DNA from: Candidatus Zambryskibacteria bacterium RIFCSPHIGHO2_12_FULL_43_12b
GTDB lineage: Bacteria; Patescibacteriota; Minisyncoccia; Phycocordibacterales; Zambryskibacteraceae
DNA length: 49,064 bases
Direction: 5' to 3'
Assembly: GCA_001823875.1 (NCBI GenBank)
Contig: MHVX01000029.1
Coordinates: forward strand, 17,102 to 66,165
In this document: in pieces, positions 1 to 49,064 of the stretch
Layout of the letters: every line of letters starts with the position of its first letter
How positions within the stretch are numbered: the first letter of the stretch is position 1
Notes under the pieces: model-generated
The model's database searches: none
Told to the model about the DNA's origin: nothing
Seen by the model: the letters and a program-made list of their open reading frames with translations, nothing else
Position numbers and translations under genes: made by a program

Positions 1-313
1 GATCGAACCTACTACTGCTGTCTGGAGCTTCATCACCGTTTTCAAAGTGATATTGCCCACTTGGTAGCAGCGAAGCGACCCAACGCTTACCAGGTACTGA
101 ATGCAACATCTCTGCAAGTTTTCCATTTGAGGAAATGTGCATTACTGGTTGAATAGTTCCTTCTGGGGGCTTGGTCCGGATGGGACTAAACCAACTGTCC
201 CACTTTGCAAGTTGGACTATGACGTAATCCAGTAAAACGTTGCTGAAGAAATACAAGGTGAGTAGTATTCCAAAAACTACTGCAAGTGTAACGAAGAAAG
301 ACTGAGAAAACAT
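1..313 (-). CDS. Hypothetical membrane protein, N-terminal part (runs off the window)
   Basis: An open frame of 104 codons starts at ATG 311-313 on the minus strand and is still open at base 1, so only the N-terminus is seen. A strong ribosome binding site (GGAGGAG) lies four to five bases upstream of the ATG. Residues 5-30 are a hydrophobic segment (FFVTLAVVFGILLTLYFF) that would anchor the protein in the membrane, and the rest is a soluble region. I do not recognise the family. It belongs to the class of genes in this window with a Shine-Dalgarno leader. Confidence 0.6.
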   Translation of the reverse strand, partial: MFSQSFFVTLAVVFGILLTLYFFSNVLLDYVIVQLAKWDSWFSPIRTKPPEGTIQPVMHISSNGKLAEMLHSVPGKRWVASLLPSGQYHFENGDEAPDSSSRFD

Positions 314-410
314 TTTCTCCTCCGATAGAGAGCGGTGTTTTGAAAGAGGACTGTTCTACTGGAACTTTATCATAAAATATCTGAAAGTCAAGCACAAACA
401 GCCCTGTTTG

Positions 411-492
411 TGCCGGGGAGAGGACTCGAACCTCCATGCCTTGCGGCGCCTGCTCCTAAGGCAGGTACGTCTACCAATTTCGCCACCCCGGC
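411..492 (-). tRNA. tRNA-Leu(TAG)
   Basis: On the minus strand the seven-base acceptor arms GCCGGGG and CCCCGGC pair and are followed by discriminator A. The D-arm, an anticodon stem CCTGC/GCAGG around loop CTTAGGA (anticodon TAG), a long class II variable arm and the T-arm GGTTCGAGTCC are all present. CCA is not encoded. A TATGAT hexamer ends exactly six bases before the mature 5' G, so the transcript may begin at the tRNA itself. Confidence 0.96.
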
Positions 493-561
493 GTAATGAT
501 CATATTAATCTAACACAGATGCATAGATAAATTTATAAAGACGCGCTCTGTGGTCACAAGT

Positions 562-694
562 ATTTTTCCTGCCGGAAAAATCTCGCGACCCCGGCTCGTG
601 GTTTTTGCATTGAGCAAAGCTCAAACAAAAACATCACTGCGCCTCGCACAAAGTCAGAAAATCTGCCGCAGGGCAGATTGTTCTGTACTTTGTG
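562..694. repeat. Cluster of three palindromes beside tRNA-Lys
   Basis: Three consecutive inverted repeats fill the space downstream of tRNA-Lys. The first is 562-581 (8-bp stem around TGCC). The second is 601-632 (outer arms GTTTTTG/CAAAAAC and inner GAGC/GCTC). The third is 647-694: nested stems CACAAAGT/ACTTTGTG, CAGAA/TTCTG and AATCTGCC/GGCAGATT give about 21 bp, and its end touches the tRNA 3' end. None has the T-run of a classic terminator. No gene is seen between 495 and 692. Confidence 0.65.
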
Positions 695-765
695 CGCCCA
701 GTAGGGATCGAACCTACGACCTTATCCTTAAGAGGGATCTGCTCTACCAGCTGAGCTATGGGCGC
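693..765 (-). tRNA. tRNA-Lys(CTT)
   Basis: The minus strand folds with acceptor GCGCCCA/TGGGCGC, D-arm GCTCAGCTGGTAGAGC, anticodon loop CTCTTAA (anticodon CTT, codon AAG) and T-arm GTAGGTTCGATCCCTAC. CCA is not encoded. The anticodon stem has one weak outer pair. Three degenerate copies of its 5' half lie directly upstream (766-971). Confidence 0.95.
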
Positions 766-971
766 ATATTATTTAATTACTAAGATATCTTACTCCGCCT
801 GCTGTTATCTACCAAAACAGCTATGGGCGCATATTATTTTCCAATTACATTACCACATTGGTTTCTATATAACTTGCTGATATCTACCAAAACAGCTATG
901 GGCGCATATTTTTTTAATTACTAAGATATCTTACACTGCCTGCTGTTATCTACCAAAACAGCTATGGGCGC
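766..971 (-). repeat. Three tandem units, each with a degenerate tRNA-Lys 5' half
   Basis: Three head-to-tail units (766-830, 831-905, 906-971) lie immediately upstream of tRNA-Lys. Each ends in a copy of the tRNA 5' end: acceptor GCGCCCA, then TA, then a D-arm-like hairpin GCTG...CAGC whose loop keeps GGTAGA. Copies stop after the D-arm and have no anticodon arm. Units 1 and 3 are nearly identical, including a 12-bp palindrome TAAGATATCTTA; unit 2 differs in its spacer. No gene is seen between 766 and 1020. Confidence 0.8.
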
Positions 972-1020
972 AAAAAAATCAATTTCAAATTTTAACACAT
1001 GAAGCAAATAAATTTGCTTG

Positions 1021-1102
1021 TGCCCGGGGTGGGAATCGAACCCACATGCCTTACGGCCGCCGATTTTAAGTCGACTACGTATACCAGTTCCGTCACCCGG
1101 GC
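1021..1102 (-). tRNA. tRNA-Leu(TAA)
   Basis: Acceptor arms GCCCGGG/CCCGGGC, anticodon loop CTTAAAA (anticodon TAA, reads UUA), a class II variable arm and T-arm GGGTTCGATTCCC are present on the minus strand, with discriminator A. It lies 39 bases downstream of tRNA-Cys, probably in the same transcript. Confidence 0.95.
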
Positions 1103-1141
1103 GCATCTGGTAACTAGCAACTAATCTATAGTTTCTAGTTG

Positions 1142-1213
1142 AGGCGTAGGCGGGAATTGAACCCGCGCATCGCGGTTTTGCAGACCGCTGCGTTACCACT
1201 TCGCCACTACGCC
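1142..1213 (-). tRNA. tRNA-Cys(GCA)
   Basis: Acceptor GGCGTAG/CTACGCC, anticodon stem GCGGT/ACCGC with loop CTGCAAA (anticodon GCA) and T-arm GCGGGTTCAATTCCCGC fold on the minus strand. The discriminator is T. A truncated copy of its first 21 bases lies upstream near 1309-1330. Confidence 0.95.
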
Positions 1214-1261
1214 TTTTACAACTTTCTCAATCTTGAAACAATACATAACTTTACCACTTAT

Positions 1262-1330
1262 GAAGTAGCGGAGTGGAGCCTGTCCCGTGGATCGCCGATC
1301 CTGTGGGATTACCACTTCGCCACTACGCCT
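1262..1330. repeat. Truncated tRNA-Cys 5' copy inside a palindromic element
   Basis: On the minus strand, about 1309-1329 repeats the first 21 bases of tRNA-Cys (GGCGTAGTGGCGAAGTGGTAA) and then diverges in the D-loop. On the plus strand the same bases close a long imperfect hairpin: GTAGCGGAGTGG near 1266 pairs with CCACTTCGCCACTAC near 1311, around an inner GGATC-GCC-GATCC stem. No coding frame is supported between 1214 and 1354. Confidence 0.65.
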
Positions 1331-1354
1331 TCTAAAGCTAAAATAAACAATTCC

Positions 1355-1696
1355 TCACTCATTTTGTAACAGAAAATCTATGCGTTGTCTATTTTTCTCA
1401 CCCTTGTCAAAGACAAAAGCTATTTCCGGCATTCGTCCAATTTTTGCTCTTGAGTCAACAAACTGAAGAAAATCATGGGTCCTTCTCTTCAGGAACTCTC
1501 CAACAGCTACCTCTTGACCTTCTGGAAGGGTAGTGAAGTAAATTGTTACTCGTCTTTGGTTGGGAGTAATATCTGAACCTGTAATCGTGATGAGTGAAGT
1601 CTGATTTGACTCTCTTTGGACAAATTCAGCAGCCAAGTGCTCTAAAAGTTTGGGTAATTTCTCTTTTCTATGTGAGTTTGGACGCGCATTTATCAT
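1355..1696 (-). CDS. rbfA: Ribosome-binding factor A
   Basis: The 113-aa product has the single KH-like fold typical of RbfA, which helps mature the 30S subunit and binds near helix 1 of 16S rRNA. Family-like segments are the N-terminal basic helix (PNSHRKEKLPKLLEHLAAEF), the central strand VTIYFTTLPEG and the end RMPEIAFVFDKG. Its length is normal for the family. The ATG overlaps the infB stop codon (ATGA), so it is translated right after IF-2, the usual infB-rbfA pairing. Confidence 0.92.
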   Translation of the reverse strand: MINARPNSHRKEKLPKLLEHLAAEFVQRESNQTSLITITGSDITPNQRRVTIYFTTLPEGQEVAVGEFLKRRTHDFLQFVDSRAKIGRMPEIAFVFDKGEKNRQRIDFLLQNE

Positions 1697-3192
1697 CTCT
1701 TTACTAAAGTTAAGGCTTCGATTTTATCTCCCATCGCGATTTCAAATTTTGCCTCAATCATTGCTCCAAATTCTCCTTCTGATACAGAGCTGGTCTTTTG
1801 TTTTGTCTGCTGGAGCTCTCTCACTCGACCTCTTACAATCTCTGCATCTCTTCGTAATATTCTCACTTGATCTCCGACTGAAATAATCCCTGATTCAACT
1901 CGTCCACCGACAACTTGTTTATCTTTGCTCTGGCTAAAAGTTTTGAGAATTTTCGCAACCCCCACGGCTTCCTCTACTTCAATTGAAGGAGTTCTTTCCA
2001 AAACCGCCTGCGCCAGCCACTCCGTGAGTTTGTATATGATGTCAAAAGAGTGAATTTCTTTTCCAAGTCTTTGCGCCAAGCTCTCCGCTTTTGAGTCTGT
2101 CTTAGTGTGAAAAGAAATTAGAAGCGAGTTTTCCTTCGTCATGGCGCTTTTAACATCATTTTCCGAAAGTGGGCCGATGCCTGAAAGCACAATTTTAGGA
2201 ATAACTCTGTCGTTACCGAGTTTCCCGATTTCATAGACAAGAGCGTCCAGACTTCCGGCACTGTCTGCTTTTATAACAATTGGAATGACAGTCTTCTCAC
2301 TTTCGGAGTCTCCAGCCGACTGTTCACTCGTTGTCTGCGCCTCAGCATTTTTGGCGACAATTTCCAAGGCCTCATTTTTAGTGTTTACCCCCTGAAATTC
2401 TGCGCCTACTTTCGGCGCGCTGTCCCAGCCAATGATTCGAACTGGCGAAGAAAAGGTAGCTTCGCTGATTGGTTTGCCTAGGAAGTTTTCAAAAATTCGA
2501 AGAGGGGCGATGCTAGTGCCTGACACTGCAAACTGTCCTTTTTTTAATGTTCCATTTTTTATTATTGCTGTAACGGAGATCCCTTTTTTTGTATCCATAT
2601 TGCTCTCAATGATTATTCCAGAAGCCTCAGCATCTCTTTCTCCGGTAAGTTCCTCTAGCTCAGCAACCAGAAGTAGCAGGTCAAGGAGTTCATTCACTCC
2701 TTCGCCAGTTTTAGCAGAAATAGCTCCCCACGAAACACTTCCTCCAAATCCTTCCAAGAAAACGTCATTTTCAGCCAGATTTTGTTTTGTCTTCTCTACA
2801 TTTGCTCCAGGCTTATCGATTTTATTAATAGCCACAACATAGGGCATTTGAGCTTCTTTGATAACATTGAGAGCTTCGACTGTCTGAGGTTTCACTCCGT
2901 CTTCTGCTGAGACCACTAATACAGCAATATCGGCAACCGATGCTCCACGGGAGCGAATACTTTTAAAAGCCTCGTGTCCAGGAGTGTCCAAAAAAGTAAT
3001 ATTAAAATCTTTGCCATCCCTTTTATGCACGACTTCATATGCAGAGATATGCTGAGTGATTCCGCCGGCCTCTTTATCTACCACATTTGATTTGCGAATA
3101 TAATCTAGCAAGGTAGATTTTCCATGGTCAATGTGTCCCATGACCACTACCACTGGCGGTCGCAATATTTTTTTGTCCTTCTTATTGTTCAT
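1693..3192 (-). CDS. infB: Translation initiation factor IF-2 (short form)
   Basis: IF-2 is the GTPase that delivers initiator tRNA to the 30S subunit. The 499-aa protein shows G1 (GHIDHGKST, residues 19-27), G3 (DTPGHEAF), G4 (NKID) and the two beta-barrel domains with the IF-2-specific domain between them. It begins almost at the G domain, so the long N-terminal extension of model bacteria (IF-2 of E. coli is about 890 aa) is missing, as in other short IF-2s. The start has no clear Shine-Dalgarno; a TATTTC hexamer sits seven bases before ATG. rbfA follows with overlap. Confidence 0.95.
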
Positions 3193-3309
3193 CCCGCATG
3201 AAATAAATCATTTAATATGTTGATATAAGTGTTATTAAGGTATCCGACCTATTCTACTCACAAATCGCGCTTTCACAATGGAGGCCTTTGTCTCCGATTT
3301 TCTACCGGA

Positions 3310-3810
3310 TTATTTTTTCACTTTGCTTTCGTAGGCCAGCGACTCCTGAGCATTTCTTATTGCATTCTTTTCTTCTTCTGTTGTCTCAAATTCTGAAGCG
3401 AATTTCTTTACAGGTTTTGAGTAAACACTTACATGATCTCTGACATATAGACTTGAGATCAAAGCACCGTCACCTTTCTCATTTAAAAAAGCAGTTGAGA
3501 AACTCTGGTTTCCACCATCTCCCGTGCCCTTAAAGGGATTGAAGCGAATGGTCTCTACTGCTTGGACACTTCTTTTGAGTCTTGCTTCTATGTTCTTAAG
3601 ATATTCAATTGAATCTTTGCGAAAAGTATGCAAATCATCAACCTCCTTGTGAATTTGTAAGATCGTTTCCTCCAGGCTTTTTGCATCCTTTCCACCCATT
3701 ATTTTTCTGATTCTCTTCTCGAGGATAAATATCCAAATTGCAAGTGTCAGAAGCAAGGCCAGTAGAATGTAAATCATGAGTGAAGTGTCAATTGTAGGTA
3801 TTTGAAGCAT
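3310..3810 (-). CDS. DUF4446 family membrane protein
   Basis: The 166-aa protein has an N-terminal membrane helix (about residues 10-29, MIYILLALLLTLAIWIFILE), then a coiled-coil stretch (30-85) and a small domain with the family-like core RFNPFKGTGDGGNQSFSTAF and LISSLYVRDHVSVYSKPV. This matches DUF4446 as I know it; the molecular function is unknown. It is on the same strand as infB with a 118-base gap, and upstream of a divergent cysteine desulfurase. Confidence 0.75.
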   Translation of the reverse strand: MLQIPTIDTSLMIYILLALLLTLAIWIFILEKRIRKIMGGKDAKSLEETILQIHKEVDDLHTFRKDSIEYLKNIEARLKRSVQAVETIRFNPFKGTGDGGNQSFSTAFLNEKGDGALISSLYVRDHVSVYSKPVKKFASEFETTEEEKNAIRNAQESLAYESKVKK

Positions 3811-3969
3811 GAGAGTGAGAGATACTTACTAACAGGGCATCATTATATACCTCGTACGCCACTTTGGAAAACTGCGATCTTAAAACATGTCCAAGAATTT
3901 TATCTTGAGTGGTGTACTTCTGTCTCAAGGTGTGGTTTTATATGCGCATATAGATTATGAATCAATAAG

Positions 3970-5154
3970 ATGAGTAGAACTACAAAAAAACCGCAAAGGA
4001 TATTCCTAGATTATGCATCTGCGACACCCGTTGACCCCCGTGTTGAAAAAGCCATGAGGCCGTATTTTTCGCGGAAATTTGCGAACCCCTCGGCTATATA
4101 CGGAGAGGGGGTTGAATCTAAGAAGATCTTGGAAGATTCACGCAAAATTGTAGCCGATATTTTGCGCGCTTTGCCAGATGAAATAGTCTTTACTGGCAGT
4201 GGCACAGAGTCTGCAAATTTGGCCATAATCGGCATTTTTTTGAAAGCTCGACAGCTTGGAATAAAGAGACCGCATATCGTTACTACTGCCTTTGAGCACC
4301 CTGCTGTGCTTGAGGCGACAAAATATTGCGAAAGTCTGGGCGCAAAGGTGACGATTGTCTACCCAAATGGAGATGGAATCATTTCTGCTGATGAAATTGG
4401 CAAGGCGCTTTCTAAAAACACTGTCCTTGTATCGGCTATGTATGCCAACAATGAAATTGGAACAATTCAGCCAATACGAGAGATTGCCAAGAGGATACGG
4501 CAATTTGAGAAGAGAAATAAAAGCACGAAAAAACAAATTCACTTGCATGTGGATGCCAGTCAGGCTGTAAACTATCTTCCTCTGAATGTTCTGGAGCTCC
4601 ACTGTGATTTTCTTACTCTGGACGGAGCTAAGATCTACGGACCAAAGGGAGTCGGAATTCTTTTTGTGGAAAGAGGAGTTCTCATTACCCCTCTGATTCT
4701 TGGAGGAGGTCAGGAGAAAGGCAGACGTTCCGGAACAGAAAATATTCCGGCGATCGTTGGCATAGCTCAGGCTCTTTCAATTACAGAGAAGATGCGTGAA
4801 AGGGAATCAAAAAGAATTGCAAGACTCCAGAGGGAAATATTCCAAGGCATTAAGAAAATTGCCAAAAATAGTAGGGTCAACGGGTCTCTAGATTTACGAC
4901 TACCAAATAATGTAAATGTTTGTTTTCCTAAAGTTGATTCAGAATTTTTAGTTTTGAAACTTGATGCCAATGGGGTTGCGGTATCTTCTTCAAGCTCGTG
5001 CAAGACCATTTCGGAAAATAGCCGCTCTTATGTGCTTGAGGCGATCGGTGGAAAAGACTGCGCCGAGTCATCACTCCGGATTACTTTAGGCAGGTGGACC
5101 ACGGAGATGGAGGTGAAAAAGTTTTTAAAGATATTGAAAAAATGCATTTCTTAA
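3970..5154 (+). CDS. Cysteine desulfurase (IscS/NifS family)
   Basis: This PLP enzyme takes sulfur from cysteine for Fe-S clusters or tRNA thiolation. In the 394 aa I see the N-terminal FLDYASATPVDPRV, the PLP-stacking histidine (FEHPAVLEA, near 117), ANNEIGTIQPI, the aspartate in HVDASQAVNYL, the Schiff-base lysine in GAKIYGPKGVGIL (near 222) and the catalytic cysteine in a serine-rich loop (SSSSSCKT, near 342). The usual histidine before the lysine (SAHK in classic IscS) is alanine here. No Fe-S assembly gene is adjacent, so tRNA thiolation is a plausible role (inference). Confidence 0.93.
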   Translation: MSRTTKKPQRIFLDYASATPVDPRVEKAMRPYFSRKFANPSAIYGEGVESKKILEDSRKIVADILRALPDEIVFTGSGTESANLAIIGIFLKARQLGIKRPHIVTTAFEHPAVLEATKYCESLGAKVTIVYPNGDGIISADEIGKALSKNTVLVSAMYANNEIGTIQPIREIAKRIRQFEKRNKSTKKQIHLHVDASQAVNYLPLNVLELHCDFLTLDGAKIYGPKGVGILFVERGVLITPLILGGGQEKGRRSGTENIPAIVGIAQALSITEKMRERESKRIARLQREIFQGIKKIAKNSRVNGSLDLRLPNNVNVCFPKVDSEFLVLKLDANGVAVSSSSSCKTISENSRSYVLEAIGGKDCAESSLRITLGRWTTEMEVKKFLKILKKCIS

Positions 5155-5197
5155 TGATTGCTTACCGCAGACGTTTTTTGTAGAATACTGGTGATGG

Positions 5198-5322
5198 ATC
5201 CCGTACGAAATCGCGGTCACGATTTTAAAAAAAGCTTTATGATATAATCTCCTAGAATCATGATTAATAACAACATAGTAATTACATAGGCTTCGCTGAT
5301 CGCGACCTATTTCGTACGGGAT
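5198..5322. promoter_or_regulatory. Inverted repeat bracketing a promoter and the start codon
   Basis: The left arm (5198-5222, beginning ATCCCGTACGAAAT) and right arm (5299-5322, ending ATTTCGTACGGGAT) are near-perfect reverse complements over about 24 bases, with a two-base offset inside. Between them lies a TATAAT hexamer at 5243-5248. The right arm covers the ATG of the next gene at 5321. The arrangement could be an operator pair or a cruciform/hairpin controlling that gene. No Shine-Dalgarno is visible before the ATG. Confidence 0.6.
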
Positions 5323-6127
5323 GGAAGAACTCAATAAAAATCAGCTGATCCTCCTGACGCTTCTTGTGAGTTTTGTTACCTCAATTGCAACGGGGATCAT
5401 TACGACGTCTCTTCTTCAGCAGGCGCCACCTTCTGTTACGCAAGTTATTAATCGCGTAGTGGAAAAAACGATTGAACAAGTTGCTATTGAAGGAAGTAGC
5501 AGTGGCGAAACGGTGCGAGAGGTAACAGTTGTGGTGAAAGAGGAAGATTTGGTATTAGACGCAATCTCAAGCAATACAAATAGCACTGCCAGGATTACAG
5601 ACAATTCTCTGGTAGATGGAATCAATTTGTTTTATGGAATGGGAGTGCTGATAAATAAAGACGGCACGGTCATTTCTGCAAGAAGGGACATATTGAATCC
5701 GAACTCCACATATACCGCCAGATTTGGAGATGGTTCAACGCATCAGCTTAGGGTGGTAGGTTCTGATGTGGCGGAAGGATTAGCTGTATTTTCCGTAATA
5801 AAAGACCAGAAAAATCCTGTTAAAACACTACCGGCTACTCTCGGGACAGCGGAGCCACAGCTAGGGCAGTCCGTTATCACTTTGGATGGCAGAGATAAAA
5901 ATACGGTTTCTATTGGAAGGATTGTTGGAGTGAACAAAGGGGGAGCGGAAAACAAAGACATCCTCTCAATTGAGACCGATATTGCGACACAAGCAAGTGT
6001 GTTCGGCGCTCCTCTAGTAAATCTTTCGGGAGATGTTATAGGACTTAGAGTTTCTCATGACAGCGCAAATCAAACATTTGTTCCGGCATTCATCGTAAAG
6101 AGAATTTTAGACAAAGGTTGGAATTAA
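5321..6127 (+). CDS. Membrane-anchored trypsin-fold pseudo-protease (HtrA-like)
   Basis: The 268-aa protein has an N-terminal membrane helix (residues 8-30) followed by a linker and a domain resembling the chymotrypsin-like fold of HtrA/DegP proteases. The landmarks align but the catalytic triad is absent: the His site region reads GTVISARRDIL, the Asp site reads AEGLAVFSV, and the serine motif GNSGGPL is replaced by ASVFGAPLVN. The end (DVIGLRVS...FVPAFIVKRIL) is typical of this fold. It likely acts as a non-enzymatic periplasmic binding or scaffold protein (inference). clpC follows after 44 bases. Confidence 0.72.
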   Translation: MEELNKNQLILLTLLVSFVTSIATGIITTSLLQQAPPSVTQVINRVVEKTIEQVAIEGSSSGETVREVTVVVKEEDLVLDAISSNTNSTARITDNSLVDGINLFYGMGVLINKDGTVISARRDILNPNSTYTARFGDGSTHQLRVVGSDVAEGLAVFSVIKDQKNPVKTLPATLGTAEPQLGQSVITLDGRDKNTVSIGRIVGVNKGGAENKDILSIETDIATQASVFGAPLVNLSGDVIGLRVSHDSANQTFVPAFIVKRILDKGWN

Positions 6128-6171
6128 TTTGCATTTACTTAAGGTGTTAAGTGTAATATAATGGAGTTCCT

Positions 6172-8868
6172 ATGCCTCCATTCGGCCAATTTACAACAAA
6201 AGCAAAGGAAGCCATACGAAAAGCCCATGAGCTCGCGATTGAGCGTGGTCAAAATCATGTCGGGCCAATGCACCTTTTGGCGGCTTTGATTCTGCAGGAG
6301 GAAAGCATGGTTACATCAATATTAGACAAACTTGAGGTGGATACCATATTGCTTACAGATTCTATCTTGGAATCTATAGAGTCTAGCGAAGCCGCACGGA
6401 CAATCACACCGTCATATCAAATATTTCTTACTCCAGAGCTTGCTCAGATTATTGAAGCAAGCACAAAAGTCGCCACAAATCTAAAAGATGAATTTGTGTC
6501 TACTGAGCATCTCTTTCTTTCAGCGATAGATGTGCAGGGGCCAGCCAAAGAGCTACTTGCGCGATTCAAGCTTGACCACAGCACTGTCGTACGCGTGATT
6601 GAAGAGCTTAGAAGCGCTAAGGTGCACAACGAGAAAGAACCCAAAAAATTAAAATCACTGCTTAAATATACTCGGAGCCTCACAAAGCTCGCTTCGCAAA
6701 ACAAGCTGGATCCTGTTATCGGACGAGACACAGAGATTTCAAGAATAATCCAAATACTTTCTCGTAGGACAAAAAATAATCCTATCCTTATCGGAGAGGC
6801 TGGGGTTGGTAAGACCGCGATTGTAGAGGGGCTCGCATTGAAGATGGCATCGGGAAATGTTCCAGAGTCACTCCGTGATAAAGAGCTAGTCTCACTTGAT
6901 CTAGGCTTACTCATTGCTGGTACAAAATATCGTGGAGAATTTGAAGAGAGGCTTAAAAATATTTTGAAAGAAATTGAGAGATCCGAAGGGAAAATCATTC
7001 TATTTATTGATGAGATTCACACGATTGTCGGAGCTGGGGCCGCGGAAGGCTCAATTGACGCTTCAAATATGCTTAAACCCCCTCTAGCAAGAGGAGAATT
7101 GCGCGCTATAGGGGCCACAACCCTCAAAGAGTATCAAAGGCATATTGAGAAGGACCCTGCTCTTACAAGGCGTTTTCAGCCCGTTTATGTAAATGAGCCT
7201 TCATTGGAGGATGCAGTCACAATCTTGCGAGGTTTGAAGGAAAAGTATGAGCTCTATCATGGTGTACGAATTACCGATGATGCTATTGTGGCAGCGGTAA
7301 ATCTTTCTGCCCGATATATTACAGATAGGTTTTTGCCTGATAAAGCGGTTGACCTTATTGATGAAGCGGCATCGCACCTCAAGATTTCCTTAGAGAATAT
7401 GCCCCCAGTACTTGAGGAAACTCACGCTAAAATAATGAAGCTTGAGATTGAGCGCGAAGCACTTAAGCAAGAAATCTCTGCTGATTCAAAAAATACAAAA
7501 GTGAAAAGCAGAATAAAAGAAATTGAAAAAGAAATCGCAGACTTTAAAGAGAAGACCTCTGAAGTGGAGCTTAAATGGAAAAACGAGAAAGAGACAGTAG
7601 GAGACATAAAGAGGATCAAAAAAGAATTGGAGACTATGCGTCTTGAAGCTGAAGCGGCAGAAGCAAAGTCTGATCTCTCCGTTGCCGCAGAAATCAGATA
7701 TGGCAAAATCCCGGCTCTTAACACTGAACTTGATCAGAAAGCTAAAAGACTGAAGAGACTACAGAGCTCTAGGAGAATCCTTAAAGAGGAAATTATGGAG
7801 GCGGATATCGCGGACGTGGTTTCACGTTGGACCGGAATACCGGTATCTCGAATGCTTGAAGAAGAAGCAGAGAAGCTTTCGCGCATGGAAGAATTTTTGA
7901 AACGCAGAATCATCGGACAAGACGAAGCGGTTGGAAAAATTTCCGATACTATCAAACGCTCTCGCGCCGGAATATCTGATCCAAACAGACCAATCGGATC
8001 ATTTATGTTTCTCGGTCCAACAGGTGTTGGAAAGACAGAGCTTACAAAAGCTTTGGCTGAATTTATATTTGATGATGAGAAAGCATTGATACGAGTGGAC
8101 ATGTCTGAGTTTATGGAGAGACACTCTGTCTCAAAACTCATTGGTTCACCTCCAGGGTACGTGGGACATGATGAAGGAGGTCAACTTACTGAAATGGTAA
8201 GACACAGGCCGTATGCGGTGATTCTCTTTGATGAAATAGAAAAGGCGCACCCGGAAGTCTTTAATATTCTCCTACAGGTGCTTGATAATGGAAGGCTCAC
8301 AGACGCGAAGGGCAGGACAGTTAACTTCAAAAATACCGTAATTATTCTGACCTCAAACATCGGGGCTCAATATATTGATAAAATGCAGAAGGTTGGTTTT
8401 GCTTATGAGAAAGGCACACGCTCGAACTATGAGGAAGCAAAAGATAAGGTGATGGAGTCTGTGAAGGAGCACTTCAGACCGGAATTTTTGAATCGCCTTG
8501 ACGACATTATTCTCTTTAACATTCTTTCTCCTGAAGCTATTAGGGAGATTGTAACGATTCAAGTCGGGCTTGCCAGGGAGAGACTTGCTCAAAAAGAGGT
8601 CGCTTTGGAACTTTCCAAGTCAGCAATAGATAAGCTCTCTAAAGAAGGGTATGACCCTCAGTACGGAGCAAGACCTCTAAAACGTCTTATTCAGAATAAA
8701 ATTCTTACACCTATCGCATCACTGATGATTTCAAAAGGAGTGCTCAAGGGCGGGACAATTACTGTAGATGTTGCGAAGGACGAATTTACTTTTGACGTGC
8801 GAAAAGGCAGAAAGGGAAGCATCTGGGCACAGAGCATTATTGAAGAGTCTTCGACCAAGAAGTCTTGA
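6172..8868 (+). CDS. clpC: ATP-dependent Clp protease ATPase subunit ClpC
   Basis: This is an AAA+ unfoldase that feeds substrates to ClpP. The 898 aa contain a double Clp N-domain (about 1-145), AAA module D1 with Walker A GEAGVGKT (near 209) and Walker B LFIDEIH, a long charged M/coiled-coil domain (about 420-540), D2 with GPTGVGKT (near 615) and [12 protein letters not shown], and a C-terminal D2-small domain. A VGF tripeptide (near 740) sits where ClpA/ClpC carry their ClpP-docking loop, supporting a protease partner rather than ClpB-type disaggregation. A TATAAT hexamer lies nine bases before ATG, so the leader is only a few bases. Confidence 0.95.
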
Positions 8869-8901
8869 TAAAATCGCTTTCTTCTATAGAATAACTCCAT
8901 T

Positions 8902-8984
8902 GCGTCGGTGGTAGAGTGGTCAATTACAAGAGACTGTAAATCTCTCGCCTTCGGGCTACGTAGGTTCGAATCCTACCCGACGCA
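8902..8984 (+). tRNA. tRNA-Tyr(GTA)
   Basis: Acceptor GCGTCGG/CCGACGC, anticodon stem AGAGA/TCTCT with loop CTGTAAA (anticodon GTA), a long variable arm (CGCCTTCGGGCTACG) and T-arm GTAGGTTCGAATCCTAC fold on the plus strand. A TAGAAT hexamer lies nine bases upstream of the mature 5' end. CCA is not encoded. Confidence 0.96.
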
Positions 8985-8989
8985 CACCC

Positions 8990-10099
8990 TTACTTTTTAA
9001 AGCCAAGTCTTTTTTGTGCGATTTCCATAGCAATTATTCTTGGGTTTACTTTTCTTTTTATTGATTCCTCCAAGACAGCTAGAGTGGATTTTTTAATTTT
9101 TTTCTCTACCAATTCAAACATCTTCTTTGGATTATAGCCACGATACTCTGCATAAGATGATATTACCCCTCCGGCATTTGCAATCATGTCTGGGACAATC
9201 ATTATTCCTTTCTTCCACAACCAGTTCTCAACATCTTCTCTCATTGGAATATTAGCTCCCTCTACAATTATTTTGGCCTTGATATGGTGCTTGTTGCTAT
9301 CGTCGATTACATCAGTAACAGAGGCTGGAATAAGGATGTCCACGTTAAGTCCGAAAATCTTGCTTCTATCCATCTTTTTTCCAGGTTTGTAATCACATAC
9401 AGATCTTCCTTTCTTTTTCAGCCCCATCATTTTTTTGAAATCTAATCCTTTCTCGTTATAGATTGCGCCACGACTATCGGCAACAGAGACGATTCTTGAT
9501 CCAAGTTTTTGCAGATAATCAAAGGCAAATGTGCCAACATTGCCGAATCCCTCAATTGCCACTGTGGCTTTCTTAATATCAATTCCTCTAAGCCTTGCGG
9601 CTACAAGCGTAGATTGCACGACTCCAAAGCCTGTTGAGCCGAATTCATGGGGTATTCCACACTTCTCTCCCTTCTTGCCAAAGATTTTCATGCACAAATT
9701 TGCAGGCTTACCTGTAGCCGAGCGCCAGTTGCCTGTGGCTTCTACAAACCATTGCATTTCCCGCTCTCCTGTATTCACATCTGGTCCTGCCACATACATT
9801 TTCGGAGTATAGGGTTTAACCGTTTTCGCGTAACTCTGGATAAATTGTTTTTTCAATGAATCATCTCCGCCTTTCCAGATTATTCCGCCCTTTGCGCCTC
9901 CAAATGGAATACCGGCTAGAGCGTTCTTAAATGTCATTGTCCTTGCCAAACGTTTTACCTCTTCCTCTGTTACATCGGAAGTCATTCTAATTCCGCCTTT
10001 ACCAAGACCTAGTCTTGTACTATCAATTACCAAAAACCCTCGCATTCCTATTTTGGGGTCGTAAATCTTGACTATTACTTCAGGTCCAATTTTATCCAT
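8990..10099 (-). CDS. gdhA: Glu/Leu/Phe/Val-type dehydrogenase, probably glutamate dehydrogenase
   Basis: The enzyme links 2-oxoglutarate and ammonia to glutamate (or related amino acids) using NAD(P). The 369 aa show the substrate domain signature GIPFGGAKGGI with catalytic lysine (near 70-73), GPDVNTGEREMQWF, the dinucleotide motif GFGNVG (near 185) and the late NAGGVISSYAEYRGYN. This is shorter than classic GDH (about 420-450 aa), mostly at the N-terminus. A TAAAAT hexamer lies seven bases before the ATG. Substrate choice cannot be settled from sequence alone. Confidence 0.88.
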   Translation of the reverse strand: MDKIGPEVIVKIYDPKIGMRGFLVIDSTRLGLGKGGIRMTSDVTEEEVKRLARTMTFKNALAGIPFGGAKGGIIWKGGDDSLKKQFIQSYAKTVKPYTPKMYVAGPDVNTGEREMQWFVEATGNWRSATGKPANLCMKIFGKKGEKCGIPHEFGSTGFGVVQSTLVAARLRGIDIKKATVAIEGFGNVGTFAFDYLQKLGSRIVSVADSRGAIYNEKGLDFKKMMGLKKKGRSVCDYKPGKKMDRSKIFGLNVDILIPASVTDVIDDSNKHHIKAKIIVEGANIPMREDVENWLWKKGIMIVPDMIANAGGVISSYAEYRGYNPKKMFELVEKKIKKSTLAVLEESIKRKVNPRIIAMEIAQKRLGFKK

Positions 10100-10214
10100 G
10101 AGATTTATTTTAATTAAACACCCGTTTGTTTTACATAGATTCAGGTTACTACATATTGACTGTTAAAACGACTTTTGTAAATTTGTTTGTTGGTATATTG
10201 ACTCTATATATTAA

Positions 10215-10487
10215 GTTGATAGCATATTATTGGAGTACGGCATCAATCTTTTGTGCCACCGAGTGGCACAGTGTCGGAAGTTCTTTCAGCTGAGTTCCTG
10301 GATAACAAAGTTGATTGAGATGCCGGTTTCTCCCGTGCTATCCGACGGCGCGCTTCTACGGCCTGGTCATGTTTCGCATCATTCATACCTTGTGCGGGCA
10401 TTAAGACCTAGTCCAGTGGGTTGTCTCACCCATTGGGTAAAGACGGCGAATGAGATAACAGGGTTCCAGGACCCTGTTGCTTTTTTT
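10215..10487 (+). ncRNA. Candidate structured non-coding RNA ending in a terminator
   Basis: Between divergent gdhA and rpmG lies about 420 bases without a convincing gene. AT-rich TATATT/TATATATT elements at about 10194-10209 could be a promoter. They are followed by a GC-rich stretch with a hairpin (TGTGCCAC-CGA-GTGGCACA, 10250-10268) and further short stems. It ends in a strong terminator at 10457-10487. The long frame across it reads through the terminator and looks non-coding; only 22-aa (10254-10322, GTG start) or shorter frames fit. It does not match tmRNA, SRP RNA or RNase P RNA features I know. Confidence 0.4.
10457..10487 (+). terminator. Rho-independent terminator of the candidate ncRNA
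   Basis: Stem AACAGGGT/ACCCTGTT around a six-base loop, followed by GC and seven T residues. Confidence 0.85.
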
Positions 10488-10521
10488 ACATCAAATGATA
10501 TCCTAGCTGAACTATAATCCG

Positions 10522-10677
10522 ATGTCGCAAGATAATCTAATACAACTTAAAAACAAGGAAACAGGTGAAGTCTATTTCACTCGAAAAAACCGCAAGAAAG
10601 TGGAGCGTAAAATTGAGCTGAAAAAGTATTCAAAAAAGCTAAGAAAAAGAGTGACTTTTAAGGAAGCCAAGAAATAA
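10522..10677 (+). CDS. rpmG: Ribosomal protein L33
   Basis: The 51-aa basic protein reads MSQDNLIQLKNKETGEVYF and continues with RKNRKK, KIELKKYSKKLRKRV and FKEAKK, the typical L33 pattern. The zinc-binding cysteines of the C+ form are absent. An ideal TATAAT (10513-10518) lies only three bases before the ATG, closer than the six-base spacing of other leaderless genes here. A bidirectional terminator overlaps the stop codon. Confidence 0.9.
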   Translation: MSQDNLIQLKNKETGEVYFTRKNRKKVERKIELKKYSKKLRKRVTFKEAKK

Positions 10678-10710
10678 TCAAAACCCGCCACCGGCGGGTT
10701 TTGATTATTT
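10676..10710. terminator. Bidirectional terminator after rpmG
   Basis: A perfect 14-bp inverted repeat (AATCAAAACCCGCC with loop ACC) overlaps the rpmG stop codon. T-rich flanks on both strands allow it to end rpmG transcription and minus-strand transcription from the tRNA-Trp side. Confidence 0.85.
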
Positions 10711-10736
10711 CATGTAATTTGCTGGATGAGCAAGGG

Positions 10737-10807
10737 CGGGAGCTGAAGGAATCGAACCCTCGACGGCGGTTTTGGAGACCGCAGTTATACCATTTAACTA
10801 AGCTCCC
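10737..10807 (-). tRNA. tRNA-Trp(CCA)
   Basis: Acceptor GGGAGCT/AGCTCCC, anticodon stem GCGGT/ACCGC with loop CTCCAAA (anticodon CCA) and T-arm GAGGGTTCGATTCCTTC are on the minus strand, with discriminator G. A TATAAC hexamer lies seven bases upstream of the mature 5' end. Confidence 0.95.
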
Positions 10808-10852
10808 AAGCTTCGTTATATTAGCAGATTTACGTGCCCTTACAAACGAAAA

Positions 10853-10875
10853 CCCCGTCGCGTGTTGCGACGGGG
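10853..10875 (-). terminator. Terminator after the small membrane protein pair
   Basis: Stem CCCCGTCGC/GCGACGGGG around loop GTGTT; on the minus strand it is followed by TTTTCGTTT. Confidence 0.85.
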
Positions 10876-10884
10876 GTGTGCGCT

Positions 10885-11064
10885 TCAGTAGCTGGAATTT
10901 GATCTGCCGCTTGAGTCCAAGCCAATCAGACCAAACAAGCTGTAAAAGCCGGCAGCAATGGCAACAGGTGGAACACTCGTTGTGGCGAGCGCTATCATCC
11001 CTCCGACGATGAAGCCGCCGAAACCCGGACTCCTTTTTCGAACTTTTCTCCAGACGGTGATCAT
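10885..11064 (-). CDS. Small hydrophobic membrane protein (59 aa)
   Basis: The frame starts at an ATG that overlaps the stop codon of the upstream small gene (ATGA), so it should be translationally coupled. The peptide starts with a basic stretch (MITVWRKVRKRSPG) and continues with one or two hydrophobic segments (FGGFIVGGMIALATTSV and VAIAAGFYSLFGLIGL), then a polar serine-rich tail. I do not recognise it. A strong terminator follows ten bases after the stop. Two tandem tiny membrane proteins with one ribosome binding site look like a two-component small system; function unknown. Confidence 0.7.
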   Translation of the reverse strand: MITVWRKVRKRSPGFGGFIVGGMIALATTSVPPVAIAAGFYSLFGLIGLDSSGRSNSSY

Positions 11065-11219
11065 CCCAGGAACCTCACTGTTGAACGTTGTACGAATTCA
11101 TCGCTCTTGCGATTTCGAATCCGGAACTGCGCGAAGTAACAACCGAGGATCACGACGATAATAGCGAGGGCGATAATCGACCCTAGCATCACTGCTATGA
11201 CCTTGATTTGAGTATCCAT
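11061..11219 (-). CDS. Small membrane protein (52 aa), first gene of a coupled pair
   Basis: A strong Shine-Dalgarno (GAGGAGG) lies six bases before the ATG at 11217-11219. The 52-aa product has one membrane helix (about residues 6-30, VIAVMLGSIIALAIIVVILG) and a positively charged C-terminal tail (RIRNRKSDE). Codons are GC-rich compared with neighbouring miaA. The stop codon overlaps the next start (ATGA). No family is recognised. Confidence 0.75.
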   Translation of the reverse strand: MDTQIKVIAVMLGSIIALAIIVVILGCYFAQFRIRNRKSDEFVQRSTVRFLG

Positions 11220-11273
11220 CTTGCCTCCTCGAAGAACTTCTAGACGAGATGATGCCGTAAATAAATGAGAAAG

Positions 11274-12170
11274 TCAAATAAAGTTTTTCACAGTGTTCTC
11301 AATTTTCATTTTATTAGTGCCTGTTGAAGAATCAAACCAGATAATATCTTTATACCTTTTAAACCAAGTCATTTGTCTCTTTGCGTATTTGTAAATTTCT
11401 TTTTCAAGTGATGTTTCAAACTCCTTAAGGTCTATCTTATTTTGAAGGAAGTATGACAAGTATTTATACTCGAGGCCCAATTCCTCCATTCTTTTAAAAC
11501 TCACTCCATCTTTTCTCAGTCTTTTTGCCTCTTCAATCATTCCTTGTCTTAGGCGTGAAAGGAGGCGAGCATGTATCCTTTTTTTCAAGATTTCTTTTTT
11601 AGGTTTTATTCCAATCCACAAGATGTCATATCTAGTTTCAATATTTTTAATTGTCGGTACTTTTCCCAATTTTGTTGAAATCTCAATTGCACGAGTCAGT
11701 CTTCTTGGGTTGCTTTTATCAATTTCGCTAGATCTTCGAAGATCCAGCTTCTTAAGCATATTGAATAGTTCTCGGGTCGATAGTTTCTCTAGTTTTTTTC
11801 TTAAGGCAGGGTTTGGCGGAACTTCAGGAAACTCTGCTCCTCGCAGAAGTGTATCTACATAAAAGCCTGTTCCACCACAGATTATGGGTAATTTGTTCTT
11901 TTTCTCTATGTTGCGAATTGCTCTTTCACCAAGCTTCTTGAATTGTGTGACCGTTAGTTTCTTTTTTGGATTTGCAACATCAAGAAGATAATGACACACC
12001 CCCTGCATCTCTTTTTCTGTAATTTTACCTGTTCCGACATTTAATCCCTTGTAAACCTGTCTGGAATCAGCAGAAACAATCTCGCAATTGAATTTTCTAG
12101 CGAGTTTTACAGCTAAATCACTTTTTCCAGAGGCGGTCGGCCCGACTATTCCTATAATTTTAGATTTCAT
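11274..12170 (-). CDS. miaA: tRNA dimethylallyltransferase
   Basis: MiaA adds a dimethylallyl group to A37 of tRNAs that read UNN codons. The start is placed at ATG 12168-12170 (MKSKIIGIVGPTASGKSDLA); a longer frame upstream is only readthrough of the tRNA gene. Seen are the P-loop GPTASGKS (residues 8-15), the substrate motif VSADSRQVYKGLNVGTGK, HYLLDV, GGTGFYVDTLLRG and the late KRQMTWFKRY. 298 aa is normal length. The start is seven bases after the mature 3' end of tRNA-Leu(CAA), so both are probably co-transcribed. Confidence 0.95.
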   Translation of the reverse strand: MKSKIIGIVGPTASGKSDLAVKLARKFNCEIVSADSRQVYKGLNVGTGKITEKEMQGVCHYLLDVANPKKKLTVTQFKKLGERAIRNIEKKNKLPIICGGTGFYVDTLLRGAEFPEVPPNPALRKKLEKLSTRELFNMLKKLDLRRSSEIDKSNPRRLTRAIEISTKLGKVPTIKNIETRYDILWIGIKPKKEILKKRIHARLLSRLRQGMIEEAKRLRKDGVSFKRMEELGLEYKYLSYFLQNKIDLKEFETSLEKEIYKYAKRQMTWFKRYKDIIWFDSSTGTNKMKIENTVKNFI

Positions 12171-12176
12171 CAAATG

Positions 12177-12260
12177 TGCTGAGGGAGAGACTCGAACTCT
12201 CACATCCTTGCGGACAATGGATTTTGAGTCCATCGCGTCTACCAATTCCGCCACCCCAGC
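12177..12260 (-). tRNA. tRNA-Leu(CAA)
   Basis: Acceptor GCTGGGG/CCTCAGC, anticodon stem ATGGA/TCCAT with loop CTCAAAA (anticodon CAA), class II variable arm and T-arm GAGAGTTCGAGTCTCTC are on the minus strand. A36 and A37 make it an expected MiaA substrate, and miaA follows after seven bases. Confidence 0.95.
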
Positions 12261-12324
12261 AAACACTGTCACGTTACTATAAATATGGGTTTTTTTCAAT
12301 TTTTCTCTGTGTTAAAATACAGCT

Positions 12325-13320
12325 ATGTCCCAATACTACAACGACTCAATATTTTGGATTGACGTTGACAAGATTGAGCCCAATCCTTTTCAGCCAAGGA
12401 GGGAGTTTAGCGAGCCGGAACTCAGAAGCCTTGCAGATTCAATCCGCCAATATGGTGTACTTCAAGCACTTGTCGTTACACGCAATGAATTTGAGAAGCC
12501 CGAAGGAGGACTAGATGTTAAGTATGAGCTTATCGCCGGTGAGCGGCGTCTTCGCGCATCCAAACTCGCAGGTCTCTCCCAAGTGCCGTGTCTAATTAAG
12601 ACCGGAGATGATACCAGCCTAATGAAGCTGGAGCTCGCTATTATAGAAAATATTCAAAGAGAGGATTTAAATGCGGTTGATAGGGCGAGGGCGTTTGAAC
12701 GATTAGCAAATGAATTTGGTTTTAAACATCACATCATTGCTCAAAAAGTCGGAAAGAGCAGGGAATATGTATCAAACACTTTGCGTCTTCTCACATTACC
12801 TCCGGATATTTTGGACGCTTTGTCTCAAGGCAAAATCTCAGAAGGTCATGCCAGACCTTTGATGATGCTCACAGATAGAACAGAAGAACAGCTTGTCCTC
12901 TTCAAAGAGATAACGCTCAAGAAGCTGACTGTACGAGAAGCAGAGGGTATAGCAAGGCGAATAGCGGTAGATAGGGTTCGAAAGAAAGAGAGGGCAATAG
13001 ATCCTGAAATAATAGATCTTGAAGAGAAGCTTCGCGAAGCTCTGGGCACGCGGGTCCAGATCGAGCGTCGAGATGTTGGTGGTAAGGTGATGATAGATTT
13101 CTTCTCAAACGACGATTTGAAAACTCTGCTTGATATTATCCAGTCAAATGGCCGGCCTCCAGCTGGAGGTCCAAATGACGCACTCAATAAATTTGAGGAA
13201 GCAAATCCAATCTCACAAGAGGAAAAAGTCGCCACAATTGATGACAGATCTCCAATTGAGATTTCTAAAGAAGAGGGGAGCGATGAAGAGATGTATTCTG
13301 TGAAGAATTTCTCAATCTAA
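12325..13320 (+). CDS. parB: ParB/Spo0J-family chromosome partition protein
   Basis: ParB is a CTP-dependent clamp that binds centromere-like parS sites and partners ParA. The 331 aa contain the N-terminal CTPase domain (IEPNPFQPRREF, GVLQALVV, ELIAGERRLRASKLAG near residue 77), the helix-turn-helix with IENIQREDLNAVDRARAFE and the GKSREYVSNTLRLLTLP region (about 110-160), and a divergent C-terminus. No parA or parS was seen here. The start follows TAAAAT by exactly six bases, so the mRNA should be leaderless. It converges on the rsh gene with a four-base overlap of 3' ends. Confidence 0.92.
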   Translation: MSQYYNDSIFWIDVDKIEPNPFQPRREFSEPELRSLADSIRQYGVLQALVVTRNEFEKPEGGLDVKYELIAGERRLRASKLAGLSQVPCLIKTGDDTSLMKLELAIIENIQREDLNAVDRARAFERLANEFGFKHHIIAQKVGKSREYVSNTLRLLTLPPDILDALSQGKISEGHARPLMMLTDRTEEQLVLFKEITLKKLTVREAEGIARRIAVDRVRKKERAIDPEIIDLEEKLREALGTRVQIERRDVGGKVMIDFFSNDDLKTLLDIIQSNGRPPAGGPNDALNKFEEANPISQEEKVATIDDRSPIEISKEEGSDEEMYSVKNFSI

Positions 13321-14846
13321 TTTTTCTTATTTTCGCGTTTATGCACCGCAGATCTGATTTTGTGTTTGGCGCTTGTAGTTTTAGCATATTCAAGCCACTT
13401 TGTTGACGGTTTGGCTCCGGTCTTTGTCGTGATATCCACGATATCGCCATTGTGCAGAGCCGTATCTAGCGATACTAATTTTCCATTTACTTTAGCTCCA
13501 GCCATATGATTGCCGATGTCGGAGTGTATTGAATAAGCAAAATCCACCGGGGTTGATGCTCGTGGAAGGTCAACCACGTCTCCCTTTGGAGAAAACACAA
13601 ATATGCGGTGTTCAAAAAAATCGCTTCGCAGTCCCTCGCGGAATTTCTCATTATCATCCTCAATATTGTGGTGCTCCACAATTTCTTTTATCCACTGCGG
13701 AACATCTTTGTTTTTGCTGAAAGTCTTTGAGGTTACTGACGCTGTGTCCTTTGATAGCTGTTTTGGCAATAGGTGTTTTATCCATTGTAAACTCTCCGGA
13801 ACCTTGCCTGCCACATTTCCCAGCTTGTAGGACATGTGCGATGCTATGCCGTATTCCGCATGTCTATGCATCTCCTCTGTCTTAATTTGCACCTCTACAA
13901 TACTGCCGTCGCCAGTGAAGACGGTAGTTTGAAGTGCTTGATAACCGTTGGGTTTTGGGAATGCGATGTAGTCTTTGATCCTTCCCGGTAGGGGGCGCCA
14001 GATACCGTGAATAATGCCAAGTATTTGATAACAATCGGTAATCTGCGGGACGATGATTCTCAAAGCCAGCACATCAAAGACTTGGTCTGGGTCTTTCTTT
14101 TTTATGAGAAGTTTCTTATGAAGACTGTATAGTCCTTTGACTCGGTATTCGGTACGAACTTTTGTTATCCCTTCTTTTGCCAAAGCTTTCTTTACAGATT
14201 TAAGGAATTTCTCCAAGCCCTCCAGGTTTTTATCATATCGTTCTCTGGTGAGCTCCTTAAGCCTCTTTGCTTCAGCCGGATAGACATAAGGGAAAGCCAA
14301 ATCCTCGAGCTCTCTTGATAGTTTTCTTATGCCTAGTCTGTACGCGATGGGCGCGTAAATCTCGAGAGTCTCCGCGGCAATTCGTTTTTGTTTCTCCTTC
14401 GGCACATGAAAAAGAGTGCGCATATTGTGGAGCCTGTCCGCGAGCTTTATCATAAGCACTCTTATGTCCTCCGACATGGCTACAAAAAGTTTGCGGAGGC
14501 TCTCGTTGTGCCTGTCGGAACCTCTGTATTTAAGTTGGCCGAGTTTTGTTACTCCATCAATGAGAAATAGGATTTCAGGACCAAACTTTTCTTTAAGCAT
14601 TTCTTCCGTGACCTCGGTATCTTCAATAGAGTCGTGAAGCAGACCCGCGGCAATTGTAGTGGCGCTCATGCCATATTCCGCTAAGATTTTCGCTGTCTCG
14701 GTAAGGTGGATAAAATATGGCTCTCCAGAAAATCTCTCATGTCTTTCATGCGCTTTTTCGGCAAACTCGTACGCACTCTCAACGAGAAGAATATCTTCTC
14801 TGGAAGGGGAATCAATGAGGCCAATTATCTCTTTGGCTGATATCAT
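13317..14846 (-). CDS. RelA/SpoT homologue, (p)ppGpp synthetase/hydrolase
   Basis: The protein makes and breaks the alarmone (p)ppGpp. In 509 aa I see an HD hydrolase domain (HLTETAKIL; AAGLLHDSIEDTE near 68-80; ADRLHNMRT), a synthetase domain (EYRVKGLYSLHKKLLIK, DVLALRII, RIKDYIAFPKPNGYQALQTTV, about 235-345) and a TGS domain (about 415-475). The usual C-terminal ZFD and ACT domains are missing, so the protein ends after TGS; full-length Rsh is about 730 aa. Both catalytic sites look intact. TAGAAT lies exactly six bases before the ATG (leaderless). Confidence 0.93.
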   Translation of the reverse strand: MISAKEIIGLIDSPSREDILLVESAYEFAEKAHERHERFSGEPYFIHLTETAKILAEYGMSATTIAAGLLHDSIEDTEVTEEMLKEKFGPEILFLIDGVTKLGQLKYRGSDRHNESLRKLFVAMSEDIRVLMIKLADRLHNMRTLFHVPKEKQKRIAAETLEIYAPIAYRLGIRKLSRELEDLAFPYVYPAEAKRLKELTRERYDKNLEGLEKFLKSVKKALAKEGITKVRTEYRVKGLYSLHKKLLIKKKDPDQVFDVLALRIIVPQITDCYQILGIIHGIWRPLPGRIKDYIAFPKPNGYQALQTTVFTGDGSIVEVQIKTEEMHRHAEYGIASHMSYKLGNVAGKVPESLQWIKHLLPKQLSKDTASVTSKTFSKNKDVPQWIKEIVEHHNIEDDNEKFREGLRSDFFEHRIFVFSPKGDVVDLPRASTPVDFAYSIHSDIGNHMAGAKVNGKLVSLDTALHNGDIVDITTKTGAKPSTKWLEYAKTTSAKHKIRSAVHKRENKKN

Positions 14847-14893
14847 TTCCCCATTCTATCCAAATAACTTACTAAATCAAATGAGGAATTACA

Positions 14894-17086
14894 TCAGGAT
14901 TTTATTTTATGCGGATTGTGGTTTACGCAGGCTTTATTACTGCATCGTTCCGGAATCGTTTTTGTCCCATTCATCATGAGTGAGCCGCAGAGTTTGCAGA
15001 TGTCTCCAGTCGGTTTTGCTTTTATTGCGTTTTTGCATTTAGGATAGTTACTGCAGGAATAGAAGAGTCCGAATCTTCCGCGTCTTTCCACCATTTCTCC
15101 GTCACCACACACAGGGCACTTTACCCCTGTCTTTGATTTTGCTTCTTCTTCAGCGCTCTTTTTTATGAATTTACATTTTGGGTAGGTAGCGCAAGCGATA
15201 AATCTTCCAAAACGTCCGTCTCGCTCCACAAGATTCCCTTTGCCGCACTCGGGGCAGATCTCTCCAGTGTCCTTCGGTCCGGCAAGCTCTTCTCCATCAA
15301 TAGTTCTCGCTCCGGTACACTCGGGAAATCTTTCACATGAGAGGAATCTTCCATTTTTCGCAAGTTTAATGACCATCCCTGCTTTGCATTTTGGGCATTT
15401 CCATTTCTTATCAGCTATTCCGAGGGTGGTGAGTTTATCCATCTTATCTTTAGATTTAATTTCCTTTAAAAATGGCGTATAAAAATCTTTAAGTGTCTTT
15501 ACATACGCGCGTTTGCCGATTGCGATATCATCGAGCTCGTCCTCCATCTCCGCGGTGAATGAGTCGCTAATATATTTGGCAAAATTATTTTCCAAAAAAG
15601 TACTTACTACGTCTCCTGTGTCTGTCGGCACAAGCGCGCGGTCTTGCTTTTCCACGTATCCGCGGTCTACGAGGGTCTTTATGATTGATGCGTAAGTAGA
15701 AGGCCGACCGATTCCTCTTTTCTCCAATTCTTTCACAAGTCCCGCTTCAGAATATCGGGGTAGTGGTTCAGTTTGCTTTCCCTCAGAATCAATTGATTTA
15801 AGATCAAGCTTGTCGTTGTTTGCAAGTTTTGGAAGCTCCACGTCATCTTTCCGAGCGCGAAAATCGGCTTTAAGCCAGCCGTCAAAAAGTATTCGCGAGC
15901 CATTTATAGCAAAGTTTGGTATGGATTCGCTATCAACATTCGCGCTTACCTTTGTGCGAAGCACTAAGGCGCTCTTCATCTGTGAAGCCACGGTCCTCTC
16001 CCATATTAGTCTGTAAAGCTTTTTTTGCTCCTCGTTAATCCCAGCAGTTTCATTTGAGACATTTGAGGGGCGTATTGCTTCGTGAGCTTCTTGGGCGTTC
16101 TTGCTCTTTCCTGCGAATCTGCGATTTTCTAGATATTCCTTTCCATATTTTTTAAGTATTACCGAATTGATCTGACCAATCGCAGTCGCACTCAAATTTG
16201 TGCTGTCAGTTCGCATGTAGGTAATAATTCCAGCCTCGTATAATTTCTGGGCTACAGACATTGTTCGGGAGGGAGAAAATCCGAGTCTTGAACTTGCCGC
16301 TTGTTGAAGAGTGGATGTGATAAAGGGAGGTCTTGGTGAGTGCTTTACTTCGGTTTCTTTGACCGACTTAACGCTCCATTTTTCTCTTTTGCCGATTTCA
16401 AGAATTTCCTCAACCTTTTTTAATTCCCTGGGCTCTTCTTCGCAGGTGAAAAGGAGGTCTCCGCTCTTGCTTGTTGTGAGATTTGCGGTAATTACCCAGA
16501 AATCTTCCGGTTTGAAGGCGCGAATCTCCCTTTCTCTCTCCATAATGATGCGTAGGGCAGGAGATTGTACGCGCCCTGCAGAGAGACCGTATCGCACTTT
16601 TTTCCAAATTAGCCCAGAAAGATCATAGCCTACCAGCCTATCCAGCACACGACGCGCTTCTTGCGCAGTCTTGAGATTTATATCTATTTCGCGAGGGCTT
16701 TTGAGAGCTTCCTCAATAGCTTCCTTGGTAATCTCATGGTAAGTAACCCTTCGGATAATCTTCTTTGATTTCGATTTATTATCTCCAGAGATAATTTGCG
16801 CTAAGTGCCATGCTATGGCTTCTCCCTCTCTATCCGGGTCGGTTGCAAGAAGGATTTCTTCGGATTTATGAGCAAGGTTTTTTATTTCGGATATAACCTT
16901 TTCTTTTCCCTTACTGATTTCGTAATGAGGTATGAATCCACCCGAAATATCTATTGCTTTCTTATTTGATTTCGGTAAATCTCGGACATGACCAACAGAA
17001 GCAACGACTTTATATTCGTCGCCAATATACTTTCCTATTGTCTTTGCTTTCGCAGGAGACTCAACGATTAAAAGTTTTTTGCTCAT
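14894..17086 (-). CDS. topA: DNA topoisomerase I
   Basis: A type IA topoisomerase that relaxes negative supercoils. The 730-aa protein starts with the Toprim domain (MSKKLLIVESPAKAKTI, LATDPDREGEAIAWHL), includes the active-site tyrosine in GIITYMRTDS (near 290), and ends with four Cys4 zinc ribbons (CPKC..C, CPEC..C, CPVC..C, CKLC..C; about 570-725). The length is normal. A TAATGT hexamer lies exactly six bases upstream of ATG on the minus strand, predicting a leaderless mRNA. Confidence 0.96.
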   Translation of the reverse strand: MSKKLLIVESPAKAKTIGKYIGDEYKVVASVGHVRDLPKSNKKAIDISGGFIPHYEISKGKEKVISEIKNLAHKSEEILLATDPDREGEAIAWHLAQIISGDNKSKSKKIIRRVTYHEITKEAIEEALKSPREIDINLKTAQEARRVLDRLVGYDLSGLIWKKVRYGLSAGRVQSPALRIIMEREREIRAFKPEDFWVITANLTTSKSGDLLFTCEEEPRELKKVEEILEIGKREKWSVKSVKETEVKHSPRPPFITSTLQQAASSRLGFSPSRTMSVAQKLYEAGIITYMRTDSTNLSATAIGQINSVILKKYGKEYLENRRFAGKSKNAQEAHEAIRPSNVSNETAGINEEQKKLYRLIWERTVASQMKSALVLRTKVSANVDSESIPNFAINGSRILFDGWLKADFRARKDDVELPKLANNDKLDLKSIDSEGKQTEPLPRYSEAGLVKELEKRGIGRPSTYASIIKTLVDRGYVEKQDRALVPTDTGDVVSTFLENNFAKYISDSFTAEMEDELDDIAIGKRAYVKTLKDFYTPFLKEIKSKDKMDKLTTLGIADKKWKCPKCKAGMVIKLAKNGRFLSCERFPECTGARTIDGEELAGPKDTGEICPECGKGNLVERDGRFGRFIACATYPKCKFIKKSAEEEAKSKTGVKCPVCGDGEMVERRGRFGLFYSCSNYPKCKNAIKAKPTGDICKLCGSLMMNGTKTIPERCSNKACVNHNPHKIKS

Positions 17087-17133
17087 TAGAGAACATTAGT
17101 ACTACAGTATGATTTTTTACGCAACTCTTCATA

Positions 17134-17167
17134 AACAAAAAACGTTCCTCACATTGTGAGGAACGTT
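17134..17167 (-). terminator. Terminator after the 70-aa gene
   Basis: A 12-bp stem AACGTTCCTCAC/GTGAGGAACGTT with a three-base loop, followed on the minus strand by a TTTTTT run at 17140-17134. Confidence 0.88.
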
Positions 17168-17173
17168 CCTATC

Positions 17174-17386
17174 TTAAAGGCTTTCTCTTTGAGTTATCCA
17201 GACGATGGTATAACCGGGGAAGTAATGTCTGGTGCGCGTGAGCACATTCCTTGCATTGACTTTTCCTGTTGACAGTTTCATCTGCTCAATCTTGCAGTAG
17301 GTGTTGCTCTCGTTGGCTATTTCTTCCGTGGAAAATTGCTGGTTCAGTCCGAGCTCGCGAAATGCCACCTGCCTTCGTCTGGACAC
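17174..17386 (-). CDS. Small basic protein (70 aa), unknown
   Basis: The start is set at GTG 17384-17386 because GGAGGAAAC stands directly before it; an upstream in-frame extension would overlap dprA. The peptide begins VSRRRQVAFRELGLNQQ and carries STEEIANESNTYCKIEQMK, a possible helix-turn-helix-like region, then RTRHYFPGYTIVWITQRESL. No family is recognised. It lies 49 bases after the dprA stop and ends at a strong terminator, so it may be expressed from the dprA transcript as well as alone. Confidence 0.65.
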   Translation of the reverse strand: MSRRRQVAFRELGLNQQFSTEEIANESNTYCKIEQMKLSTGKVNARNVLTRTRHYFPGYTIVWITQRESL

Positions 17387-17435
17387 GTTTCCTCCTTCCA
17401 AAAATCTGTCATTAAGACTATCAGACTTAAACTCA

Positions 17436-18305
17436 TTAGCACAGATGAATTTCTCCCATATTTTCTGTAACAATCCCCTTTATTTCCATAGCAGTAAGAA
17501 TCATATTGATATCACTCGCAGGCATTCCAATAGAACGTATCAGTTCATCACGTGACATGGGCTCACGGAGTTTTTCTACAATTTTTCTTTCGTCCATCGA
17601 GAGAGAATCATACGATATATCGTGTGATTTGGAGTTTTCAGGTTTGAGCTCAAGGCCAAGCGCTCTGATAACATCTTCGCTCTTTGTAATAGGCGTTGCG
17701 CCAAGGCGGATTAGCATGTGAGGACCTTCTGAGTTTTTGGAAAATATTGATCCCGGAACGGTCATCACTTCGCGATTGTAGTCCGTGGCAAGGCGAGAGG
17801 TAATGAGAGTGCCGGACTTTAATTCAGCCTCTGTTACAAGTACCGCGTCACTCATGCCCGCCATAATTCTGTTTCGTTTAGGAAATGACCACAGTGTCGC
17901 TCTGAAGTCATTATCAAATTCTGAGAGCAAGCCTCCGCCGGAACTTACAATTTCATCTGCAAGTCGAGCGTGTGAGCTAGGATAAATGACTTTTGGCTCA
18001 AGACCAGACCCTGGGACCGCGATAGTCTGAATCTTATTTTTTAGCGCAGCTCGATGGGCCAAAGAATCTGTGCCTAGCGCAAGACCGGATACTATCGTAA
18101 TAGGGTAGCCGCGAAGCCCTTCAATAAGCGCCTCTAGCGCCTCTTTGCCATATTGAGTGTATTTTCTAGCGCCGACGATACATAGAATTCTGTTGCCTTC
18201 AGTCGGAAGATTGCCGGCATAGAAAAGTCTTTTAGGAACATCGGGGATTTCCCTAAGCTTTGGAGGAAATTCCGAATTTGATAAAGTACGAATTTGATAG
18301 GCCAT
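17436..18305 (-). CDS. dprA: DNA-processing protein DprA
   Basis: DprA loads RecA on incoming single-stranded DNA in natural transformation. The 289-aa protein has the Rossmann-like core: IVGARKYTQYGKEAL, TIVSGLALGTDSLAHRAAL, VPGSGLEPKVIYPSSH, FPKRNRIMAGMSDAVLVTEA and SGTLITSRLATDYNREVMTVPGS. A C-terminal winged-helix (PMSRDELIRSIGMPASDIN, about 240-289) is also present. It supports competence for DNA uptake. TAAAAT lies exactly six bases before the ATG. Confidence 0.94.
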   Translation of the reverse strand: MAYQIRTLSNSEFPPKLREIPDVPKRLFYAGNLPTEGNRILCIVGARKYTQYGKEALEALIEGLRGYPITIVSGLALGTDSLAHRAALKNKIQTIAVPGSGLEPKVIYPSSHARLADEIVSSGGGLLSEFDNDFRATLWSFPKRNRIMAGMSDAVLVTEAELKSGTLITSRLATDYNREVMTVPGSIFSKNSEGPHMLIRLGATPITKSEDVIRALGLELKPENSKSHDISYDSLSMDERKIVEKLREPMSRDELIRSIGMPASDINMILTAMEIKGIVTENMGEIHLC

Positions 18306-18360
18306 GTATCAATTTTAATCTGTTTTGGTAATATATAGAAGTTGGAATAAATGTGAGGAA

Positions 18361-18386
18361 CCCCGCCCTCCAGAGGGAGGGCGGGG
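18361..18386. repeat. Strong GC-rich hairpin between divergent dprA and serS
   Basis: CCCCGCCCTCC and GGAGGGCGGGG form an 11-bp perfect stem with a four-base loop. No gene precedes it on either strand within the 121-base gap, so its role as a terminator is unclear. It could be a remnant of a lost terminator-capped gene. Confidence 0.5.
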
Positions 18387-18426
18387 TGAAGATTTTTATA
18401 GCCGCTTCACTTCTTAAAAATCATTC

Positions 18427-19698
18427 ATGCTTGATATCAAATTTATACGCGAAAATAAGGATCTGATAACAGAGGCCGCTAGAAAAAAGAGGATTAAATT
18501 TAGCGTAGATAAGCTCATTGAAGCAGACGAGGAAAGGAGGAAGATTCTTGCCTCTGTAGAGGCCAAGAGGACGGTCCAAAATGATTTCAACAACAAAGTG
18601 GTGTCAGAGACTAATGCCACCCTGAAGCTTCAACTTATAGACGGCATGCGTCAGGTTAAGGAGGAACTCCAAAACGAAGAAGAGAATCTCAAAAAGGTAA
18701 TGAAGGAGTGGCAGAGTCTGATGCTTCAGGTTCCAAACATTCCCGATGTTTCAGTTCCTGAAGGAGACAGCGATGCGGATAATAAGGAAATAAAAAAATG
18801 GGGTAATATCACAGAGTTTGCGTTTAAGCCGAAAAACCATATTGAAATAATGAAATCGCTTGATATGGTGGATTTTGATCGCGGAACAAAAGTTGCTGGT
18901 TTTAGAGGATATTTTCTTAAGAATGACGGAGCCCTACTTTCTCTCGCAATATGGAATTATGCTGTAGAATTTTTCACAAAAAAAGGATTTGCATTTTACA
19001 TTGTGCCTTCTCTTGTAAGAAGAGAAAATCTTATGGGCACAGGGTTTATTCCCCAAGGAGAAGACGATTTATATAAGACTCAAGACGGAGATTATCTCGC
19101 TGGTACTGCAGAGGTGGGGCTTATGGGACTTCATGATAATGAAATCTTAGATAAGAAGGATTTTCCAAAAAAATACTTGGGATTCTCTCCGTGTTTTCGC
19201 CGTGAGGCTGGAAGTCATAGCAAAGATGTAAAAGGTCTAATTCGTGTTCACGAATTTTACAAACTTGAGCAAGTGATTCTCTGTGAAGCGAATCACGAAG
19301 AGTCTGTCAGATTGCACGAGGAGCTCAACCGTAATACCGAAGAATTCATAGAAAGTCTTGGAATCCCATATCACACTGTTATTAATTGCGGAGCCGATCT
19401 TGGACTTGGTCAGGTAAAAAAGTATGATATTGAACTTTGGGTTCCACTTGAGAACACGTACAGAGAAATTGCTTCAGCTTCGTACTTCCATGATTTCCAG
19501 ACAAGACGTCTTAATATCCGCTATAAAGACGGCGACGGCAAGACCAAATTTGCTCATTCACTTAATTGCACTGCTATTCCAACACCTCGTGTTCTCGTGT
19601 CTCTAGTGGAAAATTATCAGCAAGCAGATGGATCCGTGGCAATTCCAGAAGTACTTCGGCCGTACATGGGGGGCAGAGATTTTATAAAAAAGATGTAA
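18427..19698 (+). CDS. serS: Seryl-tRNA synthetase
   Basis: A class II synthetase that charges tRNA-Ser. The 423 aa start with the tRNA-binding coiled-coil arm (MLDIKFIRENKDLI; about 25-105), followed by the catalytic core: GTAEVGLMGL, motif 2 FSPCFRREAGSHSKDVKGLIR, EIASASYFHDFQTRRLNIRY, and motif 3 CTAIPTPRVLVSLVENYQ followed by PEVLRPYMGG. Length is typical. A weak -10 (TAAAAA) is six bases before ATG. ftsQ follows after nine bases, likely in the same operon. Confidence 0.96.
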   Translation: MLDIKFIRENKDLITEAARKKRIKFSVDKLIEADEERRKILASVEAKRTVQNDFNNKVVSETNATLKLQLIDGMRQVKEELQNEEENLKKVMKEWQSLMLQVPNIPDVSVPEGDSDADNKEIKKWGNITEFAFKPKNHIEIMKSLDMVDFDRGTKVAGFRGYFLKNDGALLSLAIWNYAVEFFTKKGFAFYIVPSLVRRENLMGTGFIPQGEDDLYKTQDGDYLAGTAEVGLMGLHDNEILDKKDFPKKYLGFSPCFRREAGSHSKDVKGLIRVHEFYKLEQVILCEANHEESVRLHEELNRNTEEFIESLGIPYHTVINCGADLGLGQVKKYDIELWVPLENTYREIASASYFHDFQTRRLNIRYKDGDGKTKFAHSLNCTAIPTPRVLVSLVENYQQADGSVAIPEVLRPYMGGRDFIKKM

Positions 19699-19707
19699 CC
19701 AAATTTA

Positions 19708-20520
19708 ATGTCTTTATCATTGCGCTCACCGGCTTTGATTAGGCGTCGTCGCATGAAGGTTGCTCGCAGAGTAATTTTCTGGCTTTTTCTGATACTGCTT
19801 ATTATAGCTATGCCATTGTGGCTTTCGTATGCGGATTTTTTGAGAATTAAAGAGATAGAAGTCATTGGCGCAAATACTCTTTTAGCGAGTGACATAAAAT
19901 CCTTAGCGGAAGAACGCCTTGCGGGTAAATATTTCTTTCTATTTCCTAAGAACAATGCGGTTCTATACTCCAAAGAAGATATCAAATCCTCGCTCTCAAA
20001 AGAATTTACGCAAATAGACACAGTGGAACTAAATTTGAACTCTCTTAATATGCTAGAGATAAGTGTTGAGATGCGAAAACCTTCCGCTCTTTGGTGTCGC
20101 AATCTGGATACAAAACTCTGCTATTTTATAGACAATAAAGGACTTGTTTTTGAAGAGGCGGGAGATTTTTCTCCGGGCGTCTATTTTATATATTATGGAA
20201 ACATTGAGGACGAAGTTATTGGCGCTCTATATTTGTCCTCGGAAGAATTTAAAAATGTAGAAGCTTTTAAGGCAGGAGTACGTAATCTCTCTTTGATTCC
20301 CCAAAGCATATCTCCACTTTCAAAAGGATCTTTCAAACTATCAGTGAGTGGGGGAGATATCATCTTCTCTTTGCGTGATGACATTACAGCCACGCTTTCC
20401 AATCTTGCGTCAGTTCTTGCCGACAGTAAGCTAAAAGTTGTGGACAATCAAGAGCTCACCGTATCGTCTATTGACCTACGATTCGGCAATAAGGTTATCT
20501 TAAAGAAGGGCACAGAATAG
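19708..20520 (+). CDS. ftsQ: FtsQ/DivIB-type cell-division protein
   Basis: The 270-aa protein has a short basic cytoplasmic tail, one membrane helix (about residues 22-42) and a POTRA domain with the hallmark FLRIKEIEVIGANTLLASDI (46-65). A second beta region follows, with LEISVEMRKPSALWC and CYFIDNKGLVFEEAG. This matches FtsQ, which links early and late divisome proteins. It follows serS by nine bases, away from the usual mur/fts cluster. Confidence 0.82.
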   Translation: MSLSLRSPALIRRRRMKVARRVIFWLFLILLIIAMPLWLSYADFLRIKEIEVIGANTLLASDIKSLAEERLAGKYFFLFPKNNAVLYSKEDIKSSLSKEFTQIDTVELNLNSLNMLEISVEMRKPSALWCRNLDTKLCYFIDNKGLVFEEAGDFSPGVYFIYYGNIEDEVIGALYLSSEEFKNVEAFKAGVRNLSLIPQSISPLSKGSFKLSVSGGDIIFSLRDDITATLSNLASVLADSKLKVVDNQELTVSSIDLRFGNKVILKKGTE

Positions 20521-20534
20521 TATATAATTTGCAA

Positions 20535-20924
20535 ATGGATCTTCTAATTTTCTTGCCTGAATACTTTCGTTGGCATTACTCCAGAGCGTGGAAAGATTTA
20601 GCGAGGAATTGCTCTCAATTTATCCGTTTCACTATTTCCTTTTTTTCTATTACCTTTTTAGTAAGGACACTTTTTGCGCCATGGAAGAGGATGAAGGAGA
20701 ATTACGAAAAAGGTTTTGATCCAGAAGGATTTTTTTCCACTCTCATTGTCAATTTGATCATGCGCCTTGTTGGATTCGTGATCCGCACTTTTGCTCTTGC
20801 TGTCGGCATCGTCGCGGTAATCTTGGTACTCCTGATTTCCGCGCTTGTGTTTGTTTTCTGGGCCTTGTTTCCCGCTATCGTTGCTTTTCTTTTTGCAATA
20901 GGGATTGTCAAAATATTTTCATGA
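20535..20924 (+). CDS. Multi-pass membrane protein upstream of the Clp-like ATPase
   Basis: The start is placed at ATG 20535 because TATAAT (20523-20528) ends exactly six bases before it. The 129-aa protein begins MDLLIFLPEYFRWHYSRAWKD and has about three hydrophobic helices (CSQFIRFTISFFSITFLVRTL near 27-47, TLIVNLIMRLVGFVIR, and a long run to the end). The family is not recognised. Its stop overlaps the start of the next gene (ATGA), so it is probably the partner of that membrane-anchored AAA+ protein. Confidence 0.75.
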   Translation: MDLLIFLPEYFRWHYSRAWKDLARNCSQFIRFTISFFSITFLVRTLFAPWKRMKENYEKGFDPEGFFSTLIVNLIMRLVGFVIRTFALAVGIVAVILVLLISALVFVFWALFPAIVAFLFAIGIVKIFS

Positions 20925-23293
20925 CCTTACCAGATCTTAAAATAGAATTGAAGTCTTGGAGAGCGGTTTCTTTTTTGGATAAGACTTTTCCTTTTGTCTA
21001 TCGAAAGTTTGCCATGAAGCTCGTCCTTCTCTTGCTTGTCGCATCGTTCGCTATGGCTTCTGGCATATTTGTTGATACAACAGAGGACATGACTGGAATC
21101 TTCTTTGTTCTTTTATCAATCTGGCTCGTTCTCTTAGCGCTGGACGCTTTTTTCTATTCCAAATTTCTTTCTCTCTCCGGCGAGGGAGACAACTCTGCTG
21201 AACTTGCTTCTATTGTCTTCACTCTCTCAAGCACCGATGTTACGAAGAGCTTTATAGATTCTGCATATGGCAGGCAATCCCTGAATCGTTCTGGTATTAA
21301 TGGCCACGCGCTTTCTGATTTTTTATCTGGAAGGAAACTTTACATAAAGGACACACTGCTTTCAGTTAGAGATTCTACCGATAAGGATGTTTCTTTGTTT
21401 GAAGCAGTCATTAGAGCAGATAAGGAGTTTGAAAACTTTCTTCTCGCTCACAAAGTGAATGCCGAATTGCTTGCAGGCGCTTTTCAATGGGTCGCTGGTT
21501 TGCGCAGGCGGGCGATTCACTCCGATATGTGGTGGAAATATGAGCGGTTAGCGCGATATGAACCTATTGGCAGATCGTGGGCATACGGAGCGGCATATAA
21601 TCTGGAGCGTTTTAGTACACCACTAAGGTATTCAGCACTGCAAGAAGAGGAGGTTCACCCTAAAGAAGTAATGACTCTTGAAACCCTTCTTTCCAAGTCC
21701 GCTGATGCCAACGTCATTATTGTTGGAGAAGAAGGGTCGGGGAAAATGGAAATCATAGAGGGCTTAGCGCGCAGGATTGATAGGGGCCTCTGCACCAGAG
21801 CTTTGACGGATATGAAGTTTCAGGTACTTAATACTGACTCTATACTTTCGTATCACGAATCAAAGACAGGATTTGAGAGGGCCCTGATTAGCATATTTGA
21901 CGACGTAATAAAATCGGGGAATATCATTCTTGTAATCCCAGATATAGAGGCTCTCTTGCATGGTGCGCTTGCATTGGGTGTGGAGGCATCTTCTTTGATT
22001 GCTAAATACCTTTCTTCACCAGCATTTCATGTCGTTGCCGTTTCAGACACGGTTAGCTTCCATCGAACCTTAGAACACGATGATGAGTTGATGCAGCATT
22101 TTGAAGTGATTTTGATAAAAGGCGCAAGTCGAGAAGAAGTATCTTCCATACTTCTTGAAAGGGTAATTGGTCTTGAGAGTGAAGAAGGGGTCTATTTTAC
22201 GTACCCTGCGGTAAGAGAGGCGGTAGAATCCGCAGGCAGATATTTTGTGGACAGTCCGCTATATGATACAGCTGGAGACTTGCTTGTTGAAGCCAGCTCA
22301 TTTGCGCGTTCCAGCGGAGAAAGAGTGATTTTAGACGATGATGTGCTTAAAGTAGTGAAGACTCGCACAGGAGTGCCGACGGGTGAGCTCGAGGACGCGG
22401 AGAGAATGAAACTGACTAAGCTTGAGGAACTGCTTCACGAAAGAATAATTGGTCAAAATGAAGCAGTATCAATGGTTTCTGCCGCTCTTCGCAGAGCGCG
22501 CTCAGGCATCAGCGCGGATAATCGGCCTATGGGTACATTTCTATTCCTAGGTCCTACAGGAGTGGGAAAGACTGAAACTACGAAGGCTCTGGCAGAAATA
22601 TTTTTCGGGCAAGACGCCAAAGTACTGCGTCTTGATATGTCTGAGTACAGTACATCTGACGCTTTGAATCGTCTAATCGGGGGATATTCTGACGATACGC
22701 CAGGAGTGCTTGCGTCTCTCATACGTGAAAATCCGTATGGAGTTTTGCTTTTAGACGAATTTGAGAAGACCACAGGATCTGTCTTGGATTTATTTTTACA
22801 AATTCTAGACGAAGGCATCTTTTCAGATGCTACCGGACGTAAGGTTTCTGCTCGCAACCTCTTAATAGTGGCGACCTCAAACGCTGGAAGTGATTTGATA
22901 TTTGAAGCAGTGCAGAGAGGTGAGGATTTGATGAAAAAGAAGGACGAAATTGTGGAGAGTATTGTACAGAGAGATATTTTCAAACCCGAGCTCCTAAATC
23001 GTTTTGACGGTGTGGTGCTCTTCCACCCGCTTAAAGACGAACATCTTCGTGAGATTGCAAAGATTCTCCTGAAAAGACTACAGTGGAGACTAAAAGAGAA
23101 AGGCATGACGCTTGAGGTAAATGAGGCGCTTCTAGATTTCCTTGTTAAAGAGGGAAGTGATCCCAAGTTCGGAGCCCGCCCTCTTAATCGAGCGATTCAG
23201 GACAAAGTGGAGAAAATAATCGCAGACAAAATAATTTCCGGTGAATATCGTCATGGTTCGCATATTGCGCTTGCTGAAACAGATTTAATATAA
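20921..23293 (+). CDS. Membrane-anchored Clp/Hsp100-like AAA+ ATPase with degenerate D1
   Basis: The 790 aa begin with two membrane helices (about 33-51 and 58-80) in place of the Clp N-domain region. A first AAA module is degenerate: Walker A reads GEEGSGKM (near 268) and the Walker B region reads ILVIPDIEAL without the DE pair. The second module is intact, with GPTGVGKT (near 543), LLLDEFEK (near 609), TSNAG and FGARPLNRAIQ near the end. The ClpP-docking VGF tripeptide seen in clpC here is absent after TSNAG. The protein may remodel membrane or envelope complexes rather than feed ClpP (inference). It is translationally coupled to the preceding membrane protein. Confidence 0.85.
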   Translation: MTLPDLKIELKSWRAVSFLDKTFPFVYRKFAMKLVLLLLVASFAMASGIFVDTTEDMTGIFFVLLSIWLVLLALDAFFYSKFLSLSGEGDNSAELASIVFTLSSTDVTKSFIDSAYGRQSLNRSGINGHALSDFLSGRKLYIKDTLLSVRDSTDKDVSLFEAVIRADKEFENFLLAHKVNAELLAGAFQWVAGLRRRAIHSDMWWKYERLARYEPIGRSWAYGAAYNLERFSTPLRYSALQEEEVHPKEVMTLETLLSKSADANVIIVGEEGSGKMEIIEGLARRIDRGLCTRALTDMKFQVLNTDSILSYHESKTGFERALISIFDDVIKSGNIILVIPDIEALLHGALALGVEASSLIAKYLSSPAFHVVAVSDTVSFHRTLEHDDELMQHFEVILIKGASREEVSSILLERVIGLESEEGVYFTYPAVREAVESAGRYFVDSPLYDTAGDLLVEASSFARSSGERVILDDDVLKVVKTRTGVPTGELEDAERMKLTKLEELLHERIIGQNEAVSMVSAALRRARSGISADNRPMGTFLFLGPTGVGKTETTKALAEIFFGQDAKVLRLDMSEYSTSDALNRLIGGYSDDTPGVLASLIRENPYGVLLLDEFEKTTGSVLDLFLQILDEGIFSDATGRKVSARNLLIVATSNAGSDLIFEAVQRGEDLMKKKDEIVESIVQRDIFKPELLNRFDGVVLFHPLKDEHLREIAKILLKRLQWRLKEKGMTLEVNEALLDFLVKEGSDPKFGARPLNRAIQDKVEKIIADKIISGEYRHGSHIALAETDLI

Positions 23294-23315
23294 AGCGCCA
23301 CTCCAAGGGATGGCC

Positions 23316-23344
23316 TTGACTACTACAAATTAATATGCTAGATT
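23316..23344 (+). promoter_or_regulatory. Sigma-70-type promoter of the 43-aa gene
   Basis: TTGACT at 23316-23321 and TAGATT at 23339-23344 are separated by 17 bases. The predicted leader to the ATG at 23384 is about 33 bases and carries a GAGGAGG ribosome binding site. Confidence 0.75.
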
Positions 23345-23383
23345 TTATAGCAGGTTAAATCTCTCAATCCGAGGAGGACATAC

Positions 23384-23515
23384 ATGCGATGGTTCCTTGT
23401 TGCGATCATATTGTTTCTCGGACTCACGTTGCCGAGCTTGATTGCTTGGCGACAGCATAAGCGCATCATACGCGCGACTGGCGACATGATTGCCCTTGCC
23501 AAATTGGGCATGTAA
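23384..23515 (+). CDS. Tiny membrane protein (43 aa)
   Basis: A perfect Shine-Dalgarno GAGGAGG lies six bases before the ATG. The product is MRWFLVAIILFLGLTLPSLI followed by a basic stretch WRQHKRIIR and an amphipathic end: one membrane helix with a charged cytoplasmic tail. It has its own promoter and terminator, so it is a complete stand-alone unit between clp-like and dus genes. Function unknown. Confidence 0.78.
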   Translation: MRWFLVAIILFLGLTLPSLIAWRQHKRIIRATGDMIALAKLGM

Positions 23516-23527
23516 GCTGAGGTGAAT

Positions 23528-23560
23528 GGGGCGTCTCCAAATGGAGACGCCCTTTGATTT
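23528..23560 (+). terminator. Terminator of the 43-aa gene
   Basis: Stem GGGCGTCTCC/GGAGACGCCC with loop AAAT, followed by TTTGATTTT. Confidence 0.87.
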
Positions 23561-23647
23561 TGTCATGCTATTGTACCTAAAAGCTAAAAGTCGTTACGTT
23601 TAGATTTTGCAAAAAACTTGCTTGGACTATAAGCTAGTAGCTCATAT

Positions 23648-24640
23648 ATGAATTTTTGGGACAGACTGTCTAAACCAATACTCGCTCTTGCGCCACTTGC
23701 CGATGTTACAGACTCGGCTTTTCGTCGTCTGATCGCGAAGTACAGCAAAGTGCCAGGTGGGATACCTTATGTAACATGGACTGAGTTTGTATCCGCAGAC
23801 GGTCTGGTAAGAGCGCCGGAAGAGGGAAGAAAGAAGCTCATGAAAGGGTTTGAATATAGTCAATCGGAGAGGCCGATAGTAGCACAGCTATTTTCTGGAA
23901 GACCGGAAATGATGGAGGAAGCGGCCAAGCTGGTGGAGAGCCTTGGCTTTGACGGACTCGATATCAATATGGGCTGTCCAGACAGAAGTATTGAGAAATC
24001 CGGCGCTGGCGCGGCACTTATAAAAAATCCTAAACTTGCAAGAGAAATAATCCGCGCCGCAAAGCGCGGAGCGCCATCGCTACCGGTGTCTGTAAAAACT
24101 CGGCTTGGCTACAATAAAGATGAACTTGAGGCGTGGCTTCCAGAACTTCTTGCTGAGGAGCCTGCGGTTATAACCGTGCATGCCCGCACTCGCAAAGAAA
24201 TGTCGCTTGTGCCTGCTCGCTGGGAGAGAGTGAAACGAGCGGTTGAAATTAGAGACAAGTTTGGAAGCAAGACTCTTGTTCTTGGCAATGGGGATGTTCC
24301 AGATCCGGAAACTGGATTGGCACTTTGTGAGGAAACTGGTGCTGATGGGGCTATGCTCGGCAGAGCAATTTTCGGCACTCCAAACTTGTTCGCCCATTCG
24401 GCCGAATTAGCCTATGGACAGGAAAGAATAGATGTAAGGAAGACATTGGAGATCTTGTTAGAACACACGAAACTTTTTGATGAACTGTTGGGAGATACGA
24501 AGAATTTTGCAATTATGAAAAAACATTTTAAAGCATACGTGGCCAGCTTTCCTGGATCGTCTGAGTTACGTTCTAAACTTATGGAGACTGTAGAAGCTAG
24601 CGAGGTGGAGACAATAATACTCTCCTTTTTGAATAAATGA
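23648..24640 (+). CDS. dus: tRNA-dihydrouridine synthase
   Basis: An FMN enzyme that reduces uridines in tRNA D-loops. The 330 aa show the N-terminal barrel start PILALAPLADVTDSAFRRL, the active-site segment DINMGCPDRSIEKSGAGAAL with the catalytic cysteine (near 101), PVSVKTRLGY, VITVHARTRKEM, LGNGDVPDPETGL and DGAMLGRAIFGTP. The C-terminal helical domain is short but present. Which Dus subclass it belongs to is unclear. TATAAG about 14 bases upstream suggests a very short leader. Confidence 0.93.
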   Translation: MNFWDRLSKPILALAPLADVTDSAFRRLIAKYSKVPGGIPYVTWTEFVSADGLVRAPEEGRKKLMKGFEYSQSERPIVAQLFSGRPEMMEEAAKLVESLGFDGLDINMGCPDRSIEKSGAGAALIKNPKLAREIIRAAKRGAPSLPVSVKTRLGYNKDELEAWLPELLAEEPAVITVHARTRKEMSLVPARWERVKRAVEIRDKFGSKTLVLGNGDVPDPETGLALCEETGADGAMLGRAIFGTPNLFAHSAELAYGQERIDVRKTLEILLEHTKLFDELLGDTKNFAIMKKHFKAYVASFPGSSELRSKLMETVEASEVETIILSFLNK

Positions 24641-24777
24641 GTTATGCACAGTGCCTTGCTTTTATTTGTAAATAGTGAGATAATGTGTGAGGAATTAGCA
24701 CGTGAGCGAAGCGCTGTAGTACCAAGCACCTGAGACCCCGCAGTACAGAAGTGGATGCAGTACCTACCGGGAGGATT

Positions 24778-25281
24778 ATGTCGAGAAAGGGCGGAGATCG
24801 AGTATCACCAGGGCAGCAAGCGGAACCGCTTGATGTGCAGGTCAACCGTATCTTGCAACTCGGGATACAGTCGTGTGAGGCTCAGCCGGGTCAGCGGACG
24901 GTTCGTGTTTCGAGTCACTCGGTGACTCAAGCCGACGAGCTTGCGGCGCAAGACGATGTCCGCGGAGCGATCTTCGAGGCCGAAAAGGATGGCGTGGAAG
25001 TGGATCGAGAGCTGAGACGCTTTGATCTGCTTTCGTCGCAACGCGATGCGGTAAGCGATGGGCTCTTTCGCACAGGGGAGTTTCGATACATGGATCCGGA
25101 CAACGCGGATCCAGAAGATGAGGTCGTCATGATGGCAGAGGTCGAGAGCCTCCCAGAAGATGAACTTCATGTGTACAGTCTCGGAACCCTGGAAGAAGAA
25201 GATCCCATTCCGGAAGCGTCTGTTCTATTCCTTCGGTCTGTCGGAGAGATTCCGTCAGGTGGACAGGAACAGGTGAGCTGA
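24778..25281 (+). CDS. Acidic hypothetical protein (167 aa)
   Basis: The start is ATG 24778 with GGGAGGATT directly before it. The protein begins MSRKGGDRVSPGQQ, then becomes strongly acidic (DPDNADPEDEVVMMAEVES, EEEDPIPE) with no membrane segment. It resembles no family I know. A TAATGT element near 24680 with TTGCTT upstream may be its promoter, giving a leader of about 85 bases. A terminator follows at 25346. Codon use is GC-richer than that of flanking dus and dnaX. Confidence 0.65.
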   Translation: MSRKGGDRVSPGQQAEPLDVQVNRILQLGIQSCEAQPGQRTVRVSSHSVTQADELAAQDDVRGAIFEAEKDGVEVDRELRRFDLLSSQRDAVSDGLFRTGEFRYMDPDNADPEDEVVMMAEVESLPEDELHVYSLGTLEEEDPIPEASVLFLRSVGEIPSGGQEQVS

Positions 25282-25345
25282 GAAAAGCGGGAGAGAAGGT
25301 GCTGGCGAATCAAGTAGTCGAGCGAACGAGCGGACTTAGAAAGCG

Positions 25346-25385
25346 AGGCGGGTTAGAGATTTCTCTAACCCGCCTTTATGTTTTT
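25346..25385 (+). terminator. Terminator of the acidic protein gene
   Basis: A 14-bp stem AGGCGGGTTAGAGA/TCTCTAACCCGCCT with two-base loop, followed by TTATGTTTTT. Confidence 0.88.
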
Positions 25386-25406
25386 ATTACCTGTTTATAA
25401 GGAATC

Positions 25407-25619
25407 ATGACTGTCTCTCTAGGAAATATAGACTATGTAAATCCCACAGAGGCTTCTCTCTGGGATTGCAGCATAGAGATAGTAGTATCGCCTCGGCCGC
25501 TGGTAAACCAACCACCACGAGCGCAGGAGGAGCATGGTTCTCGCTACCTTCATTACCCCGTCTTTGCTGCACGGACACCCTCCCTAATACAGGGAGAATA
25601 TCCCGACTTTGGAGCTTGA
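25407..25619 (+). CDS. Possible 70-aa ORF, or part of a structured RNA
   Basis: ATG 25407 is preceded by AAGGAATC (a close Shine-Dalgarno) and by TTATAA six bases away, so a start is conceivable. The translation (MTVSLGNIDYVNPTEASLWD...) has no recognised domain. The same stretch holds several strong hairpins: 25439-25466, 25579-25596 and 25623-25652, followed by a terminator. A structured non-coding RNA is therefore an equally good reading. The gap between 25282 and 25732 has nothing else convincing. Confidence 0.35.
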   Translation: MTVSLGNIDYVNPTEASLWDCSIEIVVSPRPLVNQPPRAQEEHGSRYLHYPVFAARTPSLIQGEYPDFGA

Positions 25620-25669
25620 ATGTCTGGTCGTCACTCACAGATGTGGCGACCAGACAGCTCCACATCCCA

Positions 25670-25699
25670 AGAGCACCACTTCGTTGTGCTCTTTTTGTT
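25670..25699 (+). terminator. Terminator before dnaX
   Basis: Stem AGAGCAC/GTGCTCT around a nine-base loop, followed by a TTTTTG tract. Confidence 0.83.
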
Positions 25700-25732
25700 T
25701 GGTAAATTTAGTCTTTGCTATATAATTCTCGC

Positions 25733-26776
25733 ATGCAAGGAATCGCTCTCTATCGTAAATATCGTCCCATGTCTTTCAAAGATGTGGTAGGGCAGGACCA
25801 AATTGTAAAAGTGCTCTCTGGAGCTATAGCGCAAGGTAATGTGTCTCATGCATACCTTTTTGCGGGTTCTCGCGGAACAGGAAAGACATCCATCGCCCGG
25901 ATTGTGGCCAAAGAGCTCGGCACTGCCGAAGACGATCTATTTGAACTTGACGCCGCCTCTAACCGAGGAATTGATGATGTGCGCAGTATTCGCGAGGCGG
26001 TTGCTACACTTCCATTTAAATCTAAATACAAGGTCTATATTATTGACGAAGCTCATATGCTTACAAAGGACGCATGGAATGCGTTTTTGAAAACCCTTGA
26101 AGAACCTCCAGCCCATGTCATCTTTATATTGGCGACCACAGAGCTAGACAAACTTCCGGAGACAATACTTTCCCGGTGCCAGATTTTTTCTTTCAAGAGA
26201 CCGACTCGCGCAGAGCTTAAAGACCTTGTGATGTCAGTCGCAAAAAAAGAAGGATTTATTATGGAAGCTTCAGCGGGAGAACTTATAGCGCTTCTTGGCG
26301 ATGGCTCTTTTCGTGACACTCTTGGCACACTGGAGAAAGTGCTTTCATTTACAAAAGATAAGAAAGTGTCTCTTGCCGAGGTAGAAACTGTGACAGGCGC
26401 GCCCAAGCATGTTTTGGTATCAGATTTTGTAAAAGCAATTGCAAATAACAATCTCGCTGATTCACTTTCTGTCCTCGGTAAAGTTGGGGATTCGGGAAGT
26501 GACATGAAAATGTTTTTGAAAATTGTTTTGGAGAAGCTTCGTCTGGCCCTGCTGATTAAGGTTGCGCCAGAGATGGAAAGTGATTTTAAAAATGAAATGT
26601 CGGATGAAGAATTAAAAGACACTAAAGCTTTAATAAAAAAGGGAAGCGGCATTACTTCTGCGACACTCTACGAGCTACTGCTTGCATATGATTCTGTAGG
26701 TCGCGCCTATGAACCATCTCTGCCTATTGAGCTGGCTTTAATCAAACTTTTTACACAAGATAGCAATTCAAGCTGA
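25733..26776 (+). CDS. dnaX: DNA polymerase III gamma/tau-like clamp-loader subunit, short form
   Basis: The AAA+ motor of the beta-clamp loader. The start is ATG 25733, exactly six bases after TATAAT (25721-25726). The 347 aa show IALYRKYRPMSFKDVVGQDQ, Walker A GSRGTGKTS (near 46), LDAASNRGIDDVR, YIIDEAHMLTKDAWNAFLKTLEEPP and the sensor ATTELDKLPETILSRCQIF. The four-cysteine zinc module normally between Walker A and DAASN is missing (KELGTAEDDLFELDAASN), and there is no long tau tail. Confidence 0.93.
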   Translation: MQGIALYRKYRPMSFKDVVGQDQIVKVLSGAIAQGNVSHAYLFAGSRGTGKTSIARIVAKELGTAEDDLFELDAASNRGIDDVRSIREAVATLPFKSKYKVYIIDEAHMLTKDAWNAFLKTLEEPPAHVIFILATTELDKLPETILSRCQIFSFKRPTRAELKDLVMSVAKKEGFIMEASAGELIALLGDGSFRDTLGTLEKVLSFTKDKKVSLAEVETVTGAPKHVLVSDFVKAIANNNLADSLSVLGKVGDSGSDMKMFLKIVLEKLRLALLIKVAPEMESDFKNEMSDEELKDTKALIKKGSGITSATLYELLLAYDSVGRAYEPSLPIELALIKLFTQDSNSS

Positions 26777-26788
26777 AGTCATCAAAAA

Positions 26789-26816
26789 TTGACAAGATTT
26801 TACTCTATGCTATAAT
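26789..26816 (+). promoter_or_regulatory. Consensus sigma-70 promoter
   Basis: TTGACA (26789-26794) and TATAAT (26811-26816) are separated by 16 bases. It drives the 65-aa gene at 26878 through a leader of about 55 bases that contains an AGCTCC/GGAGCT hairpin. Confidence 0.8.
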
Positions 26817-26877
26817 TCTGGCAGTTAGCTCCTGCATTTGTTGGAGCCTCTTTGTACCCGTTTGAGAGGAGTGGGCG

Positions 26878-27075
26878 ATGACATCTACGACAGTGGCAGT
26901 CTTTCCAACTGAAACTGGATACGCTCCGCCAAGACTGATTCGCTTCGGCGATTTCAGAGAGTTGGTCAGGACAGCAGGGGGTGGTGATGATCAGGGCGAC
27001 CATACTGCCGACGATGAATTGTTCGGTGGGATGGACGGAATGGAGCAGTATGAGAGACCCTTCGAGCGTAGCTAG
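26878..27075 (+). CDS. Small acidic protein (65 aa)
   Basis: GAGAGGAG lies six bases before the ATG. The peptide MTSTTVAVFPTETGYAPPRL continues into a glycine- and aspartate-rich stretch (TAGGGDDQGDHTADDE) and is not membrane-bound. It is a complete unit with its own consensus promoter and terminator. No family recognised. Confidence 0.65.
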   Translation: MTSTTVAVFPTETGYAPPRLIRFGDFRELVRTAGGGDDQGDHTADDELFGGMDGMEQYERPFERS

Positions 27076-27087
27076 CTCGCGGAAAGT

Positions 27088-27121
27088 GGGCGGCGCAAAT
27101 CTTTGCGCCGCCCTTTGCTTT
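27088..27121 (+). terminator. Terminator of the 65-aa gene
   Basis: Stem GGGCGGCGCAAA/TTGCGCCGCCC with a three-base loop, then TTTGCTTTT. Confidence 0.88.
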
Positions 27122-27189
27122 TGATATGCATGTGTGTTATAAATTAAAAAGATTTTGTACATACAAAACTTATTCTCCATGGAGGCCTT

Positions 27190-27957
27190 GTGAACGGCAA
27201 AAAGAAACTCTGGCTTTTCGTCAAAGATGACGACAAACCGCAATTTCTCACTGACGCAGGCAGGAAGTCCTTCGCAACAGCCGCGTCCTTTCTGTTGTTG
27301 ATTCCGATATTTACCTTCGGCGCGCTGATGTTTGGACTGACCATCTTAAACAAGCGCGCTAATGAAGCTCCTGATGTCCTCATTCTCACGCTTGGGGTGG
27401 GACTTGCTCTTGAGTTTCTGGTCGCTATTCCACTTGTGCTCGCTGCAAGTGGAGCGCCGAGAGTTGTCGTGGATGCTGAAGATGTTCTCGCTGAAATTGA
27501 ACGGGAAAATTTTAGACCTGAGTTCCAAAGGCGAGATCCGGAAGATATTGCGCTGGATCGTATTATCGCGCCCGTGCAGAAACGAGATGACGCTCGTCGT
27601 AGGGCAAGCAACGCTGAACGGGACTATTACACCGAGCGTCTCACTTGGACGCAGATGTCATGGTGGAGGAGAGCAGGGCTTGCTCTTGTTTACATGAGTG
27701 GAATTATCTTTGTGGGCTTTGCGTTCGCGGCTGTTTCCAGCGATCCCGTGCCTATTTCAGGCGAGTTTGCAAGTACTCCAAACGGCGAGATGATTCAAAT
27801 GTTACGAAGGGACACCTTTGATATCCCTATCGCGATATTCTGCATCGTATGCGCCATACTCATCATCTGGCTCGGCTCACGAGAAGTGTTTCGTCGGACT
27901 GGCCGAAAGGGTGATGATTCGCTCAAGCAACTCATGGAGGAGATGAATATCAAGTAG
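27190..27957 (+). CDS. Four-helix membrane protein (255 aa), unknown
   Basis: The start is GTG 27190, with ATGGAGG about four bases upstream. Four membrane helices are seen: about 37-58 (FLLLIPIFTFGALMFGLTIL), 64-92, 158-180 (LALVYMSGIIFVGFAFAAVS) and 209-228. Two helix pairs flank a charged cytoplasmic stretch rich in Glu, Asp and Arg (about 95-155). The family is unknown. A terminator follows directly, so it is a single-gene unit. Confidence 0.75.
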   Translation: MNGKKKLWLFVKDDDKPQFLTDAGRKSFATAASFLLLIPIFTFGALMFGLTILNKRANEAPDVLILTLGVGLALEFLVAIPLVLAASGAPRVVVDAEDVLAEIERENFRPEFQRRDPEDIALDRIIAPVQKRDDARRRASNAERDYYTERLTWTQMSWWRRAGLALVYMSGIIFVGFAFAAVSSDPVPISGEFASTPNGEMIQMLRRDTFDIPIAIFCIVCAILIIWLGSREVFRRTGRKGDDSLKQLMEEMNIK

Positions 27958-27962
27958 GTTCT

Positions 27963-27995
27963 AACGCCCCGCGTACTCGCGGGGCGTTTCTTCTT
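27963..27995 (+). terminator. Terminator of the four-helix membrane protein gene
   Basis: Stem AACGCCCCGCG/CGCGGGGCGTT with loop TACT, then TCTTCTT. Confidence 0.87.
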
Positions 27996-28093
27996 GAAGA
28001 AGTAGCACTTTTGAAGTATCGTATTTCAAGCTATAAGCTAAGACCCAACAGCTAAAAGCTAAACATTGGGGGCCTCGCCCGTAGGCTATGGCC

Positions 28094-28122
28094 GAGGGAT
28101 CGTTAAAGTTAACGGTAGGATC
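28094..28122 (+). repeat. Degenerate copy of the tRNA-Gln 5' half
   Basis: GGGATCG, a short insertion, then TAACGGTAGGA repeats bases 4-23 of tRNA-Gln (28364-28434): 7/7 plus 11/11 matches with extra bases in the D-loop. It lies just before the GIY-YIG gene, which is thus bracketed by this copy and the intact tRNA. Confidence 0.65.
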
Positions 28123-28123
28123 T

Positions 28124-28378
28124 ATGCACTTTGTTTATATTTTGAAAAGTGAGAAAGATAGGAATCTGTACATAGGCTGTACCGGTGATTTACATAATAG
28201 ACTTAGACTACACCAATCTGGTAAAGTTCTTTCCACAAAGTCTCGCTTACCGGTAAGATTGATATACAGCGAAGAATATATAGATAAATATAGTGCATAT
28301 AAAATGGAGGGGTTCTATAAAACAGCTGTAGGTAAGCGAGCTTTGAAAAAGAAAATAAAAAATTGGGGGATCGTCTAA
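28124..28378 (+). CDS. GIY-YIG domain nuclease (UPF0213/YhbQ-like), overlaps tRNA-Gln
   Basis: The start at ATG 28124 gives an 84-aa single GIY-YIG domain: HFVYILKS...NLYIGCTGDLHNRLRLHQ (motif with the two tyrosines and arginine) and SAYKMEGFYKTAVGKRALKK with the metal-binding glutamate. These small proteins are presumed DNA nucleases. A longer start at 28088 is possible. Its last five codons and stop lie inside tRNA-Gln (NWGIV-stop, with the stop TAA at tRNA bases 13-15). A degenerate tRNA 5' copy precedes it. The layout suggests a small mobile element that targets the tRNA gene (inference). Confidence 0.88.
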   Translation: MHFVYILKSEKDRNLYIGCTGDLHNRLRLHQSGKVLSTKSRLPVRLIYSEEYIDKYSAYKMEGFYKTAVGKRALKKKIKNWGIV

Positions 28379-28434
28379 CGGTAGGACAGTGGCCTTTGAA
28401 GCCATTAATTTTGGTTCGATTCCAAGTCCCCCAG
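28364..28434 (+). tRNA. tRNA-Gln(TTG)
   Basis: Acceptor TGGGGGA/TCCCCCA, anticodon stem GTGGC/GCCAT (one G-T pair) with loop CTTTGAA (anticodon TTG) and T-arm TTGGTTCGATTCCAA fold on the plus strand, with discriminator G. The 5' 15 bases are shared with the end of the GIY-YIG gene. Confidence 0.95.
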
Positions 28435-28525
28435 CAAACTCGTACGACGCTCGAGACGTGTCCAGATTATGGACTCAATAGTCTGTATAGAGTGAGAATT
28501 TTGGAACAGAGATATAATATAAAAT

Positions 28526-29047
28526 ATGAAAGTGTTAATTACTGGCATAGCTGGTACAGGAAAGTCTACGATAGTTAACGCACTCAAAGGCAGAGGTGTT
28601 GCGGCCATAGATTTACACGATGTACAGGATTTATTCTGTTGGAAAAATATTAAAACAGGTGATTTGGTTGAATATTCGCCAGTCCAATCTAAAGAATGGT
28701 TTGAGGAAAATTGTCGCTTTTGCGATATTGAGAAACTGAAAGAAATATTAAGTCAATATGATGATGTTGTTGCCGCTGGGACAACAAGCGAAGAACAAAA
28801 AGAATTTATTTTGTTTTTTGATAAAATAATACTCCTACAGTGTGATGCTGACACTATCGTTTATAGAATGAAAAATAGGAATAATAAATCTGGATATGGG
28901 AAAACAAAAGCAGAACAGGAAGATAATATTAAATGGCAGAAAGAATTTGATTCGCTGCTGATTTCGTTAGGGGCAACCCCAGTAGACACAAGTAGTAACC
29001 TTGATGACGTGGTGGATAAAATCGTTGAATTAATAAAGCATACCTAG
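28526..29047 (+). CDS. P-loop kinase/ATPase (adenylate/shikimate-kinase-like)
   Basis: The 173-aa protein starts with a beta strand and Walker A KVLITGIAGTGKST (residues 2-15), has an aspartate pair typical of nucleotide kinases (AIDLHDVQDLFCWK), a Walker B-like DDVVAAG strand and a lid-like KNRNNKSGYGKTK. It fits small P-loop kinases acting on a nucleotide or metabolite; substrate is not predictable. TATAAT lies seven bases before the ATG, so it is leaderless or nearly so. Confidence 0.8.
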   Translation: MKVLITGIAGTGKSTIVNALKGRGVAAIDLHDVQDLFCWKNIKTGDLVEYSPVQSKEWFEENCRFCDIEKLKEILSQYDDVVAAGTTSEEQKEFILFFDKIILLQCDADTIVYRMKNRNNKSGYGKTKAEQEDNIKWQKEFDSLLISLGATPVDTSSNLDDVVDKIVELIKHT

Positions 29048-29095
29048 AAAGTTCGGATTCTGTTTAGGAGAGACAGCACGTGATATTCTATTTGT

Positions 29096-29581
29096 ATGTT
29101 TAAAGGGGAGGTTAGACAAATGAAGCAAGAAGATTTGCCTAGAGCGGAAGCAATTCTTGCTCTATATTGGTCTGGCGAGCTTAAAGACCGATTTGTAAAA
29201 AGAATGCGGGATTTTGTCGCGCAGACAGAGGAGTCAATTGAACAGAAATATAAATATGTTGTTGCGGAAGAAGGCGGGGAAGTAGTCGGTATGGCGGCTC
29301 TAAGAAAAGCTCCACAATTTATGTCGCAGTTTACAACCACAAGCAATCCTGCTGAATTCTATATTGCGGCAGTAAAATATAAAGAAAAAGGAATCGGCTT
29401 CGCTCTTAGGGAGGAGAGGATAAAAGAGGCAAGGAGACTCGGATTTACTGAGGCAGTTTTCTTCAGCGCGGAATCTCACAAAGATTCTTGGAATTTTCAC
29501 GACGATTCCGAGTTCAAAAGAATGGGCAAAGCCTTATCCCCCAACGGCGAGGGGGGACAAGTCTGGGGAATGATTTTGTAA
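29096..29581 (+). CDS. GNAT-family N-acetyltransferase
   Basis: The 161 aa fit a GNAT fold: VRQMKQEDLPRAEAIL at the start, YVVAEEGGEVVGMAALRK (strands 2-4), a divergent acetyl-CoA loop region KEKGIGFALREERIKEARRLGF near 100-120, and AVFFSAESHKDSWNFH. The usual QxxGxG/A signature appears only as KEKGIGFAL. The substrate is unknown. TATTCT lies exactly six bases before the ATG. Confidence 0.82.
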   Translation: MFKGEVRQMKQEDLPRAEAILALYWSGELKDRFVKRMRDFVAQTEESIEQKYKYVVAEEGGEVVGMAALRKAPQFMSQFTTTSNPAEFYIAAVKYKEKGIGFALREERIKEARRLGFTEAVFFSAESHKDSWNFHDDSEFKRMGKALSPNGEGGQVWGMIL

Positions 29582-29609
29582 AAAAGAAACCGCCACAGGT
29601 TCGTGGCGG
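29581..29609 (-). terminator. Terminator of the YdeI-like gene
   Basis: Stem CCGCCAC/GTGGCGG; on the minus strand it is followed by TTTCTTTTT. It also lies at the end of the GNAT gene on the plus strand. Confidence 0.75.
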
Positions 29610-29652
29610 CTGGGTAGAGGTTAGCGAGCGCGATATACGTTCATAAATTTTT

Positions 29653-29892
29653 TCAGCGATGAGGACAGCCTGCCCAACAGCAAGGCCGGCGCTTGCCAGC
29701 TATGAGATCTCGGCTGGCTCTATCAATGTGCTTGTTTCTTGTTTCCTGTTTTTGGACAGATATTATCCAGCATATCCATTCGTTACGAGCGAGGGGAGTA
29801 ATATTCTCCCATGTTGCAAGAGCTTTTGGAGTAGAGGTGAGGACTTTTCGTAAATCAGTGGGCACTCTGTGCGCTATCTTGGTGATTGGCAT
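29653..29892 (-). CDS. YdeI/OmpD-associated family protein, short
   Basis: The 79-aa product matches the C-terminal domain of this family. It contains KVLTSTPKALATWENITPLA, then RNEWICWIISVQKQETRNKH with the typical W-I and ETR core, and ends with AGKRRPCCWAGCPHR, a cysteine-rich tail common in the family. The function is unclear. The full family is often about 140-200 aa, so this is a minimal version. A terminator lies downstream on the same strand. Confidence 0.8.
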   Translation of the reverse strand: MPITKIAHRVPTDLRKVLTSTPKALATWENITPLARNEWICWIISVQKQETRNKHIDRASRDLIAGKRRPCCWAGCPHR

Positions 29893-29998
29893 TTTTCTTT
29901 TTGTTTTATAGCTCTATTCTAACACTCCCATTGAATAATCTCTCGGAGAGCAAGGTTTGTGCGTATCTTATAGAGGGCAAGTAGTATATTGTAGGTGT

Positions 29999-30121
29999 AT
30001 GGCAAAAAGAAAAAGCGTTAACACTAAGAATAAAACATCGCGCTCAAAGAAGACAAAAAAGCGTTTAGCTATTAAGGCAAAGATGTTAAAGGATAAGAAG
30101 AATAAGAAAAAGAGAGCATAA
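29999..30121 (+). CDS. Very basic 40-aa protein
   Basis: A short frame begins exactly six bases after TATTGT (29987-29992), matching the leaderless pattern. The peptide MAKRKSVNTKNKTSRSKKTK continues with KRLAIKAKML and a KKNKKKR tail: about half lysine and arginine, likely nucleic-acid or ribosome binding. It is not a ribosomal protein I recognise. The exact promoter spacing argues it is a real gene although too short for usual gene callers. Confidence 0.6.
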   Translation: MAKRKSVNTKNKTSRSKKTKKRLAIKAKMLKDKKNKKKRA

Positions 30122-30185
30122 ATAAAAGTACTCTCTAGCTATCTTTTTCAAAAACATTGTGATTAAAAGCACGTAGGTTATTGAA

Positions 30186-30216
30186 CGACAATATCAAAGA
30201 CTCCTTGATATTGTCG
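30186..30216. repeat. Perfect inverted repeat in an intergenic region
   Basis: CGACAATATCAA and TTGATATTGTCG form a 12-bp stem with a seven-base loop. There is no T-run, so it is either a weak terminator or an operator-like site upstream of the lipoprotein gene. The rest of 30122-30354 holds only a putative TTGACG promoter element near 30275. Confidence 0.5.
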
Positions 30217-30354
30217 GGGACTTACTTGCACACTTTTTGCCGAACCTAAAGGGCTTCTCATAGAGAATTTTCGGTTGACGTACTCTCCATTTAATGATAG
30301 AAGTAGGGCGGAAATACGGCGTTCCACAATTGACTTCTTTAGGGAGGTAGAGAT

Positions 30355-31029
30355 ATGCGTATCTTTGCGCTTGGCGCCAAACGAGCAATCCGCATCGCGG
30401 CCGCTCTGGCGCTTTTCATCGCCGCTTCTTGTGAGGAGAACAATTACTACATTACCAATCCTCCTCCTGATGATGGCGGGGGAAGTGTGGTAAATCCCAC
30501 AACAAGTCTGACGCCTGAGAACGACACGATCCTTGTCGCAGAGAGTTTGGATCTTGTTGCGAGGCTGACACCACAGGTCGCGGGAAGTACGGTTTCATTC
30601 ACGACCACGTCTCCTGCCAGGGCCACGGTGGATGAAAATGGCAAGGTTACGGGTGTCGCGCCTGGTACTGCGCGTATCATTGCGACCTTCACCTTCGGAG
30701 CACCCGTGAGAACGCTAGTGGATACTGCGCTTGTAACGGTGTGGTCATGGGGCATCAGCATTTCTCCAACAGTTGATACGATTCAAGTCGGAGAGAAGAT
30801 GACTCCAACGGTCAAAGTCACTGTGGCGTCAGGCTACACTTCGGCATTCAGATGCTCCTCATCAAATGCGGCGGTCGCGACGGTGAATCCGAATACCTGT
30901 GAAGTTACCGGTATTTACGTGAATCCTCCTGCGACTAGCGCCACGGTGAACATCGAGGCTTTGATGATGGCCGTGCATCCCACTCAAGGTGGGAAGAAGG
31001 CAAGTATGAGGATTGTGGTGCTCAAGTGA
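30355..31029 (+). CDS. Lipoprotein with two Ig-like (BIG2-type) domains
   Basis: AGGGAGG precedes the ATG by eight bases. Residues 1-23 form a lipoprotein signal (ALALFIAASC with a lipobox cysteine near 24). A proline/glycine linker follows, then two BIG2-like repeats: about 45-115 (ILVAESLDLVARLTP..., ATVDENGKVTGVAPGTARI) and 130-215 (TIQVGEKMTPTVKVT..., AVATVNPNTCEVTGI). It is probably displayed on the cell surface for adhesion or envelope stability. Codons are GC-rich and a private terminator follows. Confidence 0.82.
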   Translation: MRIFALGAKRAIRIAAALALFIAASCEENNYYITNPPPDDGGGSVVNPTTSLTPENDTILVAESLDLVARLTPQVAGSTVSFTTTSPARATVDENGKVTGVAPGTARIIATFTFGAPVRTLVDTALVTVWSWGISISPTVDTIQVGEKMTPTVKVTVASGYTSAFRCSSSNAAVATVNPNTCEVTGIYVNPPATSATVNIEALMMAVHPTQGGKKASMRIVVLK

Positions 31030-31039
31030 AATGGAGGAC

Positions 31040-31073
31040 AGCGGCCCGAGAACATCCGGGCCGCTTTTTTTGC
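31040..31073 (+). terminator. Terminator of the Ig-like lipoprotein gene
   Basis: Stem AGCGGCCCG/CGGGCCGCT with an eight-base loop, then TTTTTT. Confidence 0.87.
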
Positions 31074-31103
31074 CCAAATCTAAAAAAGTTGTATAGTGCA
31101 ATT

Positions 31104-32021
31104 GTGAATGAACCCATACACTATCGGAAGATGATGTTGGGAGTGGCTCTCCTCGTAATGTTACTAGTGCTCATAAATACTCTTGAATTCACTGCAGTTT
31201 ACATCAAAAATGACAGACAACACGCGCAAGCTCCAGAATCTTCTTATTGGGAAGCTCCAGAATCTCTTCTGGTTGGCGATGAAGAATCAGTCATCATTGA
31301 ATCACCTAACGAAGAAGAATCAGAAATACTTATAGTAAAAAAAGTACTTTTTGAATATGTGGAGGTCATTGATGGGTGCGGGGTGCATTTTGAAGGGGAG
31401 TGCTTAAACGTGCGCTCGGGTCCGGGGACTGACTTTCCTGTGGTCGCGCGATTACGAAACGATGTCATCCTTAAGGTAGATGGTAAAGTAGAGCGGGATG
31501 GGCATACGTGGTTTAAAATTATTTTCGATGAAACACTTCGCTACCCTGAACGAGCTGAAGGAGATTGGTATGTGGCGGCAGATTTTGTGAACGTTGTGCT
31601 TGACGAAGGGGAAAAGACGGTCTGGGAGGATGATGTGGCTACGACAACAAAACGGATCGTGATAGACAGAAGTGATCAGAAGCTCACTGCATATGATGGT
31701 GATACTTTATATATGGAAACACCAATTTCTACTGGCCTTGAATTAACTCCCACACCATGTGGCACATTTACAGTCTATAAAAAGACACCAAGTCGCTACA
31801 TGCAAGGTCCTCTCCCAGGTATTGCAGACCAGTTCTATGATCTGCCGGGGGTGCCCTGGAATCTATATTTTTCCTATGATGGAGCAGTTATTCATGGAGC
31901 GTACTGGCATAATAGCTTTGGGAGCCAATATTCACACGGATGCGTCAACCTACCCTCTGATGAGGCAAAAAAGCTATATGATTGGGCCGATTTGGGCATG
32001 GACGTTATTGTGCAGGAATAG
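31104..32021 (+). CDS. L,D-transpeptidase (YkuD) with SH3-like domain
   Basis: A membrane-anchored enzyme for peptidoglycan cross-linking. The start is taken as GTG 31104 because TATAGT (31092-31097) lies exactly six bases before it; longer starts run into the upstream terminator. The 305 aa have a membrane helix (about 13-33), an SH3b domain with CLNVRSGPGTDFPVVARL, and a C-terminal YkuD domain. The latter has VIHGAYWHNSFG and the catalytic SHGCVNLP motif (His, Cys near 276-280). Confidence 0.93.
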   Translation: MNEPIHYRKMMLGVALLVMLLVLINTLEFTAVYIKNDRQHAQAPESSYWEAPESLLVGDEESVIIESPNEEESEILIVKKVLFEYVEVIDGCGVHFEGECLNVRSGPGTDFPVVARLRNDVILKVDGKVERDGHTWFKIIFDETLRYPERAEGDWYVAADFVNVVLDEGEKTVWEDDVATTTKRIVIDRSDQKLTAYDGDTLYMETPISTGLELTPTPCGTFTVYKKTPSRYMQGPLPGIADQFYDLPGVPWNLYFSYDGAVIHGAYWHNSFGSQYSHGCVNLPSDEAKKLYDWADLGMDVIVQE

Positions 32022-32076
32022 GGCACTATGCAAAGTGTTGCGTCGTATGGTCATGACGGGGTAATATATTCGGGTC

Positions 32077-32790
32077 TTGCCATTCCTGCATTTAATTCTA
32101 ATCGGCATAATCATTCTCAGCACTTCGGGAACTACATCCGAAGCTTCTCCCGACACATATGTAAAGGATGTTTTAGTTGACGTTGACACTGTGGTTAAAA
32201 TTGCACAGATTGCGCCCACACCAGAGATTCTGGAGCCAGTGCTTACTCTTGTTGAACCAAAAGAGAAACTCTCAGGAGATTTAAGTCTGCCCTTTTATTC
32301 GCAATTTCGTGATATTACTTCCTCTAAGTGGCAGAAGGTCGGTTGCGGTATTGCAAGTCTCGCTATGGTGATGGATTACTACACGCAGGAAAAGATCCCA
32401 TCTGTGGATACGCTTCTGTCAGAAGGTATTGAAAAGGGGGCGTATCTTTCCAATGCTGGCTGGACGTACAAGGGGCTTATAAGCGTGGCAAGCAAATATG
32501 GCTTCACAGGTGAGAGTTATGATTTTGCTGGATTAGGACCTGAAAAAGCATTTGCTCACTTTAAAGAATCTCTCCAAGATGGGCCAGTTATAGCTTCCGT
32601 GCATTACAAGCTTGATCCTACAAATCCAATTCCTCACCTTGTGGTAGTGAACGGGGTTGAAGGTGATACTGTCTATTACAGCGACCCAGCAGATAAATCG
32701 GGCGGGGAATCTATTTCAATAGACAAGTTCAAGAAAGCTTGGAAGAAAAGATACATTGCAATACATCCAAACTCACTCTTAAAACTATAG
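32077..32790 (+). CDS. C39-like peptidase domain protein
   Basis: The 237-aa exported protein has an N-terminal hydrophobic segment (FLHLILIGIIILSTSG) and a papain-fold C39-like domain: the catalytic cysteine in QKVGCGIASLAMVMDYY (near 90), YSQF upstream, the histidine in PIPHLVVVNGVEGD (near 188) and YYSDPADKSGG. It may cleave or bind envelope peptides. The start codon is TTG 32077, placed exactly six bases after TATATT (32065-32070), a leaderless TTG start. It follows the L,D-transpeptidase gene closely. Confidence 0.82.
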   Translation: MPFLHLILIGIIILSTSGTTSEASPDTYVKDVLVDVDTVVKIAQIAPTPEILEPVLTLVEPKEKLSGDLSLPFYSQFRDITSSKWQKVGCGIASLAMVMDYYTQEKIPSVDTLLSEGIEKGAYLSNAGWTYKGLISVASKYGFTGESYDFAGLGPEKAFAHFKESLQDGPVIASVHYKLDPTNPIPHLVVVNGVEGDTVYYSDPADKSGGESISIDKFKKAWKKRYIAIHPNSLLKL

Positions 32791-32815
32791 TAGAGCTCTC
32801 GTGATTCATTTTTTA

Positions 32816-33364
32816 CTACACAGCGAGCATCAAGAGCTGGCTTACAATTACTAACTGTTTAAGTCTCTCAATTCCTCTGTGTGCCTGCACTGCGCTTGTG
32901 TTTCTAGACAGCTTGGTTCTTGTTGATATCTCTTTAAGCGATAGACTCTGCATATACTTCATCTCTACCACCGTTCTGTATTTTTCAGGTAATTTATTTA
33001 TGTATGAGGAATATTTTCTCCCATCGATTTCATTGATTAGTTTTTCAGTCTGATCAGTGTAAGGATTAAAACCTTTTTCAACTAGCGTATCTAAAGAAAC
33101 AGGTTTGCGCTTTCTATATTGGTCTATTATGAGCTGGTTAAGGACATGGTATAGGAACGCTTTCATCACGCTGATTTTCCCGCCTCTAACAAGGTAGTTC
33201 CACGTCTTCAGGAAAGTGTCTTGCACTAGGTCCTCGGAGGCTACGGGATCGGCTATCTTGAATGATGCATACAGTATTAGCCCTTTTGAATAGTCTTCAT
33301 GGGCTCTTGTCAATATTTTTTGCAAATTTTCTCTTTGGGCGATAGTCATAAGTATTGGTATCAA
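32816..33364 (-). CDS. ECF-type RNA polymerase sigma factor
   Basis: A sigma-70-family factor of group 4. The 182 aa contain sigma2 (YSKGLILYASFKI..., EDLVQDTFLKTWNYL, about 25-90) and sigma4 (LPEKYRTVVEMKYMQSLSLKEISTRTKLSRNT, about 125-165). No anti-sigma gene is adjacent: neighbours are a C39-like gene in convergent orientation and a region with a palindrome. The start is TTG 33364 or ATG 33349. TAAAAT on the minus strand lies ten bases before the TTG. Confidence 0.88.
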   Translation of the reverse strand: MIPILMTIAQRENLQKILTRAHEDYSKGLILYASFKIADPVASEDLVQDTFLKTWNYLVRGGKISVMKAFLYHVLNQLIIDQYRKRKPVSLDTLVEKGFNPYTDQTEKLINEIDGRKYSSYINKLPEKYRTVVEMKYMQSLSLKEISTRTKLSRNTSAVQAHRGIERLKQLVIVSQLLMLAV

Positions 33365-33464
33365 GAATACAAATATTTTATAGCCATAAATAAAAAATCA
33401 ATATAAATTGAAATCTATCTAATCCATGACCCTGATATATGTTTATTTGTAGGCTTGCAAATGA

Positions 33465-33500
33465 AATCAATTTGACGACAATAATGTCGTCAAATTGATT
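33465..33500. repeat. Perfect 16-bp palindrome between the sigma gene and a short ORF
   Basis: AATCAATTTGACGACA, loop ATAA, then TGTCGTCAAATTGATT: a perfect inverted repeat. It lies directly upstream of the CATAAT element (33507-33512) in front of a short ORF, so it may be an operator or transcript hairpin. The rest of the 330-base gap holds only that ORF and a terminator. Confidence 0.7.
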
Positions 33501-33518
33501 CGGTGACATAATGTTGCT

Positions 33519-33623
33519 CTGAAACGGATACATATCCATCCACAATCGCACAAATTAGAGTATCCTCCCATGAAGTTCGACGACAAAGATTTGAATGTAG
33601 AGGCACTAAGACACTGGGCTTGA
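33519..33623 (+). CDS. Possible 34-aa ORF with CTG start
   Basis: The frame starts at CTG 33519, exactly six bases after CATAAT, the spacing of the leaderless genes here. It encodes LKRIHIHPQSHKLEYPPMKF followed by DDKDLNVEALRHWA, which has a protein-like composition. A terminator-like hairpin follows at 33641. It is either a leaderless micro-gene with a rare start codon or the remnant of a larger gene; an internal ATG at 33570 would give 17 aa. Below the usual length for gene calls. Confidence 0.35.
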   Translation: MKRIHIHPQSHKLEYPPMKFDDKDLNVEALRHWA

Positions 33624-33640
33624 AAGTCTAGTTTGATGCA

Positions 33641-33676
33641 CCACTTGCAGAATTGTATTCCGCAAGTGGTTTCTAT
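33641..33676 (+). terminator. Probable terminator after the 34-aa ORF
   Basis: Stem CCACTTGC/GCAAGTGG with a 13-base loop followed by TTTCTAT; the loop is long and the T-run weak. Confidence 0.5.
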
Positions 33677-33695
33677 ATATGATAAAATGTGAAAT

Positions 33696-34001
33696 ATGAA
33701 TAAAAATCCATTTATTAACGCTGTGCTTGCTGGGGCATATATTGTGCTTATAGTCTCAGTGATTAAATTATTCAGCACACTGGGAGGCCCCGAAGAGTCT
33801 ATTTTTATTCCCATGACAATGATCTCGCTCTTGGTCCTATCTGTCGCATTGATGGGCTTTCTTTTCTTCTACGAGCCGCTACGACTACTAATGAACAATC
33901 AGAAGGAGGCGGCGGCATCTTTTTTTGTTAAGACACTCGGAGCTTTTGCGGTAATAGTGGTTATATTTGTAGTCTTACTATTCTCAAAACTCATTGTGTA
34001 A
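33696..34001 (+). CDS. Three-helix membrane protein (101 aa)
   Basis: The peptide has three hydrophobic helices (about 8-28 NAVLAGAYIVLIVSVIKLF, 36-58, and 76-99) separated by short charged loops. No family is recognised. TAAAAT lies seven bases before ATG. It is followed by two more small membrane genes, but each has its own -10 element, so they are separate transcripts or overlapping ones. Confidence 0.75.
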   Translation: MNKNPFINAVLAGAYIVLIVSVIKLFSTLGGPEESIFIPMTMISLLVLSVALMGFLFFYEPLRLLMNNQKEAAASFFVKTLGAFAVIVVIFVVLLFSKLIV

Positions 34002-34067
34002 GGTTGCGAATACATTCCACTTTTTTAGCTGAAATCTCAACTTTTACAAATGTGTTAACATATAAGT

Positions 34068-34409
34068 ATGAACACAATAGTAAATTGGCTACTACAAGCG
34101 ATAGCAATACTAATAGCGGCATACGTGCTTCCCGGGGTTACTGTAAGCGGCTTTGTTACAGCGTTGGTCCTGGCCGTGATTCTGGGAGCAATTAACACAT
34201 TTATAAAGCCAATACTTGTAATTCTGACTTTGCCTATTACAGTGGTGACTCTCGGCCTCTTCCTGCTTGTTATCAACGCTCTCCTAGTGATGCTCGCAAG
34301 CGCCGTGGTGCCGGGGTTTGCAGTGGCTGGATTTTGGTGGGCAGTGCTCTTTGCTATCGTTCTCTCTGTTGTCAGCTCCATTTTGCACAGGTTTGGAGAG
34401 AAAGAATAA
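34068..34409 (+). CDS. Phage holin family 4 / YvlD-like membrane protein
   Basis: The 113 aa form four membrane helices and match the four-helix holin superfamily (PF04020 type), including the conserved central AVILGAINTFIKPILVILTL, PITVVTLGLFLLVINALLV and the VPGF...FWWAV end. In chromosomal context such proteins are not lysis holins; their function is unknown. TAACAT lies exactly six bases before the ATG. Confidence 0.85.
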   Translation: MNTIVNWLLQAIAILIAAYVLPGVTVSGFVTALVLAVILGAINTFIKPILVILTLPITVVTLGLFLLVINALLVMLASAVVPGFAVAGFWWAVLFAIVLSVVSSILHRFGEKE

Positions 34410-34465
34410 TATTGAAATAGAAATAACTTAGAAACGTCTTCTATAGACAACTTAATCCCAAAAAC

Positions 34466-34951
34466 ATGGAACCAGACACAAAAAACACAAAGAAAGTTTG
34501 GATTGGAATACTAATTGTCCTCATTTTAATTGCGGGAGGAACGTACATGGTCTCTAAAAAGAATGGGGGTGATCAAGCGCCAGAGGATAATAACAATACG
34601 GGAAGCGAGCTACAGCCGGAGGCCATGATGATTACCGCAAAGCATAGCTTTGCGGGTGGTAAGCATATCGTGGCAGGTGAAGTGCAAGTGCCTACTCCCT
34701 GTACGTCGCTTGATGTTAAGGCTGTGGTAGGAGGGACTGACTCTTCACAGGTAACTCTCGTATTTCAAACAATAAATGAGTCTGAAGCGTGCGTGCAGGT
34801 AATAGCCAATCGCAGATTCAAAGTAGAATTTAATGCGCCCGAAAAAGCAGAAATTACTGCCACATGGAATGGAGCACCCGCAGTGTTAAACCTTATTCCA
34901 ACCGCGGCGGGAGAGAATTTAGAGAATTTTGAGATTTTTTTGAAGGGATAG
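34466..34951 (+). CDS. Membrane-anchored exported protein (161 aa)
   Basis: Residues 10-28 (VWIGILIVLILIAGGTYMV) form a signal anchor, then a low-complexity linker and a beta-rich domain with HSFAGGKHIVAGEVQVPTPC and CVQVIANRRFKVEFNAPE. I recognise no family for certain. It has no strong ribosome binding site; a TATAGA element lies about 18 bases upstream. Confidence 0.72.
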   Translation: MEPDTKNTKKVWIGILIVLILIAGGTYMVSKKNGGDQAPEDNNNTGSELQPEAMMITAKHSFAGGKHIVAGEVQVPTPCTSLDVKAVVGGTDSSQVTLVFQTINESEACVQVIANRRFKVEFNAPEKAEITATWNGAPAVLNLIPTAAGENLENFEIFLKG

Positions 34952-35002
34952 TTTCCATAAGGATGATGTCCATGTACCTGCTTTGGTAAAATAGCCACAT
35001 TA

Positions 35003-35031
35003 TCGACAAATGGGTTATGGGATGATATGAT
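35003..35031 (+). promoter_or_regulatory. Promoter of the 166-aa lipoprotein gene
   Basis: TCGACA (35003-35008) and TATGAT (35026-35031) are 17 bases apart. The leader of about 47 bases ends in AGGAGGGAG before the ATG at 35085. Confidence 0.65.
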
Positions 35032-35084
35032 GCGCGCGGACGTGCATAGTAAAGTCTTTCTGAACCTGTCTCCTAGGAGGGAGC

Positions 35085-35585
35085 ATGAAGCGCTACACTA
35101 ATCTCATTTTCGCCCTGTCGTTCCTTGCTTGCTCGAGCGACAAGCTCACCTCGCCGGAAACGGCGATACCCACGAAGTTCGTGAGCACGGTAGAGCAGGC
35201 TGTGGTGGACAATTCTCACACCACGCAGACTCTGCCTATCGTGTGGGCAAATGTTTGTGGATGGGGCGACTTGACCGGATTGGTGACGATCCGCACCAAA
35301 ACCCAGACGCGAAACAGTGATGGAGTGGAAGTCGTGCGCGAGCACCAGATTCAGCACGGCGCTCTCGCGGACGTGGTAGGGCATGGGTTCATCTTCCATG
35401 CGAAGAGCAGTTACGTCCAGGTGATGCAGATGGCGGACGGCTCCTACGAAGTGACCAGTAGGACTGAGTACCATGTTGTATCAAAAGGTCCGAGTGCCAA
35501 CCAAAGGGTGACTGTCATCCTCGGGCTCAGGTATAAGGACGGGATCTTCACGGTGTTGTTCACATACGTGGACAGTTGCATGTAG
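35085..35585 (+). CDS. Putative lipoprotein (166 aa), unknown
   Basis: AGGAGGG precedes the ATG. The N-terminus MKRYTNLIFALSFLACSS is a short lipoprotein signal with lipobox LACSS (cysteine near 16). The mature part is beta-rich (VTIRTKTQTRN, EVTSRTEYHVVS, VTVILGLRYKDG). It is GC-rich and ends at its own terminator, like the other Shine-Dalgarno-led accessory genes here. No family recognised. Confidence 0.75.
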   Translation: MKRYTNLIFALSFLACSSDKLTSPETAIPTKFVSTVEQAVVDNSHTTQTLPIVWANVCGWGDLTGLVTIRTKTQTRNSDGVEVVREHQIQHGALADVVGHGFIFHAKSSYVQVMQMADGSYEVTSRTEYHVVSKGPSANQRVTVILGLRYKDGIFTVLFTYVDSCM

Positions 35586-35608
35586 GATGTAGGCCACATT
35601 TTGTGGTA

Positions 35609-35645
35609 GTGGCGGGACATTCATTGTCCCGCCGCTTTTCTTTTA
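35609..35645 (+). terminator. Terminator of the 166-aa lipoprotein gene
   Basis: Stem GGCGGGACA/TGTCCCGCC with a five-base loop, followed by GCTTTTCTTTT. Confidence 0.87.
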
Positions 35646-35669
35646 TGGAAGTGTTATAATGAAGGTATT

Positions 35670-35795
35670 ATGATGAGATATTATTACGGAGGCGTGGGAG
35701 GAGGATCGGATATTTTATGCTTAATCACATGGCTTGTGGTTATAGCTGACCTGATTCTTCTTGGTATGTGGCTCTGGAAACAGATAAAGAAATGA
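35670..35795 (+). CDS. Tiny Gly/Tyr-led membrane protein (41 aa)
   Basis: MMRYYYGGVGGGSDILCLIT continues into one membrane helix and ends WLWKQIKK. The ATG (35670; a second ATG at 35673) lies nine bases after TATAAT, so the leader is minimal. Its stop overlaps the start of the next ORF (ATGA). The overlap and membrane topology support a real gene. Function unknown. Confidence 0.6.
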   Translation: MMRYYYGGVGGGSDILCLITWLVVIADLILLGMWLWKQIKK

Positions 35796-35920
35796 AAACT
35801 AGACGAGATCTGGGAATCCAGAGATCGAACGAACTTCGCAAAACGAGTCCTCCTCGTCTTGAGGGCGTGGTCAAAAATGCAAAGATGAATCCTAAGAGAA
35901 AGCAAAAGAGAGGTAAGTAG
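35792..35920 (+). CDS. Tiny basic protein (42 aa) coupled to the preceding gene
   Basis: The start overlaps the preceding stop (ATGA). The peptide MKTRRDLGIQRSNELRKTSP continues with a lysine/arginine-rich end (NPKRKQKRGK), so it may bind nucleic acid or anionic lipid. No family is recognised. A cupin gene follows after 24 bases, likely in the same transcript. Confidence 0.55.
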   Translation: MKTRRDLGIQRSNELRKTSPPRLEGVVKNAKMNPKRKQKRGK

Positions 35921-35944
35921 GAATGCACCCGCCAAGATTTTTAT

Positions 35945-36310
35945 ATGAAAGGATACGTTGAAAATATTGAAAAGCTTTCACTTGAAAACGAGTTTTTTAG
36001 AAAGGTTCTTTATACTGACAAGAACTTACAGCTGGTGGTGATGAGTTTGAAGTTAGGTGAAGATATAGGCGAGGAAGTGCACGAGCTAGATCAGTTTATT
36101 CGTGTGGAAAGTGGGGAAGGTAAAGCCGTGCTTGATGGTGTTGAGACCGCATTATCAGACGGATCAGTAGTCATCATTCCAACTGGCACTCGGCACAACA
36201 TTATAAATACCGGTGCGACTGCTATGAAGCTCTACACCCTGTATGCTCCGCCAAATCATCCGGAAGGGACAATTCACAAGACCAAAGCTGAAGCCGAGGC
36301 GGCGGAGTAA
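35945..36310 (+). CDS. Cupin domain protein
   Basis: The 121 aa fold as a single cupin barrel: VMSLKLGEDIGEEVHELDQFIRVESGEG (first cupin motif, with H and E for metal) and SDGSVVIIPTGTRHNIINTG (second motif with H), then YTLYAPPNHPEG. Typical of small sugar- or metal-binding proteins of unclear substrate. It has no clear ribosome binding site; a weak CAAGAT lies six bases upstream. Confidence 0.88.
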   Translation: MKGYVENIEKLSLENEFFRKVLYTDKNLQLVVMSLKLGEDIGEEVHELDQFIRVESGEGKAVLDGVETALSDGSVVIIPTGTRHNIINTGATAMKLYTLYAPPNHPEGTIHKTKAEAEAAE

Positions 36311-36324
36311 GGTATAATTTTATA

Positions 36325-37248
36325 ATGAAAAGTTTTGAGAGAGGATATATTGTGCCTGTGGCAATCGTTGTTGTCATATTGATTGCTGGACTAGGTGTAT
36401 ATTTCTCGTCTAATAAAAGCACGGACAACAAGACTCTTGCTGGGCAAGAGCAAAGATTGCAGAAAGAAATCACCAAAGCGAAGGAAAAAGTAACAAAAGA
36501 AAAAGATAAGTTAAATGGTTTTGAGAGGGCTTTCAGGACTGCTTTTCCCTTTTATGGAATTGCTGATGATGGCTTTCGGGATGTGTCCGAAGCAGTTCAC
36601 AAGACAGATTTCTTGTTTGAGAATCCTGACTCTGCTACGCCTAAGATTAAGCTCCAGATCTTGGCCGCGCTTGAAAAAAGCATAAATGACAAGCGATCCC
36701 AAGTCAGTCTCGCGCTTATTGCTTGGAAAGAAAAAGCAGACATAGCGCTCGCAAAAAATTTAGATAATAAGGCTCTGCAAGAAATAATAAATGAAGCACA
36801 GATAGTGGCAGCCTATGTGGATGAGCTAAATTTGATTGTGGACAATCTCACGACAAGTAACTCGGGTCTTTCTCAGGAAACGATTAACTATTACGAAGAT
36901 GTTTTAGGCGGAGTGACAGCAGTCATTGATAGCACAGTTATTGCGTTGGAGAACGCGCAGACTGTTGCAACCGCGCCCGCAAACGCGAATACCAGCGCAA
37001 ATGAAGTGGTAGTGGCTGTAGAGCAGATCACAACACAGCAACAAGTCGTGGCAAACGCGGAAGCACAGCTTCAAGCTTTGGAGGAGGCGCTTGCGGTGAT
37101 AGTTGAACAATTGGCGGCGCTAGAAGCGAGTTCAGCAGAAGTGATACCTGACGTAGTGGAACAGGGCTACGTGGATTGGGATTCCTTGCCGGATCTTATC
37201 GTTCAGCCGGGCGAGCCTCGGCTAATTCAAGGTTCAAATCACTATTAA
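36325..37248 (+). CDS. Membrane-anchored coiled-coil protein (307 aa)
   Basis: Residues 7-28 (GYIVPVAIVVVILIAGLGVYF) are a membrane anchor. The rest is strongly helical with coiled coils (about 36-70 and 225-285, for example AQLQALEEALAVIVEQLAAL) and an alanine-rich middle. The C-terminus is proline- and acid-rich. No family recognised. TATAAT lies exactly six bases before the ATG (leaderless). Confidence 0.8.
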   Translation: MKSFERGYIVPVAIVVVILIAGLGVYFSSNKSTDNKTLAGQEQRLQKEITKAKEKVTKEKDKLNGFERAFRTAFPFYGIADDGFRDVSEAVHKTDFLFENPDSATPKIKLQILAALEKSINDKRSQVSLALIAWKEKADIALAKNLDNKALQEIINEAQIVAAYVDELNLIVDNLTTSNSGLSQETINYYEDVLGGVTAVIDSTVIALENAQTVATAPANANTSANEVVVAVEQITTQQQVVANAEAQLQALEEALAVIVEQLAALEASSAEVIPDVVEQGYVDWDSLPDLIVQPGEPRLIQGSNHY

Positions 37249-37277
37249 TTGACAATTTTTATACAGTTTGCTATAAT
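37249..37277 (+). promoter_or_regulatory. Perfect sigma-70 promoter of the DEAD-box helicase gene
   Basis: TTGACA (37249-37254) and TATAAT (37272-37277) with a 17-base spacer: the best canonical promoter in the window. It gives a leader of about 85 bases before the ATG, unlike the leaderless core genes. Confidence 0.88.
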
Positions 37278-37368
37278 ATAGGGCATAAGAACAATCTCAC
37301 TCGTCTTGACTCTTTTTGAATTATTCAAACGGACAAGTAACTAGGAACGCGAGAGACTGTCCGACAAT

Positions 37369-38640
37369 ATGTATCCAAAGTCTAATTTTAAAGGACCAAG
37401 AAATTCTGGTTCAAGGCATAAGCCTTTTTCATCATCTAAGCCAAGTCGTGGAAGTCGTACTCCGTTTAGAGGAGGACGAGGCAGGTTTGGCGCGCATAGA
37501 GGTGGGCGAGGAGGAGCGCATAGAAATAACGGAGAGCGCTTGGATATAAGCCTCTTTGTAAACAAATCAGTGGTTGTGGAGGAGAAAGAAGCGCATTTTA
37601 TGCCCGAGCATAAATTCGCGGATTTTCGTATTGATGAAAAGCTCAAGAAAAATATAATTTCAAAAGGGTACATCGCTCCTACTCCTATTCAAGACAGAGC
37701 GATTCCGCACGTACTTCAGGGTAAGGATGTGGTTGGCATAGCAAATACAGGCACAGGCAAAACCGCAGCCTTTCTCATTCCCCTCATAGACAAGGTTTTA
37801 AAAAGCAACAAAAAAGAAAGTGTTCTCATCGTCGTACCCACAAGAGAGCTTGCGATTCAGATTGAATCTGAATTGCGGGGGTTCACTCCTCTGATGGGAA
37901 TATTTGCCGTGACGTGCGTGGGAGGAGCGAATATTGTTCCCCAAATAAGAGCGCTTAAGCATCTCAATCAGTTTGTAATAGGGACTCCAGGACGACTAAA
38001 GGATTTGATTGAAAGAAAGATTCTTAATCTCTCTCAAATAAGGACAGTAGTTCTTGATGAAGCGGACAGAATGCTCGATATGGGGTTCATCGGTGATATG
38101 AGATTTCTCATGGCGCTTATGCCAAAGCCAAGGCACACCCTGTTCTTCTCCGCCACACTTTCAAAAGATATTGAAAAGCTGATTGGAGAATTTCTGCATG
38201 AGCCTGTTTCCATTTCTGTAAAAACTCGCGATACTTCTAAAAATATTGATCAAGATGTTATTCGACTTAAAGCGGGAGAAGATAAACTCGACGCTTTGCA
38301 CAACCTCTTAATTCAGTCCGGCTTTGAAAAAGTACTAATCTTCGGTCGTACAAAACACGGTGTGCAGAAACTTGCAATGAATTTAAACAAGCGCGGCTTT
38401 AAAGCGGAGTCAATTCATGGAAATAAATCGCATAGTCAAAGACAGAGAGCGCTTTCTATGTTTAAGGAGGGAAAGGTGCAGGCGCTAGTAGCGACAGATG
38501 TCGCGGCTCGTGGTCTTGATATTGCAAATGTAAGTCACGTGATTAACTTTGATATTCCCGCCACATATGACGACTACATTCACCGCATAGGGCGTACCGG
38601 CAGAGCCGACAAAAAAGGCAAGGCTCTCACCTTTGTCTAA
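37369..38640 (+). CDS. DEAD-box RNA helicase
   Basis: An ATP-dependent RNA unwinding enzyme, often cold-inducible. The 423 aa have an arginine/glycine-rich N-terminal tail (PSRGSRTPFRGGRGRFG, about 20-55), Q motif, ANTGTGKTAAF (Walker A), VPTRELAIQI, GGANI, TPGRLKDL, VLDEADRMLD, SATLS, then the second RecA domain with IFGRTKHGVQKL, VATDVAARGLDI and HRIGRTGRA. It ends right after motif VI, so the usual C-terminal tail is missing and the RG tail is at the N-terminus instead. The long leader behind a consensus promoter may allow cold or stress control. Confidence 0.94.
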   Translation: MYPKSNFKGPRNSGSRHKPFSSSKPSRGSRTPFRGGRGRFGAHRGGRGGAHRNNGERLDISLFVNKSVVVEEKEAHFMPEHKFADFRIDEKLKKNIISKGYIAPTPIQDRAIPHVLQGKDVVGIANTGTGKTAAFLIPLIDKVLKSNKKESVLIVVPTRELAIQIESELRGFTPLMGIFAVTCVGGANIVPQIRALKHLNQFVIGTPGRLKDLIERKILNLSQIRTVVLDEADRMLDMGFIGDMRFLMALMPKPRHTLFFSATLSKDIEKLIGEFLHEPVSISVKTRDTSKNIDQDVIRLKAGEDKLDALHNLLIQSGFEKVLIFGRTKHGVQKLAMNLNKRGFKAESIHGNKSHSQRQRALSMFKEGKVQALVATDVAARGLDIANVSHVINFDIPATYDDYIHRIGRTGRADKKGKALTFV

Positions 38641-38707
38641 TATTTTCATACTTTAAATTTCTTGATTAAGGAGTAGGATTGTAGCAGACCTGTTATTTGG
38701 AGGAGAT

Positions 38708-39283
38708 ATGCGATTTTTCGTTGCGGCAATGCTTTCTCTCTGCATTTCCGATTCAGCTGTTTCGCAAATAAGCATCCGTCCAAACGCTCTTTCGCAGACG
38801 ATTTGTGACAAGCAAACGGGCGAACCTGTCGTGCTTATTCGCAGAGATTCAATCGGAAAGAGTGTAACTCGCTTCTTGATTGAACATGAGTTTAAGCATG
38901 TCTCTGACGCGCTTTCGCACAAAGGAGGATGCTTGGGCTGGGAAAGTGAGCGAGATGTGTCTCCAGCATTCAAGTTTGAGCTTCCTGCTGCATGCGCAAA
39001 TATCTCATTTGCGGTTTCGGTGAGGGGAGAGAGCTATGACAGCGCTCTCAAGAGCGCTTGGCTTGCTCCTAATCACGGGAACTCTGTGTATGATCAGGCG
39101 AGCGATATTGCCACAAAACCTTGGCTTCTTCAGTTGGTGCGAGACACATGCACAAAGGATTTTGTCACGAATCTTGCCGAGGCGAAGGAAGACAGCGTGC
39201 GTCGAAAGTACAGGATGCGATGCGTCAAAGACGAGATGTTTTGTGTCATGTCTCCAATTCAACGCGCCCCGACCCGTAAGTAG
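38708..39283 (+). CDS. Secreted protein (191 aa), unknown
   Basis: GGAGGAG lies directly before the ATG. Residues 1-20 (MRFFVAAMLSLCISDSAVSQ) look like a cleavable signal peptide. The mature domain has three to five cysteines that could pair (for example CDKQTGEPVVL, HKGGCLGWESERD, RDTCTKDF, CVKDEMFC) and an HEFKHVSDALSH motif with several histidines. No family recognised; an HExxH-like metal site is suggested only weakly. A private terminator follows. Confidence 0.72.
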   Translation: MRFFVAAMLSLCISDSAVSQISIRPNALSQTICDKQTGEPVVLIRRDSIGKSVTRFLIEHEFKHVSDALSHKGGCLGWESERDVSPAFKFELPAACANISFAVSVRGESYDSALKSAWLAPNHGNSVYDQASDIATKPWLLQLVRDTCTKDFVTNLAEAKEDSVRRKYRMRCVKDEMFCVMSPIQRAPTRK

Positions 39284-39304
39284 GGTCGGAGGCGCGTTTC
39301 TTTT
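39262..39304 (+). terminator. Terminator of the secreted protein gene
   Basis: Stem ACGCGCC..CGACCC/GGGTCG..GGCGCGT followed by TTCTTTT; it overlaps the last codons of the gene. Confidence 0.85.
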
Positions 39305-39373
39305 AAAAGTGGATAACTTTTTGTCGCTAATACGTTAAAATATTTGTATTAGTACATTTATACAAAGATTTTT

Positions 39374-39793
39374 ATGAAAAAAGCTATTTTCGCGCTGCGT
39401 CTTTCTCTTGGCTGGCTCTTTACATATGCGGGTTTAACCAAAATTGCTGACACAAGTTGGAGTGCGGCGGGATATTTGAATAATTCCGAGACTTTCAGCA
39501 GTTTATTCTCTTGGTTTGCATCTCCTGCCAATATCGGTTGGGTTAATTTTGTAAATGAGTGGGGGCTTCTTTTGATCGGTGTATGTCTCCTGATCGGACT
39601 TTGGGTAAGATGGGCATCAATTGCTGGGATTATTCTCATGGCACTCTATTACTTTCCAATTCTCAATTTCCCATACGCTGGCGATCATTCATTTATTGTA
39701 GATGAGCATGTTATATACGCATTCGTCTTCTGGCTCTTTATAGCAGCTGATGCGGGGAAGTATAAAGGTCTTGATGGCAGAAAGGTAAAGTAA
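39374..39793 (+). CDS. DoxX family membrane protein
   Basis: The 139 aa have four membrane helices and DoxX-like segments: ALRLSLGWLFTYAGLTKIAD at the N-terminus, WGLLLIGVCLLIGLWVRWASIAGIIL, then HVIYAFVFWLFIAADAGKY. The family is linked to quinone or redox membrane functions but often uncharacterised. TAAAAT about 33 bases upstream may be its promoter. Confidence 0.88.
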   Translation: MKKAIFALRLSLGWLFTYAGLTKIADTSWSAAGYLNNSETFSSLFSWFASPANIGWVNFVNEWGLLLIGVCLLIGLWVRWASIAGIILMALYYFPILNFPYAGDHSFIVDEHVIYAFVFWLFIAADAGKYKGLDGRKVK

Positions 39794-40053
39794 CCTCTAC
39801 TCTTAACAGGCTTTCATTTTTGTGTCAAAATATGGCTCTATGTAGCCTTGCCACGTCCCTGACTTTTGGTCAAGTCTGTGCTAAGTTGTCGTATAGATTT
39901 CTGCAAGGGCTAAAACAGTTTTTGCCTCCGGTTCGTTGTCAATTTGTGTTTTCAGTGTGAGTGAATTGGCATAATAAACTCAGCTACATGGAGGATGCCT
40001 ATGATTTGATCGGCAGTAGAGTGTTTCACTCTAACTTAGGAGGAGACAGATGC

Positions 40054-40320
40054 ATGTCAAGATCGCGGGCTAGCCCCACAAGGGCAGTTGTAGACAAGGT
40101 TCTCACAGGTTCACACGGCTTATACGCTGTTGCGACACCTGAAGATGAGGAATTGAAAAGGAAAGTCGGTAAAACTGGTATCACATTTTCGCTGGAAAAG
40201 GCAGACAAGGTCTGGCGAAAATCAAGAATACCAGAACCAGGAGATGTTGTTCTCTTGTATGACGTACGAGAACGACGACAAGGATGGAGAGCTGATCGAG
40301 CAGAATCCAGCCTTCTCTGA
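40054..40320 (+). CDS. Small basic protein (88 aa), first gene of the ABC/OmpA operon
   Basis: The start is ATG 40054, eight bases after AGGAGGAG; an ATG at 40050 is in another frame and stops after seven codons. The peptide begins MSRSRASPTRAVVDKVLTGS and ends RQGWRADRAESSLL. It contains a compact alpha/beta-like stretch (GLYAVATPEDEELKRKVGKT, PGDVVLLYDVRERR). No family is recognised. The 260 bases before it (39794-40053) hold no gene I can support. Confidence 0.6.
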   Translation: MSRSRASPTRAVVDKVLTGSHGLYAVATPEDEELKRKVGKTGITFSLEKADKVWRKSRIPEPGDVVLLYDVRERRQGWRADRAESSLL

Positions 40321-40359
40321 TCCCACTCAAAAGCAACCAGCAACCAGGAGGGCACACAG

Positions 40360-41046
40360 ATGCCCGAACCACAGAGGAAAAGCTTCCTTCGAAGGGGTGG
40401 CGAGATATTCGCCAACCTCATTCTTGAGGAGGAGACCCCGACGGCAGGTAAGTCCGCCTCAGCTGCAAAATCAGCTGGAGCCAGGACTGCTGTCATGGAT
40501 CGTGTTGCGCAAAGGGACATGGTGTCCCGAGTACACGATGAAGTTGATGCAGACACTCTTGAAGCGCTCCATCAGGAAGTCGTACTGTCTGAACACACAG
40601 ACTTTACGATTTTTCACGAAAAGATGGAGCAACTGAGGGATGTCATTCCTGATGAAGCGACTTTGTTCGCAGCAGCGGCGAAGACTTCCGGCAGTTCCAA
40701 GGCGAAGCTCGTCTCGGCTGTAGGCAGACACCTTCAGCTCCTTGCACAGGAGCGTGAAGAGTTTGCTCGGGAGACTGATCGTCGTGTCTCAGAAAAGGTG
40801 GCCTCTCTTCGCGCAAAGCAGGAGGGGACTCAGTCTGAGATCGCATCGATGGATGCGCAGATAGCGCAGCTTCAGGAAAGACAGAGAGCTCTTCGTGAGA
40901 CTCTGTCTGAACAGAGCAGGGCGATCGACGAGGAGAATTCCAGGATTGAGAATGGCCGCAAGGTATTCTCACTGGCAGCCGATACTCTTCAGAAAACTCT
41001 GGAAGAGTCTCGTGAGAAAATCAACCAGTTTCTGAAGGGGGCGTAA
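40360..41046 (+). CDS. Coiled-coil protein (228 aa) in the ABC/OmpA operon
   Basis: CAGGAGGGC precedes the ATG. After a low-complexity alanine-rich start (about 25-45), a helical domain (60-125; DTLEALHQEVVLSEHTDFTI, VIPDEATLFAAAAK) is followed by a long coiled coil (about 130-225, with heptads such as IASMDAQIAQLQERQRALRE). It is soluble and cytoplasmic by its composition. The next gene starts two bases after its stop, so the two are translated together. Family unknown. Confidence 0.78.
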   Translation: MPEPQRKSFLRRGGEIFANLILEEETPTAGKSASAAKSAGARTAVMDRVAQRDMVSRVHDEVDADTLEALHQEVVLSEHTDFTIFHEKMEQLRDVIPDEATLFAAAAKTSGSSKAKLVSAVGRHLQLLAQEREEFARETDRRVSEKVASLRAKQEGTQSEIASMDAQIAQLQERQRALRETLSEQSRAIDEENSRIENGRKVFSLAADTLQKTLEESREKINQFLKGA

Positions 41047-41047
41047 C

Positions 41048-42136
41048 ATGGAGAATTCCAATTTCCAGCTCAAGTCATTCTGGGAGCGTCCAGAGGGAAC
41101 AGCGGGGATGATTTTCCTCACTCTTCTTCTGGGAATTCCAGTTGTCATGTTCTGGGGCGCTATCCTGCCTTGGGTAGTACAGATGTTGCAGAACACTCTG
41201 ACGGCCATCTTCTTGGCAACGGGTGTGGCAGGTCTGCTCTACATCGGTTTCAATCGTCGATTCAGAACGCTTGTGTCGTATCTCTTCAAGAGCGCGATGC
41301 GGGCTGTGACTGGAATCTTCATTGAGATTGATCCAATCGGGATAATGAAGAGCTACATCAGCGAAGGCAGCGACAAGCTCGAGAAAATTCGCGAGCAGAA
41401 GAGCAGCCTGGCTGGAGGACTCCGTTCTCTCGATGATGAGATGTCTCGCAATACGCAAGACATCACCCAGTCTCTGGCGGAAGCCAAGGCTGCGAGGGAA
41501 GCTGTGGGGAAGAAGATCACTGCCGAGGATGCTGAAAGAGTTATTAGTTTGGCTGCCAGACAGATTGATCGTCTGGAGAGCATGAACACAGAACTCAAGC
41601 CTCTTCGCGACAACATGGAAGCCCTCCTTCGGGTAACGGCTGACATGGAACGTCAGGCGGAATTCGTCCTGAACGACCTGGCGCAGGAAGTAAAGGTGGA
41701 GGAACGCAAGCGCAAGGCTATGACGAGCGGCAAGTCTGCTCTTCGGGCTGCGCAGTCAATCCTCCAAGGTAACGATGCCGCGAAGGAGCTTTACGATGAG
41801 GCTCTGGAAGCAACGCGGGATCGCTATGCTCGCGCCATGGGTGAAATCGACTTGTTCGTCGATGAAACCCGTGACATCGCGACGATGGTGAATCTGAGAG
41901 ATGCTGTGGCCGTCGAGAAGGTGAATGCTAGAATCGACGCCATGCTCTCTTCGATGGAGACTAAGGTTGATACGGCGATTATGCCGAAAGGATCAGAGAT
42001 GAAGCAGATCAAAGCTGCTTCTGCGGATCCCCGGCAGGCCCTCGACCTTTCTCGACTCGATGCTATCCCTGTCTCGCAAGAGAAGAGGGGTGGACGAGAG
42101 AAGTATGGACGTGTCTTTGACGACACGGACAAGTAG
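41048..42136 (+). CDS. Membrane-anchored PspA-like coiled-coil protein (362 aa)
   Basis: Two N-terminal membrane helices (about 19-41 and 47-67) precede a cytoplasmic tail that is almost entirely helical (about 95-305; SDKLEKIREQKSSLAGGLRS, ITAEDAERVISLAARQIDRL). The pattern resembles PspA/IM30-type membrane-stress proteins but with an added membrane anchor; I call this resemblance, not identity. It follows the 228-aa coiled-coil gene with a one-base gap, and the substrate-binding gene comes next. Confidence 0.7.
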   Translation: MENSNFQLKSFWERPEGTAGMIFLTLLLGIPVVMFWGAILPWVVQMLQNTLTAIFLATGVAGLLYIGFNRRFRTLVSYLFKSAMRAVTGIFIEIDPIGIMKSYISEGSDKLEKIREQKSSLAGGLRSLDDEMSRNTQDITQSLAEAKAAREAVGKKITAEDAERVISLAARQIDRLESMNTELKPLRDNMEALLRVTADMERQAEFVLNDLAQEVKVEERKRKAMTSGKSALRAAQSILQGNDAAKELYDEALEATRDRYARAMGEIDLFVDETRDIATMVNLRDAVAVEKVNARIDAMLSSMETKVDTAIMPKGSEMKQIKAASADPRQALDLSRLDAIPVSQEKRGGREKYGRVFDDTDK

Positions 42137-42210
42137 CAGTTCCAGCAGTTCAGAGAAATCGCGTATTCGCGCGATTCAATCAGAAACCAGAAATCAGCGA
42201 GGATAGCAAA

Positions 42211-43782
42211 ATGGCTCGGCCGATCAAGGCTCCAGTCAAGTTCCTGTTGGTTCTCATGGCGGCGGCGGCCGTATTCTTCGGTGGTCGTTGGGTTGTGAAC
42301 AACACCTCTGTTGGCAACATCATCGCTCCCAGCAAGGGAGGATCGCAGGTTGCCACATCAAAGGGCGACAACACGGTCAACGTGTGCGTCGTCACATGGG
42401 TGGGCTATGCCGGCGGGCAGTATTTCAACGGAGGCTTCAAGGCTTCCCGCGACTCCCGCTATTTCAAGGATTACGGCATTCTCGTCAATTTCCGCGTCAT
42501 CGACGACTTCAATGCGTCGCTCGAAGCGTGGAAGTCCGGCGAATGCCAGGTTCATTGGTTTACGGCTGATGCAGCTCCGACTCTCTTCGACGACCTCACG
42601 GCTGCGGGTTTCGACCCGAGGATTTTCTTCCAGGCCGACTGGTCGCGAGGGGGCGATGCTATCGTTGTTACTCGAGGGATCAACTCAATGAGGGACCTTC
42701 GGGGCAAGCGGATTGCAGTAGCCTACGGAACACCGTCGCATACGTTTCTGCTGAGGGCTCTTGAGGCCGCCAGCATGACGATTCGCGATGTTGTGCCGGT
42801 GGAGATGGGAAGCGCACCTGATGCGGCCAAGGCTTTTACCGGCCGGCAGGTTGACGCGGCGGTAGTCTGGTCTCCAGATGACGCTGACGCGCTCGCATCT
42901 ATTCCGGGTTCCAAGGTGCTTACAAGCACTAAGGAAGCGCGGTTCATTATTCCGGATATCTTCTTTGCCAAGGCTGAATGGCTTGACTCCCACGCGGATC
43001 AGGCTAAGGCATTGGTCGAGGGATGGATGCGCGGCGCTGCAGAGCTCAACTCAAACTCAGCGGCAAAGGAGCAGGTCATTGATATCTTGATGGCCGGGCT
43101 CAATCTGCCGAGAAGTTTCTTTGAGAGCACTATCAACAACGCGCGCTGGACCACCTACGGAGATAACGTTGCTTTCTTCAATTTGGAGGGCAACGCTTCC
43201 TCCACCGTCATGGGGGAACGTATCTATAACGAGACCGGACGACTGTACCAACAGTACACCGATCTCGTGAAGGGTAACATTCCGACATGGCGGGAGGTGA
43301 CAGATGGAGCCGTACTGCGATCGATTACCCTTTCGGGTTCGGAGCATGCGGCTGAAGGCGGCGTTACGTTCACCGCTCCCACGAAGGAGCTGGAGAGCGT
43401 GGAAGCTCTTGCTTCCAAGCCTATTAGTATTACCTTCGTAACAGGTTCGGCGGCTCTTGACGACAACATGAAGACGATCATCGATGATCGCTTCGTGCCG
43501 ACGGCACAGAGTTTCGCCGGAAATCGCATTCGTGTCGAAGGTAATACTGACGGCACGGGTTCGAGAGAAGTGAATGTAGGGTTGTCTCGGCGTCGGGCTC
43601 AGGCCGTGGTCGATTATCTGGTCACGGTCTGGAAGTTCGACAGGAATCGGTTCGTCGCTGTCGGCAATGGGCCGGATAGGCCCGTCTGCGACGAGGGCTC
43701 CCAGATTGACGCTCGCTCTCTGAGCGAGTGTCAGGGGCGCAATCGCCGGACTGAATTCCAGTTGCTTTCCTCTAACAAGTAG
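42211..43782 (+). CDS. ABC substrate-binding protein fused to an OmpA domain
   Basis: The 523 aa have an N-terminal membrane anchor (about 8-28, FLLVLMAAAAVFFGGRWVV), a periplasmic binding domain of the SsuA/NrtA/TauA type (about 50-370; VTWVGYAGGQYFNGG, WKSGECQVHWFTADA, SMRDLRGKRIAVAYGTPSH, VDAAVVWSPDDADALASIPG) and a C-terminal OmpA-like domain (about 405-520; FVTGSAALDDN, VEGNTDGTGS, LSRRRAQAVVDYLV). The latter keeps the Asp and Arg that bind peptidoglycan. It would hold the receptor on the cell wall near its permease. AGGAT precedes the ATG. Confidence 0.9.
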   Translation: MARPIKAPVKFLLVLMAAAAVFFGGRWVVNNTSVGNIIAPSKGGSQVATSKGDNTVNVCVVTWVGYAGGQYFNGGFKASRDSRYFKDYGILVNFRVIDDFNASLEAWKSGECQVHWFTADAAPTLFDDLTAAGFDPRIFFQADWSRGGDAIVVTRGINSMRDLRGKRIAVAYGTPSHTFLLRALEAASMTIRDVVPVEMGSAPDAAKAFTGRQVDAAVVWSPDDADALASIPGSKVLTSTKEARFIIPDIFFAKAEWLDSHADQAKALVEGWMRGAAELNSNSAAKEQVIDILMAGLNLPRSFFESTINNARWTTYGDNVAFFNLEGNASSTVMGERIYNETGRLYQQYTDLVKGNIPTWREVTDGAVLRSITLSGSEHAAEGGVTFTAPTKELESVEALASKPISITFVTGSAALDDNMKTIIDDRFVPTAQSFAGNRIRVEGNTDGTGSREVNVGLSRRRAQAVVDYLVTVWKFDRNRFVAVGNGPDRPVCDEGSQIDARSLSECQGRNRRTEFQLLSSNK

Positions 43783-43793
43783 TGGTTGGGGTG

Positions 43794-43821
43794 GAGGCGG
43801 GCATCGTGAGATGCCCGCCTC
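43794..43821 (+). promoter_or_regulatory. Intercistronic hairpin between receptor and permease genes
   Basis: GAGGCGGGCATC/GATGCCCGCCTC is a 12-bp stem with a GTGA loop and no T-run. Such hairpins between receptor and permease genes commonly stabilise the upstream mRNA, giving more receptor than permease. Confidence 0.75.
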
Positions 43822-43842
43822 ACCTAACCCTACGGAGGACCA

Positions 43843-44654
43843 ATGAAACAGTTACTCGAACTTCGAGGCGAACTGTCCGGGAAAATGCAGACAACCATTG
43901 AAATTGGGGGATTGGTCACACTAATCTCTCTGTGGTGGTTGGTCACGATTTGGTGGAGTATTCCACCGAGCATTCTTCCATCCCCTGCAAGAGTCATAAC
44001 TTCTTTTCCGGAGTTGCACTTTTTCAGGATGAGTTAGTGCGGCATTCGTTTCACTCGATAAAGCTTAACTTTCTCGGCTACGCTGAGGCGGTGGCAATAT
44101 CGCTTCCTCTTGGTTTTATTGTCGGTCTTCTGCCTCTTTTCAGAGCGCTGTTTGAACGACCAGTAATAGCCATGAGGTATCTACCTTTATCCGCAGTGCT
44201 AGGGCCCTTCATTTTGTGGTTCGGAATCGGATCCAACATGAAGATCCAGTTTCTGGCATTGGGGATTGTTGTTTACCTGCTGCCAACGGTCGTTCAACGC
44301 ATTGACGAGGTCAACCAGACCAGCGTCAACACGGTTTCGACACTTGGGGCGACCAAGTGGCAGTTGGTGAAAAGTGTTTTCATTCCCGACGTTACGTCGA
44401 GAGTGTTTGAGGATATCAGGATTCTGGTTGCAATCTCTTGGACGTATATCATCATCGCTGAGGTGGTGAATCGTCAGGAAGGCGGAATCGGAGCGCTGAT
44501 ATTTACTGTCGCGAGACAGAGCAGGATGGACAAAGTGTTCGCCTGTCTCATAGTGATTGTACTCATCTGTGTTGCTCAGGATCGAGTCTTCAAGTTTTTG
44601 GACAAGAAGCTCTTTCCGTTCAAGCACGCCGTTAAGCGCGGGAGTGCCGAATGA
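43843..44654 (+). CDS. ABC transporter permease (SsuC/TauC type), split by a frameshift
   Basis: The gene starts at ATG 43843 behind ACGGAGG. The first frame ends at 44037; the rest of the permease is in the -1 frame to 44654. Joining them near TTTTT at 44020-44024 restores a continuous sequence PSPARVITSFPELHFF-QDELVRHSFHS, a normal permease of about 270 aa with helices and the EAA loop (TLGATKWQLVKSVFIPDV). It is either a one-base deletion, a sequencing error or a -1 slip on TTT-TTC. The ATPase start overlaps the stop (ATGA). Confidence 0.85.
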
Positions 44655-45493
44655 GAAACAACATCAAGTTTCTGGATTCTCCTGAACTGTCCAATATCGT
44701 AGAACTGCGGAGCGTTTCCCAAGTCTACGGTAGCAAAGACGGTCCAGTAACGGTCATCCAGGACCTGAATTTCTTGATTGAAGACAAGCCCAATCAAGGA
44801 CAGTTTGTAACAATTCTTGGGCTTTCAGGCTGTGGCAAGTCTACATTCATGCGATACATTGCAGGTCTGCAGACTCCGACCAGTGGCGAGGTTTTCCTTC
44901 GCGGTGAGCCTCGACACACTCAGCCGCCTGTTAGCATGGTGTTTCAGAAGTATTCGTCACTCGAGTGGAGGACAGTGCTTGGAAATGTCATGCTACCGCT
45001 TGAACTCCGTGGAGTCCCTCAGAAGGAGGCCAAGGAGCTCGCGATGGCCATGATTGACAGAGTTGGTTTGCTTGGGCACGAGAGTAAGTACGCCCAGCAT
45101 CCACTTTTGTCTGGTGGCCAGCTTCAGAGAGTGGCAATTGCCAGAAGTTTGGTGTTCCAACCGGACATCATTCTCATGGACGAGCCCTTCTCTGGTTTAG
45201 ATGTCGTTACAAGGTATCACATGATGGAGCTTCTAACGAAGCTGTGGGAAGAATATCAACCCACGATTATCTTCGTGACGCACGATCCAATTCAGGCCGT
45301 GTTTCTCGGAGACGACATCTACATCATGGCTCCCAGTCCAGGCAGGATTGTGGAGCATATACCGGTGGATCTGCCAACCTTTGGTCGCAATCGCGATACC
45401 ATGCGGGAAGGCAGATTCAATGAGTTAGTTCTTGAAGTGACAGACGCCTTATATCGCACTCCTCAGGACGCAGTCAGGGGAGATGAGAAATAG
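44651..45493 (+). CDS. ABC transporter ATP-binding protein (SsuB/TauB type)
   Basis: The 280 aa carry Walker A GLSGCGKST (near 57), the Q loop VFQKYSSLEW, the signature LSGGQLQRVAIARSL (near 155), Walker B IILMDEPFSGLD and the switch histidine FVTHD. It belongs to the nitrate/sulfonate/taurine import family, matching the receptor and permease genes before it. It overlaps the permease stop by four bases. The operon ends at a terminator at 45517. Confidence 0.95.
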   Translation: MRNNIKFLDSPELSNIVELRSVSQVYGSKDGPVTVIQDLNFLIEDKPNQGQFVTILGLSGCGKSTFMRYIAGLQTPTSGEVFLRGEPRHTQPPVSMVFQKYSSLEWRTVLGNVMLPLELRGVPQKEAKELAMAMIDRVGLLGHESKYAQHPLLSGGQLQRVAIARSLVFQPDIILMDEPFSGLDVVTRYHMMELLTKLWEEYQPTIIFVTHDPIQAVFLGDDIYIMAPSPGRIVEHIPVDLPTFGRNRDTMREGRFNELVLEVTDALYRTPQDAVRGDEK

Positions 45494-45516
45494 GCACAGT
45501 CCTTTTTTGTGAAGTG

Positions 45517-45557
45517 AAGCCGCAGAGTGTAGTGATACACTTTGCGGCTTTTTTGTT
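45517..45557 (+). terminator. Terminator of the ABC/OmpA operon
   Basis: Stem AAGCCGCA-AGTGT/ACACT-TGCGGCTT around AGTGAT, then TTTTTTGTTG. The -10 element of the next gene (45560-45565) begins right after the T-run. Confidence 0.9.
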
Positions 45558-45571
45558 GTTATAATGTTTGT

Positions 45572-45988
45572 ATGATAAATGAAGTAAAACTCGGCGTATC
45601 TGTAGGGGCCGGAGACATTGCTCATCTTACGATCGGCGGTGATTTAAATAGCGAGGCAAAGGAAAAAATTGAGCTATGGATGACCGATGTGAAGAAAGTG
45701 ATTAAAGATCTTTACGATAAAAAAGGGGAGCAAGTGCTCTGTCTTGTGGATATTAAAGAGCTCAAGACATACCACCCCGATGTTCTTCTGACTCTAGCAG
45801 GACTCATGAAAGAAAATGAACCTTACGTTTTGCGTACAGCCACATTTGGCGGGAGCAAGTCAATCACAATGGCGGAAGATGTGGTCATAGCTCTCTCCGG
45901 CAGAAATAATTTGCAAGCTTTTGATACCAAAGAGCAAGCGGTAAACTGGCTTCGCACTGGGATTGACGCTTCAACGTCTTCAAATTAA
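45572..45988 (+). CDS. STAS-like hypothetical protein (138 aa)
   Basis: The start lies exactly six bases after TATAAT (45560-45565). A longer frame from 45542 would run into the terminator. The 138 aa alternate strands and helices (VSVGAGDIAHLTIGGDL, ALSGRNNLQAFDTKEQAVNWL) in a pattern reminiscent of STAS/SpoIIAA-like folds (DIKELKTYHPDVLLTLAGLM in the middle). The relation is tentative. It is AT-richer than the ABC operon and leaderless, so it is probably a core gene. Confidence 0.7.
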   Translation: MINEVKLGVSVGAGDIAHLTIGGDLNSEAKEKIELWMTDVKKVIKDLYDKKGEQVLCLVDIKELKTYHPDVLLTLAGLMKENEPYVLRTATFGGSKSITMAEDVVIALSGRNNLQAFDTKEQAVNWLRTGIDASTSSN

Positions 45989-46021
45989 GTGTGTCTTGAC
46001 ACTCGAATGGATGAGAGTAGC

Positions 46022-46132
46022 ATGAAGATAGATTCTGAATTTGGTGCGGGGAGTGTTGTGGTGGACCGTGACACCTTTGCCAATCTGCCCTCGACCGGGC
46101 TTCTAGGTAGCCGCAAGCGCCAAAGAAGTTGA
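46022..46132 (+). CDS. Short ORF (36 aa), possibly frameshifted with a downstream frame
   Basis: ATG 46022 opens MKIDSEFGAGSVVVDRDTFA followed by NLPSTGLLGSRKRQRS and a stop at 46132. In the +1 frame (46107-46187) a peptide VAASAKEVEPGAIDLCGEGM continues with TASQRK; merging both by a +1 shift around 46104-46107 would give a smoother small protein of about 54 aa. A weak ATGAGAG may serve as ribosome binding site. A terminator follows. Evidence for coding is modest. Confidence 0.35.
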   Translation: MKIDSEFGAGSVVVDRDTFANLPSTGLLGSRKRQRS

Positions 46133-46216
46133 ACCAGGGGCGATCGACCTCTGCGGAGAGGGAATGACCGCTAGCCAGCGGAAGTGAGAAGCAGGCACGA
46201 ACCGCACCCACCCTTT

Positions 46217-46250
46217 ATCCCCATCACGAAAGTGATGGGGATAGTTTTTA
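46217..46250 (+). terminator. Terminator downstream of the 36-aa ORF
   Basis: Stem ATCCCCATCAC/GTGATGGGGAT with loop GAAA, then AGTTTTTAT. Confidence 0.87.
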
Positions 46251-46346
46251 TATCTTTACTCAGTCAAGCAAGATTATTTGGACAGATCCAATAGCGCTAA
46301 CTGCATTTTAGCAATTTTACTTGCCATTCAATTTTATTCATTGTTA

Positions 46347-46685
46347 CTAGATGGAGCGAATCTCATCTATCTTAGCGGCTAGGATAAAATCATTATCTGA
46401 AAGCCCTTTTATTGCATGCGTAGAAAGCGTTAATTTAACTTTATTCCATCCAAAAAGAAGGATATCTGGATGGTGTCCTTCTGCTTCGGCAATTTCTGCG
46501 ACTTTATTTATAAAGATGATTGCTTCTTTAAAATTCTTAAACAGAAGTATTTTCCCAATTGATTTGTCCTCAATAAGTTGCCACTCATTGATCCTTTTAA
46601 GGTATTCAAGATTTTGAGGTTTCGTGAGAGGTGGCACGCCCGCTTCACAGGGAACACAGTGTTTATGGCTTAATGGTGAATTCAT
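46347..46685 (-). CDS. phhB: Pterin-4a-carbinolamine dehydratase
   Basis: The 112 aa match the PCD/DCoH family that dehydrates 4a-hydroxytetrahydropterin. The signature EAEGHHPDILLFGWNKVKL contains the paired histidines and the tryptophan region, followed by LSTHAIKGLSDNDFILAAKID. An N-terminal cysteine pair (HCVPCEAGVPPLT) is also typical of these bacterial forms. Length is normal. A TAGAAT element lies about 11 bases upstream. Confidence 0.92.
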   Translation of the reverse strand: MNSPLSHKHCVPCEAGVPPLTKPQNLEYLKRINEWQLIEDKSIGKILLFKNFKEAIIFINKVAEIAEAEGHHPDILLFGWNKVKLTLSTHAIKGLSDNDFILAAKIDEIRSI

Positions 46686-46694
46686 ATGAAAGAG

Positions 46695-47432
46695 CTATTC
46701 TATAGGATTTACCTTGAGGCCGTTATACGGAAGATATTCCCTAACAGGGGAAGTTCTGATTGTTCTTATAATTTCATCATCATCATCAATGATGCTAAAT
46801 AACTCCAAGTCATCATTATCAATTGTTCCTCTGGCTCTCAGACTCTTGACAAGAAAGTCTTTTATCTCGTTCCAATACTCTGAACCGACTAAAATCACAG
46901 GCACTCTGGGAATTTTTCTTGTCTGAAGGAGAGTCACCAGTTCAAAAAATTCGTCTAAGGTTCCGTACCCTCCTGGAAAGAATACGAACGCTTCAGAAGA
47001 AAACGCAAGACACACTTTTCTGCTAAAGAAATAATAAAAATCAACATGGCTAGTAAGATAATTATTCATGACCTGCTCTCTGGGCAATCGAATAGTTAAC
47101 CCCACAGAGTTTCCGCCGGACTCCTGCGCGCCGCGACTTGCAGCCTCCATAATTCCCGGACCTCCACCTGTTACGATTGAATAGTCCAGCTCCTTAACAA
47201 TTTTGCCGGCCAGAGCTCTGGCTTTTTTGTAGTAAGGATTCTCCTCAGTAAAGCGCGCTGAGCCAAAAAAAGTGACAGATTGTGGATAACCGCTTAGGAA
47301 TTTGAAACCTTGCGTAAATTCCCTTGAGATCTCATATACACGTTCTTGAGTAGCCCTTTGCATCTCAGCAAGGGTAATTGGGTCTCTATCCAGATTTTTG
47401 TCAGGAAGGTTGACTCTCTTTCTCTCGTCCAT
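46695..47432 (-). CDS. LOG-family (cytokinin phosphoribohydrolase-like) protein
   Basis: The 245 aa show SVTFFGSARFTEENPYY, the IVTGGGPGIMEAASRGA nucleotide-binding region, the LPREQVMNNYL segment and the family motif FFPGGYGTLDEFFE (PGGxGTxxE, near 150). These enzymes release bases from nucleoside monophosphates. TACAAT lies eight bases upstream of ATG, so the leader is short. It sits ten bases upstream of the phhB gene on the same strand. Confidence 0.93.
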   Translation of the reverse strand: MDERKRVNLPDKNLDRDPITLAEMQRATQERVYEISREFTQGFKFLSGYPQSVTFFGSARFTEENPYYKKARALAGKIVKELDYSIVTGGGPGIMEAASRGAQESGGNSVGLTIRLPREQVMNNYLTSHVDFYYFFSRKVCLAFSSEAFVFFPGGYGTLDEFFELVTLLQTRKIPRVPVILVGSEYWNEIKDFLVKSLRARGTIDNDDLELFSIIDDDDEIIRTIRTSPVREYLPYNGLKVNPIE

Positions 47433-47529
47433 ATGTGTCTATTGTAGCAGGTTTGAATTGTTGTTTCCTGCCCAGACAGAGGATATAATAACTTCAGGTA
47501 ACATTAGTAATCTATAGCAAGTAAATCAG

Positions 47530-47985
47530 ATGACTAGAAATCAATGGATTGCAGTAGCGGCGGGGATTTTAGTAGTTGGCTTTTTCCTGTATGGCGGGAA
47601 AGCAATGAGCATGTTTAAAAATTCAGCAACAGGCACAGAAATGAGCAATAATTCAAGAATAGCGACGGAGGTTGTTTATGAAGACAGAATTGTGGGTACA
47701 GGCGCAGTCGCGACTACTGGATCAAGGGTTTCTGTGCATTATGTAGGTGTATTTGAAAATGGACAAAAATTTGATAGCTCATTAGATAGAGGCGTGCCTT
47801 TCCAATTTACACTTGGGGCGGGTGAAGTCATAAAGGGGTGGGACCAAGGGGTAGTTGGAATGAAAGTTGGAGGAAGAAGGATTATAGTTGTTCCTCCATT
47901 TCTTGGGTACGGTAGTGAGCCGAGAGGACCAATTCCTGCAAATTCAACTCTAGTGTTTGAAATTGAGTTGCTGAAGGTGGAATAA
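47530..47985 (+). CDS. FKBP-type peptidyl-prolyl isomerase, membrane-anchored
   Basis: The 151 aa have an N-terminal anchor (about 5-25, WIAVAAGILVVGFFLYGGK) and one FKBP domain: VSVHYVGVFENGQKFDSSLD, PFQFTLGAGEVIKGWDQGVV, MKVGGRRIIVVPPFLGYGSE and the end FEIELLKVE. It should speed proline isomerisation in exported proteins. No clear ribosome binding site is visible. A perfect terminator follows. Confidence 0.94.
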   Translation: MTRNQWIAVAAGILVVGFFLYGGKAMSMFKNSATGTEMSNNSRIATEVVYEDRIVGTGAVATTGSRVSVHYVGVFENGQKFDSSLDRGVPFQFTLGAGEVIKGWDQGVVGMKVGGRRIIVVPPFLGYGSEPRGPIPANSTLVFEIELLKVE

Positions 47986-47994
47986 TTAAATTTA

Positions 47995-48037
47995 AAACAA
48001 ACCCCCGCACCACGGATGTGGTGCGGGGGTTTGTTTG
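47995..48037 (+). terminator. Terminator after FKBP gene
   Basis: A 19-bp perfect stem (AAACAAACCCCCGCACCAC with loop GGAT) ending in TTTGTTTG; the strongest hairpin in the window. Confidence 0.9.
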
Positions 48038-48071
48038 TGACTTTTATTCAGAATATATGTATATTGTTCAA

Positions 48072-49064
48072 ATGAAAAAAAGCGCTTATGAAATTACTAA
48101 AAAGTTAGAAGGGGCTCTCGGTCGCGCTGGGATCTTGCACACGGGCCACGGAGACATTTTAACACCTACTTTTGTCCCTGTGGGTACTAAGGCTTCAGTC
48201 AAAGCTCTTACTCCCGAGCAAATCGCTTTAACGGGCGCGCAGGTGGTGCTTGCCAATACTTATCATTTGTATTTACAGCCAAGTGATGTGCTTGTAAAGG
48301 AGGCGGGAGGCTTGCACAAATTTATGAATTGGAGCGGTCCAACCATGACCGACTCAGGAGGTTTTCAAGTGTTTTCTTTAGGCGCCGCTTATGGCAAGGA
48401 ACTTTCAAAGGTGGTTGCTATCACCGATCCCTCACTCTTAATCCCAGAGAGAGCAGATGATAGTAATTTGCCCCGCTTGGCAAAAGTGGGGGAGGACGGA
48501 GTCTCTTTCAAGTCCCATTTGGACGGCTCAATTCATTACATTACTCCGGAGAAATCTATTGAGATCCAGCACAATCTTGGCGCCGACATCATTTTTGCTT
48601 TTGACGAATGTACGTCCCCTGCGGAAGATAGAAGATATCAAGAAGACTCACTCAATCGGACTCATCGTTGGGCTCGCCGATGTTTGGATTATCATCAAAA
48701 CAGTGCAAGCAAGCCAAATGGTCAATTACTTTTTGGTATAGTCCAAGGTGGAAGGCATGAGGACTTAAGGAAAAATTCTGCAAAGGCACTTGCAGAAATG
48801 TCTACACCGGATGGATACGAATTTGATGGTTTTGGAATTGGAGGATCTTTTGCTAAGGAAGATATGTCTACTGCGGTTAAATGGGTAAATGAAGTTTTGC
48901 CAGAGGAAAAGCCCAGGCATCTTCTAGGAATTGGAGAGCCAGAGGATTTATTTATGGGAGTGGAGAACGGGGTAGATTTATTTGACTGCGTTGCCCCCAC
49001 TCGCAACGCAAGAAACGGAACACTCTATACTGCAAATGGAAAGATAAATATAACAAACGCTCAA
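48072..49064 (+). CDS. tgt: tRNA-guanine transglycosylase, N-terminal 331 codons (runs off the window)
   Basis: Tgt exchanges G34 for the queuosine precursor in tRNAs. The start lies exactly six bases after TATATT (48060-48065). Seen are GDILTPTFVPVGTKASVKAL, ANTYHLYLQP, the catalytic MTDSGGFQVFSL, FGIVQGG, DGFGIGGSF and GVDLFDCVAPTRNARNG with the nucleophile aspartate. Between FSLG and DGVSFKSHLDGS there is an extra stretch of about 30 residues relative to the common bacterial form. The zinc-binding end lies beyond the window. Confidence 0.94.
   Translation, partial: MKKSAYEITKKLEGALGRAGILHTGHGDILTPTFVPVGTKASVKALTPEQIALTGAQVVLANTYHLYLQPSDVLVKEAGGLHKFMNWSGPTMTDSGGFQVFSLGAAYGKELSKVVAITDPSLLIPERADDSNLPRLAKVGEDGVSFKSHLDGSIHYITPEKSIEIQHNLGADIIFAFDECTSPAEDRRYQEDSLNRTHRWARRCLDYHQNSASKPNGQLLFGIVQGGRHEDLRKNSAKALAEMSTPDGYEFDGFGIGGSFAKEDMSTAVKWVNEVLPEEKPRHLLGIGEPEDLFMGVENGVDLFDCVAPTRNARNGTLYTANGKINITNAQ

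Follow-up and report, generated by a model that had tools for sequence, protein, structure and literature searches.

A GIY-YIG gene lies between a tRNA-Gln remnant and an intact tRNA-Gln

The window (the whole stretch of DNA that we analysed, 49,064 nucleotides from contig C29 of genome G000, which comprises 588 kb in 30 contigs) contains an 84-aa GIY-YIG ORF between a 5' remnant of tRNA-Gln and an intact tRNA-Gln, all on the plus strand. The intact tRNA-Gln(TTG), which we take to be the restored gene, occupies 28364-28435 as called by ARAGORN and Rfam, and dnaX, recognised by Pfam and by synteny as the ancestral neighbour of tRNA-Gln, lies at 25715-26776 (+). The remnant as a whole spans 28067-28120 and is split by a 25-nt hairpin. 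Its first six nucleotides (TGGGGG, 28067-28072, identified by their sequence), preceded by the leader "at" as at intact tRNA-Gln genes, are followed by the GC-rich hairpin (CCTCGCCCGTAGGCTATGGCCGAGG, 28073-28097, folding at -11.2 kcal/mol) and then by the remainder of the remnant, which aligns to about nucleotides 6-23 of the tRNA with a 6-nt insert, TAAAGT (28098-28120). After the hairpin the order is GATCGT, the insert, TAACGGTAGGA (to 28120), TCT and then the ATG of the ORF, with the remnant D-arm GGTAGGA 3 nt upstream of that ATG. When scored as a copy of the tRNA 5' end, GGGATCGT-TAAAGT-TAACGGTAGGA at 28096-28120 exceeded all 1208 other placements in the window. A sister element in genome G026 carries a hairpin related to that at 28073-28097, and most related elements have hairpins at comparable positions.

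The nuclease gene occupies 28124-28378, and its likely, canonical start is ATG 28124 (MHFVYILKS), directly after the 5' copy. A further in-frame ATG at 28088 lies upstream, within the hairpin. The stop codon TAA coincides with nucleotides 13-15 of tRNA-Gln, in the D-arm, such that the final codons are tRNA sequence. A sequence-only reading of the window had described a GIY-YIG gene bracketed by a tRNA-Gln 5' copy and the intact tRNA, and this held by tRNA call, Pfam match and placement score. Its gene start of 28088 is amended here to 28124, its 5' copy is extended to begin at 28067, since the hairpin and first six bases had been missed, and the termination of the ORF inside tRNA-Gln is an addition.

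The assignment of the protein rests on a match to PF01541 in Pfam (E=3.4e-13, 50.1 bits against a curated cut-off of 22.6), on residues Y5, Y16, G18, R26, H30, E62 and K66, which are invariant across 33 aligned relatives, and on a confident AlphaFold model (pLDDT 94.5) whose nearest solved folds in Foldseek are UPF0213 (E 7.6e-4), Slx1 and the catalytic domain of I-TevI. The GIY-YIG domain spans nearly all 84 aa and there is no DNA-binding region separate from the catalytic domain; we therefore describe the protein as homing-like and not as a proven homing endonuclease, and what is known of homing-endonuclease anatomy does not account for isotype-specific cutting. Searches of NCBIfam and PHROGs with the window protein returned no match, tblastn of the ORF against 50,697 phage records gave no hit at E<=1e-5 and showed no homology to phage SegB outside the domain, and a scan of named genomes found no close relative of the gene.

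GIY-YIG genes are enriched beside tRNA genes

We then searched 61 genomes of the window's order and assembled 135 GIY-YIG matches, taking the best-scoring part of each search's matches and not all matches; the genomes compared are MAG-type assemblies. Of these single-domain genes, 64 have a tRNA gene within 300 nt, compared to an expectation of about 7% (our own estimate, based on 40 tRNA genes in the 588 kb of G000), and 63 of the 64 are on the strand of the tRNA, 42 upstream of it and 21 downstream. A control family of unrelated proteins, GNAT, gave only 3 of 30 genes near a tRNA (Fisher p=1.4e-4). When the sample was widened to the phylum, a tRNA or tmRNA was present within 300 nt of 8 of the 30 top-scoring GIY-YIG genes, in every case on the same strand. 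Genomes carry between 1 and 13 GIY-YIG copies, and the upstream elements are found at tRNAs for Gln, Glu, Ser, Asn, Tyr, Ala, Leu, Trp, Cys, Thr, Lys, Met, Asp, Arg and His.

Separately, we observed a second GIY-YIG clade downstream of tRNA-Gln, on the same strand, with structured spacers and in several families (L067, L069, L074, L077, L090, L094, L108, L130). Of the 17 loci in the named-genome scan, several have a GIY-YIG gene near a tRNA or tmRNA, and these include MAGs of Ignavibacteriales and Bacteroidota. At L235, L242, L243, L246 and L306 the gene sits shortly 3' of tRNA-Lys or tmRNA in MAGs of Ignavibacteriales, Melioribacteraceae and Bacteroidetes, and of tmRNA in one Patescibacteria genome.

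Upstream elements carry remnants of the tRNA they adjoin

The 5' end of the neighbouring tRNA precedes the ORF in 20 of the 42 upstream elements by ungapped comparison and in 26 when the search was made split-aware, allowing one insert. The threshold was the 99th percentile of cross-locus controls, in which each tRNA was paired with the leaders of other loci, so that about 1% is expected by chance; the tRNA 3' end, used as a negative control, exceeded it at 1 of 42. The other 16 elements have no remnant over this threshold, which may be absent or decayed. Remnants mostly end 0-20 nt 5' of the ATG, usually with a GC-rich hairpin, and place their D-arm (GGTAGGA-like) in the position expected for a ribosome site. 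At the other end of the gene, the stop codon falls between -8 and +16 nt of the tRNA's first base in 32 of 42 elements and within the tRNA in 14, ten of which use T8-A9-G10. Maturation by RNase P would be inferred to strip the stop codon from such an mRNA, and translation and tRNA maturation would then compete for one transcript.

Some loci preserve both parts of the displaced tRNA. At L115, nucleotides 1-14 of an old tRNA-Ser precede the nuclease gene and nucleotides 15-86 (100% identical) follow the intact tRNA-Ser, and L178 shows the same partition for tRNA-Gln (1-15 and 18-72). Remnant and restored tRNA are near-identical in most pairs. An exception is the Met element of G017, where the remnant GCCGGTG agrees with the congeners G013 and G015 and the restored tRNA differs; only this case and the inner tRNA-Ser of L136 hint that the replacement may be foreign, and this remains no more than a possibility.

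Inverted repeats (for example GTTTTTGTCCAAA) were also seen directly flanking intact tRNAs at L178, L115, L113, L131, L079, L136 and L159. They would lengthen the acceptor stem and are nested in older cognate tRNA copies; such repeat-flanked, nested tRNAs could conceivably be tRNA-carrying cassettes. Short GC-rich palindromes (for example CCTGCCTGCCGGCAGGCAGG) occur in the D- and anticodon-loops of broken tRNA copies (L056, 1607-1705; L103, L126, L144, L189).

Nuclease phylogeny tracks tRNA isotype

When all 135 proteins were placed in one tree, members of the upstream class from different host families grouped together by isotype. Because the tree rests on few columns and has many weak forks, we relied on a nearest-neighbour statistic and not on deep branches. 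The nearest neighbour was of the same isotype for 27 of 42 proteins, compared to a mean of 2.8 and a maximum of 13 in 2000 shuffles, and 15 of these same-isotype neighbours come from different families. We considered whether the clustering could be an artefact of the tRNA-encoded C-terminus and rejected this, as the domain alone, without tRNA-encoded residues, gives 26 of 42 (shuffle maximum 11). Nearest neighbours carry no signal of host family (20 versus 16.2 expected, with 336 of 2000 shuffles as high). Nuclease phylogeny thus follows tRNA isotype and not host family. The window gene itself pairs with the tRNA-Gln element of G026 (support 100/90, 58% identity).

Related genomes hold empty and occupied versions of the same sites

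All comparisons of empty and occupied sites are between species and not within one population. Within genus g2, G013 carries an element at tRNA-Ser(tga) and G019 has the empty site, both flanks being homologous. At the tRNA-Thr(tgt) site of that genus, G015 has a nuclease gene and G001, G007, G011, G017 and G021 have none; here the left flank is homologous and the right flank of G015 is different. The Met-Asp cluster of g2 is empty in G019; in G017 it has a GIY-YIG gene at Met, and in G013 at Asp. The proteins of the G015 Thr element and the G017 Met element are 77% identical, and each element is missing from the other's site; similarity at the DNA level begins at the hairpin and extends to the start of the tRNA, and these two points delimit the mobile unit.

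The site occupied in the window shows the same alternation. In six related genomes dnaX and tRNA-Gln are separated by only 3-31 nt, and GIY-YIG genes lie between them in G024, G034 and G000 (the last with one more ORF). The nucleases at this site belong to different lineages.

A mobile-element model

Architecture, enrichment, isotype fidelity, gain or loss at orthologous sites and the presence of related elements at different tRNAs are shown by these comparisons. We interpret the window GIY-YIG gene as a likely member of a family of roughly 300-bp mobile elements that live in the tRNA genes of Patescibacteria, free-standing and homing-type, splitting the tRNA gene and supplying a replacement 5' half; cutting and the source of specificity are untested. 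The core of the element would be a single 80-aa GIY-YIG gene that stops where the intact tRNA begins or shortly inside its first nucleotides, with a short leader, often a hairpin, abutting the displaced 5' part of the old tRNA. The nuclease would break an unoccupied cognate tRNA gene of a recipient in the D-loop or anticodon loop, and repair from element-bearing DNA would insert the gene together with a replacement 5' half, or sometimes a whole tRNA. The tRNA would thus be restored, and the old 5' half would stay upstream and decay. In the absence of biochemical data, DNA cutting, repair-driven copying and the question of which flank supplies the replacement are matters of inference.

The sequence-only reading had raised a possible tRNA-targeting mobile element, to be judged by whether GIY-YIG genes are enriched beside tRNAs with 5' remnants and whether relatives hold empty and occupied versions of one site. 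Enrichment is strong and both versions exist, which favours that reading and supports it as a whole, whereas its nuclease cutting tRNA genes and driving movement remains an inference.

The rival that survives best is a passive passenger, in which transformed DNA recombines through the homology arms of the tRNA and the nuclease does not target tRNA genes. Homology arms alone would yield isotype fidelity, the 84-aa protein has no DNA-binding domain, and related proteins occur at tRNAs with similar 5' halves (Thr/Lys/Met). However, the active site is invariant in 33 divergent copies, implying that nuclease activity is selected, as passive passengers should decay, and independent nuclease lineages have entered one dnaX/tRNA-Gln site. 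We consider this rival improbable. The conserved active site argues that cutting matters, but cutting is still inferred, and isotype fidelity could be explained by the tRNA homology arms alone.

A domesticated function, in which the GIY-YIG protein helps the host to maintain, repair or express its tRNA genes and the 5' copies act as leader or regulatory sequence, would fit the tight fusion to the tRNA, the common hairpin leaders and the conserved active site. This is considerably harder to sustain, as the genes are sporadic within one genus where the tRNAs of empty relatives are intact, the isotype varies freely, and copies range from 1 to 13 per genome. Chance, meaning that tRNA 5' ends were duplicated in tandem or by slippage and that small ORFs happened to land next to tRNAs, is supported by the existence of nuclease-less tandem copies (three at Lys, two at Phe), but the enrichment, the strand bias, the remnant 0-20 nt before the ATG and the isotype clustering far exceed controls and leave it virtually no room. 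An integrase-type island or group I/II intron remnant in a tRNA gene can be set aside almost entirely: integrative elements usually leave a partial and a complete tRNA copy as their scar (PMC9897764) and GIY-YIG domains are known in introns, but the element measures about 300 bp, has one ORF and duplicates the 5' half, the roughly 240 nt between the tRNA-Gln copies hold only the GIY-YIG ORF and no integrase, no intron core was found by Rfam at gathering score (tRNAs only, at 12 such loci and the window), and no splicing is needed because the tRNA after the ORF is intact.

A bolder form of the mobile-element reading holds that an Slx1-like single-domain nuclease finds its target by structure (a hairpin, a cruciform or the cloverleaf of the tRNA gene, for example in single-stranded DNA from competence) and that its expression is coupled to tRNA maturation, since with the stop codon in the tRNA, RNase P processing of the transcript would destroy the message. 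We regard this form as unlikely; if true, it would describe a new kind of self-limiting, tRNA-parasitic mobile gene.

Relation to known elements

One of the closest known parallels is SegB of phages T4 and T6, a free-standing GIY-YIG homing endonuclease of the tRNA region that cuts within tRNA genes (PMC2988022, PMC13096335); hairpins upstream of the gene start have also been described for T4 endonuclease genes (PMC2988022, PMC13096335). Like SegB, the Patescibacteria elements carry a small free-standing GIY-YIG gene beside tRNA genes. Unlike SegB, they are chromosomal, single-domain (about 80 aa) and fused to the tRNA 5' end, and they leave a split remnant; their clades follow isotype, whereas the association of SegB is without isotype preference. 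In layout they resemble the mitochondrial mobile ORFs of atp6, atp9, cox2 and nad3 in Allomyces and Glomus (PMC3630166), where an endonuclease ORF and a replacement gene part are inserted and the native part, pushed aside, persists as a partial copy. This arrangement of endonuclease gene, replacement gene part and displaced native part nearby is found here too. However, the mitochondrial elements occupy protein genes and replace the 3' part, whereas those of Patescibacteria occupy tRNA genes and replace mostly the 5' part, and the Glomus atp6 example is a LAGLIDADG enzyme, unlike the GIY-YIG nucleases here.

In the rRNA genes of CPR bacteria, insertions other than introns carry GIY-YIG ORFs, which the authors of that study describe as sparse and outside homing (PMC11270868). 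These share with our elements the same bacteria and the placing of GIY-YIG in non-intron insertions of RNA genes, but those at tRNAs occur often and keep to their isotype. Islands that integrate at tRNA genes, which measure about 9-23 kb in the cited examples (PMC9897764), likewise flank their insert with one complete and one partial tRNA copy, whereas the elements described here are about 300 bp, lack an integrase and duplicate the 5' half. We found no prior description of GIY-YIG/tRNA-gene elements in Patescibacteria in the literature searched, and the GIY-YIG group, interpreted here as selfish genes that invade tRNA genes, is widespread and, as far as we searched, previously undescribed.

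Patescibacteria genomes hold many small GIY-YIG ORFs that lack an explanation, and nearly half of those examined in the order would gain a role under the mobile-element model, as roughly 300-bp elements that parasitise almost every tRNA in the repertoire without loss of its function. The model predicts one cutting site per isotype, would explain many of the tRNA fragments and disrupted tRNA copies in the genomes of these bacteria, and would provide a chromosomal counterpart to phage SegB and the mitochondrial mobile ORFs.

Nuclease-less copies and other tRNA fragments

Copies of tRNA 5' ends without a nuclease had been claimed at tRNA-Lys and tRNA-Cys in the window, and this held. Three copies (801-971, minus strand, starting from 971, 905 and 830) precede the intact tRNA-Lys at 692-765, and one copy of nucleotides 1-21 (1309-1329, minus strand) precedes the intact tRNA-Cys at 1141-1213. 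Elsewhere in G000, upstream nuclease-less 5' copies occur at Phe (two) and Val (one), and several tRNAs have 3' copies downstream. The accompanying claim that all copies break off in the D-arm held only in part: it is true of Gln, Lys, Cys, Phe and Val but not of Ile. The Lys and Cys copies are compatible with being nuclease-less relatives of the element, although where they came from has not been established.

The Lys, Phe and Val copies have in common an altered D-arm, TAGCTGTYTTGGTAGWTAA, each with the acceptor strand of its own tRNA. This motif occurs six times in G000 and once more in 60 relatives, again before tRNA-Val(gac). The copies lie at 801-971 (minus strand) in the window, at 26994-27074 and 15697-15715 of contig C11 of G000, and at L307 in G036, a genome of another family, at tRNA-Val.

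On contig C24 of G000 (7492-7564, L005), an intact tRNA-Ile(gat) lies within another tRNA-Ile split exactly at 35/36, with no nuclease gene. Its flanks are inverted repeats, and the whole folds as the outer tRNA, its anticodon stem extended and closed off by the inner tRNA. A single insertion at 35/36 fitted better than a simple three-copy tandem origin, which was rejected. Copies of tRNA 3' ends (T-arm and acceptor) were observed 89-162 nt downstream of the Arg, Asp, Met and His tRNAs of G000 (L004, L013, L014 and L026), in several cases with an antisense T-arm between the tRNA and its 3' copy.
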